A DNA stretch of 64,000 nucleotides, from contig OX031058.1 of the NCBI GenBank assembly GCA_943736015.1, positions 24,081,001-24,145,000 of the forward strand. Direction: 5' to 3'. Positions 1 through 64,000 of this stretch are shown here, in pieces. Under the pieces are notes generated by a model. The model saw nothing but the letters and a program-made list of their open reading frames with translations. It had not been told where the DNA came from and searched no databases. Source of the DNA: Tridacna crocea (lineage: Eukaryota; Mollusca; Bivalvia; Cardiida; Cardiidae). Each line of letters opens with the position of its first letter. The first letter of the stretch is position 1. The translations under genes and the position numbers were made by a program.

Positions 1-39
1 CCACAAAATGAATGTTTTCGAAGTTGTACTTGAATCATC

Positions 40-298
40 CCCTTTGTCTGTGTATCTGTCTGTGTGTCTGTCCATCTGTGTACAAAATACCAGTAATTTT
101 GTGTCCCAAACTCCTCCTACAGTTTTCCTTCAACTGTATTGAAACTTTGCACATATATTAATCATAATTATTTCAAAGATTTGCAAGATGCACTTTTCAA
201 GTGTCAACTCTTCCTAGTTTGAGAATTATCTTCCCTTGAATTTGACACCTTTTTTTCTGTCAAAGGGCTGGCAGGGGTATTAAGTCACATTAAGTCAC
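40..298 (+). mobile_element. CTCCTCCTACAG repeat fragment
   Basis: TCTGTC-rich head (48-80) and AACTCCTCCTACAGTTTTC, a phrase shared with the element at 22.08 kb, then an end GGCAGGGGTATTAAGTCAC. That end recurs inverted at 54.25 kb. Likely another Helentron-like fragment; cut by the window edge. Confidence 0.45.
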
Positions 299-324
299 AG
301 CTCTAGTTCAACATGCTGAAATAA

Positions 325-535
325 AAAGGAAATGCAGACAACAAATGAAATGTAGTTCAAGCAATGAAATTTGTCTCTGACAGTCAAAAACATATTGGGA
401 ATGTAGTTCAAAAATAGGTTAAGTGTTTGATAGAAAACATTATTTGTTGGAAAAGGAGAAAATGCTAGTTCCCAATATTTTCTCATTTCCACATTATTTT
501 CAAAATACATTTTCCTGGAGGTAATTAAGGGTTAA
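325..535 (+). mobile_element. TTAA-hairpin MITE, decayed
   Basis: Hairpin at 436-510 (GAAAACATTATTTG..CATTATTTTC) and right end GGGTTAA; left half poorly kept. Confidence 0.5.
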
Positions 536-766
536 TGAACTTTTCTTTCCATCTTTGTAGCGTAAATATGGAAGGGAGGTGCAAAACGCAGAAACTAGTT
601 TACCTCGTTGGAGAAGAGAGAAATCAAAAACCATAATATGTTTCAGGAAGAAGTTGTGCAGTATTTAAAGAAAAAGCTGGGCAAGAGTCTTCCACCATGC
701 ACACTCAGTGATTTTTTTCAAAAAACAAAGAGAAATGGACCAGTGGTTTGGAAGATTACAGGGTTC

Positions 767-1020
767 AGACTAGCACACCAAAACACATGAACCTGGATGA
801 GAGCCTTTATCTTTGGTACTCAGACTTAAGTTAAAGAAATAGTGTTGTAAGTGGTAATATGCTTGTCAAAAAGGCGAAGAAACTTGGCTGTGAGCTGGGG
901 ATTCAGGATTTATCTTATTCAAATGGATGGCCGACCAGATTTAAGAAATGCCATAGTATTACAGCATGCAAACCTAAATGTAAGAATGTTTTTCAAGTCC
1001 AACCCAAGCTTTTACTGGTT
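767..1020 (+). pseudogene. Tc5/CENP-B-type transposase fragment, copy A
   Basis: Codes for MNLDESLYLWYSDLS, then VVSGNMLVKKAKKL and SNGWPTRFKKCHSI: the CENP-B/HTH_Tnp_Tc5 DNA-binding domain of pogo/Tigger-like transposases, with one in-frame stop after DLS. The segment 608-766 may be the preceding helix-turn-helix but is not convincing. No DDE core is present. A diverged copy lies at 20124. Confidence 0.7.
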
Positions 1021-1061
1021 TTAATTCTTTATCTCGACCAAATTCCTGTTGACTTTTTTTT

Positions 1062-1189
1062 CACCAGTAATTTCTCCTTTTCTCACACTGTTTTGTACTC
1101 TTTACAAAACAAATTTCAAATTTTTAGTCACCTTTATTTTGTCATCTGCAAATGCTTTTGATTTCGACAAACCTAAAATATTGTCGTTT
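1062..1189 (-). mobile_element. TTAA-hairpin MITE fragment in copy A
   Basis: Right half only (CATCTGCAAATGCTTTTGAT, TTGTCGTTT). Not at the TTAA site used in copy B, so an independent event. Confidence 0.6.
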
Positions 1190-1230
1190 AGCATTTTCTC
1201 CTATTTCAACCAAAATCCTGTTGATTTTTA

Positions 1231-1708
1231 GATCCACTGGCCAAAGGCCAGCGAGCTATTATCATGGCGTTGTGTCCGTCGTGCGTCCGTCCGTCCGTCC
1301 GTTTGTCCGTCTGTCCGTAAACCTTTTCTTTAAAAAACTTCTCCTCAGAAACTATTAATTGGATTTTTACCAAATTTCACAGGAATGTTCCTTAGGTGGC
1401 CTTCTTTCAAATTTCTTCAAATAATTATTGTGTTCCATGAAAAATTCTGGTTGCCATGGCAACCAAAGTTAAAAACCTTTAAAAATCTTCTCCTCCGAAA
1501 CCGCTAATTGGATAGCATTATTATTTTGCAGGAATGTTCCTTAGGTATAGGTCTACAGAATTCCTTAAAAGAAAAAGGATCCGTAAAAAACATGGCTTTT
1601 ATGGGAAACTCATTTTCCTTTTATGGTATAAAGTACAATCTTTGAAAAATTTCTTCTCTCAAACTATTTGTTGGATTTCATTGTTGTATTGCAGGTTAGT
1701 CCTATGGT
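1231..1708 (+). mobile_element. Helentron/'pearl'-like element, 5' part
   Basis: GGCCAAAGGCC hairpin, CCGT microsatellite at 1280-1318, then about three tandem units starting near 1333, 1482 and 1644, each with CTTCTC..AAAC and GGAATGTTCCTTAGG or similar words. TGGTTGCCATGGCAACC (1450) also occurs at 16955 in the other element. The 3' end is missing; a MITE begins at 1711. Confidence 0.65.
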
Positions 1709-1710
1709 GG

Positions 1711-1932
1711 TAAGTCTTTACCATACAATCCTGACTTTTAATGTCCCTAAAGAAGAAGTCTTTGGAAAACACTCTTGGAAAAGGAGAAAATGCTGGTAAT
1801 CAGCATTTTCTCCTTTTCTCTCAGTGTTTTCATCAAAGAGAGAAATAATCATTTCATCAATGTTTAATTTGTTGTCTGCAAATGCTTTTAGTTTGGTCAC
1901 ATCCCAAATTGTGTCATTTGGTAAAGAGTTAA
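1711..1932 (-). mobile_element. TTAA-hairpin MITE
   Basis: Full length: left end TAAGTCTTTACC, hairpin near 1795, right end GGTAAAGAGTTAA. Confidence 0.7.
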
Positions 1933-2643
1933 AGATGGTTGCTTTACATAATCTAGTAATCCTTTCATATAAAACAAGAGTACCTCTGCACTTTTATTAG
2001 CTCTTGGGTAAAGGTTTGTTGACCTACTGGTGACCTTATACAAAGAGGGACAGGGCTTTACTGTTGTGATCAGGCATTTTGTTATCCAATCAAACTGATC
2101 CTGCAGCTTCAATAAAACAATTGCCACAATGCATGTTTTTTTTCTGTATTTTGATGTTTCCCCACCCAAAATGGTTTATAACAAGACCCTCTTTAACTAT
2201 AACCAGAAGACAAAATTTTTATAACTGGTCATAATATTGAAAGATGTTGCAGACAACATAATAAATCTTCAAATTAGTAAAACTTTTATCAAAAAGGGTA
2301 GATATTATTGTGTAAAACTAAGAAAATGTAGGTTACTAGTATTTTCTTTTTTTCTCACAATGTTTTTCATAGCTTTTTTTCTTCAGTGACCTAAAATGCA
2401 GGAATGAATGGTAATTGTTAAAAACTTCTCTTCACCGTTACAGAAAAATCAGGCCTGTGGAGCAATACAGGCGCTCAAGCACCTCTAGTTTACAAGATGA
2501 CAACCTTTTAGACTCAAACCAAAAGCATTTACAGACAAAGGTGAAAAAACATTGCAGGAGAAAGAGAAATGCTGTATATTTGCATTTTCTCCTTTGTTCA
2601 GTCTTTTTTTGTAGTTCTGTTTTTCTAGGGGATTAGCTCACAT
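1933..2643. other. No gene seen; MITE hairpin remnant and duplicated tract
   Basis: 2311-2375 is a worn MITE hairpin. 2486-2643 belongs to the duplicated block (matches 20655-20802). The rest shows nothing recognisable. Confidence 0.4.
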
Positions 2644-2891
2644 GGGCAGCTCAGTGGTCAGCAAACTTGTGACCTGACTGTGGTGAGTTTGATACCCACT
2701 GAGGCAAACTTTCTTTCCTGCCTCTTATGGCTGATGCATGTGAGAATGTATCGAGTGATCCTGAAAAAAAGTTATGTCAGTACAGGTGTGAGAAAGCCAG
2801 GAAATACATGCATAGGAGCACTGACTGCTATGATATGACCTCAGCTGTTAAAATGGCACTTAAATCCAATTCAATCAATCAATCAATCAGT
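2644..2891 (+). mobile_element. tRNA-derived SINE (family 1)
   Basis: Box A-like GGCAGCTCAGTGGTCAG, box B-like GGTGAGTTTGATACCC, body with TTTCTTTCCTGCC and GAGAAAGCCAGGAAA, 3' domain GATATGACCTCAGCTGTTAA and an (AATC)n tail. Same family at 20803 and 60556. Part of the duplicated block. Confidence 0.75.
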
Positions 2892-2904
2892 CATGAGAAT
2901 TCGA

Positions 2905-3055
2905 GGTATAAGGCTTTTGAAAAGATTATGGGAAAAGAGGAAAATGTAGATGCCCTACATGTTGTTTTTCCCCCAAGTTTTTTTTTAACAACTCAAAACA
3001 GTAACCATCCCTTGACCTATATTTGTCAGTTGCAAATTCTTTCAGTATTGTTTGT
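2905..3055 (-). mobile_element. TTAA-hairpin MITE, worn fragment
   Basis: AAGGCTTTTGAAAAGATTATG, hairpin GTAGATGCCCTACAT, and TTGCAAATTCTTTCAG remain. Confidence 0.4.
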
Positions 3056-3112
3056 TAAAGTATTAGCTTCAGGTACAGGAAATAGTGAGAATGTAAACAC
3101 TGATTTAAATTT

Positions 3113-3334
3113 TTAAATCTTCACCAAACTGCATAATTTTATACTTGTCCAAGTTGAAAGCTTTTGCAGACAAGAAAATAAATGTAACTCAAAAATTGAA
3201 ATTTGTTTTCAGCAAACATTGTGGGAAAAAGAGAAAATGCTGGTTATCAGCATTTTCTTCTTTTCCCATAATGTTTTCAAACTGCTCCTTTCATAGGGTT
3301 TGTTAACAGTTGGGATTTTGTGGTAAAGGTTTAA
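3113..3334 (+). mobile_element. TTAA-hairpin MITE
   Basis: TTAA at both ends (3113, 3331), AAGTTGAAAGCTTTTGCAGAC on the left, hairpin around TGCTGGTTATCAGCA. Confidence 0.72.
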
Positions 3335-3380
3335 ACAGGAATATGAGTTTACTGACTTCACTTTGTTTTGATGATAATTC

Positions 3381-3600
3381 TTAACCCTTTACCGTACAAT
3401 CCATGGTTTTTATGACCCTGAGGGAGAAGCCTTTTGAAAACATTGTTGGAAAAGGAGAAAATGCTGATAACCAGCATTGTCTCCTTTTCCCAAGATATTT
3501 TCTACCCTGCTGGAAACAGATTTTAAATTTCTAGTTATTGTCGTCTGCAAGTGCTTTCAATTTGGACCAGTCTAAAAATTTTGTCGTTGGTACAGAGTTC
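3381..3600 (-). mobile_element. TTAA-hairpin MITE
   Basis: TTAACCCTTTACC start, hairpin around TGCTGATAACCAGCA, right end decayed (GGTACAGAGTTC). Confidence 0.72.
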
Positions 3601-3723
3601 AGCAATTACACTCAGAATATTGTTGTAAAATACATGCATATATAATATTTATGCACAGAACTGCATTGTGAAATAAATAAGGTTTATTTGATGAATTTCT
3701 ATCTTTTTATCTTGTCATTCCTT

Positions 3724-4098
3724 TTACCCCATTCAACACAATCCTGAGTTTTAACAACCCCAAGTAGAGAAGGCTTTTGAAAACACTGTAGGCTTTCTAA
3801 AACATTGTAGGAAAAGAAAAAAAATTGTTGGTAACTAGACGGGATGTCTTTGAAGAAAAAGAAGGCTTTTTAACCCTTTACAACCCAATAATGACTTTTA
3901 GCACGCTTGAGGAAGAAGCCTTTTGAAAGCACTGTGGGAAAAGGAGAAAATATTGGCAACCAGTATTTTCTCTTTTTCCCACAGTGTGTTCTACCCTATC
4001 AGGACCAAATTTCATTATTCGAGTCACATTTAAATTGTTGTCTGCAAATACTTTCAAGTTGGGCAAGGTCTAAACTTTGCCGTCTGGTAAAGAGTTGA
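3724..4098 (-). mobile_element. TTAA-hairpin MITE pair
   Basis: 3724-3868 is a broken copy. 3870-4098 is full length (TTAACCCTTTACAAC to GGTAAAGAGTTGA), hairpin around ATTGGCAACCAGTAT. Confidence 0.68.
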
Positions 4099-4104
4099 AA
4101 TATT

Positions 4105-4288
4105 GGAGGTTTTTGGAAACATTGTGGGAAAAGAAGAAAATGCTGGTGACTAGAAGAGAAGTCTTTCAGAGAAAGAGATGGCTTTTGAAAACATTGTTGG
4201 AAAAGAAGAAAATGCTTGTGACCAGAAAAGGAGAATTCTTCTGAGAAAAAGACAGCTTTTGAAAACATTGTGGGAAAAGATGGAAATG
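4105..4288 (-). repeat. Tandem half-hairpins of the TTAA MITE
   Basis: Three head-to-tail left arms (4113, 4178, 4258), each GAAAACATTGTGGGAAAAGA or close, about 65-80 bases apart, with no complementary right arms. The last one runs into a SINE. Confidence 0.6.
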
Positions 4289-4425
4289 CTCTGTAGCTCA
4301 GCTGGTAACAACACTTTGAGCAAGCATGTTGCTGGTACAAAATTCCAGCTTGCCAATTTCTCTCAGAGAATTTATGATAGTCACTGCAACAGGATACATT
4401 CCTATCTTGCTTCTGAATAACCTGT
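4289..4425 (+). mobile_element. tRNA-derived SINE (family 3), decayed
   Basis: Box A TAGCTCAGCTGGTAAC, degenerate box B (GCTGGTACAAAATTCC), then TGCCAATTTCTCTCAG and GATAGTCACTGCAACAGGA as in the copy at 60.2 kb. Confidence 0.55.
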
Positions 4426-4575
4426 GTATGATGCCCTAGATGGTTATGTGGGAAAGCAGCCAATGACTTAGGAACACCACAGTGAGAAGTGCTGGAAAAG
4501 AAATGCTGGGAGAGCATGTATAGGTGAAGTGGTTGCAGCTGTGATATCATTGAAAATATTTGAATAGTATCAATT

Positions 4576-4784
4576 CTTAGGCTGTTAAGTGCAACTCAAG
4601 GACCTTTTGCAGACAGTGTTGATCAAGATCAGATTGCACAGAACATGTAGTCTGATCTTTGATCTACACTGTCCAATAACAGCATGTCTAATCCTGAAAA
4701 GAATACCTTTGAAATAGCCAAAGTTTGGTTTTTACTATCAGTTTGAATTTTTCATCTCAGTTACTTAGTAGGATAAGGGTTGAA
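4576..4784. mobile_element. GATCAGAC palindrome element
   Basis: Core pair AGATCAGATTGCACA / TGTAGTCTGATCTTTGATC inside GGCTGTTAAGTGC at the left and GGATAAGGGTTGA at the right. One of the longer copies of the family. Confidence 0.6.
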
Positions 4785-4889
4785 ATTTAAACGAACAAAT
4801 CGACTAGAACTATAAAAGTTCTGTACTATTTAGTATTAATAACATTTACAGATAGTGTTTGATCAAAAGTTTCTCAAAAGAAGGACTTT

Positions 4890-5022
4890 GCGAAGGATAT
4901 GAAATTATTGTGGCAAAAGGAAAATGGTATGCAACCAGAAGTTTTCCTCAAGATTCTCATTATGTTTTCCAAAAGCCTAAACAGTGTCCCTAAGTATCGG
5001 AACTGTCTTGTAAAGGGTTAAA
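4890..5022 (+). mobile_element. TTAA-hairpin MITE, decayed
   Basis: ATTATTGTGGCAAAAGGA, CATTATGTTTTCCAAAAG and right end GTAAAGGGTTAA survive. Confidence 0.5.
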
Positions 5023-5830
5023 TTGCACAATAAACTTATTTGATTAAAATATTTAAGAAAGAGTCATATACAAGCATACTGTTTGACAAAACTTTTCATT
5101 GATTTAAATAAGCAACAGTGTAGTCTACATAATTATGTGCAAATATGATTTTTCTTGATTCATATAATTATGACGAAAAAAATAGATAAATAGCCATTTT
5201 TCTCAATTAGATACAGTTTAATCACAATATCAAATTACATTATGATGTCCATAGACTCGTACTGCAAAACCATCGCAGCTGGGATTTTAAAAGAAAAATA
5301 TGGTCTAGGGGAGAAAACTCGTACTGTCTAAGAGTAAGAGTAAAGCAAGAGTAGTCTCCCTTATAATGATCCGCCCTTCATCATTTCTCCTAGACGCTTG
5401 ACGGATCAAAGTACTAAACACAATACTAGGAAAAAGGTGACGTGCATGTAACGTTTTTAATCTGTTTTTAATGAAGATTTCAATTAATTTTAACAAAAGA
5501 GTGTCATTGATATTGATTTTAATACAAAACACTAGAATCTAAGTTTTAAATAAGATTATTTCCTGCTTTTTCTACTTGAAATCCGAATGGAATCACCGAG
5601 AAAGGTTTTAATCTTTGAAAATCGCCATTTGCAAAGGTATGAGGTTTGTGGGCGGCATAGTTTAAAATGACCCTTCACTGAATGTACGATCTGATTTCGA
5701 GTCTACACAGTTTACTTGTTTCCTAAACCTTTCATTGCAAAATAAATACGGATTCAAATTCCAGCGGACGGCTATAAATACAACCTGTTGAAACTCACAA
5801 AGATTTTGTTTGTAAAGGTTTGACTGAACC
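5023..5830. other. No gene or repeat recognised
   Basis: AT-rich, no convincing exon on either strand; open frames here are short and unlike proteins. Confidence 0.4.
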
Positions 5831-5831
5831 A

Positions 5832-5937
5832 GCGGATGACAAAGATCAAAGATCAGACTGAACGTTCTGTGCAGTCTGATCTTGATTTATGCCGTCCGCA
5901 AAAGTCTCTGCTTTCGCCTATGGCGCCGAAAGGGTTA
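5832..5937. mobile_element. GATCAGAC palindrome element
   Basis: AGATCAGACTGAACG / TCTGTGCAGTCTGATCTTGAT and outer GGATGACA / GCCGTCCGC; ends AGGGTTAA. Confidence 0.6.
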
Positions 5938-6074
5938 AGCCTATTTGGAGAGAGTTGAAAATTTTATCAGATAGATATAGTTCCGGCACACTGTTCAAAT
6001 CGTCAAGGTTCGATGTCTTAAGGCGCGTAAAAATGAAAACTTCAAAGTGCCATATACAGTAAAAGTTGCCTTTA

Positions 6075-6142
6075 CAGTCTGTGTAGATCATGATCAGACT
6101 GCACAGAACGTGCAGTCTGATCTTTGATCTACACCGTCCACT
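6075..6142. mobile_element. GATCAGAC palindrome core
   Basis: GATCAGACTGCACAG and its inverse CGTGCAGTCTGATC with outer GTGTAGATCA / TGATCTACAC: a near-perfect hairpin. Confidence 0.6.
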
Positions 6143-7832
6143 TTCCTCAGACTTTCTGTACAATTTTATGCGACTTTAAACTTTAATTTATATTTATTTG
6201 TTTGGATAGCCTTTTTTAGACTGAAGTTATCTCTCGTTTATTTGGCGCTCGATGGGTTTGTAACGGCAGCGGTTTGATATCCATTGGGATTAATTTTACT
6301 GACTAAACATTATCTTCCTACCGTGATAAGCCAACTTATATTTTGAATTTGAGCTATAAAATGACCTTCCATATTTAGCGATATATGTCGATATCGTCAT
6401 TGAATGAAAACATAGTTTTGTTTGTAAGTTTGCGTTAAGTTATCGTAGTGGTTATCATTAACTCATTAATTTCATTTACTGAACATCTATTACCTCAATG
6501 ATATCTGTTACAAAATATTGCATTTTTATTGTAGCGCGATCTTACATTGAATTCCAAATTCAAATATTGGCGGTTATAATTAACATGAAATAAACCGGAG
6601 ACTACCTGCCGCCTGTTAAGAAAAATAATAAGTTTGACCTTTTTTTTGTGGCATGTCGTTTTTAGAACGGTTAAAATTAACAATTTGACCTTATGAACTG
6701 ATTGAAATTCGTTACACCTAGATAAAAAATTTTCGTTCGTCAACCGGATCGACCCTACAGACGTAACCGTGTTTATTCGTCCTCGGTTTTATGCTTGCTC
6801 TTGGCTGGCATTTTTTGTAAGGTGCACAGGCATATAATGACCAGTGACAGGAAGAGGCGGTTCCATGTCCCGCCTTCTGCACAAACTATGCGCATACTTT
6901 AGCCGCAGTAATTAAGCACCTCCGAAAGTAGCCAAAGCGAGGTTTTGGGCGGAGTTTTTTTTTTTGTAGGCGTACCATTCAATGGTATGCACGTACTCAC
7001 GACGTGAAGCAGTTTGAAATAAGCCCTTTCCTCTTCAATAAGGGAGGCAACTGTAGCATTACTAATTACAAAATTTTGTACGAGTTGTTTCCCTTTGACC
7101 ATTAGTCGTTCATCAGTCTCTTGCAAGACCCTTGTATTTCGAATGAATATCAGCCCGGAACGAAAAGCCAAGCAAAATTGCAGATAAAATTGACGAAAAT
7201 AAGCGACAGTAGCAACAAATTTGACAAATTGAGGAGAAAAAGCAATGTAAATTGGTGTTACAAACAATAAAGTATGCGAAAGGAACAAACCGGAAATAGC
7301 AAATAATTAAGCGTGGTAGAGAAGACATGACAATATTTCCTTGATTTCTTTACGATTCTACGTGTGCCAAGGGCTGTAAGTCGCATGTTTCTTTGTTTTT
7401 TTTTTCAAGTAAACACGTGTATATCTTTGCATATGAACTATATCAAAGACAATGAAACAGTAAACATGAACGAGAATTATCTGTACAGTATCCGGATTGT
7501 AGATATATTCGGATAAAAGTTTGAATTGTGAGAAAAATTTGAAATTTGTTCAATACACCGATCGACAGATTAGCTCTGTGCATGCGCAAATCACAAAGTT
7601 ACGCTAGAGTTACCTTCCATGAATTGCGAGTAAATTTTGGCGAGTAACTCATTGATGGCGTTGACGTGTTGCGTAAAAAACTGCTCTAATGGCGCATATT
7701 GGCTAAATAAGTGGAAGGCACAGCTCTGTGATGTCTGTGGATGTCTTCACAAAGAAAAGATGTGCAAATGTTCTCCACCATTTAGGTAAATAATGTTTAA
7801 TATAATGGTTTGTCGCATATTTATGGAATGAC
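6143..7832. other. No gene recognised
   Basis: 1.7 kb without a supported exon or known repeat. The longest open frame (6899-7288, -) has no domain pattern and includes a poly-T tract. It lacks the MITEs that crowd its flanks. Confidence 0.4.
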
Positions 7833-8359
7833 AGACAACTCGCCCCAAAGACAATTCGCCCCAAGACAACTCGCCCCACAAAAAACTCGCCCTAAGACAA
7901 CTCGCCCCAAATGTAGAAGACAAGTCGCCCCAAATTAAGGGACAACTCGCCCACATAGAATACAAATATGATTTATCAAAACTATTTTTAATTCCTTTAA
8001 ACTGATGTGCAATTAATAAAAACAATCTCTGCAACTTCTTACTGGTCGTAAGACAGTCCCTTTTTTTCCTCTCTCCTATACTTTATGAACTCGATAAATG
8101 TATGGCCTCATTTTTTTCCCGTTCTTTTTTTGCATTTACGTCTTGGTTTCTGTAAAAGGAACAGACTGAATGAACGTATTATATTGTATTGTCTGTTGAA
8201 AGGTGTTAAGTCACGCTTGGTATGACATGATTATGAATTTGACACCTGATTTGGCGACAATAATTTTCATTAAAGGATTAACATATGTAGCGTGGGTGCA
8301 TCAAAGTAATTTCTTATTAATTATGTCACACTTTTGAAGCAACTTTTTGGAATTACCTA

Positions 8360-8430
8360 ATGAACCCTTTACCTAATAACAAAGTTTTAAACTTGTCCAA
8401 ATTCAAAGCACTTGCAGACGACACATTCCA
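8360..8430 (+). mobile_element. TTAA-hairpin MITE, left-end fragment
   Basis: CCCTTTACCTAATAAC and TTGCAGACGACA only. Confidence 0.5.
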
Positions 8431-8502
8431 TGTTATTAAAAAAAATTAATTCTGCAGTTTCAAAATTATTATTCTTTTTTATTGAAAACTGGTCCTTACT
8501 GG

Positions 8503-8595
8503 ACTATGTAGATGAAAGATTAGACTGCACTTTCTGTGCAGTCTGATTTTAATGTACATTGTCTGTAAACGATCAGTTGGTCGCGCTTAGCACCG
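8503..8595. mobile_element. GATCAGAC palindrome core
   Basis: AGATTAGACTGCAC / GTGCAGTCTGATTT hairpin followed by GATCAGTTGGTCGCGCTTAG, the usual right flank. Inside the 7.8-9.2 kb element. Confidence 0.55.
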
Positions 8596-8712
8596 TTGGT
8601 AAACTGGCATTTTTGTAATAAAAAGAATAAAAATCAAAACACTTGTGTAAAGTGCTTTCATTTTGACACATAATTATATTCTATAAAGAAATCTATCTAT
8701 CTCTCTATTTGC

Positions 8713-8854
8713 TCATCAGCATTTTCTCCTTTTCTCACACTGTTTTCAACTCTTCCAAAGTCAAATTTTCGCTTTTGTGTCATGCTTATTTTGTCATCTG
8801 CAAATGCTTTCAATTTGGACCAGACTAAGATTTTGTCGTTTGGCAAAGAGTTAA
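8713..8854 (-). mobile_element. TTAA-hairpin MITE, right half
   Basis: From the hairpin middle (CAGCATTTTCTCC) to TTTGGCAAAGAGTTAA. Confidence 0.6.
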
Positions 8855-9499
8855 ATCATTTGTACATTTATCAATTCAAATTCATAAAAAAGAATTTAAT
8901 CGTCTGTATATATATAGGCAATTTATTACAAATATATATATATGTTTGTTAAAAATAATAATCATAAGTTTTACACCTTTATCCTTTATCTTATATACAT
9001 ACCGGAAAATATAACAAAAGCGGGGCAAGTTGTCTTCGATGTGGGGCGAGATGTCTTTGATGTGGGGCGACTTGTCCCTTAATTTTGGGCGAGTTGTCTT
9101 CTGAAGGTGGGGCGAGTTGTCTTGGGGCGAGATTTTTGTGGGGCGAGTTGTCTTGGGGCGAGTTGTCTTTGGGGCGAGTTGTCCTGCACCCATATTTATG
9201 TTCCCCCACCCCCTCGTCAAACGGGTAAAGATGTCGGACTTAGTATCGATCTGGGCCTGCATATATTCACCATTGAGATTCAAAACTATCAACATTTATT
9301 GGATGAAAGAGGTTTTGGTAAATACTTGAAAACTGAGCCACTAAGATTTTATTTGAATAGACGTAGGAAAGCATATATCCATAGATGGGTTCAGATGTTT
9401 CGGTAACAGACGAGTTCGGTAACATAGACTGATAGAGTAAATCCATATTGGATGAAAAGATATTTTTGGTGACCCTCTAACCTGTAAAATATACTTTCA

Positions 9500-9712
9500 T
9501 TAATTCTTCATCACACAATTCTCACTTTTTATGACACTTTGCAAGAAGCCCATTGAAAACATTGTGGGAAAAGGAGAAAAAGGAGAAAATGTTCTTTCTC
9601 ACAGTTTTTTACTCTTCCACAAATTTCAAATTTTCAACCACATTTATTTTTTCATCTGCAAATGCTTTGAATTTGGACTTGTCTAAAATTTTGTTGTTTG
9701 GCAAATATTTAA
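9500..9712 (-). mobile_element. TTAA-hairpin MITE
   Basis: TTAA at both ends; hairpin shortened, with GGAGAAAAAGGAGAAAA duplicated. It ends 20 bases before the THAP remnant, where the missing first exon would be. Confidence 0.68.
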
Positions 9713-9733
9713 TTAATACTAAACCATTTCAGA

Positions 9734-11175
9734 TTGTTCACATTTCCTAACAAAATGAAAAAGCCTGAGGAAAGGGAGAAGAGGAAACAGTTAGTCTGTA
9801 GATCAGTTGGTAACAAGCTGTGGTCACCACTGAAGGATAGCCGTGTTTGTTCAATGCATTTTGAAGATGGTGAGCCCACTATTGCCAATCCCTTACCAAC
9901 ACAAAACATGGGTTATGAAGGGGCAAGTGGCCGTGTTAGAAGAATGGTCTTATATGAAGCCACAAGACCAACCCACATTAGGAGACAAGAAAGGTTTTGA
10001 TTCCTAAAAGCCCTGCGAATATCTTGTCAGAGACTCCAGTCTGTGTAGACCCACAGGATGAATTTTTGTCCAGAGAAGAGCCAAAACTCCCTTGGGTAGT
10101 AAACATAATGATTTTGATGCTTATGTTGTGGCAGAAGCTTATAGAAAAGGAAAAGAAGGTGCAAAAACTGTCGGCTGAGAATCAAAGACTGAAAGACACC
10201 ATTCGCCAGTTGAAACGCACAGTTTATACAGACAAAATTTTAAAAACAGACAGTGATGTCAGCTTCCATACTGGGTTGGAAAAGAGAACGATTTTTGCTA
10301 AACTGCACAACAAAATTGCTCCATTTGTTAATAGACGATGGACAGGAGCCAAGTCTGCTCTAAAAACATCTCAAACTCTGCAAAGGTTTTCAGAGATTTG
10401 GACCAGAAAGAAAGATGAATCCTCAAAGTGAGTTCCTGTTGATGCTAATGAAATTACAGCTTGGGCTGTCTTGTGCAGAGATTTAGTCTCTGAGACTTTG
10501 GTGTCAAGAATTTTTTTTGCCTGGCTTCGTGCTTCTTGCGTTATTTTGAAAAGTCTTGTTTACCTTCCAAGCCAAGAAGAGCTGACTGGTTCAAAGCCAG
10601 AGAGATTCAGAAAGTTCCCAGACTTGCATTCAATAATAGATTGCACAGAGTTATTTATTGAAACGCCAAAGGACTTGTCTCTTCAAAGTGGCTCATGGAG
10701 TGACTATAAACACCACAATACATTGAAAATCCTAGTCACTTGTGCACCAAATAGTGCCATAATTTTTGAAAGCCAGGCTTATCTCGGAAGAACCTCGGAT
10801 AAAGCTTTGACATTGGATTGTGGTTTTTTGGACTCGGTCCCATTTAACAGTATGATAATGGCAGATAAGAGCTTCAACATCAACAATGAATGTGCTATAC
10901 GTAACCTGAGGCTCTATGCCCCACCTGGCAAGAGAGGACACTCACAGATGACAAGTGCCAATGTACAAAAAACAAAGCAGATTGCTAACCATAGAATTTT
11001 AATAGAACAAGTAATTAGGCGTCTAATGACATTTAGAATTTTGGCCAATGAGCTCCCTTTATCTTTAATTGGACATGTTGATGAAATGATTAGTGTCTGT
11101 GCAGCCTTGAGTAATTTGAAAGAACCAATTACAAAGTGTAACTTCCATAGAGACAAATGTAAAACGCAGACGTGA
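9734..11175 (+). pseudogene. Broken THAP + DDE_4 transposase (ISL2EU/IS4EU type)
   Basis: Remnant of a DNA transposon transposase in three overlapping frames. The first piece is the C-terminal half of a THAP zinc finger (FTFPNK, LWSPLKDSRVCSMHF, NPLPTQNMGY); the CxxC half is missing, and a possible acceptor (CATTTCAG, ends 9732) suggests it sat in an earlier exon, where a MITE now lies. Next comes a coiled-coil linker (near 10130-10230) and a helix-turn-helix. The last piece, 10471-11175, is a DDE_Tnp_4 catalytic core with D57 (IIDCTE), D132 (MADKSF) and E179 (HRILIEQVIRRL) all kept. Frame changes near 10000 and 10430-10500, including a stop in CAEI-TAG, make it inactive. Typical full-length relatives read through these points. 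Family assignment to ISL2EU is from recall. Confidence 0.85.
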
Positions 11176-11227
11176 TGTGAAAATACCAATTAGCCATTAT
11201 TGTTCTGAAAAATGAAAGAAGCTGTCT

Positions 11228-11402
11228 CAAAACTCCATTGGAAAAAGAAAAAAATTCTGGTAGCCACTATTTTCTCGTTTTTCCACAATGTTTTCCACTC
11301 ATTCATTGTCAAGCTTTGAATTTTTAGTCCTGTTCATTTTGTCGTCTGCAAATGCTTTCCATTTTGACCAGTCTAAGATTTTGTTGTTTGGTAAGGAGTT
11401 AA
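11228..11402 (-). mobile_element. TTAA-hairpin MITE, left-truncated
   Basis: Hairpin and right end (GTCTGCAAATGCTTTCCAT, GGTAAGGAGTTAA) just downstream of the transposase remnant. Confidence 0.65.
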
Positions 11403-11490
11403 CGCTTTCGGAAACAATTTCTGGCTTTCATCCCCCTCATAAAGGAAGGCTTTAAATAAAGCTCCAGTGATAAAATTTGTATTTCATAGC

Positions 11491-11679
11491 ATAGAACACT
11501 GTGGGAGAAGGAGAAAATGCTGTTTTGCAGCATTTTCTCCATTCCTAAACTGTTTTCAAAAGACTCTTTTCTTAGGGTTGTTTGAAACTCGGAGTTGTGT
11601 GGTAAAGGGTTAAAGCTGTCATCTGCAAATGCTCTGAATTTGGACCGGTCTAAAATTTTGTCCCTTCGTAAAGAGTTAA
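11491..11679 (+). mobile_element. Two TTAA-hairpin MITE fragments
   Basis: 11491-11613: plus-strand right half ending GGTAAAGGGTTAA. 11614-11679: minus-strand end fragment (ATCTGCAAATGCTCTGAATT, GTAAAGAGTTAA), directly abutting. Confidence 0.6.
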
Positions 11680-11899
11680 AAGGAGATTTAATGGTTCAGC
11701 TTTTAACAGCAATTAGTCTTTGCCCTACTTTTCTATCCAATCAGAACGCTCATATTTGAAAATTTCTTCCATAAACTACCCAACGCAGGTTTATTTTGAT
11801 CATTTATCCATTTAAACGTCAGAGTTTATCTGGAGTTTATCTGGATTTACTGCGCATGCATACCTAAACCCTACCCCCTAATTAATATTCAACAATTAC

Positions 11900-12125
11900 T
11901 TAACCCTCTCCCAAACAATCCATTGCTTTTACATGTCTGCAGTACAAGTCTTTTGAAAACATTGTGGGAAAAGGAGAAATTGCTTGTAACAAGCAATTTT
12001 TCCATTTCCCACTGTGTTTTCTGTCCATTCGGATTATTTTCTGTCATTGTTATGAAAGTTAAAACTGTCGTCTGCAAACTCTTTCAGTTTGGAAGTCTGA
12101 AATTTGCCGTTTCGGAAAGGGTTAA
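11900..12125 (-). mobile_element. TTAA-hairpin MITE
   Basis: TTAA at both ends; hairpin centre TTGCTTGTAACAAGCAA differs from the usual TGCTGGTTACCAGCA yet still pairs, so the arms changed together or come from another subfamily. Confidence 0.72.
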
Positions 12126-12475
12126 ATTAGGTCTAGCACATGCCAAGTAGATCTAGATCTACAAATTACGCCGTTGAAAAAAAAAGGCAAAACACAGATA
12201 CAATTTATGTGATAAAAGCCGATCAATCTAGATCTATATGGTCGGTTGTCCTCTGAAACATACTGGTCACCTGAAGCTTGAAACAAGCTGTTATTACAGG
12301 GTTTAAAAAGTAAATCGACGATATGTTGAAATTTTAAGAAAAAATAATGCTGTAGTAAATCTGTAGAAATTTTCATAGGCTGAGTCTAGTGGTTACTTCC
12401 TCAAAATCTTGGTCAAATTCTGCAATATTTGACATTGTCTAACACTGGCGATAGTCAAGCGTGAACTGGAAATGA

Positions 12476-12943
12476 AGCTGATAAATAGAGGATATTTGTT
12501 TTTTTCGGTGTAAGATCGAAATTTATTTCATCGAGTGGACACCATCGGTAATATTTTCATGAGTGGCACAGCCACTCGTGAAAATATTACCGATGGTGTT
12601 CACGAGATGAAATAAATTTTGATCTTTCACTGAAAAAAAACAACAAATATTCTATTTATTTCATGCTTTTAACCCTTTCTGGGAGGAGCTTTATCAAAAT
12701 TCAGTACAATTCTTTTTCCCTCATTCCCCGTGGCGTACCCCTCCCGCATAGCAACGTTATGTCAAGCGCAAGAAATGTAAGGTAAATGACGTCATATTTC
12801 CCATCTGGTTGTTAGGCACGCGCAATTTACTTAGGCAACAAGAACGTGAAAATCTGTATTTGCACTGGTGGTACCAGTGTAAGATCGAAAAATATTTTCA
12901 CTGCTATTTCTCGATATCCCACCGGAAAGCATGAAATAATGAA
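12476..12943 (+). mobile_element. ATTTCATGC hairpin element, copy 1
   Basis: A ~180-base palindrome (12482-12660; arms TCGGTGTAAGATCGAAATTT and inverse, centre GTGGCACAGCCAC) followed by a second part that begins ATTTCATGCTTT and ends AAAGCATGAAAT. A copy in the opposite direction is at 58.1-58.6 kb. Confidence 0.7.
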
Positions 12944-12949
12944 GGTTCT

Positions 12950-13155
12950 TTAACCCTTTCTCATATGACAAATTTTAGACAATTCCAAATTGAAAGCATT
13001 GGCAGATATCAAATTTTGAAAGTGGAACAAATGAAGTTGAGTTTTTTGACAGGGTAGAAAATATTGTAGGGAAAGGAGAAAATGCCAATAACCAGAATTT
13101 TCTCCTTTTCCAAAAATAACCTTCCGTCCCAATTGATTGTTTGGTAAAGGGTTGA
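12950..13155 (+). mobile_element. TTAA-hairpin MITE
   Basis: Starts at TTAACCCTTTCTC seven bases after the hairpin element and ends GGTAAAGGGTTGA. Confidence 0.68.
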
Positions 13156-13360
13156 ATACCATGTGGTCGTGTATGAGGTTTAGCCCCGATATTCACGTGG
13201 AAATTACGTCATTTCTAGCGATGATGCAATGATGATGTTTCTTTAGCGAATCAGCCAACTCCATATATGGGTGAAAGGGCGTTTCTTTGTGAATAGTGGA
13301 TTCCGCACATGGAACATTATTTTAGCAATGATGTAATGTGGCCGGAAAAAGACTAAGTCA

Positions 13361-13471
13361 GTTAAACGCTAAGAAGTTCAAAATTAAACGATTTAAACAG
13401 CCACAGTCGGTCGCTACGCTCACTCTTTTTGGCTGTTTAAATCGTTTAATTTTGACTTCTTAGCGTTTAAC
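13361..13471. repeat. Palindrome with GTTAAACGCTAAGAAG ends
   Basis: Arms of about 43 bases (13361-13403 and 13430-13471) pair almost perfectly around a 26-base loop. Single copy in this window. Confidence 0.65.
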
Positions 13472-13751
13472 TATTACATGTTGTTGATAAAAATCATACT
13501 GCAGAGATGTGCAATCAGATCTTTTTTCATACTGTCCGCACATTGCTACATGTATGTTTGTTTCATAGTTATCCATTGTTATTGGAGAGGTTTTGAAAGC
13601 AAGGTTTGAATAGAAGACACTGTTGGTTAGAAAATGCTAGTAACCAGTGTTTTCTCACTGTGTTTATATTTTTTGTAAATAACATATTATCTATTTCCAG
13701 ACCCAGGTCAGAATCATTTACATGTGATTTGTAAATTAAATTTCTATTTTA

Positions 13752-14020
13752 TTTTACCTTCTGCATCACTCGGCATAGATCTATGTCCCAAATGGTCTAG
13801 TTAATTTTTATGTGACTTATGCCAATTAACCCATAACTTACTAAATAAGTTAATTGCAACTCTCTGGTCAAGAGTGAAAAAAACAGATATTGCAATTTAG
13901 TTAGTGTTTGGGAGGAAATACCTCCTTGTCAGATAGTGTAGGTCCAAGATCATACTGCTCAATTTGTGCATTCTGGTCTTGACAGCAGAAGTGCCTTAAG
14001 TCGTGCTTTGTAGGCTAAAA
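13752..14020. mobile_element. CGGCAT element carrying a GATCAGAC palindrome
   Basis: TCACTCGGCATAGAT, GGTCTAGTT, CATAACTTACTAAATAAG, then a worn palindrome (13945-13985) and GTCGTGCTTTGTAGGCTA. Same layout at 42.24-42.55 kb, showing that the palindrome is part of a ~300-base element. Confidence 0.55.
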
Positions 14021-14021
14021 G

Positions 14022-14256
14022 TTAAGTCTTTACCAAATGACCAAATTTTACACTGGTCCAAAGAGAAAGGATTTGCAGACATCAACACAAAAGTGAGTGA
14101 AGAATTCAAATTTGTTTTGGGAAGGGTAGAAAACATTGTGGGAAAAGGAGAAAATCCTGGTTACCAGCATTTTCTCCTTTCCCCACAATGTTTTCAAAAA
14201 CTTTCTTCACAGGGTTGTTGAAAGTCGGGATTGTGTTGTAATTTGGTAAAGGCTTA
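14022..14256 (+). mobile_element. TTAA-hairpin MITE
   Basis: TTAAGTCTTTACC to GGTAAAGGCTTAA; hairpin intact except CCTGG for GCTGG in one arm. Confidence 0.75.
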
Positions 14257-14262
14257 AATTGG

Positions 14263-14491
14263 TTAACCCGTTGCCCCATAAGGCATTTCTATGGTATCTC
14301 TAATTGACCCTACATAACAGCAAGGATGAAGCCGTTTCTTATGTGTATATGACACCTTTTGATTGTGTAGAAAACATTGTGGTAAAAGGTGAAATTGCTC
14401 ATCACGAGCAATTTCACCTTTTGTCACAATGTTTTCCAAAGGCTCCTACAAGCAATGCGTAGAAACGAGTATCTATGGAGTAAAGGGTTAA
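14263..14491. mobile_element. TTAA-hairpin MITE, subfamily B
   Basis: TTAACCCGTTGCCCC start, GGCATTTCTATGGTATCTC inside the left end, hairpin centre TTGCTCATCACGAGCAA, end GAGTAAAGGGTTAA. Very similar copies at 39748 and 55987. Confidence 0.78.
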
Positions 14492-14637
14492 CTGTGTATA
14501 TAAGTACACATACCTTTGTATATACAATGTTAGACTGTGCCATATTTATATTTATCCCATTTGCTACAAATCATTTTAATTTGGATATAAAAAAAAAACT
14601 TGGTGCCTGATAATTACTTTTGGATGCTTTTAGGACT

Positions 14638-14864
14638 TTAAGTCTTTACCACACAACAATAAACAGACTGGTCTAAAATGAAAGCATTTGCCGACGACAA
14701 TTTAAATGTAATTGAAATGATGGCATTTGTCCTTGGTAAAATTGAAAACATTGCTGGAAAAGGAGAAAATGTTGGTTACCAACATTTTCTCCTTTATCAA
14801 CAATGTTTTCAAAAAGTCATCTCCACAGGTCGTTAAAACTCGTGATTGTGTGATAAACAGTTAA
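14638..14864 (+). mobile_element. TTAA-hairpin MITE
   Basis: TTAA at both ends; hairpin around TGTTGGTTACCAACA, with both arms carrying the matching change. Confidence 0.72.
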
Positions 14865-15226
14865 TATGCAGGAATGGTAATCTGTTTAGGCCTTGTCTGT
14901 AATGCTAATGGGGGGGGGGGAATGAATTCTATATATTTGTTTCACATGTAATAGAGTTTCCTTACATGCTGAACATACATAATAATACATACATTGGATA
15001 TCAAAGAAAATTCTTGTATACAGCATTTTTTCTATAGCCAAAAATACTTGTAACTGTAATGTATTGCATACAAGAATTTGATCAAAGAAATGGGAACATT
15101 ATGGAAAAAGTAAATGTACCGGTATGTAAATGTAAATATTGGTCACTCAATTTGAAGAAATATTATAGAACCATGAATCTTTGCTTATGATAACTTTATC
15201 TCTATACCAATCAGTCCAAAGTATTT
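14865..15226. other. No gene seen
   Basis: Holds a run of ten G (14911-14920) and otherwise unremarkable AT-rich sequence. Confidence 0.35.
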
Positions 15227-15457
15227 TTAATTCTCTACCAAACGACAAAATATTCGACTGGTCCAAATAGAAAGCATTTGCAGACGACATAATAAAAGTG
15301 ACTGAAATCTGAAATTTCTTTTGGGAGGGGAAGGAAAAAAAAAAATAGAGAAGAGGAGAAAATGCTGGTTACCAGAATTTTCTCGTTTTCCCACAATGTT
15401 TTCAGAAGGATTCTTTCTCAGGGTCGTTTAAAGTCGGGATTGTGTGGTAAAGGGTTG
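15227..15457 (+). mobile_element. TTAA-hairpin MITE
   Basis: TTAATTCTCTACC to GGTAAAGGGTTGA; left arm of the hairpin interrupted by an A-run. Confidence 0.7.
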
Positions 15458-15549
15458 ATAATATTCATCGTTGATTAAAATGGTATATAGAAAATGGTAA
15501 ACATGTCTTCCTGTTTCATTGTTACTTGAGTTCTTTAACCCCTTTTCCT

Positions 15550-15767
15550 ACTCTTTACCTAACAGCAAAATTTCAGAGTGGTCCAAATTGAAGGCACTTG
15601 CAGATGACAGAATAAACACAGATCAAAATTTGAAATTTGTTTCCAGCAGGGTAGAAAACATTGTGGGAAAATGTGGACAACCCGCATTTTCTCCTTTTTC
15701 AAAAATGTTTTCAAAGGGCTTCTATCTCAGGGTCGTACAAACCAGGGATTGTTTGGTAAAGGGTAAA
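15550..15767 (+). mobile_element. TTAA-hairpin MITE
   Basis: CTCTTTACC start, GTCCAAATTGAAGGCACTTG, GGTAAAGGGTAAA end. Left arm broken (GGGAAAATGTGGACAACCC). Confidence 0.65.
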
Positions 15768-16261
15768 TAAAAATCTGATCATTCAAAATATGCACATGGA
15801 TATTTGAAATCAATATATTAGTATGGTGGACGGCATAGATCAAAGCCAGACTGCACAGAACATGTAGTTTGATGTTGGATATATTCCCTCCAGTATGTAA
15901 TTACTAATTTATAACTAGCCAACTCAACTGGTCCAACAAATAATCATTACAATGACCCAAGTAATTTACATAAATGTAGAGGTCAAATGTCGAGAATGCA
16001 AGTAATGTCCTCTGTGGGCAAGGGACTACTGACATAGATTAACATGCTTTAGTTAGGTGGTATGCTCCTTTGACATGCAGGAAACTGACGACAGGCAAAA
16101 GTTTTGACAACGGTCAGTCTGGTGGTTTGTGCTGGATGACCTTGGTCAGTACTTTTTGCAGATGGCTGAAGCCCCAATTTGAGACATATCTTTATTCTCT
16201 TTATTTGATTGTTCATTTTCACTTAAAAGCTTTGACATCACATACTCTATCCAAAACCACG
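15768..16261. other. No gene seen; one GATCAGAC palindrome remnant
   Basis: 15826-15890 is a worn palindrome (GATCAAAGCCAGACTGCACAG). The rest, up to the YqaJ fragment, probably includes transposon sequence beyond its coding part. Confidence 0.4.
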
Positions 16262-19010
16262 TTAGTTTTTCCTGCACTGCTTCCCAAAAGTCTGGGTCAA
16301 AGGAAATCCTAACACAAAGGCTTCCATGGTAGGTATATAGATAAAAATCACAAATTCTCTTTTCAAAATTTTCATTTGTCCCTGAATTTGAAAAAAGTAA
16401 GCATGTTTATTACCTAAAATAACTGTACCATCTTTTTCTTGTAAATATGTGACATTGTCAATTGAGGGTACTTGGTCTTTTATGCTTTCTAGGCATTTAA
16501 TCTGACATAGGCCTTTACCACAGCAGTCACATTCTGTTTCTAAATCAGCACTTGCTGCCAAAAATGGCTTGTCACCACTCACTGTCAATCCTGAATCTAT
16601 GACTTTAAACTTTCTGTGCTTCACTTTCATTTCTTTCATGTAACTGGTTTTGGCCTGGGGTGCCAGGGATATTCCATGTTTCATTGCAACTGTCTGTTTT
16701 GTACTTTTTTCTCCCAAAACAGTTTCAATAAGCTTCGAAGAGTCAGCATCTGTCCTTTTTAGCTCACCTGAGCACGAAGTGCTCAAGGTGAGCTATTGTG
16801 ATCGATCAATGTCCGTCGTCCGTCCGTCTATCCGTTACAAAAAAATCTTCTCCTCCTAAACTAATTATCAGATTTCAATCAAACTTCACAGAAATGATCC
16901 CAGGTGATGCACTTTCAAAATACTTCAAAGATTTGAATTCCATGAAGAACTCTGGTTGCCATGGCAACTGAGTTAAAAAAAACTTTAAAAAAATCTTCTT
17001 GTTCAAAACTGTAAGGGCTATAGCTTTCATATTTGGCATGTAGCATCATCTAATGGCCCTTTACCAAAATACTTCAAATCATGGCTCTAGTCTTGAAATT
17101 GGCCCTATGTTGTGGGTTCTCAGATTTTACAGAGAGATAAAGAAGGAAATCTTAGAAAATCTTCTTGTCTCAAACCATAAGGGCTAGAGCTTTCATATTT
17201 GGCATGTAGCATCATCTAGTGACCCTTTACTAAAATAGTTCAAATTATCACCCTAGTGCAGAAATTGGCCCTATGTTGTGGGATCTTGGATTTCACAGAG
17301 AGATAAAGAAGGAAATCTTAGAAAATTTTCTTGTCCCAAACCGTAAGGGCTAGAGCTTTCATATTTGGCATGCAGCATCATCTAGTGGCCCTCTACCAAA
17401 ATACTTCAAATTATGGCCCTGCTGTGAAACTTAAACCTATGTTGTTGGTCTTGGATTTCGCATAGCGATAAAGAAGGAAATCTTTAAAAATCTTTGTCCC
17501 AAACGGTAATGGCCAGAGCTTTCATATTTGGCATGTAGCATCATCTAGTGGCCCTCTACCAATATACCTCAAATTGGCCCTATGTTGTGGGTTCTCGGAT
17601 TTCACATATCAATAAAGAAGGAAATCTTAGAAAGTCTTCTTCTCCCAAACCATAAGGGCTAGAGCTTTCATATTTGGTATGTAGCATCATCTAGTGGCCC
17701 TCTACCAAAATACTTCAAATTATGGTCCTGGTGTGAAAGTTAGCCCTATGTTGTTGGTCTCAGATTTCACATAGAGATAAAGAGGAAAATCTTTAAAAGT
17801 CTTCTTGTCAGCTTTCTTGAGACCACTTTTCTTGCTTAGCTGAATTAAAAATTGGTAAGAATGTCTGTCTCAATAAAATCTCACATGAGTATGCATTGAA
17901 TGCTTGTTCGGAATATAACTTTGTCACCTCAAGTAAGAATGTCTTCAAAATTGGTATGCATGCATGTTTGTTGTGATATTACAGAGTACTGTATTCAAGA
18001 ACAATAACTCAACCTAGCATGGATTTTGAATAATTCCACTTTGATCTTTATTTTAATAGTATTGTTTGCTTGTCCTGAGTGGAATTTTGAAGTCTCAAGT
18101 CAAACTGTTTGTTGCATTGCCTGCCCTTTGCAACTATTATACCTCCTGTACAACTGGCGGTGGGATTGCATATCTTGCGACAATTTGCCACTCTTGTTTC
18201 ATCATTATTAGCCCTTGAACCTCAATATGTGGTAATTATAGTCCTTGTTGTAGACCTTTGCTGCTTAGTGCTCAGGTGAGCGATATAGGACCATCATGGT
18301 CCTCTTGTTCTCATAGTATCCACATGACTACTTACACGTAGGAATATGCTGGCTGTGAGTCTCCCTTTCCGCTGATCTTTCCAAATAAGAGATTTTGACT
18401 GTTGTACAGTTGAATCCTTTAGGGATTGAATCTCCTTTGTAGACAGCTCAATTTTCTTTAAGAAAAACTGCCTCAAACATCCATTTGTTGGCTTTTCTCT
18501 TATCATATTTTTTGATATCTCAATTAAAGAAGGGGGAGATTGACAGTTTTAACTGGTATTCGTTTTTTTTTTTCAAATAATAATGAAAAGCAGGAAGTTT
18601 TTATGTCATCCTTGAGCAAATAATGTAAGTCTTTCCTTAAACTTTCCCTTTCCTGTACCAGCTGGCATTGTTCATTATTAAGAGGAGTGAAGTTTGCCTT
18701 CATGAGCTTCTTTTATATCGTCTTTTACAGTGTTTTTCCCATACCGACCTCTTCCAAACCATCTCGGCAACTTTTAGTGTCTTTAAAACAGGTTTTCCTT
18801 TGGGAACATTCCATGATGATGGTATGCTTGTTTTGGACAGTTTTGTCAGCCCAGTTTTAACAGCATGCTCTATTCTAAACAGGAGACCGGCTACATGGTT
18901 ACATGTACCAAGCATTCCGGCTCTGCAGCTGCAGTATGCTGACAGGATCTTTCCTCCAGGGCCTTCTGATAAGTCCTTCTCGATTATTGCCCATGCTTGA
19001 TAATACTTAT
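16262..19010 (-). pseudogene. SWIM-YqaJ gene of an ISL2EU-type transposon, interrupted
   Basis: Three pieces in order on the minus strand. 19010-18690 holds a SWIM zinc finger, CSCRAGMLGTCNHV (CxC-x7-CxH), and SSWNVPKGK, usual in these proteins. A one-base frame change near 18700 follows. 18530-18310 holds the YqaJ N-terminus (SLIWKDQRKGRLTASIF). 16760-16262 holds the YqaJ core: PFLAASADLE (metal-binding Asp) and CQIKC where the family has EIKC, so the catalytic Glu is replaced by Gln. The break between the last two pieces is a 1.55 kb Helentron-like insertion at 16761-18308; the frame is the same on both sides. YqaJ is a lambda-exonuclease-like nuclease found beside the transposase in these elements. 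Confidence 0.83.
16761..18308 (+). mobile_element. Helentron/'pearl'-like element, inserted in YqaJ
   Basis: Begins AGCTCACCTGAGC, then a CCGT microsatellite (16816-16834) and five tandem units marked by CATATTTGGCATG at 17028, 17194, 17360, 17523 and 17669 (spacing 166, 166, 163, 146). Ends with the hairpin GGACCATCATGGTCC followed by CTCTTGTT. The junctions lie inside a T run, as expected for insertion between two Ts. No coding sequence. Layout matches bivalve pearl elements, considered non-autonomous Helentrons. Confidence 0.8.
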
Positions 19011-19116
19011 TATTAATGGATTGTGATGGTAACACTACGTTAGTTGGAAAGAAAATAAAGAAAATAGCATAATTGAGAGAGATTGGTATAAATACAGTTG
19101 TTTCTATCGAATGGCA

Positions 19117-19222
19117 GGTCATTTGAACACCCGGTAATTTCGACACCCTTTCATTTCGACACATTTTGGTCATTTTGATCCCCGGTGGAAAAATGTTTGC
19201 AAACTTTGGTCATATCGACACC
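19117..19222. repeat. Phrase repeat: TCATTTCGACACC
   Basis: About six degenerate tandem copies (GGTCATTTGAACACCC, GGTAATTTCGACACCC, TTTCATTTCGACAC, GGTCATTTTGATCCCC, GGTCATATCGACACC). Same style as the ends of the 7.8 kb element; probably a transposon end, with no partner seen. It lies just upstream of the SWIM fragment. Confidence 0.6.
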
Positions 19223-19341
19223 TTATTTTTAGAGCACTTTTTAGTTTTTAAACTCAACCTTTTGTTATCAAGTTACTTTAATTTCTTTTAAAGATCTCAT
19301 ATCATTATAATTTTTTGTGGGTGTGTGATCAAAAGAGGTTT

Positions 19342-19641
19342 TTAACCCTTTCCCAAGCGACAAACTTTTGGACTAGACCAAATTGAAAGCATTTGCAGAC
19401 GACAATTCAACTCTTGCTGAAAAGATGATTTCTGTCTATGATAGAGTAGAAAACATTCTGGGAAAAAGAGAAAATGCTGGTTACCAGCATTTCTCCTTTT
19501 TCCACAATATTTTCAAAAGGCTACCATTCCAGACCGGAAGATAGTTGCTGGTTACCAGCATTTTCTTCTTTTCTCACAATGTTTTCAAAAGGCTACTATG
19601 CCAGACCCGTAAAAACCAGGGATTGTTTGGGAAAGGGTTAA
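19342..19641 (+). mobile_element. TTAA-hairpin MITE with extra hairpin arm
   Basis: TTAA at both ends, 300 bases long: the right arm and spacer (GCTGGTTACCAGCATTTTC .. TTTTCAAAAGGCTAC) are present twice in tandem. Confidence 0.75.
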
Positions 19642-20123
19642 ATAACTTTATTCAAGGGGAATTACTCCTAGTATGGGTATATCTGTACAATTTTCTGTAT
19701 TCTACTCAGCCTTCTTAATAAAGAGATTAATATGCAGTATAATATTTATCACACCTTCACCTGTCTTTAACTGTGTTTGACTTCAAGCTTTTATCAATCA
19801 GAATAAATCATAATTAATGAAAATCCTACAAAATATAACAAATGCTAAAACTAGACCACTTAAAAAAAGGTTAAGAAAACATATATCCTTCACACATTCA
19901 AGATAAGAATGTATCTACATACAGTACGTCCATTTTACCGAGAATCTGTAATTAACAGAAACCCTTTTACGTCCAGCACAGCGGAGTTTTTTGTCATGCA
20001 GTGAGGTAACCTTTGAAAGCATTGTGGCAGTGAGATTTTTTTATACGAGCAAACGCCAATGCAGACTTTGTGAGCCATTTGGACCACATGCCAAACGATA
20101 AGTTAAAGAATGTTTGATTAATA
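19642..20123. other. No gene or repeat recognised
   Basis: AT-rich stretch before the duplicated block; nothing supported. Confidence 0.35.
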
Positions 20124-20397
20124 AGACTAGCACACCAAAACACATGAGCCTGGATGAGACCCTTTATCGTTGGTACTCAGACTTAAGTTCAAGAAATATT
20201 GTTGTAAGTGGTAATATGCTTGTCAAAAAGGTGAAGAACTTGGCTGTGAGCTGGGGATTCAGGATTTATCTTATTCCAATGGATGGCCGGCCAGATTTAA
20301 GCCAGATGGCCGGCCAGATTTAAGAAATGCCATAGTATTCGAGCATGCAAACCTATATGTAAGAATGTTTCAAGTCCAACCCAAGTTTTTACTGGTT
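20124..20397 (+). pseudogene. Tc5/CENP-B-type transposase fragment, copy B
   Basis: Same domain as at 767 (MSLDETLYRWYSDLSSRN, VVSGNMLVKKVKNL), here without the stop but with a one-base frame change after KN and a tandem duplication of the ~20-base word around GATGGCCGGCCAGATTTAAG. Interrupted at 20398 by a MITE. Confidence 0.7.
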
Positions 20398-20629
20398 TTA
20401 ACCCATTACCACACAATCCCTACTTTTGACAACCCTGAGAAAGAAGCCTTTGGAAAATATTGTGTGAAAAGGAGAAATGCAAAATGCTGGTAACCAGCAT
20501 TTTCTCCTTTTCTCACGTTTTCAACTCTTTTCAAAACAAATGTCAAATATTTAGTTACTTTTATTTTGTCGTCTGCAAATGCTTTTGATTTTGATAAGCC
20601 TAAAATATTGTCGTTTGGTAATGAGTTAA
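20398..20629 (-). mobile_element. TTAA-hairpin MITE with proven target site
   Basis: Inserted in copy B of the duplicated block; body 20402-20625 starts CCCATTACC and ends GGTAATGAG, flanked by TTAA on both sides. Copy A has the empty site (GGTTTTAATTCTTTAT, TTAA at 1021-1024). This is the reference copy for the family: TTAA target and CCC-type ends as in piggyBac. Confidence 0.88.
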
Positions 20630-20802
20630 TTCTTTATTTCGACCAAATTCCTGTTTATTTTACAAGATAAAAACCTGTTAGACTCAAACCAAAAGCATTT
20701 ACCGACAAAGGTGAAAAAACATTGCAGGGGAAGGAGAAATGTTGTGTATTCGCATTTTCACCTCTTTTCTGTAGTTCTGTTTTTCTCGGGGATAAGCTCA
20801 CC

Positions 20803-20947
20803 TGGGCAGCTCAGTGGTCAGCAAACTTGTGGCCTGATGGTGGTGAGATTGATACCTGCTTGAGTCAAACTTTCTTTCCTGCCTCTTACGGCTGATGCAT
20901 GTGAGAATGTAGCGAGTGATCCTGAAAGAAAGTGATATCAGTACAGG
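20803..20947 (+). mobile_element. tRNA-derived SINE (family 1), 3' truncated
   Basis: Copy of the SINE at 2644; the 3' domain and tail are lost where a 5'-truncated MITE begins, so both were cut by one deletion. Confidence 0.7.
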
Positions 20948-21110
20948 TACTTGCAGACGACAAAATAAATGTAACTCAAAAATTGAAATTTGTTTCAAGC
21001 AGGGTAAAAAAATTGTTGGTAAAGGAATAAATGCTGGTTACCAGCATTTTCTCCTTTTCCCACAATGTTTTGAAAAAGGCTTCTATCTTGGGGTAAAAAA
21101 ACCAGGGCTA
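20948..21110 (+). mobile_element. TTAA-hairpin MITE, both ends lost
   Basis: From ACTTGCAGACGACAAAATAA to AAAACCAGGGCTA; its missing left end coincides with the missing SINE tail. Confidence 0.65.
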
Positions 21111-22030
21111 TTTATCTCCCTGTCCATGGTTAACTCCGCACAGAAATCTCCCTTCGATTTTTGCGGCGTTATTTATGAAATATTTTCATTACCCGGATGA
21201 TATCTGACAAAAACATAGAATTTGCCGATTCTTTATATACCTGATATTGCCTACATTATGTCATAATAATTTATTTCTGCCTCATAATTATTGTAGTATT
21301 CAGTAAATAAAAATATGTTTACGGATATGAGGAATCCCTTCAGTCAATTTCTAAAGCGCGTCCTGCACATGCGCAGACGGTATCCGGATAAAACGTCCCA
21401 CAGTCAAAACGTCCCCCTTTTGGTTAAAACGTTCGTATTTCCATTGCAAATTGGTTAAATTCAGGGTTCGATATAAACACTGGCAAACTCGCAAAATGCA
21501 AGTGGAAAATTGATTTTGCGAGTTAGATTTTACGACCACTAGCATTTTTTTGCGAGTAGAAATGAAAATTTGTTTGCAGGGTCCAAAAAAAACTCCCAAA
21601 AACACTCGTATAAATTTACGAGTAAGAAATGGATGAGGACGAGTGAAATATCTGCCATACTAGTCCGGTAGGACGAGTGGTTAATAGGAGATAGTAAAAG
21701 AAGTTAAGTTTTTCAGACGAATATTTAACATACACAAGACAAAACTGCCATTCAGTTATTAAGTAAGCAAATCAAGGGTATTTAGGAAATCAAATTTTGA
21801 AACAGAACATAACACGTGCTGGTTCCTCCCCCACCCATAAACACCGGTTTCAAGCCAGCCTAATGATATAACCCGGGACCTTTCATGCCAAAAAAAAAAA
21901 TTCTCGGACTATGCTTTGGGTGGACCACAAAATATGAGCGACTTTGCTAATTATTTAAACGAACGATATTAAGATTAACGCAAATACTTTCCCGATACCA
22001 CTTCAAAAACTCAGAAGGGTCGTATTATGT
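21111..22030. other. No gene seen
   Basis: Contains the AAAACGTCCC phrase repeat (21380-21440) and a tract with repeated GCGAG/CGAGT words (21485-21680). No supported exon. Confidence 0.35.
21380..21440. repeat. Phrase repeat: AAAACGTCCC
   Basis: Three or four degenerate units (GATAAAACGTCCCACA, GTCAAAACGTCCCCC, GGTTAAAACGTTCG). Likely a transposon end of the phrase-repeat type; no inverted partner found. Confidence 0.45.
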
Positions 22031-23122
22031 TATACCCCCGGTCGTCCGTCCGTCCGTCCGTCCGCTAGCAATTTCTTGTGTGTGCAACTCCTCCTACAGT
22101 TTTCATCGGAATTATTTGAAACTTGCCACAATGAATATCCATGATGTCTAGTTGTGCACCAGGGTTTTTGAATTTTTATCGCTGTTTGCGTTCTAAAATT
22201 ATCTGTCCTTGATTTCCGAAATAACCAACTTTTCACTTTGAATTTTTGTTCAGGCCATAACTTACATACCATAAAAGGTATCAAATTGAAACTACATACA
22301 CTGATAGAACACATTATGGAGAAGTGCAGTGCACATGTAACATAACTCTGCCACTTTTGTTCTTTGAGTTATTGCCCTTTGTTAATTTTCATTTTGAATT
22401 TTTGTCCAGGCCATAGCTTCCAAACTATAAAAGCTAATAACTTGCAACTTCATACACTGATAAAATCCATTATGGAGAAGTGCAGTGCACATGAAACATA
22501 ACTCTTCCACTGTTATTTTTTGAGTTACAGCCCTTTGTTAATTTTCAGTTTGAATTTTTGTCCAGGCCATAACTTCTAAACTATAAAAGCTATTAACTTG
22601 GAACTCCATACACTGATAGAACTCATTATGGAGAAGTGCAGTGCACATGAACCATAACTCTGTGACCTTTATTTTTTTAGTTATTGCCCTTTGTTAATTT
22701 TCAGTTTGAATTTTTGTCCCGGCCATAACTCCCAAACTTTAAAACCTATCATCTTGAAACTTCAAAGACTAATAGAACTCATTATGAAGAAGTGCATTGC
22801 ACAAGAACCATAACTCTGCCATCCTTCTTTTTTAGTTATTGCCCTTTGTTAGTTTTCTCTTTGAATTTTCGTCTGGGCCATAATTTCTAAAATATAAAAG
22901 CTATGACCTTGAACCTTTCAAGACTGATAGAACACCTTGTGGAGAACAGCAATTTACAAAATTTGTAATTGTGCCACCCTTCTTTTTTTAGCTATTGCCC
23001 TTTAATATTTTTCACATATCATGGAGATTAACTACCCTTCATTCATGGCCCTTCCGTCATTTCAACTCATTTCACTGACAAGCCCCTTCGGGCGTATATG
23101 CGCCGCTTTGCGAAGCTCTTGT
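22031..23122 (+). mobile_element. Helentron/'pearl'-like element, second copy type
   Basis: (CCGT)n at 22042-22064, then five tandem units marked by GGCCATAACTT-like words near 22254, 22410, 22566, 22721 and 22876 (spacing about 155). The 3' end has small hairpins (AAGCCCCTTCGGGC, GCGTATATGCGC) and stops in CTCTTGTT, the same terminus as the element at 16.8 kb although the cores differ. Confidence 0.78.
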
Positions 23123-23888
23123 TGATTTCTATAACATAGCCGGATAACTGATACCGGTTTTTGAGACCTGGTATTTATGGTTCGTTGTAACCGTTTCGTC
23201 TGAAAAAAAAAAACAAACCGTCAGAGTCCAATTTTGAAAGAGTTTATCTTGTCGGTTGAGTGTAGATCGAAGCAAGGCCGGTCTTTTTTTTTTTCAAGGT
23301 CACTTGTCCTACACGACGAGTGCCTTTTCTGGAATTTTTTGTTTTGGACCCGGGTTTGCCGACCGTAATGACCAAGTTGTGATTGGTTTGCGTTTTATAG
23401 GCTACTATGACGACAATCCTAATCTTAGCTCTGAACTTTTTTAATGATGGATTGTTACCGGCTTTTCCTATTTCTTTACTCAAAAAAACTTTTCTTCAGT
23501 GTCGTTAAAACATGGGATTGTTTAAAGGGCAGCCTGGGTTCAGTCCAATCATTTTCTCCTTTTTTATATCGTGACATTACTTTGACAAAAATGGGCATCA
23601 TTAAAAAAAAAAAAGGAGGGATAAAATAAATCGAACTGTAACCCAGGCTATGTAAAGGGTTGGATGTAAAACCAAATTTGTCACACTTAATAGTAATATA
23701 GCTGACGAAAGAGTTGCCTCTGAAAAAGTATACTGACCGTTCGATCAATACTGTAGCAAAACAAATGATTGCCAAGTGCAGGGAAAACGTAAATGATAAT
23801 TACTGCAACTAAAAATTGAATTGTCTGTACTTTTTCTCTTTCATATTTTCTGTTCTTCCTACGTGGTATTGAATTTGATTTTTAGATA
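23123..23888. other. No gene seen; MITE end fragment
   Basis: 23478-23526 resembles a MITE right end (CTTCAGTGTCGTTAAAACATGGGATTG, split here only for description). Several short A/T runs. Open frames look like chance. Confidence 0.35.
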
Positions 23889-24118
23889 TAACTCTTTACA
23901 AAACGACCAAATTATGAACTAAACCAAACTAAAAGCATAAATTTACGGGCGTACATACACGACTAACTACATTTGCTCAAATGATAATTTTCTTTCTCTC
24001 TGATATTATAGGAATGTTGTGGGAAAAAGAAGCAAAGACTGTTTGTTTACCAGTATTTTCTCATTGTCCAGCAATGCTTTCAAAAACCTCTTTCATAGTT
24101 ATTAAAGCTTTGGATCGC
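23889..24118 (+). mobile_element. TTAA-hairpin MITE, decayed
   Basis: ACTCTTTACAAAACGACC start, GAATGTTGTGGGAAAAAG, worn right half. Confidence 0.5.
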
Positions 24119-25090
24119 AGTACTTGTTCCTTTAGAATGAACATATTTTTTAACGCAATTTTTGTTTTATAAGTTTTAATAAATATATTTCATAGCTATA
24201 TATTTTTGTATATATAATATCTTCCAATCCTTTATTTTACCTTTATCTTCTTTAGTTCAATAGATGTACTGGACTACTCATTAGTAATACGATTGCATTA
24301 TGGCCTATCGAATTCCGTGAATTCTGAAAGATTTCTTGAAACAAATGGCAGCTGCAAAATTATTTTTTCGCCGTGCTTTTACCCATTTTGCTGCATCTTT
24401 GCGGCAACTTTTGTACTTGTTACTTTTATTTTCGCTATTCGTGAGAAATGGACTCATCGAAATAAATGCCTTGTTTCCATTTGTCAAGGCTGTACAGTTT
24501 CCAGTCATTTCGTACCTAGTTAATTTCGTACCATGTCATTTCGTACGAATTTGGTCATATTGTACCTACCTTTGCTTTCTATTTTGGTCATTTTGTACCC
24601 AGTTGATCATCTCGTACCCACTTTAGTCATTTCGTACTCAGGTTTAATTATCATTTTGATTATTTAGTACCTAGTTTTTCCTACTATTTGTGTGTTTTTT
24701 GTTGAATGACCACTGCTAAAATTGTACATTGCTGAAATTGTGTTAAATTACGCCGAAGAACGAGAACGATAGTATGATTATATCTGACCATTATTGGTTT
24801 CTTCTTTCTAAGTTTAGTTTTTAAAACAAAGATTGTTTAGAACTCCTTTGTTTATATCTCACCGAGCTCTGCATAAATTTAGTTAGTGAAAAAAAAAAAA
24901 AATCTGGAGAGAGGCCAGTTTTTCGGTATGTTGTTCATAAAGCGCGATGCAAAACCATGATTCTTTATTAACACTGTTCACCAAACAGTATAGTTTTAGA
25001 CTTGTTTAAATTGAAAGCATGCCTTGCAAACTTACGTCCACTTAAATCATACTTTCCTAGGACAGCAACATTTTAGAAACTTAGCCCCGT
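24119..25090. other. No gene seen apart from phrase repeat
   Basis: Includes the GTCATTTCGTACCC repeat (24503-24675), a 14-base A run at 24889 and a MITE left-end fragment near 24975-25030 (TTTAAATTGAAAGCATG). Confidence 0.35.
24503..24675. repeat. Phrase repeat: GTCATTTCGTACCC
   Basis: About nine degenerate tandem units of 16-25 bases (CAGTCATTTCGTACC, GTTAATTTCGTACC, GGTCATATTGTACC, GATCATCTCGTACCC, AGTCATTTCGTACTC). No inverted partner in the window. Confidence 0.6.
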
Positions 25091-25097
25091 TTTCAAC

Positions 25098-25329
25098 ACT
25101 TTCCCAAACAAACACGGGTTATCACATGTGTGGCTGTGTGCTGTCAAATTCTTTTGGAAAAGCATGTTGGATAAGGAGAAATTGCTCGTTATAAGCAATT
25201 TCTCCTTTATCAAATACTTTTTCCCCACTACTAGCGCATATTCCACCATTGTTGCAGCTTTTTAAATTGTTGTCCACCAACTCTTTGAATTTAGAAGAGT
25301 TTGATATTTGTCGTTTGGAAAAGAGCTAA
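25098..25329 (-). mobile_element. TTAA-hairpin MITE, diverged
   Basis: CTTTCCCAAACAAAC start, hairpin centre TTGCTCGTTATAAGCAA, end TTGTCGTTTGGAAAAGAGC. Confidence 0.6.
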
Positions 25330-26164
25330 GAGAGCGCTGTGCGAGGGTATTAGACACTGTAACAGAAGACAAGTTTGATATAGATTCACAGTCACATCAA
25401 TTTCATAATGTGTTAAAAAATCTGCTGATGAAAACTGACATTTACTTACATGCCCTGGCTTTCTCGAAGCATTAAACATTTTTTTTTTTTCGGCGACTTT
25501 GATGCTTTGCATCAACTTTTTCTTGTATCTTTTTCTTGTATCTTTTTCCTACTTGTTTCCGTTGGGTTCACTGGTAGGTAGAAATCACATAAATCTTAAG
25601 ATGACGTCCAAGACTGTGTTCCTTTCAGTTATTTTGAAATCACGTGATAATTTTGCAACAAAGTCTAGTTTTTTCAGTGACAACTTTTATTTCTGTATAG
25701 TATAAGGTCTCTTGGCCACATATAAAGTACACGAATACATATAAATGTACACTGGATATACATGTATAACAAGAGGCATTGTACGCTTTTGATAAACAGC
25801 AGTTTCTCCTGTTCTCCCATACGTTTTCAAAAACTTTAATTTAAAGGGTCGTCAAAGCAAACGATTGTGTGCTGCAGACGAATCTAATATCTTCGGTTTA
25901 GATTACTTCGAAACCCTCGTAACTATGGCTTGTAACAAGCTGTAGTTACGACGTTTTCGAAGTAAATCTACGGTATATGAGGTATGCAATGTAAATAGGC
26001 GGTTTAAGTAGCTGTACAAAAGTAGTCGGCGTAGACTGACATGGCTCGTAGTCTTTTGGTATCTATTTCAAGAAAAAATCTTTGTGTCGAAAAACCATTT
26101 TTCATCATAATTGATTTTGTTGTTAGATATCTAGAATGAATTTTGTAGACTTATAATTGGCTTA
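25330..26164. other. No gene seen; MITE fragment and a palindrome
   Basis: 25772-25878 is a MITE right-half fragment. 25897-25975 is an imperfect palindrome (TTTAGATTACTTCGAAA / TTTTCGAAGTAAATCTA around AACTATGGCTTGTAACAAGCTGTAG, given in parts). No supported exon. Confidence 0.4.
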
Positions 26165-26391
26165 TAACACGTGAAAAGGGGATTCGGACATTTGCGTGAA
26201 ATGCCGTCTCGGATCAGACTGCGCAGTCCGCGCAGGCTAGTCCGAGAGGCACTTTACTACTACATTTGATTCCATGCTACAGTAGACTTGTGCAAAACAG
26301 AAGATTACATATTTTGCGGAAAGCGGAGTGCTCAGGCTGAACCGAGATGACACTTTACGCACATATCCGAATGCCCCGTTTCGCGTGTTGC
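26165..26391. mobile_element. Nested-hairpin element (GCAACACGCG ends)
   Basis: Whole element is an imperfect palindrome ending near AACACGTGAAAAGGGG and its inverse; inside, CAGACTGCGCAGTCCGCGC forms a second hairpin. The right inner hairpin is degraded. Confidence 0.65.
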
Positions 26392-26813
26392 AAGCCATAC
26401 AGCGTGATAACCCACTTGGTGTAATGCGTCAAGGAGATGCACCCTCATTTCTTAAAGCGCCGCACCTATGTAAATTACTTGACCGAAATATCAATGAAAT
26501 ATCAATGTATCGTTTGATAGTTCTCTCGCCCCAGATCAATGCCCGATTACTGTTTGATTGAACGTTGTTTTACGTCTCTTTCAACATCATTTCAGCCATG
26601 TTACGGCTACAGGTGGCTCATTCATATAAGACATACATTTAAGTAGTAGTAGGCTATGGTTCTAAAATATCTTTCCGAAAGGCACTCTCACGAAAGGCGT
26701 CAAATTCTTTATCTTTTACCACTAAGCAAGACAGAGGTCCCCTCCAGTGTGCAGGCTGTCCTGGGGCGACACTTTTTGTAGGTGCATTACAAACCCATTT
26801 CACAGAGCATGGC
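26392..26813. other. No gene seen; end of a second GC-hairpin family
   Basis: 26755-26813 (TGGGGCGACAC .. CCCATTTCACAGAGCATGG) matches ends at 34.85 and 62.63 kb. Confidence 0.4.
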
Positions 26814-27042
26814 TTAACCCTTTCCCAAACAATTCCTGGTTTTTACGACCCTGAGATAGAAGCCTTTTGAAAACATTGTGGGAAAAGGAGAAAATGCTGG
26901 TAACCAGCATTTTCTCCTTTTCCCACAATGTTTTCTACCCCGCTGGTAACAAACTTCAATTTTAGAGTTACGTTTATTTTCTCGTCTGCAAATGCTTTCA
27001 ATTTGGACCAGTCTGAACTTTTGTCATTTGGTAAAGAGTTAA
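26814..27042 (-). mobile_element. TTAA-hairpin MITE, near consensus
   Basis: TTAA at both ends, ends CCCTTTCCC / GGTAAAGAG, central near-perfect ~66-base hairpin around TGCTGGTAACCAGCA with arms AACATTGTGGGAAAAGGAG. Good type copy. Confidence 0.85.
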
Positions 27043-27115
27043 ATACATGCACTACTGAACCATCGTTTGTCTCAAAGGTCTGACGGTCGTAATGCCGACT
27101 TGAGGCTTCAACCCT

Positions 27116-27357
27116 ATAACCCTCTGCTCGACAGTCCTGTGTTTAACGACCCTGAGATAGAAGGTTTTGAAAACATTGTGGAAAAAGGATCAAAATGCTG
27201 GTAAACAGTAGTTCTTTTTCTTTCACCACAACGTTTTCTGCTCTTAAATAGACGAATTCCGTCATTACATATAGAGCTGTCTTGAATTTGCCTTCTGAAA
27301 ATGTTTCAATTTGACAGGTTTTACAAAAGTCTATCGTCGGATAGGCTATAGAGTTAA
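27116..27357 (-). mobile_element. TTAA-hairpin MITE, old copy
   Basis: AACCCTCTGCTCG start, GACCCTGAGATAGAAGG, GAAAACATTGTGGAAAAAGG, end TAGAGTTAA; right arm very worn. Just beyond the DHRS1-like stop. Confidence 0.58.
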
Positions 27358-27403
27358 AGATTGATCAAAATGGTCGTGCCTCAGCACTTCAGCTCCTCAC
27401 AAC

Positions 27404-28384
27404 CTAGAATTTGTGTTTCACCGCAGCCATCATCCACTTTGGAAGACGTACAAACCCAGGAAACAAACGAGCCAGCCGTCTATGTCCCGCTCGGTCAAGG
27501 TGAAACTTTACTGCACGTATATATGTAGGGGAGAAACCTTCTTTATCCTGCAGTCGATACTCTCGACCAAGATCATACGTAAACAGTACTTTACTGGACT
27601 TTTTCATTAGATTACGGTCAACAGCCAATTCCACGATACACTGTCCTGGAAATTCTGCCGATTCTCCACGGTTGAATTCAGTCACTTGTTGTATGTTAAG
27701 ATTACTTTCCCTGCTCACTTTATTGTCCCCGACTCCTGGCATGAAAGTTCCCACCGTCTCCGTCAGTACATATCCAGGCCACAGACTGACAAACGCGACA
27801 TTATGCTTCTTCAGCTCGTACCCACAACCCACTGCCATCCTATCACAAGCTTCTTTCCCGATGCCATAAAGCGCCCCAAAGGTGTAGATGATTCCACCGC
27901 CCGAGGAAATATTAACAATCAGACCCTTTTTCCTGGGGACCATCAGTTTTGCAGCGTATGACGCGCATATGTAATGATCCCGTAAACCTACACGATTCAC
28001 TGTGTCCCAACCGGAAATGGGCTGTTCCCAGAAAGGCACATTTACATTACTAAACACATAATTGATCCCAGAATATGCATTGTTTACAAGAATATCGAGT
28101 TCTCCGTTATTTTCTTCCTTAATCATTTCAAAGAGGCTTTGTATGTCTTCATCGTTTGTGTGATCGCATTGGACAGCCACACAAAAACCTCCCCTTGCAT
28201 TGATTTCATCAGCTGTTTCTCTAAGAGAGCCACACAGTTGCGCGTCTGCTGGAGCATCTAACGTCCGTCCGGTTATATACACTTTACCGCCATTTTCTGC
28301 TAACTGTATCGCAATGCCTTTACCAATGCCTCTCGTTGCCCCGGTAACTAAGCACACTTTTCCGGTCAACTTTCCCGATATCAT
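27404..28384 (-). CDS. DHRS1: DHRS1-like short-chain dehydrogenase/reductase, intronless
   Basis: Complete 326-residue reading frame for a classical SDR oxidoreductase using NAD(P)(H). The Rossmann nucleotide motif TGATRGIG is at residues 14-21, NNAYSG at 101-106, and the catalytic set S160, Y173, K177 (YGIGK) has normal spacing. The NNAY variant of NNAG, the LWPG stretch near 201-204 and the C-terminal LPKWM...KHKF match DHRS1 (usually ~313 aa, endoplasmic reticulum, reduces steroids and carbonyl compounds) better than other SDRs. The start is the first ATG (28382-28384): a GTG-led frame extends 7 codons further, with an in-frame stop at 28445-28447. No splice site interrupts the frame, although vertebrate DHRS1 is multi-exon. 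A diverged MITE ends 47 bases beyond the stop. The family call is firm, orthology to DHRS1 likely; substrate is unknown. Confidence 0.93.
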   Translation of the reverse strand: MISGKLTGKVCLVTGATRGIGKGIAIQLAENGGKVYITGRTLDAPADAQLCGSLRETADEINARGGFCVAVQCDHTNDEDIQSLFEMIKEENNGELDILVNNAYSGINYVFSNVNVPFWEQPISGWDTVNRVGLRDHYICASYAAKLMVPRKKGLIVNISSGGGIIYTFGALYGIGKEACDRMAVGCGYELKKHNVAFVSLWPGYVLTETVGTFMPGVGDNKVSRESNLNIQQVTEFNRGESAEFPGQCIVELAVDRNLMKKSSKVLFTYDLGREYRLQDKEGFSPTYIRAVKFHLDRAGHRRLARLFPGFVRLPKWMMAAVKHKF

Positions 28385-28582
28385 GATATTTGAAAATCGA
28401 AACACAGTATTTACAACAAAATTGAAATAAAGACATTGAATCGTTCAAGCATAACTTGTCCTTTAACCTAACCCATTTACACCTTCAGTGCCAAATATAT
28501 AAACTCGATCTGTGTCATCGGCTGAAAATATAACCAACTCTAACCGAGCAATTTTCTCATTTTCTTGACTTTACTGTAAAAG

Positions 28583-28640
28583 TGAACAGTATAGATCCAA
28601 GATCAGACTGCAGTCTGATCTTGGTTCTATGCTGTCCACA
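28583..28640. mobile_element. GATCAGAC palindrome core
   Basis: GATCCAAGATCAGACTGCAG directly meets CTGCAGTCTGATCTTGG, so the loop is gone: a tight perfect hairpin. About 200 bases upstream of the DHRS1-like start. Confidence 0.65.
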
Positions 28641-28644
28641 AGAG

Positions 28645-29803
28645 CCCCTGATTTAGAACACGGTGAAAAAAGGGTTTAAACTCTTTGTCATAGGTAATGA
28701 ACTTTCACGTGTTTGATCTAGAAAACTCGATTTCACTGATGCAAATAAAAAGCATTAGTTATATTGAAATTAACCGTTCATGGATGGTGACGTGGGGAAC
28801 ATAAATATAGCGATGTACCAGTTAGGTGTAAAGAAGGTAATTTTACAAAACTGATGAAATTGATTAGGAGAAAAAATCGCGCCTTGTCACCTTTTTATAA
28901 TTTCCGTGGATGATGGGTGAGTGATTGATAAATATGGTTGGATGAATGGATTGTTGGGTTGATGGATAGACTGGTTGGTGTGTGGATTAATGAATAGATT
29001 AGTTGTTGGTTGGTTGGTTGGTTGGTTGATGGATAGGTTTGTTGATAGAATGGTGGGTTGGTGGATGGATGGAAAGATAATTTCGTAGAGTGGTTGTTGG
29101 GTGGATTAATCGATAGATAGGTGGTGGTTAGTTGGATGGTTTGTCGTCTCGTGGTCAGTTTGCTTCAAGTACCCATTGTAAGAACAGGAACAAGGTTTGT
29201 TGGCCTGATCAAGTTAATCCACCTGAGGTAAATGAATTTTATGAAGTGTTAATAGTTCATAGATAAACGGGAAAAAATTGTAGTGATTCTCAGTTTTGAT
29301 ATGCGATAATGTTCATCTTGCAATGAAACCAGCTTTCACCTGCTCCGCCTATGACCGTACCAGGTTACTCGTTTCAGTAGGTTGTAATAAAAGCATGTAA
29401 CCCATTTTATTCGCCCAGGGACTTTGTTCAAACCGCTAGTTTTTTTTTCCTTTTGCTTTCGTCCTTTGTCTCAAATTAAGTTATAAATCAGATTTTTGTT
29501 CCTCAAGGGACTTTGTTCAAACCGCTGTTTTCTTTTTCAATTTTTTAGGAAAAAAAGAGATTTTTGTTTTCTATTCATGAAACTGAACACAGTTATTATA
29601 CTATGATTTTATGAATATCATCAGTTGGGAACTATTATTATGGAGAATGGTACATGTATTTGTCAAGAAATGAGGAAGACAGTCGATCGGAAGCAGTCGT
29701 CCAGACAAGTCCTGGGAAGTACACACTAGGAGATGAGTGTGGGGGTGGTGTGGTGGTGTTGGAGGGTTGAGGTGGGGGTGGGGATGGGGGATAGGAGAAA
29801 ATA

Positions 29804-29842
<39 letters not shown>

Positions 29843-30060
29843 GTCATCAAGTCACAAACAAATACATATTCGTCAAAGATAAACACACCATTTATGAAGT
29901 AATAATGTACTCAGAAATCATTGGGTAAGACCGAGTTTATACCGTTGAAAGTATCAACCAAAGTGATATTTGCACCGACATAGCGACTTTCAGTTTTCAA
30001 GCAAAAGGGACAATTAATAAATGTAGATCTACATATGGATTCGATTTCTTCTTGTCATTA
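28645..30060. other. No gene seen; simple repeats
   Basis: 28920-29150 is a degraded TGGT/GGAT array. 29460 and 29510 share GGGACTTTGTTCAAACCGCT, a local direct repeat of about 95 bases. 29735-29790 is GT/GGGGT-rich and 29807-29838 is (GA)n. Confidence 0.5.
29807..29838. repeat. (GA)n microsatellite
   Basis: About 16 uninterrupted GA units. Confidence 0.9.
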
Positions 30061-30061
30061 A

Positions 30062-30252
30062 CATTAACCCTTAAGTTGCTAAGAGTTAATCACTGACCTT
30101 ATGCGGACATTGTAGATCAAGATCAGACTGCACAGACCCCGATTGGGACATTTTTTTTTCCAAAAATATAAGTTTGAACCAACTTTTTTTCGAGATTTCA
30201 CTGTAGACTTGAACCGGTTTTGATTATTTCATTGAGTAGGGTAAGAGTTAAC
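30062..30252. mobile_element. GATCAGAC element, half copy
   Basis: TTGTAGATCAAGATCAGACTG is present but the inverse arm is missing; ends GGGTAAGAGTTAA. Confidence 0.5.
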
Positions 30253-30429
30253 AACGTCTGCAATTATACTCTGTATAATGGTATAGCAATGGCACAAACA
30301 CTTGTTTCAAAGTAATCAAAGAATTATAAATTTTATGTTCAGTTGGGGGCTTCAACCTTTATTCAGTAGTTAATGCGTTAGATCTGTAACAAGTGATCTG
30401 GAAATCGATACCAGTGGAGGCCCTGGTTC

Positions 30430-30636
30430 CGTATTCATCAACAATTCTGAAAGACGTTCTTAGTCCGATTATTGATTTTTTCTGAATTTGAAAGTAAAAC
30501 AACATCTGGTTGGCTAAATCATTGAATTTAGCCAATCAGACGTTGTTTTCCTTTCAAATTTAGAAAATCTTGGAGAATAAGACTAAGAACGCTCTAAGAC
30601 TATGAACGCTCATAATAAAGGTTGATGAACACGGGC
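30430..30636. mobile_element. AGCCAATCAG palindrome, copy 1
   Basis: Arms run from TATTCATCAACAATTCT inward to TTGGCTAAATCA, meeting TGAATTTAGCCAATCAG and back to GGTTGATGAACACGGGC. Related copies at 41.7 and 54.9 kb. Confidence 0.7.
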
Positions 30637-30793
30637 TTTGGTCACACAAGAGTGTCCTTAGACAAAACAATGCACAGCCTAGCCTAGTATTGCTTGAGCA
30701 CACAAAAGACATGGAAAGGTGGACAGTCGTCGTGATATGACTGAATATTGTACACAGGTGTGTAAATAACCTATTTTATCCGACAGTATCAAG

Positions 30794-31332
30794 TTAAATC
30801 TCCTTTGCACCAAGTTCTTTCAATAGCGTTTCTATTTCCTGCATCAGCGTTTCTTTGTCTTTGTCTGTTGATGTATCAGTGCTTACATTCAAATCAACTG
30901 GAACACTGTTCCTATTTTCCAGACTTTTGATGTCTGCTTCTAACTCTTTGAGTGACCAGTCTACGTCATAACCGGAAGTTGTGCTCGGTTTCTGCCATAC
31001 GTCCCAATAATACTCCGGATTATCTATTTCGTTCGCTATTGTTTCTTGTGCAGGGGCGGAAAAACTTCGGCCATGACGTCTAAAACTTCGTTTCACTTCC
31101 GGCTGTTTTCTTAAGGTTATAGATCTTTGTACAGCTCGTTCTGTTAGTATCTCAAGCTCAGTATTCACAGTATCGAGTTCTAGTTGCATAAACTCCAACT
31201 CCTGATTTAGTCGTACTATTTCTTCGTCTTTTTCTTCGAGTTGTGTATTTTTATCTTTGAGCTGGTGGAAAACTGACAGGAAAACGCTGCTGTCGTAGTC
31301 AGGTCCACTCTCTGGACAATCCTCGTTCTTAT
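30794..31332 (-). CDS. DED gene exon 4, coiled coil and stop
   Basis: Residues 438-616 and the stop codon. It opens with an acidic linker, then about 50 residues of heptads (FHQLKDKNTQLEEKDEEIV onward), a basic patch (RSFRRHGRSF), and a second helical stretch near the C-terminus (LMQEIETLLKELGAKEI). Acceptor CATGTGTAG. No clear AATAAA was seen just downstream. Confidence 0.82.
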
Positions 31333-34300
31333 CTACACATGAAAAAATACTATCAGATTGTTTGGCTCACAAAGAAAGAAAACTGTATACGATTTTAAGG
31401 ATTACAGTCAATATCGTGTAACATCGACCTTTCCGTAAGGTCTATCAAGCTAATTTCGGCAGCTTCCTTCTTTTAATATAAGAGTTAAGGGCCGAAGATC
31501 CACTAACTCATCGGTAAATATCGCGCAACATTGACGTTTTCGTAAAGCCTGTTAAGTACTATTAAAGTAGTAGTATTTTTGTGATTAATCAGAGTTAAAT
31601 CTAATTTCTTCTTAAGTATTGTAAGCCGTGAAGTTCGAAAATTGAGACTAGACAACAAAAACAACATTAGCAGTAATAGTAGCACTAGTGTATGCGTATA
31701 TTCATCAACTTAAGAGGCTCCTAAACTCCAAAGGAACCGCTGACATTGAAAAAGAAAATGACTAAAAGAAAGGTGAATATTGAAATTACTCGATTTGTAT
31801 ATCATTCAATGAACTTCTAGTGCCTTTTCATCAGTATGCTCGTAATATCAAGGCCAACAGTACACTTATTATACACTCTTTCCAGATGTTTCTTCTTTTT
31901 TTCAAGGATAGCACTCTATCTAAGATAGACTTGTCAGTCTGGGTTCCAAAAAATCCTACCTACGATTTATAGAGACCGTGAAAAGAACCGTGGAAAGAGT
32001 AATCAAGAAATTGTTACCGCCTGGGCGGTAGCATGGTTAGACTACAAGCTATTTTCTTATATTAAGAAACCAATGGCGAAAGAGTTGTGTATGTAATACC
32101 AGCTAGAAAAACACCAGGAATGTACATGCACATGTCGCAATGGGGGCAAAACAAGCAAAAAAGCAATATGAACCCCAATACTTACCGACTGAGAAGGTCC
32201 TACCCCGTAACTGAAGAGCATCAATCCCTAGTTGAGCAAACCGTGCAATGTTCGCTTGAAGAATCGCCTCTAGAAGGTTCACATACCGCCTGTGGAACAT
32301 CAGCGTGACAATCACGCTAAAACCTGGTTCAATCCCCACTATGTATACACAATGGGACGGTATGAAGAGCATATTGGCTAGTCCAACTCGCACAGCTTCT
32401 AAGTCGCCTCGTTTTAAGCGTGTGAAGTCTCGTTCTCTAATGTGGCACGTCATGGTATCATAAGATGAAGCTATAAATACATGTAATCATCGAATGAGAA
32501 CAGGTCATTTTTTTCAGCAAGCGCACACAAGAAATAAGATTTGAGATTAAGCACTCCATTCTGTGGTCTAGAAATAGATATGATTGAAAGAGATAGTGAT
32601 TTTCCTAGACAAAATAGCCTTTTCTATATTTTTAACCTTTTGCCAGATAAGCCCTGATTTTTACGGCTCCGAGGTTGAAGGCGTTTGATAACACTGGAAA
32701 AAAGGAGAAAATGCTCATTACAAGCATTTTCACCTTTTTCCAGTGTTTTCCTTCCCTTATAGATAAAAATACCAACTTTGTAGCCACTTTAAATTTGTCG
32801 CCTGCAAATTCTTTCAATTTCAGCAGACCAAAATTACCTCATCTGGTAGAAAGTTGAATAAATCTTGTATGTAACAGCACGGAAAGTAAACAGTGAATAC
32901 GATTTCAAGTTCATTGCTTTTATGAACACTCAAATAAATAAAAACATTTTCTAGCATTTATGTAGCTTTCGATGGTTTCTTAACATTCCCCCCTCCCCTC
33001 CCGCTTTCTCACAGGCTTTCGGATCACTCTGCTTACATAATGGAAATACTCTTAAGGTAAGACCTTTGTAATGGAAAACAGCTATTCCCACTAAAATATC
33101 ATCATGCAAAATTAGCTATAAAGAAAAATGAGTATTATTGAACTACTTTCACCTTTTCATTTTTTTCCATTTTTTCCTTCTTTGAATTATCATTTATAAA
33201 TCTAAAACCGCTATATTCTCAATTGAAAAAGAGACAATAATTACCTCCCTTTTTAGAAAACAAACAAAAGTATCAAAAGATAGTTTCAAGATAGACATAA
33301 ACGGAATTTCTGATCCGTTAGAAATGTGCAAAAATATTATTTTTGCATAAATCTTTCTTTATCCTTATTTAACAACCAATTAGAATTTTTGCCAAATGTT
33401 CACCGGAAGTGCATTACACAGGTCTTACCTTAAAACGTATCTGTTTCATGCGAGCCGTTTGGCTGGCTAAATGGAGTTCTAACAGCTCTAAAAAATGGCT
33501 ACTATAATATTGTATATAACTGTATAGTGAATTGACCCACTGTTTTATTATACAAAGAAATTTCTCGTGATCTGACTGGATAATATGCCCCGATCTTATA
33601 TTATCATGTACACTGGCAAAATCGATGTAGAAGTGGTTTCCCTTTCGGGAGCCCCGTATAATGACCACACTGTCAACACGACAACCAAAATGGCGGCGTC
33701 GACCGAGATTATGCACCAAGCTACATGTTTTAGCACGTATTACCAAGGTTTCATTGGCGTCAGTTCCCTATGATGTCAGTTTTCATTGAATTGGGACACT
33801 CAGACGGGAAATTCTTCTTCGTCAGCGTACTCAATTTCTTTAACCCAAAACAGGTAAAATTCGCTAAACAAACTTCGGAATTATGAAACTTTGTAGGATA
33901 ATAAATTCGTTGTACGGTCAGGTGGCAGGGGACTTGGAAACTTGTTCACGGCTGTGGTGAATCATGTCGCCCCGAGCCGAAGGCCATGACTACTGCACAT
34001 CACACGATCGTTTACCATAACATGAAATGAAACACTAGAGGAAAAAAAAAAGAGACTTTGGAACTTACGTATGTGCTCCTTCGGTGGGTAGAAAAACACT
34101 ACGTCATATTTGTGATGTATGTACAGTGACGCTTTCTGCTGAACTTCCGGTTTGTTCAGGATGCTGACGATTGTTTGAAGGTGAGATAAGTTATCTCGGC
34201 TGATAAGGCTATATTTCCGCAGAAGGTTGAGATAGGTTAGCGGATTGGTCACGTGAATGAGATCTTGTTCGGTCATACAGTCTAGACCTGAAATAAAATG

Positions 34301-37288
34301 TTGAAACGTTTGAGATTATGAGTTTATGCTTTTCACTTCCCATGGCGAATTAAAAAGCGCTATACTCTGGGAAAAGGGGGGTTTACTGCGTCCCGTCATG
34401 GATCATATGGCTTGGAAAAACACGCAAAAAGGGGCATTCGGACATTTGCGTAAAGTATCGTCTCGGATCAGCCTGCGCAGTCCGCGAAGGCTAATCCGAG
34501 ACGCCACTTTCCGTTTTTATGAAATCTTCTGTTTTGCGCAAGTTTACTGTAGTCGTAAAGTACCTTCTCGGATTAGCCTGCGCGGACTGCGCAGGCTGAT
34601 CCGAGACGATATTTTACGCAAATGTCCGAATGCCTCGTGTTGCAAGCCATATCAAGCGAGTTATAGCATAATCATGGACGAAATCCGACTTGTATAAAAA
34701 CCGGCTGAATTTTGAGATAAAATGGTCATTGAACATGCAACATGCAGAAGAAATAAAGTCAACTAAATGTTTCAGACAACGTCACAATGTGCGAACTGCG
34801 CAGGCTGACATAGGTTAATACATTTTGCAAGTGCATTCAATTCTCTTTTCACAGAGCATGACTTAACTCATTACCAAACGACAAAATTCTAGGCTTGTCC
34901 AAATCGAAAGCATTTGCAGACGACAAAATAAAAGTGACTGAAAATTTGAAATTTGTTTTGTGAAGGGTAGAAAACATTGTGGGAAAAGGAGAAAATGCTG
35001 GTTACCAGCATTTTTTCTTTTTTCCCCACAATGTTTTCTAAAGACTTCTTTCTTAGGGTCGTCAAAAGTAGGGATTGTATGGTAATGGGCTAAATAGTTT
35101 TATCAAGTGCTACACACCGCGGACAGTCTGATCTTGAACCAAAATCTTCCAAGTCTTGACCTTGAAATTTTGTACTGGTCCAAATTGAAAATTAATTTTA
35201 CTAAAAGATTGAAATTTGTTCTGGGAGGAGAGAAAAAAATGCGGGAAAAAGGAGAAAATGCTGGTTAACAGCATTTTCTACTTTTCAAACCATGTTTTCA
35301 AAAGGCTTCTTTTTCAGGGTCGTGAAAACCAGGCATTGTTTGGGAAAGGGTTATTAAAGAAGCAAAAACGGTGGTTTCGGAGTAGGTGTGGAGGCACTTT
35401 ATATCCCACAAATTGCAAGCCAAACTAGGTAGTCGTCTATCTAATCGAAGGATTTGCTGTTAGGAAATGTTGGGAAAAAATCAACTTGAGTTTATCGTGC
35501 GGTAAGACTTACCCATGTTTCCCTGTTCAAGATAAGTCAGCACGATAATGTGAAAATCGCTGGATCGTTCTAAACTTGAGGTTTAGGCCTATACACATGC
35601 GCTACAAGTATGTTATCGACCATTTGTTTATGGTGAAAAAGAAAGTCTGTTAGTATTCATACGATAGGAATCCAAAATTGTCATCAAAATTAGTATATGA
35701 TGTTGATTTTATTAAAAAAAAAAACCAACGTGAATCAGACTATACAGAATGACAGAGGTTGAAAGCCAATGGGGATAATTAATCTAAAACTAGACCAGGG
35801 AAAAAGGCTATTGAAATTGTAGGAACTGTTTCCTATAGCATGCATTCTATGAACTGTGGCAGACCTAGCTAGTAGTAGGTTTACAAACCAGCTCTCAAAC
35901 TCGCAGTCTCTACTAAAATTCTTTCTTTGACTAATGTTGTTGCTATTTCAACGGTAATTTTTGGCGAAAAATATGACTTGATCGGAAAGTGTAGGTCACA
36001 AATCAGACTGCGTTCTTTGCAGACTGATCTTGATCTACACTGCCCGCAAAAGGTCAGTTAGTTGTGCTTAGAAGCCTAAGAGTTAAAACACCATCGAAAA
36101 CTGACATACAAACGTTTATTTGTAACTACAATCTTCATGAATTGGTCTGATTATTCTAAAGGGAAATAACCCATTTTCTCTATCTCTTTTAAGCGTGCAG
36201 ATTTCTCTCGTCATTGAAAGTATAACTAAGACCGTTAAAAAGACTTGGGTATTACAGTTTCAGTGCGTGTTTGTTAAAAATATCTCACAATTTACCATGA
36301 AGCCCAAATCAAAGATCGGACTGAGGATTCTATATAGTTTAAATTTGGTCTTTACTGTCCTCAAAAGGCAACAGAATGTTGTCTTTTTCACCTAGAGGCT
36401 GAGACTCTATAACAGAAATCTTGTTACATCAGAAATTTCACTTACACCTTTGTGTGCTATATCACTATACATTTACTCACCTTTTAAAACTGACTTTATG
36501 GCTTCAAACTCTGGTCCAGATATTGCATTAGCGATATCTATAACCAGCTCGTCAAAATCCACATCTGTCGGTTCATCTTCAAATTTAACAGTACCTCCTT
36601 TATCTTCGTAAACTTTCGATGTTTCAATAAGTTTATTCTGCCCTACTTGTTGATGAAAGTTATCTTTCAGCGTTCCTAATTTTTCGGTCATTTGAGCAAC
36701 TGGTTCATTTTGTGTTTCGAGATTTTTTGGCTGCACGGTTGGAGATGTTGGGTTTTCCGGTATTTCATCCACCGAATTTGCTGGAGTTCTACAACCATTT
36801 GGACCATCTTCCATATCCACTATGTTTAAACGCGGTATGTCGATGGGATGACTTTCTAGCTTATCTTTTAATTCATGCAGAATACCAGATGGTAATGTTT
36901 CCACGTTGGTATCATCAATATCTTGAATGTTATTGTTCTCAACGTCAGACAGAGTCTTGTTTCTGCGGGGTATCTTATTGTCTTCTTCTCTTTTCTCCAT
37001 ACTCAGTTCAAACACTTCGTCTTCACCAGATGCCTCAGTGTCAGTGTCTACAGATACAGTGCTTGCCGTTTTCAACGAAACGCTTTTGACGAGAACTGCA
37101 TTCTGAATAAGCACTTCTTCGTTCAGAGGCAGTTGTTGTTTGTAACTGTCTGAACTTGAAGAACTGCTGACATCTCGGTTGAATTCACTTCTTGACAGTT
37201 TGGCTTGTTCTATCAGTATCTCTTCTGTGATGCTTTTGTCTGATATGTATGGTGCTCTGTCAGCGTTTGCACAGTCATTCGATTCCAT
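30794..37288 (-). CDS. Four-exon gene: DED, unknown module and coiled coil
   Basis: Gene model assembled from the minus strand: exons 37288-36481, 34287-34069, 32470-32186 and 31332-30794 (stop). Every junction has GT/AG signals (donors GTGAGT, GTAAGT, GTAAGT; acceptors TTTCAG, TTATAG, TGTAG) and all three introns are phase 1, so the frame stays open for 616 codons. Residues 1-242 are acidic, Ser-rich and disordered. Residues ~243-328 form a six-helix pattern of a death effector domain, with helices ELVIDIANAI, FEAIKSVLK, TYLNLLRKY, DNLSHLQTIVSIL. Residues ~343-437 hold a compact module of unknown family. Residues ~454-506 are a heptad coiled coil with shorter helices after it. DED proteins act as adaptors in caspase and NF-kB type signalling in the cytoplasm; that role is inferred. 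An acceptor (TTTTTTTTCAG, ends 37293) just before the ATG shows another exon lies upstream, so the true N-terminus may be further out. Confidence 0.82.
31333..32185 (-). other. Intron 3 of the DED gene
   Basis: Between donor GTAAGT (32185) and acceptor TGTAG (31333). No repeat family recognised inside; unusually clean for this window. Confidence 0.7.
32186..32470 (-). CDS. DED gene exon 3, unknown compact module
   Basis: Residues 343-437. The pattern is helix (DLEAVRVGLANML), strand (CVYIVGIEPG), strand (SVIVTLMF), helix (VNLLEAILQ), helix (ARFAQLGI), strand (ALQL). I do not recognise the family. It is uncharged in its strands and looks globular, so a protein-binding or small ligand-binding fold is possible. 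Acceptor TTTATAG, donor GTAAGT. Confidence 0.8.
32630..32857 (-). mobile_element. TTAA-hairpin MITE in DED gene intron 2
   Basis: TTAACCTTTTGCC start, hairpin centre TGCTCATTACAAGCA, end GGTAGAAAGTTGA. Confidence 0.68.
33885..33990. mobile_element. Half of the TTGTACGGTCAGG palindrome
   Basis: ATAAATTCGTTGTACGGTCAGG through AATCATGTCGCCCCGAGCCG, the left half of the complete palindrome at 61.7 kb. Lies in DED gene intron 2, about 80 bases from exon 2. Confidence 0.62.
34069..34287 (-). CDS. DED gene exon 2
   Basis: Residues 270-342. Carries DED helices 3-6, ending in KPEVQQKASLYIHH, then a basic/aromatic link (DVVFFYPPKEHI). Acceptor TTTTATTTCAG, donor GTAAGT, both phase 1. The intron to its left holds half of a large palindrome; the intron to its right holds a nested-hairpin element and two MITEs. 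Confidence 0.82.
34416..34643. mobile_element. Nested-hairpin element (GCAACACGCG ends)
   Basis: Both inner hairpins intact (CAGCCTGCGCAGTCCGCGAAGGCTAATC reduced to its parts CAGCCTGCGC / GCGAAGGCTA; TTAGCCTGCGC / GCGCAGGCTGA). Outer ends AACACGCAAAAAGGGGC and inverse. Confidence 0.72.
34863..35093 (+). mobile_element. TTAA-hairpin MITE
   Basis: TTAACTCATTACC to GGTAATGGGCTAA; hairpin complete. The CATTACC end variant is shared with copies at 20.4, 38.2, 41.5 and 50.7 kb. Confidence 0.78.
35164..35354 (+). mobile_element. TTAA-hairpin MITE, left end worn
   Basis: ACTGGTCCAAATTG, hairpin around TGCTGGTTAACAGCA, end GGGAAAGGGTTA. Confidence 0.65.
35982..36086. mobile_element. GATCAGAC palindrome element
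   Basis: CACAAATCAGACTGCG / GCAGACTGATCTTGATC, right flank GGTCAGTTAGTTGTGCTTAG, end AGAGTTAA. Confidence 0.62.
36481..37288 (-). CDS. DED gene exon 1 (as modelled)
   Basis: Codes for residues 1-269: a long polar segment rich in Ser, Glu and Asp with two similar motifs, ITEEILIEQAKL and LNEEVLIQNAVL, then the first two helices of the death effector domain. Ends at donor GTGAGT with one base left over. The exon itself probably begins at 37292 after an acceptor, leaving TAGT before the ATG. Confidence 0.8.
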
Positions 37289-37561
37289 ACTACTGAAAAA
37301 AAATGCAATATTTGTGATAAAGTATAAAAAAGACCTTCTGGCAGAAAATTAGTCGAACAAAAAAAGCAGTGGCTCCGGATTATCAGTCACATTAACAAAC
37401 ATGTTGACAGAAAAGGGACATGGAAAGCTAATCGGATAATAAATAACTTTTAAGAGACTGAATAAATACAGAATAACGAATGTATGTATGAAAAAAAAGA
37501 TAACTGATGAATTTGTGAACTTATGGACGGATAGGCGGACGTACGTACAAAATAACAAACG

Positions 37562-37588
37562 AATGGATAGATGGATGGATGGATGAAT
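37562..37588. repeat. Short (GGAT)n
   Basis: GATGGATGGATGGATG beside the DED gene exon 1. Confidence 0.6.
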
Positions 37589-37612
37589 GTGCAGATTTAT
37601 ATATTACTGAAT

Positions 37613-37804
37613 CAGAGCTCCAGATAGAGGGAGTTATTTCGGTTTTAAATTTGAAAATATTTATCATTCTCCACTAAACCCTATGTGTGGGTACTCATTG
37701 GAAGCGTCTCACCAGGACTATTCTAATGAGTACCCACAACATAGGGTTTGGAAGAGAAATATTGGATTTAGAATACCATCATTCCCTCTTATCTGGATTT
37801 CTGT
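37613..37804. mobile_element. CAGAGCTCCAGATA palindromic MITE, copy 1
   Basis: Inverted ends CAGAGCTCCAGATAGAGGGA and TCCCTCTTATCTGG; an inner pair (TGGGTACTCATTGGAA / TCTAATGAGTACCCAC) closes a second hairpin. A copy lies at 42.6 kb. It sits upstream of the DED gene first exon. Confidence 0.7.
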
Positions 37805-38229
37805 GAACGAATTAGCAAATCACAATATGAATAGAATAAGCATGATCAATAGAGTGCACTCATTTCAACGACAAAACTAGTCATGTTCTTTACTGTCCTA
37901 TCTCAGTGCACAATCTGTAACACGGTCACTATTTCGTGCCTATGTGGCAATGGTCACTATAAAACGGTATATTTTTGCAGAGGACATTTGAAACCTATTT
38001 AAATGTAATAAGAAAAAAGGAAACATTTCACAAAGCCCTTTTATGATTAAACAAAAGAAATGTTCTCTTGTTCAACATGTAGACAAATCTGGGCCAGTAA
38101 ATTTATACCTTTTTACCCTTACCTACGAAAACAATTTCGGATTTTACAGCAAAGTATTAGGGATGACTGAAAAGAAAGATCTCTGAAAGTAAAGAAGCAT
38201 GGAAAAACTTGTGAGAAACAAAATGCATT
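37805..38229. other. No gene seen
   Basis: No supported exon or repeat. Confidence 0.35.
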
Positions 38230-38457
38230 TTAACTCATTACCACACAGTACCTACTTTTGACGACCTGAAAAAGAAGACTTTTGAAAACATTGTGGGAAA
38301 AGAAAAAAATGCTGATAACCAGCATTTTCTCCTTTTCCCACAATGTTTTCTACCCTTCACACAACAAATTTAAAAAAAATTCAGTCACTTTTATAATGTC
38401 AAGTGCAAATGCTTTCGATTTCGAGAAACCTAAAATTTTGTCGTTTGAGTGAGTTAA
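38230..38457 (-). mobile_element. TTAA-hairpin MITE
   Basis: TTAACTCATTACC to GTTTGAGTGAGTTAA; hairpin around TGCTGATAACCAGCA. Confidence 0.75.
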
Positions 38458-39304
38458 AGGCGTTGTTCCTTGACTCACAATGTTTTCTGAAGCTCTCACT
38501 AACCAAATACTGAGTAAATACCACTGTTTAAACTCTGAGAGCGAATAACTTTCTGATTAACTGTAGAAAGCAATGGTCTAGTACAAGTAATTGTTAATTT
38601 TGCGTTTTCCTGTGCCTGTGTGAAAACTGGAATTGAAAAAAATTCGGTACAATTTAACTTTTTATCAAATAACAAAGTTTACACTGATCAAAACCGAAAG
38701 CATATGTAGACGACAAATCAAGTGCTACTAAAATGATGCCCCATACATTGACCATAGCCCAACACACTAGTAAATCGCTTCTGACGTTCCTAATTAGAAC
38801 TAATTGAAAAAGTTTTAGGTGTTCAACGTGACTCATGCGCTGAAGCTGTAACTCGGCAGACCTACCACTGACTTGAGGTTGCGTTGCTCACGTTGAAGTA
38901 TCCCCTGGGTTAAACTCTGTAAAATCACAGCTTCTATCACCAGTGAAACATGAACAAGTGGCCATGAAATAATGTTAAAGTTAAAGGCGGATAAAAGTAG
39001 AAGAAGGAGAAAAAGAAGAAGAAACAAAAAGGAAGAAGAAGAAGAAGAAGAAGAAGAGAAGAAAACGAAGAAGAAGAAGAAAAAGAAGAAGAAGAAGGAG
39101 GAGGAGACATTTGCCCAATTTTGTATCAGTATTGTGGAGAAATAGACACGCTAGACATTTACCTACAGTGTAGACACAATCCTTATGTGATTTCGAGGCC
39201 ACGGGCGAACAAAGATTGTGGGATATTCACTTATTTGTTTTATATTGTCTTTATTTGGGCATGCAGCCAAATTTCTGTCTAATAATACTGCTTACATTGC
39301 GTTT
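38458..39304. other. No gene confirmed; (GAA)n tract
   Basis: 38660-38725 is a MITE fragment. 38999-39108 is a GAA/GAAGAA-rich microsatellite. A weak exon-like stretch at about 38875-38925 (-) is discussed under rejected items. Confidence 0.4.
38999..39108. repeat. (GAA)n microsatellite, imperfect
   Basis: Mostly GAA units with AAAG and GGA interruptions. Confidence 0.85.
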
Positions 39305-39510
39305 TTAACCCTTTACATGCCGATTCCGTGTTTGAGTGAACGTTGCAAGGAATGCTTTTAAAACGTTTTGGGAAAAGTAAAAAAAAAGGTTCTGGTAAAG
39401 AACATTTTCTTCTTTACCTGCAATACTTTTTACTCTTTTAGAGACAAATCTTAAATTGTTTGAACAATGAGTTATTTGTCATTTGAAAGTAATTCAATTT
39501 GGCCGAGTCA
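39305..39510 (-). mobile_element. TTAA-hairpin MITE, decayed
   Basis: TTAACCCTTTACATG start; hairpin partly kept (AAACGTTTTGGGAAAAG). Confidence 0.5.
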
Positions 39511-39570
39511 TAAAAAAGATTGTAGTCTTGTCGTCAGCTCATTGTGTGCTACGAGTTTCTGTATTAACCA

Positions 39571-39747
39571 ATGGCAGCTAAGTGCGACAAATGGACATAT
39601 TGCGGAGAGTATAGATCAAGATCATACTGCACAAAAGGTGCAATCTGATACTGGATCTACACTGTTCGATAAGGAGATATTTTTCCCGGCCCCATGACCT
39701 TGAAATACCAACATTTTGGTTTTTACCCGTCAGCTTGAAAGTTATAT
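39571..39747. mobile_element. GATCAGAC palindrome element
   Basis: CAGCTAAGTGCGACAAATGG, TAGATCAAGATCATACTGC / GCAATCTGATACTGGATC, then GGTTTTTACCCGTCAGCTTG: a long copy that abuts the next MITE. Confidence 0.58.
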
Positions 39748-39975
39748 TTAACCCTTTACCCCATAAGGCATTTCTATGGTATCTCTAATTTACCCTAAGC
39801 AACAGCAAGGATGAAGCCTTTTCTTATGTGTATATGACACCTTTTGATAGTATAGAAAACATTGTGGTAAAAGGTGAAATTGCTCGTCACGAGCAATTTC
39901 ACCTTTTGTCACAATGTTTTCCAAAGACTCCGACAAGCAATGCGTAGAAATGAGTATCTATGGAGTAAAGAGTTA
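39748..39975. mobile_element. TTAA-hairpin MITE, subfamily B
   Basis: TTAACCCTTTACCCCATAAG start, GGCATTTCTATGGTATCTC, hairpin centre TTGCTCGTCACGAGCAA, end GAGTAAAGAGTTAA. Confidence 0.8.
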
Positions 39976-40503
39976 AGTTATTTAGCGGGAAAATGTCATG
40001 AATTATTTCTATGGACAGTACAGATCAGGATTAGAAAGTACATTCTGATACGGTATACCATTATAAACCTTCCGATAACTTGCTCGACACTCTGACTTGC
40101 AGTGTTTGAAATCACTCTTTCCTACCGCCCGAAAATATCGATTTGATATTGTTAGTAATGTCTAGAGTCAAGACTATCGAAAGTGATATTGATACGTGAA
40201 TACTTGATTGACTTTGAAACTTACACCTTTGCTATTATTGATTGATCATTCGGGTGGAAAAATGAAATATTTTGACGACTTTTAAAACTAAATTAATACA
40301 TCTTTAAACAACTAACCTTGGAGAATCAAAAGATGTATGTGCCTCCACCGAAAATATCTTTTTAAAATTGTGGGAAAGATTAAGATATGGTCATTTTTCC
40401 GCATTGTTTTAAATGTCATCTATAAGAATGATAATAAAGGATGATTTAAGACTGATACAGAGATATATACATGTAAATATACTAAACGAATAGGTTGCAT
40501 TGT
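39976..40503. other. No gene or repeat recognised
   Basis: Unremarkable AT-rich sequence leading to the GTAG array. Confidence 0.35.
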
Positions 40504-41223
40504 AGGTAGGTAAGTAGGTAGGTAGGTAGGTAGACAGGTAAATAGGTAGGTAGGTAGAGGAAAGTATGCAGGTAGGTAGGTAGTAGGTAGGTAGGTAGTA
40601 GGTAGGTAGGCATGTAAGTAGGTAGGTAGTAGATAGGTAGGTAGAGAAAGGTATGCAGGTAGGTAGGTAGGTACGTAGGTAGGTAGGTAGGTAGGTAGGT
40701 AGAGGTAAGTAGGTAGGTAGGTAGGTAGGTACGTAGGTAGGTAGGTAGAGGTACGTAGGTAGGTAGGTAGGTAGGTAAGTAGAGGTACGTAGGTAGGTAG
40801 GTACGTAGGTAGAGGTAGGTAGGTAGGTAGGCAGGCAGGTAGGTAGGGGTAGGTAGGTAGGTAGATAGGTAGGTAGAGGTACGTAGGTAGGTAGGTAGGT
40901 AGGTAAGTAGAGGTACGTAGGTAGGTAGGTACGTAGGTAGGTAGGTAGGGGTAGGTAGGTAGGGGTAGGTAGGTAGGTAGATAGGTAGATAGAGGTAGGT
41001 AGGTAAGTAGAGGTAGGTAGGTAGGTAGATAGGTAGAGGTAGGTAGGTAAGTAGAGGTAGGTAGGTAGGTAGATAGGTAGGTAGAGGTAGGTAGGTAAGT
41101 AGAGGTAGGTAGGTAGGTAGGTAGGTAGGTAAGTAGAGGTAGGTAGGTAGGTAGGCAGGTAGGTAGATAGGTAGGTAGGTAGGTAGGTATGTAGGTAGGT
41201 AGTAGGTAGGTAGGTAGGTGGGT
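40504..41223. repeat. (GTAG)n array, 720 bp
   Basis: Tetranucleotide array with higher-order variants: GTAGAGGTAC/GTAGAGGTAG blocks recur every 40-60 bases. Long open frames read from it (YLPT repeats on the minus strand) are not genes. Confidence 0.95.
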
Positions 41224-41463
41224 GGACAAACAGATAGACAAATGGACAGACCTCTTTCCTGTTTTTAAATTGTTTCCCGTTTGCGATCACCGGTGCTGAT
41301 ATTGTGTAGGATGTTTTTATTTGTTTGAATGACAATATCTTAATCCTTAATATTGCCGTCCGAATTAACTTCCAGTTTTCGTCTATAGGAAAAAGAAGGG
41401 ACATTATGCTTTTTGCCCCGTTTTCCATCTTTTTCGATTCCAGGGCTCGTTTCACCAACCATT

Positions 41464-41682
41464 TTAACTCATTACCAAACGACACAATTTTACATGTGTC
41501 CAAATCGAAAGCATTTGCAGACGACAAAATAAAAGCGACCGAAAATTTGAAATTTGTTTTGTGAAGGGTAGAAAACATTGTGGAAAAAGGAGATTACCAG
41601 ATTTTCTCCTTTTCCCATAATGTTTTCTATAGGTTTCTTTTCCAGGGGCGTCAAAAGTAGGGATTGCGTGGTAATGGGTTAA
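41464..41682 (+). mobile_element. TTAA-hairpin MITE
   Basis: TTAACTCATTACC to GGTAATGGGTTAA; the hairpin tip is deleted (AAAGGAGATTACCAGATTTT). Confidence 0.75.
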
Positions 41683-41862
41683 AGAATGTTTTTTTTTTCT
41701 TCTTATTCTTCAGAATTTAAAGATAATTTGAAAGTAACATAAATTCTGATTGGCTAAACCGTGCGGTTTAGCCAATCAGAAGTTATGTTACTTACAATTA
41801 GAAAATCTTGGGAGATTAAGTCTAGAAATGTTCTCAAGAATGGTTGATGAATACAGGCCCAG
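41683..41862. mobile_element. AGCCAATCAG palindrome, copy 2
   Basis: TTTGAAAGTAACAT .. CTGATTGGCTAAACCG meets CGGTTTAGCCAATCAG .. ATGTTACTTACAATT; right end GGTTGATGAATACAGGCCC. Confidence 0.7.
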
Positions 41863-42100
41863 TATTCACTACTACGGATATTTCAAACAGGAATATGATG
41901 AAAAATAGTGAACAGTCTGTATATGAATCCCCAAAGATTTATTTGGAAAATGAGATATGAGTTATGCTCTATCAAAACGGAGCTTAATGCATCTGCAAAA
42001 AGTATCGACCAGATCAGACTGCGTAGGCTTATATTCGTCGAATGATTTGCTCTTTATGTATTCTCTGCATATCCAAGGATAGCTTGAATATGTTCTCGGT

Positions 42101-42225
42101 GAGTAGAAAGCATTGTGGGAATGAGAGAAAATGCTGGTTACCAGCATTTTCTCCTTTTCCCACACTGTTTTCAAATCTTTGTTTTTCAGGGTCGTGAAAA
42201 ACAGGGATTGTTAAGGAAAGGGTTA
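42101..42225 (+). mobile_element. TTAA-hairpin MITE, right half
   Basis: Hairpin plus right end GGAAAGGGTTAA. Confidence 0.62.
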
Positions 42226-42237
42226 ATATTCTTTTTT

Positions 42238-42545
42238 TAACCCTCGGCATCGCTCGGCATATATTCCGAATGGTCTCGAAAATATTCCGTGAGGTTTACG
42301 CCAATCAACCCCTAACTTACTAGATAAGGAGTTGAGACTTGCCGGTCAATGGGGCAAAAAGCAAATATTGCAATTTCAAAGTTTTTTTTTTTCTCTTTTT
42401 TTAGGGAAGGGGGGTGTGAGATATCTGCTCATCGGCCTTTGTACATATCCAAGATCAGACTGAACCTTTTGCACAAAAGGTACAGTCAGATCTTGATCTG
42501 CAATGACCGCAAAAGCACTTTAGGCCGCACTTTGTAGGCTACACC
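42238..42545. mobile_element. CGGCAT element carrying a GATCAGAC palindrome
   Basis: TTAACCCTCGGCATCGCTCGG start, CTAACTTACTAGATAAGG, palindrome CCAAGATCAGACTGAACC / GGTACAGTCAGATCTTG at 42449-42495, end GCACTTTGTAGGCTAC. The full layout of the copy at 13.75 kb. Confidence 0.6.
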
Positions 42546-42593
42546 TTTCCGTGTATATGTAACTTTCCGAATGATATTTGTCGGAGTTCTAGC

Positions 42594-42786
42594 CAGAGCT
42601 CCAGATAGAGGGAGTGATTTCGATTTCAAAATTAAATATATTAATTATTCTTCACTAAACCCTTTGTTGTATGTACGTATTAGATTTGTCTCATTGAGAC
42701 GATTCTAATGAGTAGCCACAACATAGAGTTTCAAAGAGAAATAATGGATTTAGAATACCATCACTCCCTCTTATCTGGAGCTCTGT
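42594..42786. mobile_element. CAGAGCTCCAGATA palindromic MITE, copy 2
   Basis: Ends CAGAGCTCCAGATAGAGG and TCTTATCTGGAGCTCTG: full inverted ends, better kept than copy 1. Confidence 0.74.
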
Positions 42787-43813
42787 CTATCTATATGTCT
42801 ACTTATATATTCAGCATAAAGGTCAGGATAAGGTTAAATGAAGTAGGCAATACAGTCAAAGGAAGTCAATACTGTTAGTCTGTTGAAAAACCATTCCAAC
42901 GCATTGTAGACCTAAAAGTCGTGCAGGATCTATATATTAAATCTAGAAGCAGAAGAATCAAAGTAACTACAATAATCGCCTTATTACCAAAAATCAACTG
43001 GGCGAGAAGAGCATTTTGATCTTGTATAGATCTATCCTGTTCCCAGTATATGACATTTATCTATTATAAACTTAAGGTATAACTAACGTTTTAAAAGTAA
43101 CACGATTTATTCAAATATCTATCGGTAACAAAGGCAATATACTCTAATCAAAGCACTGAAGGCGCCGTTTAATCTACATCAGAGAGCCAATGATATTTAT
43201 TGCATACGAATGGTTAATTGATCCAGTGGACTGACTAACCTTCCGTACCAGCTGACACAAGTTTCTTTATATTAGATGTAGGTCTGTATACACGTATGCA
43301 TATACGGTAGCGTCAAAGCGAGCCTGGGTATTGTTGCCAAAATCTGAAAGTAGAATGCGATGAGTGCATGCGTATCAACAGCATTTGGTCCCGGTCGGAA
43401 CGACGACATGTCCACAAAAATGTCGTCGAAGATGAGTGTATGTGCGAAATTTGTATAATTGGGCCACCGAGAAAGTCTGTTCAACATATAGCATTCAGTC
43501 ATACCAGTTCCTTTCAAATCAAGATTCACCTAGAGTTGATCACTGTATCAAAGTCATCGTTCATTTTTATACGTGTCTCTACAATCAACTAACGTACCAC
43601 GTTAGCAATAAAAAATTAAGAGAGAGTGACGATGTAACGCAGTTTTTCAACGTGCTAGGTGTCTTATAAAATCTGTTTGTCTGTCTGTGTCTCAGTCTGT
43701 CTGTCTTTGTCCCTTTCTCTCTGTTTGTGTCTCTGTCTATCTGTCTGTCTCAATATCAGATTATGTGACCAGTATAAAAGCTTGCTATAGGTATACGTAA
43801 TCACCATGAACAT
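42787..43813. other. No gene seen; TCTG-rich tract
   Basis: 43671-43752 is a TCTG/TGTC-rich simple repeat. The stretch is otherwise the likely 3' flank of the GNAT gene. Confidence 0.4.
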
Positions 43814-44473
43814 CTACAGTTTCTTGACATAAATTTTCGTTGACAGATTATCACCCGTGTTGGTAAAGACTACTTCACCGTTTATCCTGTAATCACTGTA
43901 CAGTACTGTATGTAGCGTTTCGAATCCAAACTTGTCGTATATTCTCTGGGAAGAAACCGATGTTCCCTCGCCAGTTACACACACAGGATCGAGTCCGAGC
44001 TCCTTAGAAAAGGCAATTGCTGCTTTCATCAATTTTGAAGCCGCACCCTGTCCCCTAAAGTCTTTATGAACACACAGAGCCAAGAAATGCACAGCTACGT
44101 CTACGTCATATCTCTGAAAAACGTCCATTTCATCTGATTTGTGTGACAGAAATCGATTTATAGCTATAAACTTTTTGTTGGTATGCTTGGAAGGGTCGAA
44201 TCTTTTACCTCTCTCGGCAAGGCCGATAATCCTGACGCCGATTATCTCGCTTGTAGTATCTGAGATTAATAATACAGAAAGGTCATCCTTCAACTTTTTC
44301 AACCAAGTTTGATAAAGTTCCTCGTCGAAATTAATTTGTATAGATTTACAAAGAGTTTCGTCCGGATAAAAATGGTATTTTAAAAATCCAATCATCTCCG
44401 GCCGTCTGGTTTCACTTGCTAGTTCCAAATGAGCACCTTGAAACACGATATCGGCTGTACACGTTTTGAAAGC
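43814..44473 (-). CDS. GNAT N-acetyltransferase, terminal exon (AANAT-like)
   Basis: 219 codons plus stop of an acetyl-CoA-dependent N-acetyltransferase. Motif A is present: strand VHFLALCV, then DFRGQGAASKL, the RxxGxA pyrophosphate loop, at exon residues 138-148; motif B follows as QRIYDKFGFET. The N-terminal HFYPDETLCKSI is typical of the arylalkylamine/dopamine N-acetyltransferase-like group of invertebrates. The open frame would start with MFLFQ, but those codons are an intron end (TTTTTATTTCAG, ends 44474), so translation begins in an upstream exon, joined in phase 0. That exon was not identified with confidence; the missing part is short. Substrate (biogenic amine, polyamine or other) cannot be told. 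Confidence 0.85.
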   Translation of the reverse strand, partial: AFKTCTADIVFQGAHLELASETRRPEMIGFLKYHFYPDETLCKSIQINFDEELYQTWLKKLKDDLSVLLISDTTSEIIGVRIIGLAERGKRFDPSKHTNKKFIAINRFLSHKSDEMDVFQRYDVDVAVHFLALCVHKDFRGQGAASKLMKAAIAFSKELGLDPVCVTGEGTSVSSQRIYDKFGFETLHTVLYSDYRINGEVVFTNTGDNLSTKIYVKKL

Positions 44474-44552
44474 CTGAAATAAAAACATGTGATGTTGAAC
44501 CCATTACTCCACGATCATTACTGTTAAAGCTTGTTGGCTTTTGCAAATATCA

Positions 44553-44690
44553 ACCCTTAAACAAACAACAAAAACTTAGACTGGTCCAAACTGAAAGCAC
44601 TTGCAGACGACAAAAACAAAAAACAAAAAAAAAAACGGAACTCAAAAATTGAAATTTGCTTCTAGCAGGGTAGAAAACTTTTCAGGCTAT
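44553..44690 (+). mobile_element. TTAA-hairpin MITE, left half
   Basis: GACTGGTCCAAACTGAAAGC, a CAAAAAC/AAAC-rich insertion, then CAGGGTAGAAAACTT where it breaks off before the hairpin. Confidence 0.6.
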
Positions 44691-46592
44691 CAAATTAGAT
44701 TTGCCAAACATTTCGACAGAGAGATAGAATTTGACGTAGGATCAAGGGCATGAAGCTCCATTTTCATAGAGCCAGGGGGTTTAATTCGTTTGCAGTTCGG
44801 TTGCCGGACTTTTGAGATCATGGCCAACTTTATCATGCAAATCAAACCCGGTAACTGTTATTTGACCGCTCTCTAAGCCAATTAAATTATGAGAGTTTGA
44901 TCCCTTTTGGCCGTGAAATCGATCACATACGGAATTATATATTGACTGGCGATCTCTGCAAACCCTTTGCACTTATAACCCGAATTTCGCGCTTCGAGTG
45001 TAGAGGGTTTCAATTTATTGAAAAACAACTCTGCGGGATATCTGGGGTTTTAAATTACTGGGGTACCAAAACTTGTAGGATTTGTTTTCCTTTCAGGTCT
45101 TACAATTTGATCTACCTCAAATTTTACCGAAAGCACGCGTTTGAAAAATTATGGTCAGCTATAGAAATGCTTTTGACCAGCATTTGTTCTTTTTCAAGCA
45201 ATGTTGTACTGCCTTAATTGATACAAATTTAATAATTTGAGCCATATTTATTGTGTTCTCTACAACTGCTTTAAATATTGGGGGCAGTCATACATTGCCA
45301 GTTCCTGAAGAGTTAAAAAAAAAAGAAAAATATCCGCTGTGCAAGTTTCTTATGATGAGACTAAAGCCGGGGGAGGAGCGCGACACGAACGCTCGAAATG
45401 TAACAGCACATATGTTTACTGCATCTTTGGAATTTTATCTCTGATTTTTTCATCATAATTTTGAATTCAATCTCTGATATTTTTATTGATTTATCAACAA
45501 AAATGGTACAATAGTAAAAATACTTCGGTCGGATATATTTCTGAATAGCTACCCACAAAGTTAAGGATATTATGAAGAGGCTTCTCTTGTTACAATGTTT
45601 TTGAAAACATTAATTTCCAACCTGTAGCATAGAGCTATTACATAGTCAGCAGATGGCATTTTATTGTAATTGTTTTGCATAGCGTCGTCACAAATACATG
45701 TACGCACATGTATATTAGGCTGGGGAATTTGTGTTGGTAGATCAGACCACACATGTATCGTCTGATCTATCATAAACAAACCAACCATATACAAACTATA
45801 TTTTTTAACCTTTATGTTCAATAGGTCAGTTCTTTATAAAATAATTTCGTCATTTTTTAGAAGAAGTCAGTGGTTTTGTGAGCACACGGTAAACATAAAT
45901 CAGCCTGCACAATATTGTTGGAAAATCAAAATTATCTTCAGGGAAGTCAGAAAGCTTATATATTGTTCTTTAATATGGCGTAGTTTTCAGTCATTTAGAA
46001 AATACATTTTTAGCCCTTTTTACACTTTTTTAAAGCAACTATCGTATTTTCTTTCTTTTTCCCTGATCGTTTGCATTGTGCCGGAGTTCTCCGATGATGA
46101 CCGAGTCTCACTGTTAGATAAGACGCCTATCGGGTATCTTGATTGGTGTTACGTAATGGTATACATTGATACATTTATACGGGGTAATCGGAAAGAAAGT
46201 ACATATATCAGGAAAAAAAATCAGACTTCTTTAGGGAGAGGAACTATATAAGCTCTGATGCTTTCGTTTCAATCCTTTTCGCAATACATGTTGTTGTAAA
46301 TGAATGATGTTAGTATATTGAATAAATTAAAACTAGATCTAAATGTTTAAACTAAGATCAGAATTTTTTTACGAGATTATATATAAGGATTTAAAGTCAA
46401 GTTTAACAAGATCTTGTATAAGGAAGTCCAATTTGCCGCCTTCTCTCTTTAGCTCTTTACTTGCAAATGTGCGATGATTAATGCATTTTCAAAAGTATTT
46501 TATGGCGACAGCTCACATATTCAAATTTCCTCGCTATTTTCAATCTGATCACAAGTATTTTCTCCCTCTCATGTGTTTTCAAAAGTCAATAA
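44691..46592. other. No gene confirmed
   Basis: Likely contains part of the GNAT intron. The open frame at 45814-46251 (+) has no domain pattern. A worn MITE fragment lies near 45130-45215. Confidence 0.35.
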
Positions 46593-46815
46593 TTTAAAAC
46601 CTTTTCCCATATGGAGAACTTTTTGACTTCCCCAACTTAGAGAAAAAGCAATTTCAGAAAATAAATCAAATGTAGCTAAATTGATATTCTTCACTTTAAA
46701 AGAGTAGAAAAACATTGTAGGAAAAGGAATCAATACTGGATATTGGTATTTCTCCTTTTCTCACAATGTTTACAAAAGGTTTTATGCAGGACCGTTGAAA
46801 TTCGGAAGTTTTACT
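46593..46815 (+). mobile_element. TTAA-hairpin MITE, decayed
   Basis: TTAAAACCTTTTCCC start, AGAAAAACATTGTAGG, hairpin centre ATACTGGATATTGGTAT; right end lost. Confidence 0.52.
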
Positions 46816-46914
46816 CCCAAAACGCAAATTGTTTTCTGCTGATTTCAGTCATATATTGATATTGATACGTCAATTTTTTTAAGCCAAAAGAATTTCGACA
46901 CATAAAATAAAACC

Positions 46915-46985
46915 GATTCGGCCCAGGATCAGACTGCTTGTTTTGTACAGTTTGTTACTGGTCTATTGACTGCATAATTATTATA
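46915..46985. mobile_element. GATCAGAC palindrome, worn
   Basis: GGCCCAGGATCAGACTGC with a degraded inverse arm. Confidence 0.4.
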
Positions 46986-47027
46986 ATGATCCAATAGTAC
47001 AACAAATTCAATCTTCTTTAGAAATAA

Positions 47028-47054
47028 AGAAAAAAAAAAAAAAAAAAAAAAAAA
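47028..47054. repeat. Poly-A tract
   Basis: About 25 A residues, followed by AAAG units. Confidence 0.85.
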
Positions 47055-47389
47055 GAAAAGAAATAAAAATGCAATTTAAAGAAATTTATGCTAACTAAAT
47101 TGAAATTATTTTCCAAAAAGAATTAAAAAAGACGATACTGGGAAGATAATGGTTTTTACAAATCTCTTAAAAGTTTTCACTGATGCAAATAATATACACG
47201 TACATGTATAAAAATTATAAATACAATCATTATATTTGGACAATGTATAAAAACAGGATCCAGGTTTAACAAAACAATACAGACAAGGTTATCATGTCAT
47301 CAGTTCTTATCTTCCCTTTATCCGTTGCTAAATCTTTTCACCCAGTTTTAAAATCTCACTTTGCTCGATACAGCATTTTTTATACAAAA

Positions 47390-47740
47390 ATTAACGATAG
47401 TGTCGTTTTTAAACTAAAATGGACGCAAGATCTCAATTTAACAAATGTAAACGAATACTTTGATCATAATCACAACAAAACATAGAATACTTCAAGACGT
47501 TATAGATTTTTTTCTTGCAATTCATTTTTATGTTATTTAGCGTCAAAAACGGCGCAAGAGCAAATTTCTTAAACCTTTCTATAGAAATAAGAAGGAGAAT
47601 GGGTCAGTAACTTTAAATCAAAATGGACGCAACTTCCCATTTTGCTACAGGAATTAAAATTATATTGAAGTAAAGTAGAGATATTACAGAATACTTCAAG
47701 ACGTTATAGATTTTAATCATTTTAGAAGAAAAATGTGTTT
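47390..47740. repeat. Diverged 204-base tandem duplication
   Basis: AAAATGGACGCAA at 47417 and 47621 and GAATACTTCAAGACGTTATA at 47485 and 47689 keep the same 204-base offset. Sequence between the shared words has diverged or been replaced. Confidence 0.6.
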
Positions 47741-49489
47741 TAGTCGATCAAAAAATTTTCCCTTCTGAATCCTATATGACAGGCCGTTATCGGAAATCCT
47801 TTCGGACCAGATAATCGATAAGTTCCAAGGAGAGTAACTCTTGCTCGACCTGCAGCTAAAAGTTGGGGATGAAACGTGTTAATAAAACTCGGCCGGGCCG
47901 CCCGATTTCTAAGGGCATCGTCCGGTCACCAGACAGCGCCCGGGCGGAGCCCGGACGATGAGCTAACTAACGGGTCTCCGATGGCCAAAAAACGTCCAGT
48001 CGCCGTCCAATTATAACTTTGTTTAAAACCTCGAACAGGCGCCGGATGGCGTCTCAAAATGCCGTCGTTCAAATTGAACTGCCACCGGACGGTCGCCGTG
48101 CGGTCCCCAGACGATTGCGTCAAAATCTCCTGAAAAACTCGCCGTCCGGCGGCAGTAGGTTATTTGTGACTGAGGGACTACTTATGAATATTCATAGGGT
48201 CGGGAAGTACCCTTATAGCCAATCGAAAGATCGATAACATAATGATAATGTTGGTCTTTCGTAGAGAGAATTATTGTTTCCTCGCGGTACGAAGTAAAGT
48301 GAGAATAGATGTCTAATTGAAAGTTGCTCGAAATGCATGTATTTCAGTTGTGCACGGGGATACCCGTGCGGTATGTGTGTAAATTAAAGTCATTCTACCA
48401 GAGAATCGCTTGCAGATAAGTCGTACTCAATTTTCGCTTGGTGGAGGACCACGTGGCGCCTTCACCATGTCTTCCGTAAAATAGTGAAACATCTTCCTAA
48501 GGCTTATGGAGCAGTAACTAAAAGAGCTGTTTTTAAACCTTGAAACCCGCATAATGGATACATTGGAGTTCATCGGCGTAGGCAGACAACTATTAAGCTT
48601 GAACATACATACGACTTAATTTGGCGTAGTATAGAAAAGTACAAGAATCATCTATTCGCCGAGGATTCTGGCGACGAGCAGAAAATTTCTCAGGCTCAAA
48701 TTCACGCTGACTGTAGACATACTAGAGAGAATGGTTGAGGACTATTCATACACCACGACACGGTCTTTTGCTACCACAGCATCTCCTACCCATCGAAACG
48801 GAGGCAAACTAGTTCGCCAACGCCATGACGAGTGTTTCAAGACTTAGAGTGGGAAACTTGGATAATAGCAGTTGAAATTTAACTTGAGTGCATTGAAATT
48901 AGAGGCCAAAGTCAGGTAAGTACCGTTTGGTCAGATTGTTGATTTTTTATTGTTTTTACATGAATAGGGCAATACACCAGCCCAAGCACTGGAAAACGTC
49001 GCTCTAAATAGTATTTTCACTCGAGCGGTATTTCCAAGGTAAAATATCGAACACTAGTAAAAAAGGGAAAAGCGGTCCAAATTTGTTTATTTTCTCTAGA
49101 CAAATTAAGCAATGAGAATAGATTGCCTTAGAAAAAGGGAGCAGAGCCAGTCTAGACATATATATACGCAGGTTTAGAATTCTTTTGTTCAATGAGGAAC
49201 ATGTTAAATAATTTAACAAAGCAGAAATTGATGCTGTTATTATTGAACTAGATCAAAAATGATATGAATATTTTAATAAGCCTGTAGACTATGATTTACT
49301 TTGAGTTTGATGAAAAGGCATTCCGAGAAATGCTGCTCTGAAGGGAACATGTATCAGCATAGTGTTTGTATTTGTACCCGTATATCTTATTCCGAAAAGT
49401 CTAAGCTTGTAGTTTGAATTGCGCAAGCATTCAGTCTTAAAAAAAATCCACCATTTTACCAATATGAAAGCTAAAATTAAACCAGGATG
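47741..49489. other. No gene confirmed; CpG-rich block
   Basis: 47880-48180 is far richer in CG than its surroundings (GTCCGG, CGCCGG, GCCGTCC words). 48200-48860 has a more even composition but no supported exon or repeat. Confidence 0.4.
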
Positions 49490-50125
49490 AAGGCACAATA
49501 GTATACTAGCATGAAGTCTTGAAGTGTACCACCTTGCAGTCTAGAAATGTACAAGCATGTAGTCTTAAAACTGTTCCATGGATTAGTCCAAAGATTTTCC
49601 TGCATACAGTCAAAATTGTTCTAGTATGTCCAGAAGTGTAATACAAGATAGTCTAAAATTGTAATGGAAGTGTACCAGTATGTAGTCTGTAAGGTTACTG
49701 GTATCATAATGTAGATAGGAAATGTAACAGCATTTAGTGTGGAATCAACATGTAGTCTGAGATTGTATCAGCGTGTAGTATGGAATTTTACCGCAGGGTA
49801 GTCTTTGAATGTACCAGCATGTGGTTTTGAAGTGTATCAACACGTAGTCTGAATGTATTAGTATGTAGTCTGAAAGTGTAAATTTAACCAGATTGCAAGA
49901 TAAAATAATCCTAGCATGTGGTCTGGAAGTGTACCACCAGATAGTTTAAAATTGTATGAAGGTGTGTCAACATGTAGTAGGGAAATGTTAAAGTATGTAG
50001 TCTTGAAGTGTACCAGCATGAAGTCTAAAATTGTAACAGTATGTCTGAAACTTTACCAGCAGTAAGTCTGAAATTGTACCAGCATTTAGTCTAATTGTAC
50101 CAACATGTACACATGTAGACTATTA
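49490..50125. repeat. Decayed ~24-base minisatellite
   Basis: About 25 degenerate units around GTACCAGCATGTAGTCTGAA, most 22-26 bases, with indels. No coding. Confidence 0.82.
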
Positions 50126-50675
50126 TTCTAAAGTCTCTCGGTAACAGCATTACAGTATTGAGTTGTTTGATTTGAGAAAGGTATAGCTAAGAAAATTTAA
50201 TTTCTTCCATTATGAAAAATAGCTCTGGAAAAAAACCGAGGTTTTCAACAAATATGGCCACTCGGCGTGCTTGTCTCCTGTGAGATATGTCATTCTGCAA
50301 TTCAGGGACGACACTATCGATCTTCGCGTTCGATTTTAATTGACAATCGTTTGGTATTATGCCAAAAATCTCTTTGAAACGCTTCTCGATTGTGGTGTTG
50401 GTGAACGACGCCAGATTTGAGATATAGCTAAGCTTGATTTGCAACGAATTACGTGATTGGATACAAACAAGTGAAAAAATAGAAATGACGGCGTATTTTG
50501 ATAAAACATAGATCTAGAATCTAGTTCAAATTTTCTCAAAGAAAAACTGAGATCACCGATCAAAATGCTTTATGAATAATTCATGAAAACGAGGAAACGC
50601 CAGCGAAATAACTACGAGTCGATTTCAGAATGAATCGAAACTGAATCAGAGAGGATTAGTTCTTGCCTAGTACTA
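50126..50675. other. No gene confirmed
   Basis: An open frame of 85 codons (50187-50444, -) has fairly even codon use but no recognised domain and no clear splice context; could be an exon. Confidence 0.35.
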
Positions 50676-50900
50676 TTAACCCATTACCACACAATCACTA
50701 CTTTTGACTTTTTTCTTGAGAAAGAAGCCTTTAGAAAACATTGTAGGAAAAGGGGAAAATGCTGGAAACCAGCATTTTCCCCTTTTTCCACAAAGTTTTC
50801 TACCCTACTGGAAACAAAGTTCAATTTTTGAGTTACGTCTATTTTGTCTTCTGCAAATGCTTTCAATGTGGACCGGTCTAAAATGTTGTTGTTAGGTAAA
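50676..50900 (-). mobile_element. TTAA-hairpin MITE
   Basis: TTAACCCATTACC start, hairpin around TGCTGGAAACCAGCA with CCCC for CTCC in the loop-side arms, end GTTAGGTAAAC. Confidence 0.72.
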
Positions 50901-50969
50901 CAAAGGAAAGAAAGGAGCGACCTGTCAATATATGACTGATGTGCCGTTGAAAGCCGACCAAAGCATCAT

Positions 50970-51203
50970 CTAACCCTTTACCACATAATCCTGTGTCTGT
51001 AAGACTGAAAAAGAAGGCTTTTGAAATCAAGTCGGGGACTGGAGAAAATGCTTGTAACCATCATTTTTCCCATTTTCCGCGTTGTTTTCTATCCTATCAA
51101 GATTCCTGTCGAAAAAGAAATTGCATCATTTGAGTCAATTTGAATTTGTCGTATGCAGATGCTTTCAATTTGGCCATGTCTAGAAATTCTGTTGTGTGCT
51201 TAA
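50970..51203 (-). mobile_element. TTAA-hairpin MITE, diverged
   Basis: TAACCCTTTACC start, left arm worn, GCAGATGCTTTCAATTTGG, end GTGTGCTTAA. Confidence 0.65.
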
Positions 51204-51798
51204 ACGTTCCACAAGCGAACAAGCAAATAACCTCATCTAGTCGATCGCTGATGTGTAATTCATACATCGGAAATATACGATCTTTTTACACAAGATAAAA
51301 TCTATACGAAATTTTCAGACGGACTCTAGGTTCTAGAGTATTTTAAGAATTACACAATTCACCTCCGATTAGAGAAAACTAAGTAAGGCTATTTTCTAAC
51401 ACCGCATTATCTATATCGTGAACATTAAGACATGGTGAATTTCTAAAGAGACTTAAAAATCTAGTCAAAGTTTAGATCATCTACAACTCGAGTGCATAAT
51501 TACAAATTGAGCTCACATGACTTCGTCGGTGTTTTATTACCACATACCACAGGCGCTTGATTTTTCAAAAAAAAAAAGTTTTTTCACTGTAGACTAGCCT
51601 GGCATTCAGGCCCTGCATTTAAGTCATTCTAATAAGCAAGGTACACAACTACAGCAAAGTCACAGAAATATGTATTGTTACTTGCCTTTCTTCTGAAATA
51701 CAGACATTCAGAACATTGAGAACACAGAGTTTTCGTTTTGCAGTTTTACTTGATGACTTTCTTTAATGAAAAGGCTCTATTTAAGGGACTGAGACCAG
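51204..51798. other. No gene seen
   Basis: Nothing supported downstream of the candidate exon. Confidence 0.35.
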
Positions 51799-51925
51799 TC
51801 TAACTGTAGACCTGTAACCTAAGATATTCATCATATAGCTGCGCTCTGATGAAAATGGGTTTTATGTGTCTCTGCAATGCATTATACCAAGCACGTCCTC
51901 GCATAATACGCAGAGCTGTAGCTAC
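51799..51925 (-). CDS. Candidate second coding exon
   Basis: Follows a good acceptor (TTGTGCTTACAG, ends 51926). Reads VATALRIMRGRAWYNALQRH and then IKPIFIRAQLYDEYL: an amphipathic, basic helical sequence with no stop until after two weak donors. The first (CTTAG|GTTACA) would leave phase 2 and fits the exon at 37292; the second (ACAG|GTCTAC) would leave phase 0 and fits the GNAT exon. The left end is therefore uncertain by about 8 bases. Confidence 0.5.
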
Positions 51926-52914
51926 CTGTAAGCACAACAGAAACACTTGCTTATTTCATAAAAGAACAGACAAATTTGCCAAAAAAAAGTCAATAGAGGC
52001 CACAATGAAGCTTCTACAATTCAAAACTCTCTGGGGAGACCCCAAACCCTCCCTGGAAATCCCCTTCCCCTCTCTCGGCACTTTGCGCCTCGGATGCAAT
52101 ACCTTCAGTTTTAGTTTTGCGTACACTTCATTTTGGGCTACAATGCTCCTGCTCTGACCCATTTTGTGCGTTGTCCGTGCATGTCATATTTTTCGAAGAT
52201 TCCACCCGTCTGGTAAGACGCATCAGTCTCCCCAAAGTTCGGGGTATTGTAGAAATACGAGGAGAAATCAGGCCTGTTTTAGCTCCAGATTTCTCCAAAC
52301 TGCTGATCATAGCTGACGTTTACTTTTGTTTGAAATTCAAAGTAACGGTTTTCGCATAGAAAAGTAGTCCGGTTCTGTACCCAGAATGCCCAAATTAGAC
52401 AGATGTGTATTTGTAAAAAAGCCATCTGGCGGGAGATAATGCCATTTTGTGTATAACAAGACCGGATCATGCGATTGGATGTTCCTTAACCCTTTCCAGA
52501 AACGAGAAAATGAAGGACTATATTGAGAACATTTGCAGACGACAAATTAAGTGTCTCAATTAATGAAATTTGCTGGTAACCAGCATTTTCTCCTTTTCCC
52601 ACAAGGTTTTCAAAAGCTCTCCTTCCCAGAGTCGTGAAAACCAGGGCTTTTATGTTAAAGAGCTAAGCATACAGAAAGTTAACTAATAGCAAACAGTGTC
52701 AACAGACTGACATAAGTCCACACTTTTTGCAAATCTCTTAAACCACCCTTTCGCATGGTATGACTCAAATGATATTTAAGTTAATCTCATATTAGGATTT
52801 TAGGGCGAGGTTTGTTCTAAATTCAACTGCCTGTGCGATAAAGGCGTATTCCCTCTACCCCCTTATGTATACGCGATACTGCAATAGATTTCTAGACTAC
52901 ATCTAGTTTCTTAC
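51926..52914 (-). other. Candidate intron with one MITE
   Basis: Between the two candidate exons. It holds the MITE at 52486 and fragments of the second GC-hairpin family near 52690-52755. Confidence 0.45.
52486..52666 (+). mobile_element. TTAA-hairpin MITE, hairpin half lost
   Basis: TTAACCCTTTCC start, AACATTTGCAGACGACAAATT, then only the right arm from GCTGGTAACCAGCATTTTC. Confidence 0.65.
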
Positions 52915-52956
52915 CTCTTCCAGGCGATCCCTTGGTTTCAGTCTGCTTCCGGCCAT
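52915..52956 (-). CDS. Candidate first coding exon
   Basis: ATG in a strong Kozak context (ACCATGG), 14 codons reading MAGSRLKPRDRLEE, then donor GTAAGA in phase 0. It joins in frame to the candidate exon ending at 51925. The product is not recognised. See the matching finding for its possible downstream partners. Confidence 0.55.
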
Positions 52957-53396
52957 GGTTATTTCATATGCCACTCAACTTCCGCTTTTCAACACAATAC
53001 AAGTAGATCTACCCTTTCTCCTGCTCAATTAATCTAAGCGAAATTGATTCCTAGCCAGTAGAAAAATAAAATCGTGTTCAGTTTTCGCAGCGGTTTTCAA
53101 CAAATCATCAAATCGGACATTGTAGATTCCAGATTATGGCACGTTTGAGCTGTATAATCTTGAATATGCACTATCCGAAATTTTAGTTTAGTCGCGTATA
53201 TAGTAGCCAAAGGGTTAGATAAAACATTATTTTGTTAATAAGAAACGTGTATATTTCTCTACATATTTACATCATATGCCACTCACAACCTTTCTACACA
53301 AAAACGCTTGAATCATTATTGTCTCACTGGCTTTCTGCAGCGGTTCACGATCGATTGTACAATACTGCCTTTAACTTTGCTGCCTTATGAATCGTG

Positions 53397-53600
53397 CTAA
53401 CCTTTACACTGCTAAGCCCGACTTTCTGATATTTGGCGGACAATGGAGATCAAGATCAGACTGCACAAAATGTGCAGTCTGATCTTGGATTTACACTATC
53501 CGATCAGGAGACACTTTTTCTCCATGAAATGTTTGAAAAAAACATTAGATCTATTCGGGTTTTACTATCGACCTGAAGTTTTTTTTCATAAACGTATGTA
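53397..53600. mobile_element. GATCAGAC palindrome element
   Basis: AGATCAAGATCAGACTGCAC / GTGCAGTCTGATCTTGGAT around AAAAT; right part CGGGTTTTACTATCGACCTG as in other long copies. Confidence 0.66.
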
Positions 53601-53675
53601 TAGATCTATCAGGATAAGAATAAACGTGGACTACTTTCTGCAGACGGCATATATTGCAGTCGTGCTGCAGAATAA

Positions 53676-53976
53676 TATGGCGCCGAGCCCCGGTAGCGTG
53701 CAGGACTCAAGAACACGGGGTCGCCGGTTCGATCCCCGATTCAGCCAATTTCTTTCCGATAGATCTAGTCATTGCGATATGATTCATTGCTCTCACACTG
53801 CTGATCATTGTTTCGACAATGATTTCGTTGGAAAATAGCCTGTTGTTTTGAAAGAATATTGTGCGGAGCACTGGTAAAAAACACATAGATAGGTGCAATG
53901 GCCGCGGCGATATAACTGAAATAATGTGAAAAATGACGTTAAACACCATAAGGTTACAATCAAACAATCAATCAAT
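53676..53976 (+). mobile_element. tRNA-derived SINE (family 2)
   Basis: Box B GCCGGTTCGATCCCCG, box A degenerate (CCCCGGTAGCGTGCAGG), 3' domain CGATATAACTGAAATAATG then GACGTTAAACACCA and a tail of AATCA units. The 3' domain is related to that of family 1, so the two share a tail module. Confidence 0.72.
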
Positions 53977-54082
53977 GTCAATCAGAACTTTATGAAAAAA
54001 AAAAACGTTTCGGCAAAAGATGTTTGAAATAAGCTATCTCTTGGATCGTCTGCTGAAAAACTGTTCAAGTATGTCAAGTGCA

Positions 54083-54190
54083 TGCCCACAGTGTAGATCA
54101 AGATCAGACTGCACAGACTATTCAATCTGATCTCGGATTTTCACCCTTTGTTTGTTAGTTGTCCTTGCACTTTCACCAGTGCAGCCTAGA
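54083..54190. mobile_element. GATCAGAC palindrome element
   Basis: GTGTAGATCAAGATCAGACT / TTCAATCTGATCTCGGAT with flank GTTAGTTGTCCTTGCACTTT. Confidence 0.6.
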
Positions 54191-54245
54191 ATTGGCTTTA
54201 TTGTATCTCTGGCTCTCCTTTCTGACTAAACTAGAGCTTTCACTG

Positions 54246-54388
54246 GATGTGACTTAATACCCCCCTCTCGCCAGGGCTTTAACAGAAACAGGTAATTGCT
54301 TGTATTTTTTTCACAGACGGACACATTGACACACAGACAGGCTGATTCCAGTATACCCCCGGAAACATTCGTATTGCAGGGGTTTAAA
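54246..54388 (-). mobile_element. Fragment related to the 40-298 repeat, inverted
   Basis: Starts GTGACTTAATACCCCC..CAGGGCTTT, the reverse complement of the end at about 260-298, and carries GACGGACACATTGACACACAGACAGG. Middle part is lost. Confidence 0.45.
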
Positions 54389-54392
54389 TACC

Positions 54393-54788
54393 AGGCGACA
54401 AAGGTTTAGACATACATGTAGTGTGATGACAGGGTAGAAAACATCTTGAGAGTAGGAGAATTTTGTATACCATTATTTTATCCTTTTCTTACAAAGTTTC
54501 CAGAACTTCTTACTCAGTTTCAAGCTGTAAAACATAGGATTTTTTGGTGAAAGGTTTACTCTTTACAAAACAACAAAATTTTCAACTGGTCCAAATTGAA
54601 AGCATTTGCAGACGACTTAATATTATTGAATGCAGCTCTAATTTTGATTTCTATCTTTACTATGATAGAAAACATTGTGGGAAAAGGAGAAAATGCTGGT
54701 TACCAGCATTTCTCCTTTTCTCAAAATGTTTTTAAAAGCTATCTTCTCTATTGTCTTTAGAACTTGGGATTTATGTAGCAAAGGGTAA
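54393..54788 (+). mobile_element. Two TTAA-hairpin MITEs in a row
   Basis: 54393-54557 is a worn copy ending GTGAAAGGTTTA. 54556-54788 follows directly (ACTCTTTACAAAACAAC, hairpin around TGCTGGTTACCAGCA, end GCAAAGGGTAAA). Confidence 0.65.
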
Positions 54789-54924
54789 AATGGTCGATTG
54801 GATTCTTGGCATGTAATTAGGCCTACTGAGTTTGTAATGGTGAAAAAAAAATCGAAATGCCCCATTGAAAGAGCAGATGTTGGACATGAATACAGCATAT
54901 CAAGGTTAGCTTGGATTAGAATTT

Positions 54925-55105
54925 ACCAACCATTCTTACGAACACTCTTAGTGTAATCCTTCAGAATTTGCTAAATCTGAAAGTTACACAACTCCTGATT
55001 GGCTAAAACAAATATTGGCTAAACCAAATAAACCATTTGGTTTAGCCAATCAGATGGTGTGTTACTTTCAAACGTTGGAAATATTAGGGGTTGGTGTACC
55101 CTGAC
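54925..55105. mobile_element. AGCCAATCAG palindrome, copy 3
   Basis: TGAAAGTTACACAACTCC .. TTGGCTAAAC and TGGTTTAGCCAATCAGATGG .. GTTACTTTCAAACG; ends TACCAACCATT and inverse are worn. Confidence 0.65.
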
Positions 55106-55986
55106 CATTGTATTATAGTAACCAGAACGATATATTGAAAAAAGACGGCTTAAGAAGAATTTCGATATCAATCAATATTATAACTCTTTTTGTGATTCAA
55201 TATGAAGAGAAACACTGTCAAAAAGTGAACGGATGCATTCCCCCCTTTCCTCATTGTTTTGCACAAAGGAAAAAAGTGAAGTCTTCCATCCGATTTATTA
55301 TATTTATTTTCACAGTTGGATGTAAATCAACTTAAGGGTTTGAAAAAGAATTGTTTCTTTTGAAAATGGTATGTCTAAAAAAAAGATCATAGACTGTACA
55401 GTAATGGGTTATATGGTAGTACCAATGAATAAAGGTAACGCTAAAAAATGTCAAATCATTGTCAATTAGTGCAAGAAAAGGATGATCCCCTACCACATCC
55501 ATTTGCTATGGTGGGAATCAGCTTCACTGAATATCGGTTAAGTAGCAACCGTGGTGTAATGATTTCATATGTATTACCGCAGAGAGGCCCGAAAATGGTC
55601 CGGGAAATAAACGTTGGACGAATCGAAAATAACTGTTTATCCTTGCCAACAAGTTAAGTCAGATGACAGCTTATACGGCTAGGTAGAAAAAAAAAAATCT
55701 GTTGAATGGAATAGCAGGGTTGATTCTATCATGTTGTAACTTTAGAATACATACTTATAGTTTTTAAATAAGGATGGTTTGATATTTAACACTAGACAGG
55801 TGGAAAAAATTTTTTGGGAGAGCCTGAATGATTAAAAAAATTCTTCCTATTTCGATCGGTTTGTATGTATTACTCTCAGATGATAATTTAAACCTTTGTT
55901 GACAAACACAACACAACAAAACAAACACATAAAAAGTAAGACAGGTAGAATACATCGCTTCATTACAAAGACAGTACAGCGGGTAT
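55106..55986. other. No gene or repeat recognised
   Basis: Open frames are short and unlike proteins. A worn hairpin near 55200-55270 may be an old MITE. Confidence 0.35.
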
Positions 55987-56204
55987 TTAACCCTTTACCC
56001 TATAAGGCATTTCTATGGTATCTCCAATTGACCATAAATAAGAGCAAGGATAAAGCCGTATATGACACCTTTTGACTGTGTAGAAAACAGTGTGGCAAAA
56101 GGTGAAATTGCTCGTCACGAGCAATTTCACCTTTTGCCACAATGTTTTCCAAAGGCTCCTACAAGCAATGCGTAGAAATGAGTTTCTATGGAGTAAAGGG
56201 TTAA
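55987..56204. mobile_element. TTAA-hairpin MITE, subfamily B
   Basis: TTAACCCTTTACCC start, GGCATTTCTATGGTATCTC, hairpin centre TTGCTCGTCACGAGCAA, perfect arms GTGGCAAAAGGTGAAA, end GAGTAAAGGGTTAA. Confidence 0.82.
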
Positions 56205-56505
56205 GCTGAAAGGAATACCTGTTTCCCCTATAATTATGAAGTCAGTCGACCCTAAAAAGACACTGCTATCGTCTGAGAGTAATAATTAGAGGAGCGTCAA
56301 GATCAATGCTTGATGCTGCGAAAATTTATCAAATTGTAGGGACAACTGCATGAACTGATGGGACGCTAACCCGAGAGCAGCATTTCGTGTCGACAATTTA
56401 ATGCTTTGAAACAAGGGAAATAATCCATGCATGCGATTTTTGTCATTATAAGTAATTTGTGTCTCTTTCATATCGGATAACAGCAATTCTTATATTTTTA
56501 ACATT
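56205..56505. other. No gene seen
   Basis: Nothing supported. Confidence 0.3.
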
Positions 56506-56700
56506 TAGGCTGTTAAGCGCGACTCGTTGATCTTTGGCGGGCAGTGTAGATCAAGATCAGACTGCACAGAATGTAAGGAGATATCTTTCCAGAAAAGTAC
56601 CTTTAAAATAGAAACATTAGGTTCTGCTTATCGGCTTGGAAGTTTCTTTCGCCTTATTTAGCAGAATTAGGTTCAACCTTTAGGCTGCTAGGCGCCACAC
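56506..56700. mobile_element. GATCAGAC element, inverse arm deleted
   Basis: TTTAGGCTGTTAAGCGCGACTC split as TTAGGCTGTTAAGCG, then GTGTAGATCAAGATCAGACT and CGGCTTGGAAGTTTC; the second palindrome arm is missing. Confidence 0.55.
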
Positions 56701-56837
56701 CCCTATTGTTTGGGATCCCATTTTGATAGTTATCAACTTGTCCGATGTTGAAGTAAACAGCGATCGTGAAATGTCAAAGGTTTTTGCTGCAGACGTTACG
56801 GCTTTGATAATTCCCTAACATTTTCTTCTAATTCGGT

Positions 56838-56935
56838 GTCCGTGGTTGTGAGGTAGAGCGTCGGCTTCCTAACCGTAAGGTCCCGAGTTCGATACCCGAG
56901 AGCGGGTATCAACTTTTGGATTTTTCATTGGCCCA
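56838..56935 (+). mobile_element. tRNA-like SINE head (family 4)
   Basis: Box A TTGTGAGGTAGAGCGTCGG and box B GGTCCCGAGTTCGATACCC, spaced as in a tRNA, but the cloverleaf arms do not pair well, so a SINE head rather than a tRNA gene. 3' extent unclear. Confidence 0.5.
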
Positions 56936-57194
56936 AACATTTGGTGCGAGTACTGGTGTATCTAATTTGGGCATCATTGTCTGGGTACAGACGTGGACTA
57001 CTTTTTCTACGCGACAACCGTTACTTTGTTTTTTAGACTAAATTAAACATTTACTTAATCAAACGCTACCTGGTGCCATTCATTAATCTATGATCAGGTA
57101 GCATGTAACCTATGCATCGGCCATTAAAACAGCCCCTACAGGGTTGAGTAATATCTTCGGTGTGAGCCCTACTTTTCCCTAGTATAATTGGAGT

Positions 57195-57441
57195 GCAACA
57201 CGCGAAAAGGTGCATTCGGACATTTGCGTAAAGTGTCGTCCCGGGTTAGCCTGCGCAGTCCGCGCAGGCTAATCCGAGACGGCACTTTACGACTACATTA
57301 GATTTTGTGCTACAGTAGACTTGCGTAAAACAGAAAATCACATAAAATCGGAAAGTGTTCGGATTAGCCTGTGTGGACTGCAGACGCTGATCCGAGACGA
57401 CACTTTACGCAAATGTCCGAATGTCCCTTTTCGCGTGTTGC
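57195..57441. mobile_element. Nested-hairpin element, array copy 1
   Basis: GCAACACGCGAAAAGGTGC to GTCCCTTTTCGCGTGTTGC. Left inner hairpin complete; the right one altered (GTGTGGACTGCAGACGCTGA). Followed by a 41-base end fragment of the same element. Confidence 0.8.
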
Positions 57442-57491
57442 ACACCATATCCGAATGACCCTTTTCGCGTGTTGCACTCCATATATGGTGT

Positions 57492-57742
57492 GCAACACGC
57501 GAAAAGGGACATTCGGACATCTGCGTAAAGTGTCGTCTCGGATCAGCCTGCGCAGTCCGCGCAGGCTAATCCGAGACGGCACTTTACGACTACATTAGAT
57601 TTTGTGCTACAGTAGACTTGCGTAAAACAGAAAATCACATAAAATCGGAAAGTGTCGTTTCGGATTAGCCTGTGCGGACTGCAGACGCTGATCTGAGACG
57701 ACACTTTACGCAAATGTCCGAATGACCCTTTTCGCGTGTTGC
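57492..57742. mobile_element. Nested-hairpin element, array copy 2
   Basis: Same as copy 1, including the altered right hairpin (GTGCGGACTGCAGACGCTGA), so copies 1 and 2 share a recent ancestor. Preceded by the palindrome CCATATATGG. Confidence 0.82.
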
Positions 57743-57758
57743 ACTCCATATATGGTGT

Positions 57759-58009
57759 GCAACACGCGAAAAGGGACATTCGGACATCTGCGTAAAGTGT
57801 CGTCTCGGATCAGCCTGCGCAGTCAGCGCAGGCTAATCCGAGACGGCACTTTACGACTACATTAGATTTTGTGCTACAGTAGACATGCGCAAAACAGAAA
57901 ATGGCATTAAAACGGAAAGTGCCGTCTCGGATTAGCCTGCGCGGACTGCGCAGGCTGATCCGAGACGACACTTTACGCAGATGTCCGAATGTCCCTTTTC
58001 GTGTGTTGC
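57759..58009. mobile_element. Nested-hairpin element, array copy 3
   Basis: Left part like copy 2, but the right inner hairpin is the intact form (GCCTGCGCGGACTGCGCAGG). Preceded by the same CCATATATGGTGT junction as copy 2. Confidence 0.82.
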
Positions 58010-58106
58010 ACTCCAATTATATGGGGCCGGTAATGAGTCGTAGCAGACAAGTCGAATCTTCGAAGAATTTGACATGAGTAGACGTCCTTGGAAAAGGAAG
58101 AGAGAG

Positions 58107-58565
58107 AAATCCATTATTTCATGCTTTCCGGTAGGATATCGAGAAATGGCAGTGAAAATATTTTTCGATCTTACACTGGTACCACCAGTGAAAATACCGA
58201 TTTTCACGTTCTTGTTGCCTAGGTAAATTGCGCGTGCCTAACAACCAGGTGGGAAATATGACGTCATATACATTACATTTCACGCGCTTGACGTAACGTT
58301 GCTATGCGTGAGGGGTACGCCACGGGGAAAAACGGAAAAGAACTGTACTGAATTTTGATAAAGCTCCTCCCAAAAAGGGTTAAAAGCATAAAATAAATAG
58401 AATATTTGTTTTTTTCGGTGTAAGTCGAAATTTATTTCATCTCGTGAACACCATCGGTAATATTTTCACTCGTGGCTGCGCCACTCGTGAAAATATTACC
58501 GATGGTGTCCACTCGATGAAATAAATTTCGATCTTACACCGAAAAAAACAAATATCCTCTATATC
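58107..58565 (-). mobile_element. ATTTCATGC hairpin element, copy 2
   Basis: Inverted copy of 12476-12943 with all parts; both copies keep GACGTCATAT and GGGTACGCCACGGGG-like words in the second part. The palindrome is cleaner here (centre GTGGCTGCGCCAC). Confidence 0.72.
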
Positions 58566-58708
58566 GTTCATACGGAGAAGGCTAGAAATTTGCCAATAAA
58601 GCTGGTCAATACTTCAGAAAGAATAACCGCTGTAAAATGAGAAAAAGGGCAAGAAAGGAACCACTAATTTAATTCACATAATTTTGTCATACTTAACATT
58701 TTATCAGT

Positions 58709-58902
58709 TTAACCCATTTGCACACAATCCCTACTTTTGACGACCCTGAGAAAGAAGCCTTTAGAAAACATCGTGGGAAAAGGAGAAAATGTTGGTAACC
58801 ATTCACAAAACAAATTTCAAATATTCAGTTACTTTTATTTTGTGGTCTGAAATTGATTTCGATTTTGACAAACCTCAAATTTTGTCGTTTGATAATGAGT
58901 TA
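58709..58902 (-). mobile_element. TTAA-hairpin MITE, right arm deleted
   Basis: TTAACCCATTTGCAC start; jumps from TGTTGGTAACC to TTCACAAAACAAATTTC, losing the right hairpin arm. Confidence 0.68.
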
Positions 58903-59039
58903 TCATGTTTACATTTATCAGTCTATATAGAACACATGTTAACTCACTAGATTTTGTTTTTCAACAACAAACAAGAAACGGGTGTCAGAAAGATTGACAT
59001 GTAACTTTGACTATGGAAATCTCAAACTGATATAATGGT

Positions 59040-59425
59040 CATTTTTCTCCGAAGGTTTTCGAGATATACAGCGGACACATAATTGTACGTGAAATGAGAA
59101 AGGAAAAAAATGAAAGAGGTATAACTCGACAAATGTACAAGTCAGAGTTATGGTCCTTGTGCATGACACTTTGTCTCATGGCGCCTTACGAATGTGTGAA
59201 TTTTTATCAAAATAGAATAGAAGGTTTTGAAGCCGACACGATCTGTGATGGAAAATAATGAAAGGGAAATAACTCGAAAAATATACAAGCCATAGTTATG
59301 GATCTTGTGCATGACACTTTGTGTTCATGTTGCTTTACAAATGTGTAAAGTTTTATCAAAATAACTTTAAAAGGTTTGCCAGTTATAGAGTGAACACTTT
59401 TTGCGACGGACAGACGGACATATGG
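59040..59425 (-). mobile_element. Helentron/'pearl'-like fragment, inverted
   Basis: Two tandem units with TTGTGCATGACACTTTG at 59158 and 59308 (spacing about 155), ending in GACGGACAGACGGACA, the reverse of the GTCCGTC block of the other copies. Opposite orientation to the others. Confidence 0.6.
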
Positions 59426-59987
59426 GGAAAAACACTATGTCTCCTGGCCCTTGGGTCAAGGGTGGGGTGCTTAAATAACTAAACGGAATAATGTAATTAT
59501 TGGCTTGCTTACCCTTGCGCTGTTCCCGTGTTCCCCATAGCCGCTCAAAGGTCGCTAAGTAGTACTTGAATACAACTGTTATTACGTTAGGTTGCATTCT
59601 TTTGAAAAAGTATGGCTCAATTCTTAAGAACTGACCTTTGGGGAAAAAAAACACCCTGTTGCTATATGTTTTCAAGTGTTTTCTTCTTCAGTATCGTATT
59701 AGGGATTGTTTGGTAAAGGAATTAAGTATAAAGCTGTGGCGACACCCCGAGTCTATTAAAGTTCACACCTCGACGGGGATAAAATCTCTAAATAAGTATT
59801 ATAAAACCGCGTTTTTATATTTCCGCCCAATTTCATTTAATGAATTTTAGCCCTTTACTGATCTAATCCCATGTTTTAATGAATCTGAGGAAGAAGGTCC
59901 TTTTTGTGTGATTAATGCTATTTTCAACATTATTTCAATTATATCGTAGCGACCAGTGCACCTATCCATGCCTTCCTGATTTATCTA
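59426..59987. other. No gene seen; MITE fragments
   Basis: 59668-59724 is a MITE right-end fragment (AGGGATTGTTTGGTAAAGG); 59848-59940 is a worn left end. Confidence 0.4.
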
Positions 59988-60215
59988 TTAACCTTTTACC
60001 AAAAAATCTCCGGTTTTTACGACCCAGAAATAGAAGCCTTCTGAAAACATTGTGGGAAAAGGAGAAAATGCTGGTAACCAGCATTTTCTCCTTTTCCTAC
60101 AATGTTTTCTATCCTGCAGGAAACAAATTTCAATATTTGAGTTATGTTTATTTTGTCGTCTGCTAGTGCTTTCAATTTGGACCAGTCTGAAATTGTGTCG
60201 TTTGGTAAAGGATTA
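59988..60215 (-). mobile_element. TTAA-hairpin MITE, near consensus
   Basis: TTAACCTTTTACC to GGTAAAGGATTAA, hairpin intact; followed directly by a SINE. Confidence 0.82.
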
Positions 60216-60216
60216 A

Positions 60217-60421
60217 CAGTACTTCGCGCGATATTCTTTCTATGTCACTGGCTGATTTTGCAACATGGCTGTCGGCGAAACAACGGCCAGCGGTGAATGA
60301 GAAATAAGTCCTATTACAATGACTACCGTCAATCCTTGGTAAGAAATTGGCAGAGCCGGGGATCAAACCAGCCACTCCCTGTTTTCAAGTCCTGTACGCT
60401 ACCGACTAAGCTACTGAGGCT
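60217..60421 (-). mobile_element. tRNA-derived SINE (family 3)
   Basis: On the minus strand: box A TAGCTTAGTCGGTAGCG, box B GGCTGGTTTGATCCCCG, then TGCCAATTTCTTACC. The body matches the decayed element at 4289. Confidence 0.68.
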
Positions 60422-60424
60422 CGG

Positions 60425-60512
60425 GGGAAAAAAGTTGGGAGAAAGGAGAAAATGCTAGTACATACTATTCCCTGTTTCAATGATATTTTCTACTCATTCT
60501 TGATATCAAGCC
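60425..60512 (-). mobile_element. TTAA-hairpin MITE fragment between two SINEs
   Basis: GGAGAAAATGCTAGTACATACT and ATGATATTTTCTACTCATTC. Confidence 0.45.
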
Positions 60513-60555
60513 CTACATATTTTACTTACGAGGTTACCTTTTTTTCCTTTTCTTG

Positions 60556-60815
60556 CCCGCCCGGATGGCTCAGTGGTGAGCGTGTCAGACTCATGACCTG
60601 GTGATTGTGAGTTCGATACCCGGTTGAGGCAAACTTTCTTTCCGGCGTATTTTCGCCTCTCACCTCTGCCGAAGCATGTGAGAAAAGTAGTCGGTGGCTT
60701 TGGAAAGAAAGTTGTGTAAGTACCGGTATGAGAAAGCCAGGAAACACATGTGCGTCACCGACCGCCATGATATGACCTTAGCTGTTAAAGTGGCGTTAAA
60801 TCACAATACGCACAT
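60556..60815 (+). mobile_element. tRNA-derived SINE (family 1), best copy
   Basis: Box A GGATGGCTCAGTGGTGAG, box B GTGAGTTCGATACCC, then the family body and 3' domain GATATGACCTTAGCTGTTAA. The least diverged of the three copies. Confidence 0.78.
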
Positions 60816-61190
60816 CCAATGTTTCTTTTCTTCAACGTTTCCTAAACAAAGCGGATTGGAGACAGTGTAGGTTTAGATTCGGATTCACAGGCCGTGAAAG
60901 TACCCAAACTTCAGACAAGCGCTTTCAGGGTTTAATCCTTATGAAATATAGTGCGTCTTTGATCTTAAATGTTAACACTATACATTCGTATATTTCGGTT
61001 GTGAGTATATACCAGGTTAAGTCTGAACAAAGATGCAGTCTGAATCTGTCTGTTCTCTTCGCTTCTGTTTTGATGTTTTCAGACGTAACACCTCTATCTA
61101 CTATACAGGTTTGAAAGTTTCATTTCACTACTTTAGCATGATAAGGGTTTAAAAGGTTTATTTCTCAAGGTCTGTAGTACATGGGGTTGT
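60816..61190. other. No gene seen
   Basis: May hold a worn GATCAGAC-type element without palindrome (CAGTGTAGGTTTAGATTCGG). Nothing else. Confidence 0.3.
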
Positions 61191-61408
61191 TTAACCCTTT
61201 ACAACACAAAAAAGCCTTCTGAAAACATTATGGGAAAAGGAAAAAAATGCTGGTTACAAGCATTTTTTTCCTTTTCCCGTAATGTTTTCTACCTTTCCTA
61301 GAACAAATTATGATTTTGGGTCACGTTTATTTTGGCGTCTGCAATTGCTATCAATTTGGACCAGTCAATTTGGACCAGTCTAAACCTTAGTCGTTTGGTA
61401 CAGAATTA
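61191..61408 (-). mobile_element. TTAA-hairpin MITE
   Basis: TTAA at both ends; left end shortened, arms GGAAAAAAATGC (A-rich in both arms), and CAATTTGGACCAGT tandemly doubled. Confidence 0.75.
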
Positions 61409-61589
61409 ATATAGGGAACAGGACTCAGACACTTTTTTTTCATTGAGTGAAACTGCCCATAACAACTGTATGATTCATAAAACAAGATTAATACGACCCT
61501 TAAAACACTGTACAAAATGCAACTGACATTTTCAGTCTTAAAGTAAGCTCAAAACATGTGCACTTTCAAGGTTGCTGTTGTCTGTAATG

Positions 61590-61672
61590 CTTCAGCAAAG
61601 CGAAAAGTGTAGATCAAAGATCAAACTGTACTTTTTGTGCAGCTATAGCTGTAGGAGACGAAAGGGTTAACA
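61590..61672. mobile_element. GATCAGAC palindrome, worn
   Basis: GTGTAGATCAAAGATCAAACTG with only a short inverse arm; ends AAAGGGTTAA. Confidence 0.5.
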
Positions 61673-61674
61673 TC

Positions 61675-62035
61675 GAGGCTGATAAGCACGACTCACGGAC
61701 CTTTTATTGACATTGTAGATTACGATCTGACTGCATATTATTAGTTGTACGGTCAGGTGGTAGGGGACTTGGAAACTTGTTCATGGCTCTGGTGAATCAT
61801 GTCGTCTCGAGCCGAAGGCGAGGTAGCGACATGATTCGACACAGCCGTGAACAAGTTTCCAAGTCCCCCTGCCACCTGACCGTACAATGAATTTATCATA
61901 CTGCAAAGTTTTACCCTTTCAAAGCGCGTTAAGCGATATTTTCCTGCCTTTATATGTCTTCATCAAAAATAGCTTTTAAAGGGCAAAGTTTAGGTTTAGA
62001 CTATACTATCGGCCTGCAAGTTTTATTTAACTTAT
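61675..62035. mobile_element. GATCAGAC element split by a palindrome
   Basis: Left part GGCTGATAAGCACGACTCACGG split as GGCTGATAAGCACGAC and TAGATTACGATCTGACTGC; right part CTATCGGCCTGCAAGTTTTA after 61970. Between them is the TTGTACGGTCAGG palindrome. Confidence 0.6.
61744..61889. mobile_element. TTGTACGGTCAGG palindrome, complete
   Basis: Arms of about 65 bases (TTGTACGGTCAGGTGG .. GAATCATGTCG and inverse) around GAGCCGAAGGCGAGG. Nearly perfect; half of it recurs in DED gene intron 2 at 33.9 kb. Confidence 0.78.
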
Positions 62036-62404
62036 GCACCTTCTCTTGTCCAAAAATGGCATCTGCCACTTCTCCTTGTCTATCAGTGCGCCGAAATTAA
62101 ATCATTGCATTGTTTGTCTCTATGATAGCATGAAAACACAAGTTAGGTTCATGAAAATATGAGAAAAGAGAATAAAGGTGTCCTAGGGCAAGGCATTTGT
62201 ACCCAGCCGTAGACTAGGTAGATGATATAAGCAACATGTAACTGAAAACAAAAGAACTCCGAAGTTACGAGAAGCATTTTAATTAACTTGCGATTCACTT
62301 GAACACATCTAAGCATAACACAAAAACAACATCACACAAAAATTACAAGAATTACAATTTTTTTTCTTTAACGTTAAAATACTTAAGCCGTGCTCTGTAA
62401 AAAG
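62036..62404. other. No gene seen
   Basis: Nothing supported. Confidence 0.3.
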
Positions 62405-62650
62405 GGGGCTTAATGCATCTGCGAAAAATTCGGTCCAGGTCAGCCTGCGCGGACTGCGCAGGCTGACTTGGGTCGAAACTTTTCGCTGTCGGTCAATTTT
62501 CTGTGTGTCAAAAGACCAGTCTACTTCAGGATTGAGTCGGTTGTTAAGAGATAGGTGGCTATTACGTAGGTCAATAAGTATGTGATGTTTTGCTTAGCAC
62601 CATGGATCACGGAGATGCACCAAGCCACCCTTTCACAGAGCATTGACCAT
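62405..62650. mobile_element. Second GC-hairpin family
   Basis: GGGGGCTTAATGCATCTGCG start, hairpin CAGCCTGCGCGGACTGCGCA / GGCTG, right end CACCCTTTCACAGAGCATTG. Start fragments at 41.97 and 63.28 kb; right-end fragments at 26.8 and 34.85 kb. Confidence 0.6.
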
Positions 62651-62829
62651 TTCTTTTTTTGTTTAACAAAATCAAGGTACTAGGTAAGTTAAATTGCAAA
62701 TGAATACTTGGATTCCTTGGACTAAAACATTTTTTGGGGGGAAATGAGCCACGCTCTGACAAAAGGGGGTGGGGTGGTGTTGTCATCTCATTGACGTATT
62801 AACGCTTTACCAAACAACATTATATAGCT

Positions 62830-63062
62830 TGCAACATGCAAAAAGGGGCATTCGGACATTTATAAATAAAATAGTGTCGTTTCGGATCAAACTGCGCAGT
62901 CCGCGCAGGCTAAACCAAGACGACTACATTATACTTTTTTGCTACAGTAGATTTGCACAAAACAGGAAATTATATAAAAACGGAAAGTGTTGCGCGGACA
63001 GCGCAGGCTGATCCGAGACGACACTTTACGTAAATGTCCGAATGCTCCTCTTCGTCTGTTGC
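62830..63062. mobile_element. Nested-hairpin element (GCAACACGCG ends)
   Basis: GCAACATGCAAAAAGGGGC start, left inner hairpin CTGCGCAGTCCGCGCAGG, right inner hairpin partly deleted, end CTTCGTCTGTTGC. Confidence 0.68.
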
Positions 63063-63072
63063 AACCCGTATC

Positions 63073-63287
63073 AGACTAGTCCAAATTGGAAGCATTTGCA
63101 GACGACAAAACCAAAGTGACTCAAAAATTTAAATTTGTTTTGGGAGAAGAAAAAAACTGGGTAAAGGAGAGAATGCTAGTTAACAGTATTTTCCCCTTTT
63201 CCCACATTTTTTTCAGAAGGCATCTGTTTTCTAAAGGCTTCTTTCTCAGGGTCGTCAAAAGTAGGGTTTGTGTGGTATTGGTTTAAT
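63073..63287 (+). mobile_element. TTAA-hairpin MITE
   Basis: GACTAGTCCAAATTGGAAGC, hairpin around TGCTAGTTAACAGTA, a small duplication (AAGGCATCTGTTTTCTAAAGG), end TGGTTTAA. Confidence 0.68.
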
Positions 63288-63659
63288 GCATCTGCAAAAA
63301 TATTGACCAAGATCAGCGTGTGCAGTCCGCGCAGGCTGACCTCGGTTTAAATTTTTTGCTTGTCAAAGGACTATGTTGCCTCGTGATCTAGTTGCTTATT
63401 GGACAAAATATATTGTTTCATAACTGTGTGCCAACTTGATTAGAATAATGTATCACGCAGATCTTTACCTTAACCCCCTTTTCTTAGAGCTTGGCTTTTA
63501 CAAACTCGACCTTTTTCGACAGCTGAAAATAATCAAATCGTTGAGAACGCTGAAGTGGTATTTGTCACAGAAGCTAATGTGTGGAATTAATAATTAGAAA
63601 GAAAAAGAAATTGAGATTTCAGAAAATGTCTCTTATTTATTCAACAAGTTTGACTAAAT
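63288..63659. other. No gene seen; GC-hairpin fragment
   Basis: 63283-63375 is a start fragment of the second GC-hairpin family (GCATCTGCAAAAATATTGACC). Rest unremarkable. Confidence 0.4.
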
Positions 63660-63889
63660 AAGTGGACGACATAGACCTAAGATCAGACTGCACGTTTATA
63701 ACACTGAAAAGGATTAACGAGAAATACAAGTAATCTCGACTGTCGAAAGTACAAGTAGTTTGTACGTACATGGATATCTCTTTAATCTTCATCCTGCTAA
63801 GTAACTAAAAACGAAATTTACAATTTCATAGTATCACCTCAAAAATTGTTATTTCAAAATTGTGCTTTGGGGAAAGATATCTCCTTTTC

Positions 63890-63960
63890 GGACGGTGTAG
63901 ATGCAAGATCAGACTGCATATTCTGTGCGGTCTGATCTTGATTTACACTGTCCGTAAAAT
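63890..63960. mobile_element. GATCAGAC palindrome, near perfect
   Basis: CGGACGGTGTAGATGCAAG / GATCTTGATTTACACTGTCCG outer arms with GATCAGACTGCA / TGCGGTCTGATC inside. A second, half palindrome follows to the window end (63961-64000), and another half copy is at 63665-63700. Confidence 0.7.
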
Positions 63961-64000
63961 GTCACAGAATGTGCAGTCAGATCTTGATTAACGCTGTCCG

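Follow-up and report, generated by a model that had tools for sequence, protein, structure and literature searches.

A predicted DED-TRADD-N protein of the NCOA6 clade with a putative coiled-coil C-terminus in the bivalve Tridacna crocea

Proteins in which a death effector domain (DED) is paired with a TRADD-N domain of the NCOA6 clade have been known since 2021 from bivalves, where they are expanded, and from amphioxus and cnidarians (Kaur et al., 2021; PMC8195603). According to the main text of that study, immune and apoptotic domains accompany these pairs, and TRADD-N is modelled as a switch that operates between a death-fold domain and the part next to it. NCOA6 itself is described there as a single-copy transcription coactivator, in which, for most animals, no globular domain other than TRADD-N can be recognised (PMC8195603).

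A gene on the minus strand of the window, as we call the 64,000-nucleotide stretch of contig OX031058.1 of T. crocea analysed here, very probably encodes a further member of this group, a 616-residue DED-TRADD-N protein of the NCOA6 clade with a coiled-coil C-terminus. The preliminary description of this locus knew of no family with such a domain order; the order of DED and then TRADD-N has, however, been published, bivalves included (PMC8195603). As in the proteins presented in that main text, the predicted DED directly precedes an NCOA6-clade TRADD-N domain, which lies between two other parts; the C-terminus is variable, and there are several copies per genome. The window protein differs in its long acidic N-terminus and coiled-coil ending, in the absence of a receptor, HEPN or propeller part from its Pfam matches and in having few copies (at least three loci and one module copy). 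The C-terminal partners described in the main text of PMC8195603 do not include coiled coils, and the word 'coiled' occurs there once, about RNA polymerase. The coiled-coil ending may be a novelty, although it is not claimed here to be unpublished.

The four exons (Table 1) join into a single open frame of 616 residues and a stop codon, with no internal stop, and all three introns have GT-AG borders and lie in phase 1. The predicted protein consists of an acidic low-complexity N-terminus, a DED (approximately residues 245-321), a module encoded by one exon (344-437) and a coiled coil (approximately 466-500). An acceptor-like TTTTTTTCAG four bases upstream of the ATG suggests a further untranslated exon upstream, which was not located.

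Table 1. Positions in the window of the predicted exons and selected features.
Feature	Position	Strand	Description
Exon 1	36481..37288	-	ATG, acidic low-complexity N-terminus, start of predicted DED; phase-1 donor GTGAGT
DED, first part	36481..36556	-	Residue 245 to end of exon; counterpart at the end of exon 1 in the C6 paralogue
Exon 2	34069..34287	-	Remainder of predicted DED, ending near residue 321 (base 34133), then linker; both borders in phase 1
Exon 3	32186..32470	-	Predicted NCOA6-clade TRADD-N domain (residues 344-437); both borders in phase 1
Exon 4	30794..31332	-	Predicted coiled coil followed by basic/serine stretch and C-terminus with stop codon; open frame
Coiled coil	31145..31249	-	Residues 466-500; a/d positions L K I L L M L V L L
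RSFSAP	31052..31069	-	Residues 526-531; one match in the protein

Independent support for this gene model comes from two paralogues in the same genome, on C6 and C5, in which exon borders and phases are matched. The C6 paralogue contains all four exons, with three phase-1 introns at corresponding places. The C5 paralogue contains the last three exons, with the last two introns and the acceptor of the first, and all borders seen are phase 1; in its counterpart of exon 4 the acceptor is likewise followed by ATAAGAA, and its exon 1 was not found with a two-sequence profile. The layout of DED and then TRADD-N recurs in C6 and, from exon 2 onwards, in C5. Together with a second copy of the module on C6, the window gene belongs to a small set of paralogues (at least three DED-TRADD-N loci, in the window, on C6 and on C5), a count that is a lower bound from a search with one sequence. 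Three other candidates from the genome, on C16 (E 3.44), on C12 (E 7.03) and at 2.29 Mb on C2 (E 1.81), were set aside because they lacked likeness or were interrupted by stop codons.

Hardly any credence is given to a chance or decayed assembly, that is, a pseudogene or exons drawn from different genes. Introns 1 and 2 do hold repeats that are also present elsewhere in the window, and the model is known from genomic sequence alone. The frame is nevertheless fully open, the splice sites are consensus and G+C is biased by codon position in the joined exons (0.538, 0.329 and 0.384), with 0.40-0.47 G+C in the exons against 0.36-0.38 in the introns. Further, exon order and phases are the same in paralogues whose modules are only 28% and 23% identical, a divergence over which open frames would be unlikely to persist without selection. 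The four exons and phase-1 joins put forward in the preliminary description are thus confirmed as a predicted gene model.

The DED proposed in that description is also borne out at the level of profile scores. Pfam family PF01335 matches residues 245-321 at 20 bits in the whole protein and at 24.4 bits (E 3.5e-5) in the region alone, under the Pfam cut-off of 35.9, with an alignment that spans profile positions 1-75 of 82. Exon 2 alone scores 14.8 bits, and the rise to 24.4 bits on adding the last part of exon 1 supports the 36481/34287 junction. The joined DED of the C6 paralogue reaches 54.3 bits, above the cut-off, and the C5 exon scores 23.7 bits. A six-frame scan of the genome with the DED family gave 18 matches, among which the split DED of the window does not appear; DED exons above the Pfam cut-off are also present on C18 and C4. 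Among the sequences of solved structures, all five that matched the window DED are PEA-15 (E 0.0023 to 0.0048), the only molecule matched.

PEA-15 shares the DED with the window protein but consists of a DED and a short tail and is not known to contain TRADD-N. The RxDL motif, which marks the assembly surface of chain-forming DEDs but not of every member of the family, is absent from the DEDs of the window and C5. In the window KPEV stands where the C6 paralogue has a form of the motif, RADL, and the sole RxDL match of the window protein (residue 363) falls inside the TRADD-N module. Ordinary DED chain assembly is thus not assured for this protein. It could instead act as an inhibitor or a decoy in the manner of c-FLIP or PEA-15, with an altered DED surface that caps chains while TRADD-N and the coiled coil tether the protein elsewhere. 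The replaced motif, the position of the remaining RxDL match and the uniform PEA-15 matches all lean this way. We nevertheless consider such a role unlikely, since the PEA-15 matches are weak and of sequence only, loss of the motif could equally mean a different partner, and no test result shows inhibition.

The module between the predicted DED and the coiled coil had been put forward as a possible new domain. By sequence, residues 344-437 are instead a diverged TRADD-N domain, closest to that of NCOA6. A profile of the three paralogous modules matches the NCOA6 of the same genome, located on C4 and used as a reference (95.4 bits to PF13820), with a probability of 96.0% (E 4.5e-9) over 54 aligned columns, against 0.9, 0.4 and 0.1% for three unrelated window proteins used as controls. 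The window module also matches NCOA6 (E 6e-5) and the C5 module (E 7e-8) in BLASTP, and none of 1000 shuffles reached its score with NCOA6, C5 or C6. The C6 module alone had no meaningful BLASTP match to NCOA6, and one of 1000 shuffles reached its score.

Similarly, each of the three modules, when cut out, lists TRADD-N models and no other family. Exon 3 alone gives PF13820 at 14.2 bits (cut-off 22.5), with nothing else up to E 10; the C6 module gives PF20694 only (E 0.17), and the C5 module gives only PF20694 (E 0.0059) and PF13820 (E 0.026). In the joined proteins, PF20694 appears at E 0.002 (C6) and E 0.011 (C5). The Pfam scan of the whole 616-residue protein has no TRADD-N family among the nine listed, and none is listed for the open frame of 148 residues that contains the C6 module. 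An NCBIfam search with the three modules gave nothing up to E 1, and a search of solved structures by module sequence gave nothing convincing (best E 0.92 and 0.67). In viral contigs, none of the 20 stretches that fit a pattern encoded a relative of the module.

A new domain that merely shares a common ferredoxin-like shape with TRADD-N is, on this evidence, very improbable. It would account for single-sequence scores under the Pfam cut-offs, for the whole-protein scan without a TRADD-N family, for the want of a sequence relative among solved structures and for the lack of similarity to a DEDD-like TRADD-N of the same genome. However, the module resembles NCOA6 in sequence and not in shape alone, and the profile match, the shuffles and the Pfam matches of the cut-out modules rule against novelty. 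The profile search proposed in the preliminary description led to PF13820 and NCOA6 rather than to a new domain.

The structure prediction proposed alongside it points the same way. An AlphaFold2 model from the single sequence, of middling confidence (pLDDT 71.2, pTM 0.57; five models ranging from 71 to 41), predicts an RRM/ACT-like beta-alpha-beta-beta-alpha-beta sandwich with the elements E3-10, H20-34, E39-47, E50-59, H60-72, H74-79, E82-87 and E90-93. The solved folds that match it in Foldseek and a second aligner are ferredoxin/ACT-like, including ACT and S6; no TRADD structure is among the matches listed by Foldseek (best 50) or the second aligner, which excludes nothing. S394 (S51 of the exon product) is placed at the beta2-beta3 turn, at the start of strand 3, and a serine is kept here in all four aligned modules, NCOA6 included. 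In TRADD-N domains this serine usually follows a tiny residue, most often glycine. The window module has F at that position, the C6 module S, and both the C5 module and own-genome NCOA6 have N, so that one of four is tiny; the feature does not separate members from non-members here, since own-genome NCOA6 lacks it too. Vertebrate TRADD likewise couples TRADD-N to a death-fold domain and has a serine at the beta2-beta3 turn, but its TRADD-N comes first, followed by a death domain, and its partner is TRAF2 (main text of PMC8195603). Of the preliminary reading of the module, a compact and separate unit tied to death-fold signalling thus stands, as a one-exon TRADD-N beside a DED, while its novelty does not.

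The same order of DED and then TRADD-N is found in DEDD and DEDD2 (main text of PMC8195603). The DEDD-like TRADD-N domain on C2 of the same genome (PF20694 at 17.7 bits) has, however, no detectable sequence similarity to that of the window. A DEDD2/TRADD clade for the module was rejected on a profile probability of 0.2% against this C2 protein, compared with 96.0% against NCOA6. The label DEDD-like for the C2 protein rests on its PF20694 match and on what is known of vertebrate DEDD.

The affinity to NCOA6, a transcription coactivator, could also indicate a nuclear co-regulator like NCOA6 and DEDD/DEDD2 instead of a cytosolic cell-death adaptor. We regard this as quite improbable: in most animals NCOA6 has TRADD-N as its sole recognisable globular domain, and the DED-TRADD-N pairs of its clade are linked to immune and apoptotic domains (main text of PMC8195603). 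The product is probably an immune or cell-death adaptor, and a DED-TRADD-N adaptor with a coiled-coil C-terminus is the best overall explanation of the locus, to which we assign a probability of roughly 0.75. This answers the question of the unrecognised module and puts the gene among the immune adaptors already predicted from marine invertebrates. With only four exons and no large sensor or effector part, it would be tractable for testing the published idea of TRADD-N as a switch.

The coiled coil of the preliminary description is supported by a heptad score of 0.74, equalled by two of 300 shuffles of exon 4. Its likeness to the C6 coiled coil is modest (19 of 2000 shuffles; 85 of 2000 with heptads kept), and that to the C5 coiled coil is not significant (271 of 2000). 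In the adaptor proposed here, the coiled coil would gather chains and so align the DEDs, which would recruit or cap other DED proteins. TRADD-N, between DED and coiled coil, would serve as a contact surface that keeps its flanks apart or recruits a further partner, by analogy with vertebrate TRADD, in which the serine brings in TRAF2. A regulatory role would fall to the long acidic tail and the RSFSAP site. In its details this mechanism is tentative, and we hold it at somewhat less than even odds. More speculative still, and rather doubtful, is the suggestion that the window, C6 and C5 genes form a distinct subfamily of soluble DED-TRADD-N-coiled coil adaptors with phase-1 exons, with TRADD-N as the switch and an oligomeric state determined by the coiled coil. 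As RxDL is lacking in two of three, the C6 member would nucleate a single death-fold platform and the window and C5 members would cap it.

The RSFSAP sequence fits a mode-1 14-3-3 motif and is a possible phosphorylation switch; the evidence is weak because it was one of seven patterns tried, and at least one match also arises in 27 of 1000 shuffled versions of the protein. Patterns for TRAF2, TRAF6 and caspase sites in the 616-residue protein had counts not above those of shuffles. In the acidic low-complexity N-terminus (residues 1-240), D and E make up 20% and S, T, N, Q, P and G 38% of residues, and residues 38-131 show a weak match to PF16001 (DUF4775; E 0.0056), under the cut-off of that family.

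The module encoded by exon 3 of the window gene (residues 344-437; window 32186-32470) is, judged by sequence comparison, a known domain, TRADD-N, in a diverged form. Searched alone against Pfam, it matched PF13820 (NCOA6 TRADD-N) as the sole family up to an E value of 10 (E 0.039, 14.2 bits, cut-off 22.5); a search with the whole 616-residue protein listed nine families, none of them TRADD-N. The modules of two paralogues in the same genome, on contigs C6 and C5, matched PF20694 (TRADD-like_N; E 0.17) and both PF20694 (E 0.0059) and PF13820 (E 0.026), respectively, and no family was listed for a 148-residue frame around the C6 module. The NCOA6 exon of the same genome lies on contig C4 (found at 98.1 bits). 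The three-module profile matched it with a probability of 96.0 (E 4.5e-9, 54 columns), as against 0.9, 0.4 and 0.1% for the GNAT, SDR and transposase proteins taken from the window as controls and 0.2% for a DEDD-like protein on contig C2. Similarly, the Smith-Waterman score of the window module with NCOA6, C5 or C6 was reached by none of 1000 shuffles per pair, compared with 736 of 1000 for the C2 protein, whose own TRADD-like_N match bears no detectable similarity to the window module. The remaining pairs gave 1/1000 (C6-NCOA6), 0/1000 (C5-NCOA6) and 3/1000 (C6-C5). In BLASTP, the window module found NCOA6 (E 6e-5) and the C5 module (E 7e-8), and the C6 module gave no sensible match to NCOA6. 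A published mark of TRADD-N in the account of Kaur and colleagues (Kaur et al., 2021; PMC8195603), a serine at the turn that links strand 2 to strand 3, is invariant in all four aligned modules; a tiny residue precedes the serine in one of the four, which is not NCOA6 of this genome. The GxEPGxSVIVTL strand pair singled out in the preliminary description corresponds to this turn. The exons and frame described there stand, and the interpretation was half right: the sequence comparisons point to a diverged TRADD-N instead of a new domain.

The borders of all four exons proposed earlier proved exact to the base. The joined frame is open, without internal stops, and is interrupted by three phase-1 introns of 2193, 1598 and 853 bases, each bounded by GT-AG. 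The G+C content by codon position (0.538, 0.329 and 0.384) is unequal, as in coding sequence. Of the N-terminal 240 residues, 20% are acidic and 26% hydrophobic. An acceptor-like sequence, TTTTTTTCAG, at window 37289-37302, four bases 5' of the ATG, suggests that an untranslated exon probably lies upstream of exon 1.

A search of the 1.05-Gb genome (31 contigs) with the exon 3 product gave five matches. Besides itself, it found two C6 loci at 28% identity (E 4.7e-9 and 5.8e-9), a C5 locus at 23% (E 0.178) and a weak C16 match (E 3.44), whose frame was dropped as unlike. The first C6 module is preceded by a DED exon (40.6 bits, above cut-off) and, further upstream, by an exon that carries the start of a DED, and a coiled-coil exon follows downstream; these borders fall in phase 1, and their donors and acceptors are canonical. 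The joined C6 protein scored 54.3 bits for DED and 18.4 bits (E 0.002) for PF20694. The C5 gene has a DED exon (23.7 bits), a module exon and a last exon, which opens with the same ATAAGAA as exon 4 of the window gene and closes with a stop; its first exon was sought and not found, and the remainder, joined, scored 19 bits for DED and 15.9 bits (E 0.011) for PF20694. Both paralogues support the predicted window gene model. The second C6 locus lies about 144 kb from the first and shares 8.2 kb with it at 98% identity, which indicates either recent duplication or a second haplotype. The C6 paralogue has a longer C-terminus, its fourth exon ending in a donor. Frames at C6 33626469-33629694, in the intron between its DED and TRADD-N exons, resemble a retroelement by eye. 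Retrotransposons near TRADD-N genes of the other clade are described in section 11 of PMC8195603.

A coiled coil had also been proposed, and the heptad pattern of residues 466-500 is clear (score 0.74; 2/300 shuffles). Scores were 0.68 for C5 (2/300) and 0.60 for C6 (17/300), against 0.40 for both controls, the TRADD-N exon (81/300) and part of the SDR neighbour (228/300), which supports a coiled-coil-like exon closing all three genes. The C6 and C5 coiled coils are alike (0/2000 shuffles; 4/2000 with heptads kept), window and C6 less so (19/2000; 85/2000), and window and C5 not significantly (271/2000; 484/2000). For comparison, the coiled coil of an unrelated transposon in the window gave 970/2000 with that of the window gene, 73/2000 with C6 and 686/2000 with C5. 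By exon position, though not proven by sequence, the three exons are likely one inherited segment.

The DED proposed for residues 245-321 matches positions 1-75 of the 82 in PF01335 at 20 bits in the whole-protein scan and, taken alone, at 24.4 bits (E 3.5e-5), under the curated cut-off of 35.9. Exon 2 without exon 1 scored 14.8 bits; the signal thus rises when exon 1 is added across the proposed border. Among solved structures, the DED matched PEA-15 only (five sequences, best E 0.0023). A six-frame scan of the genome gave 18 DED matches, which do not include the split DED of the window. Six were above cut-off, and matches above it lie on C18, C4 and C6. At least two matches, some weak, cluster within a few kb at C18 2.756-2.759 Mb, C4 9.542-9.550 Mb and C1 55.379-55.381 Mb, the pattern expected of tandem-DED proteins, or of split DED exons in homologues of caspase-8 or FLIP. 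The coiled coil may multimerize the window protein, whose DEDs would then contact DED partners, with those on C18, C4 and C6 as candidates, and TRADD-N may act as a regulated contact surface. The RxDL motif is absent from the window DED (the protein matches it once, at residue 363 of the TRADD-N module), and a decoy role is therefore conceivable.

According to PMC8195603 (sections 8 and 10-13), NCOA6-clade TRADD-N domains adjoin DEDs in bivalves, amphioxus and cnidarians, while a sponge has them beside death-fold domains, and the NCOA6 orthologue is the sole member of the clade in other molluscs (Kaur et al., 2021). TRADD-N between two parts is proposed there to toggle, via the serine, between inactive and recruiting states. 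The window protein matches this DED-TRADD-N layout in minimal form; a coiled-coil ending is not named among the C-terminal partners in sections 10 and 11.

Features in the window and on other contigs of the same genome
Feature	Position	Strand	Remarks
DDE_Tnp_4 transposase	9982-11175	+	142.7 bits; preceded by coiled-coil-like frame
YqaJ-like frame	16262-16792	-	36 bits
Short-chain dehydrogenase	27404-28444	-	105.5 bits; flanking long open frame
Intron 1 repeats, two short families	34863-35094 and 34419-34652
Tyr-Leu-Pro-Thr repeat frames, long	40409-41593	-	open in three minus-strand frames
GNAT acetyltransferase	43814-44503	-	38 bits; flanking long open frame
DEDD-like protein	C2 17427000-17436900, 4111-4683		TRADD-like_N match, 17.7 bits
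C6 paralogue	C6 33609000-33648800		DED above Pfam cut-off, TRADD-N, coiled coil

Elsewhere in the window, the transposase and YqaJ-like frames are probably mobile element remains, and the Tyr-Leu-Pro-Thr frames were rejected as a gene and assigned to a microsatellite. One of the intron 1 repeat families has partial copies by dozens throughout the window; the other matches its own reverse complement and has several copies at 57.2-58.0 kb.
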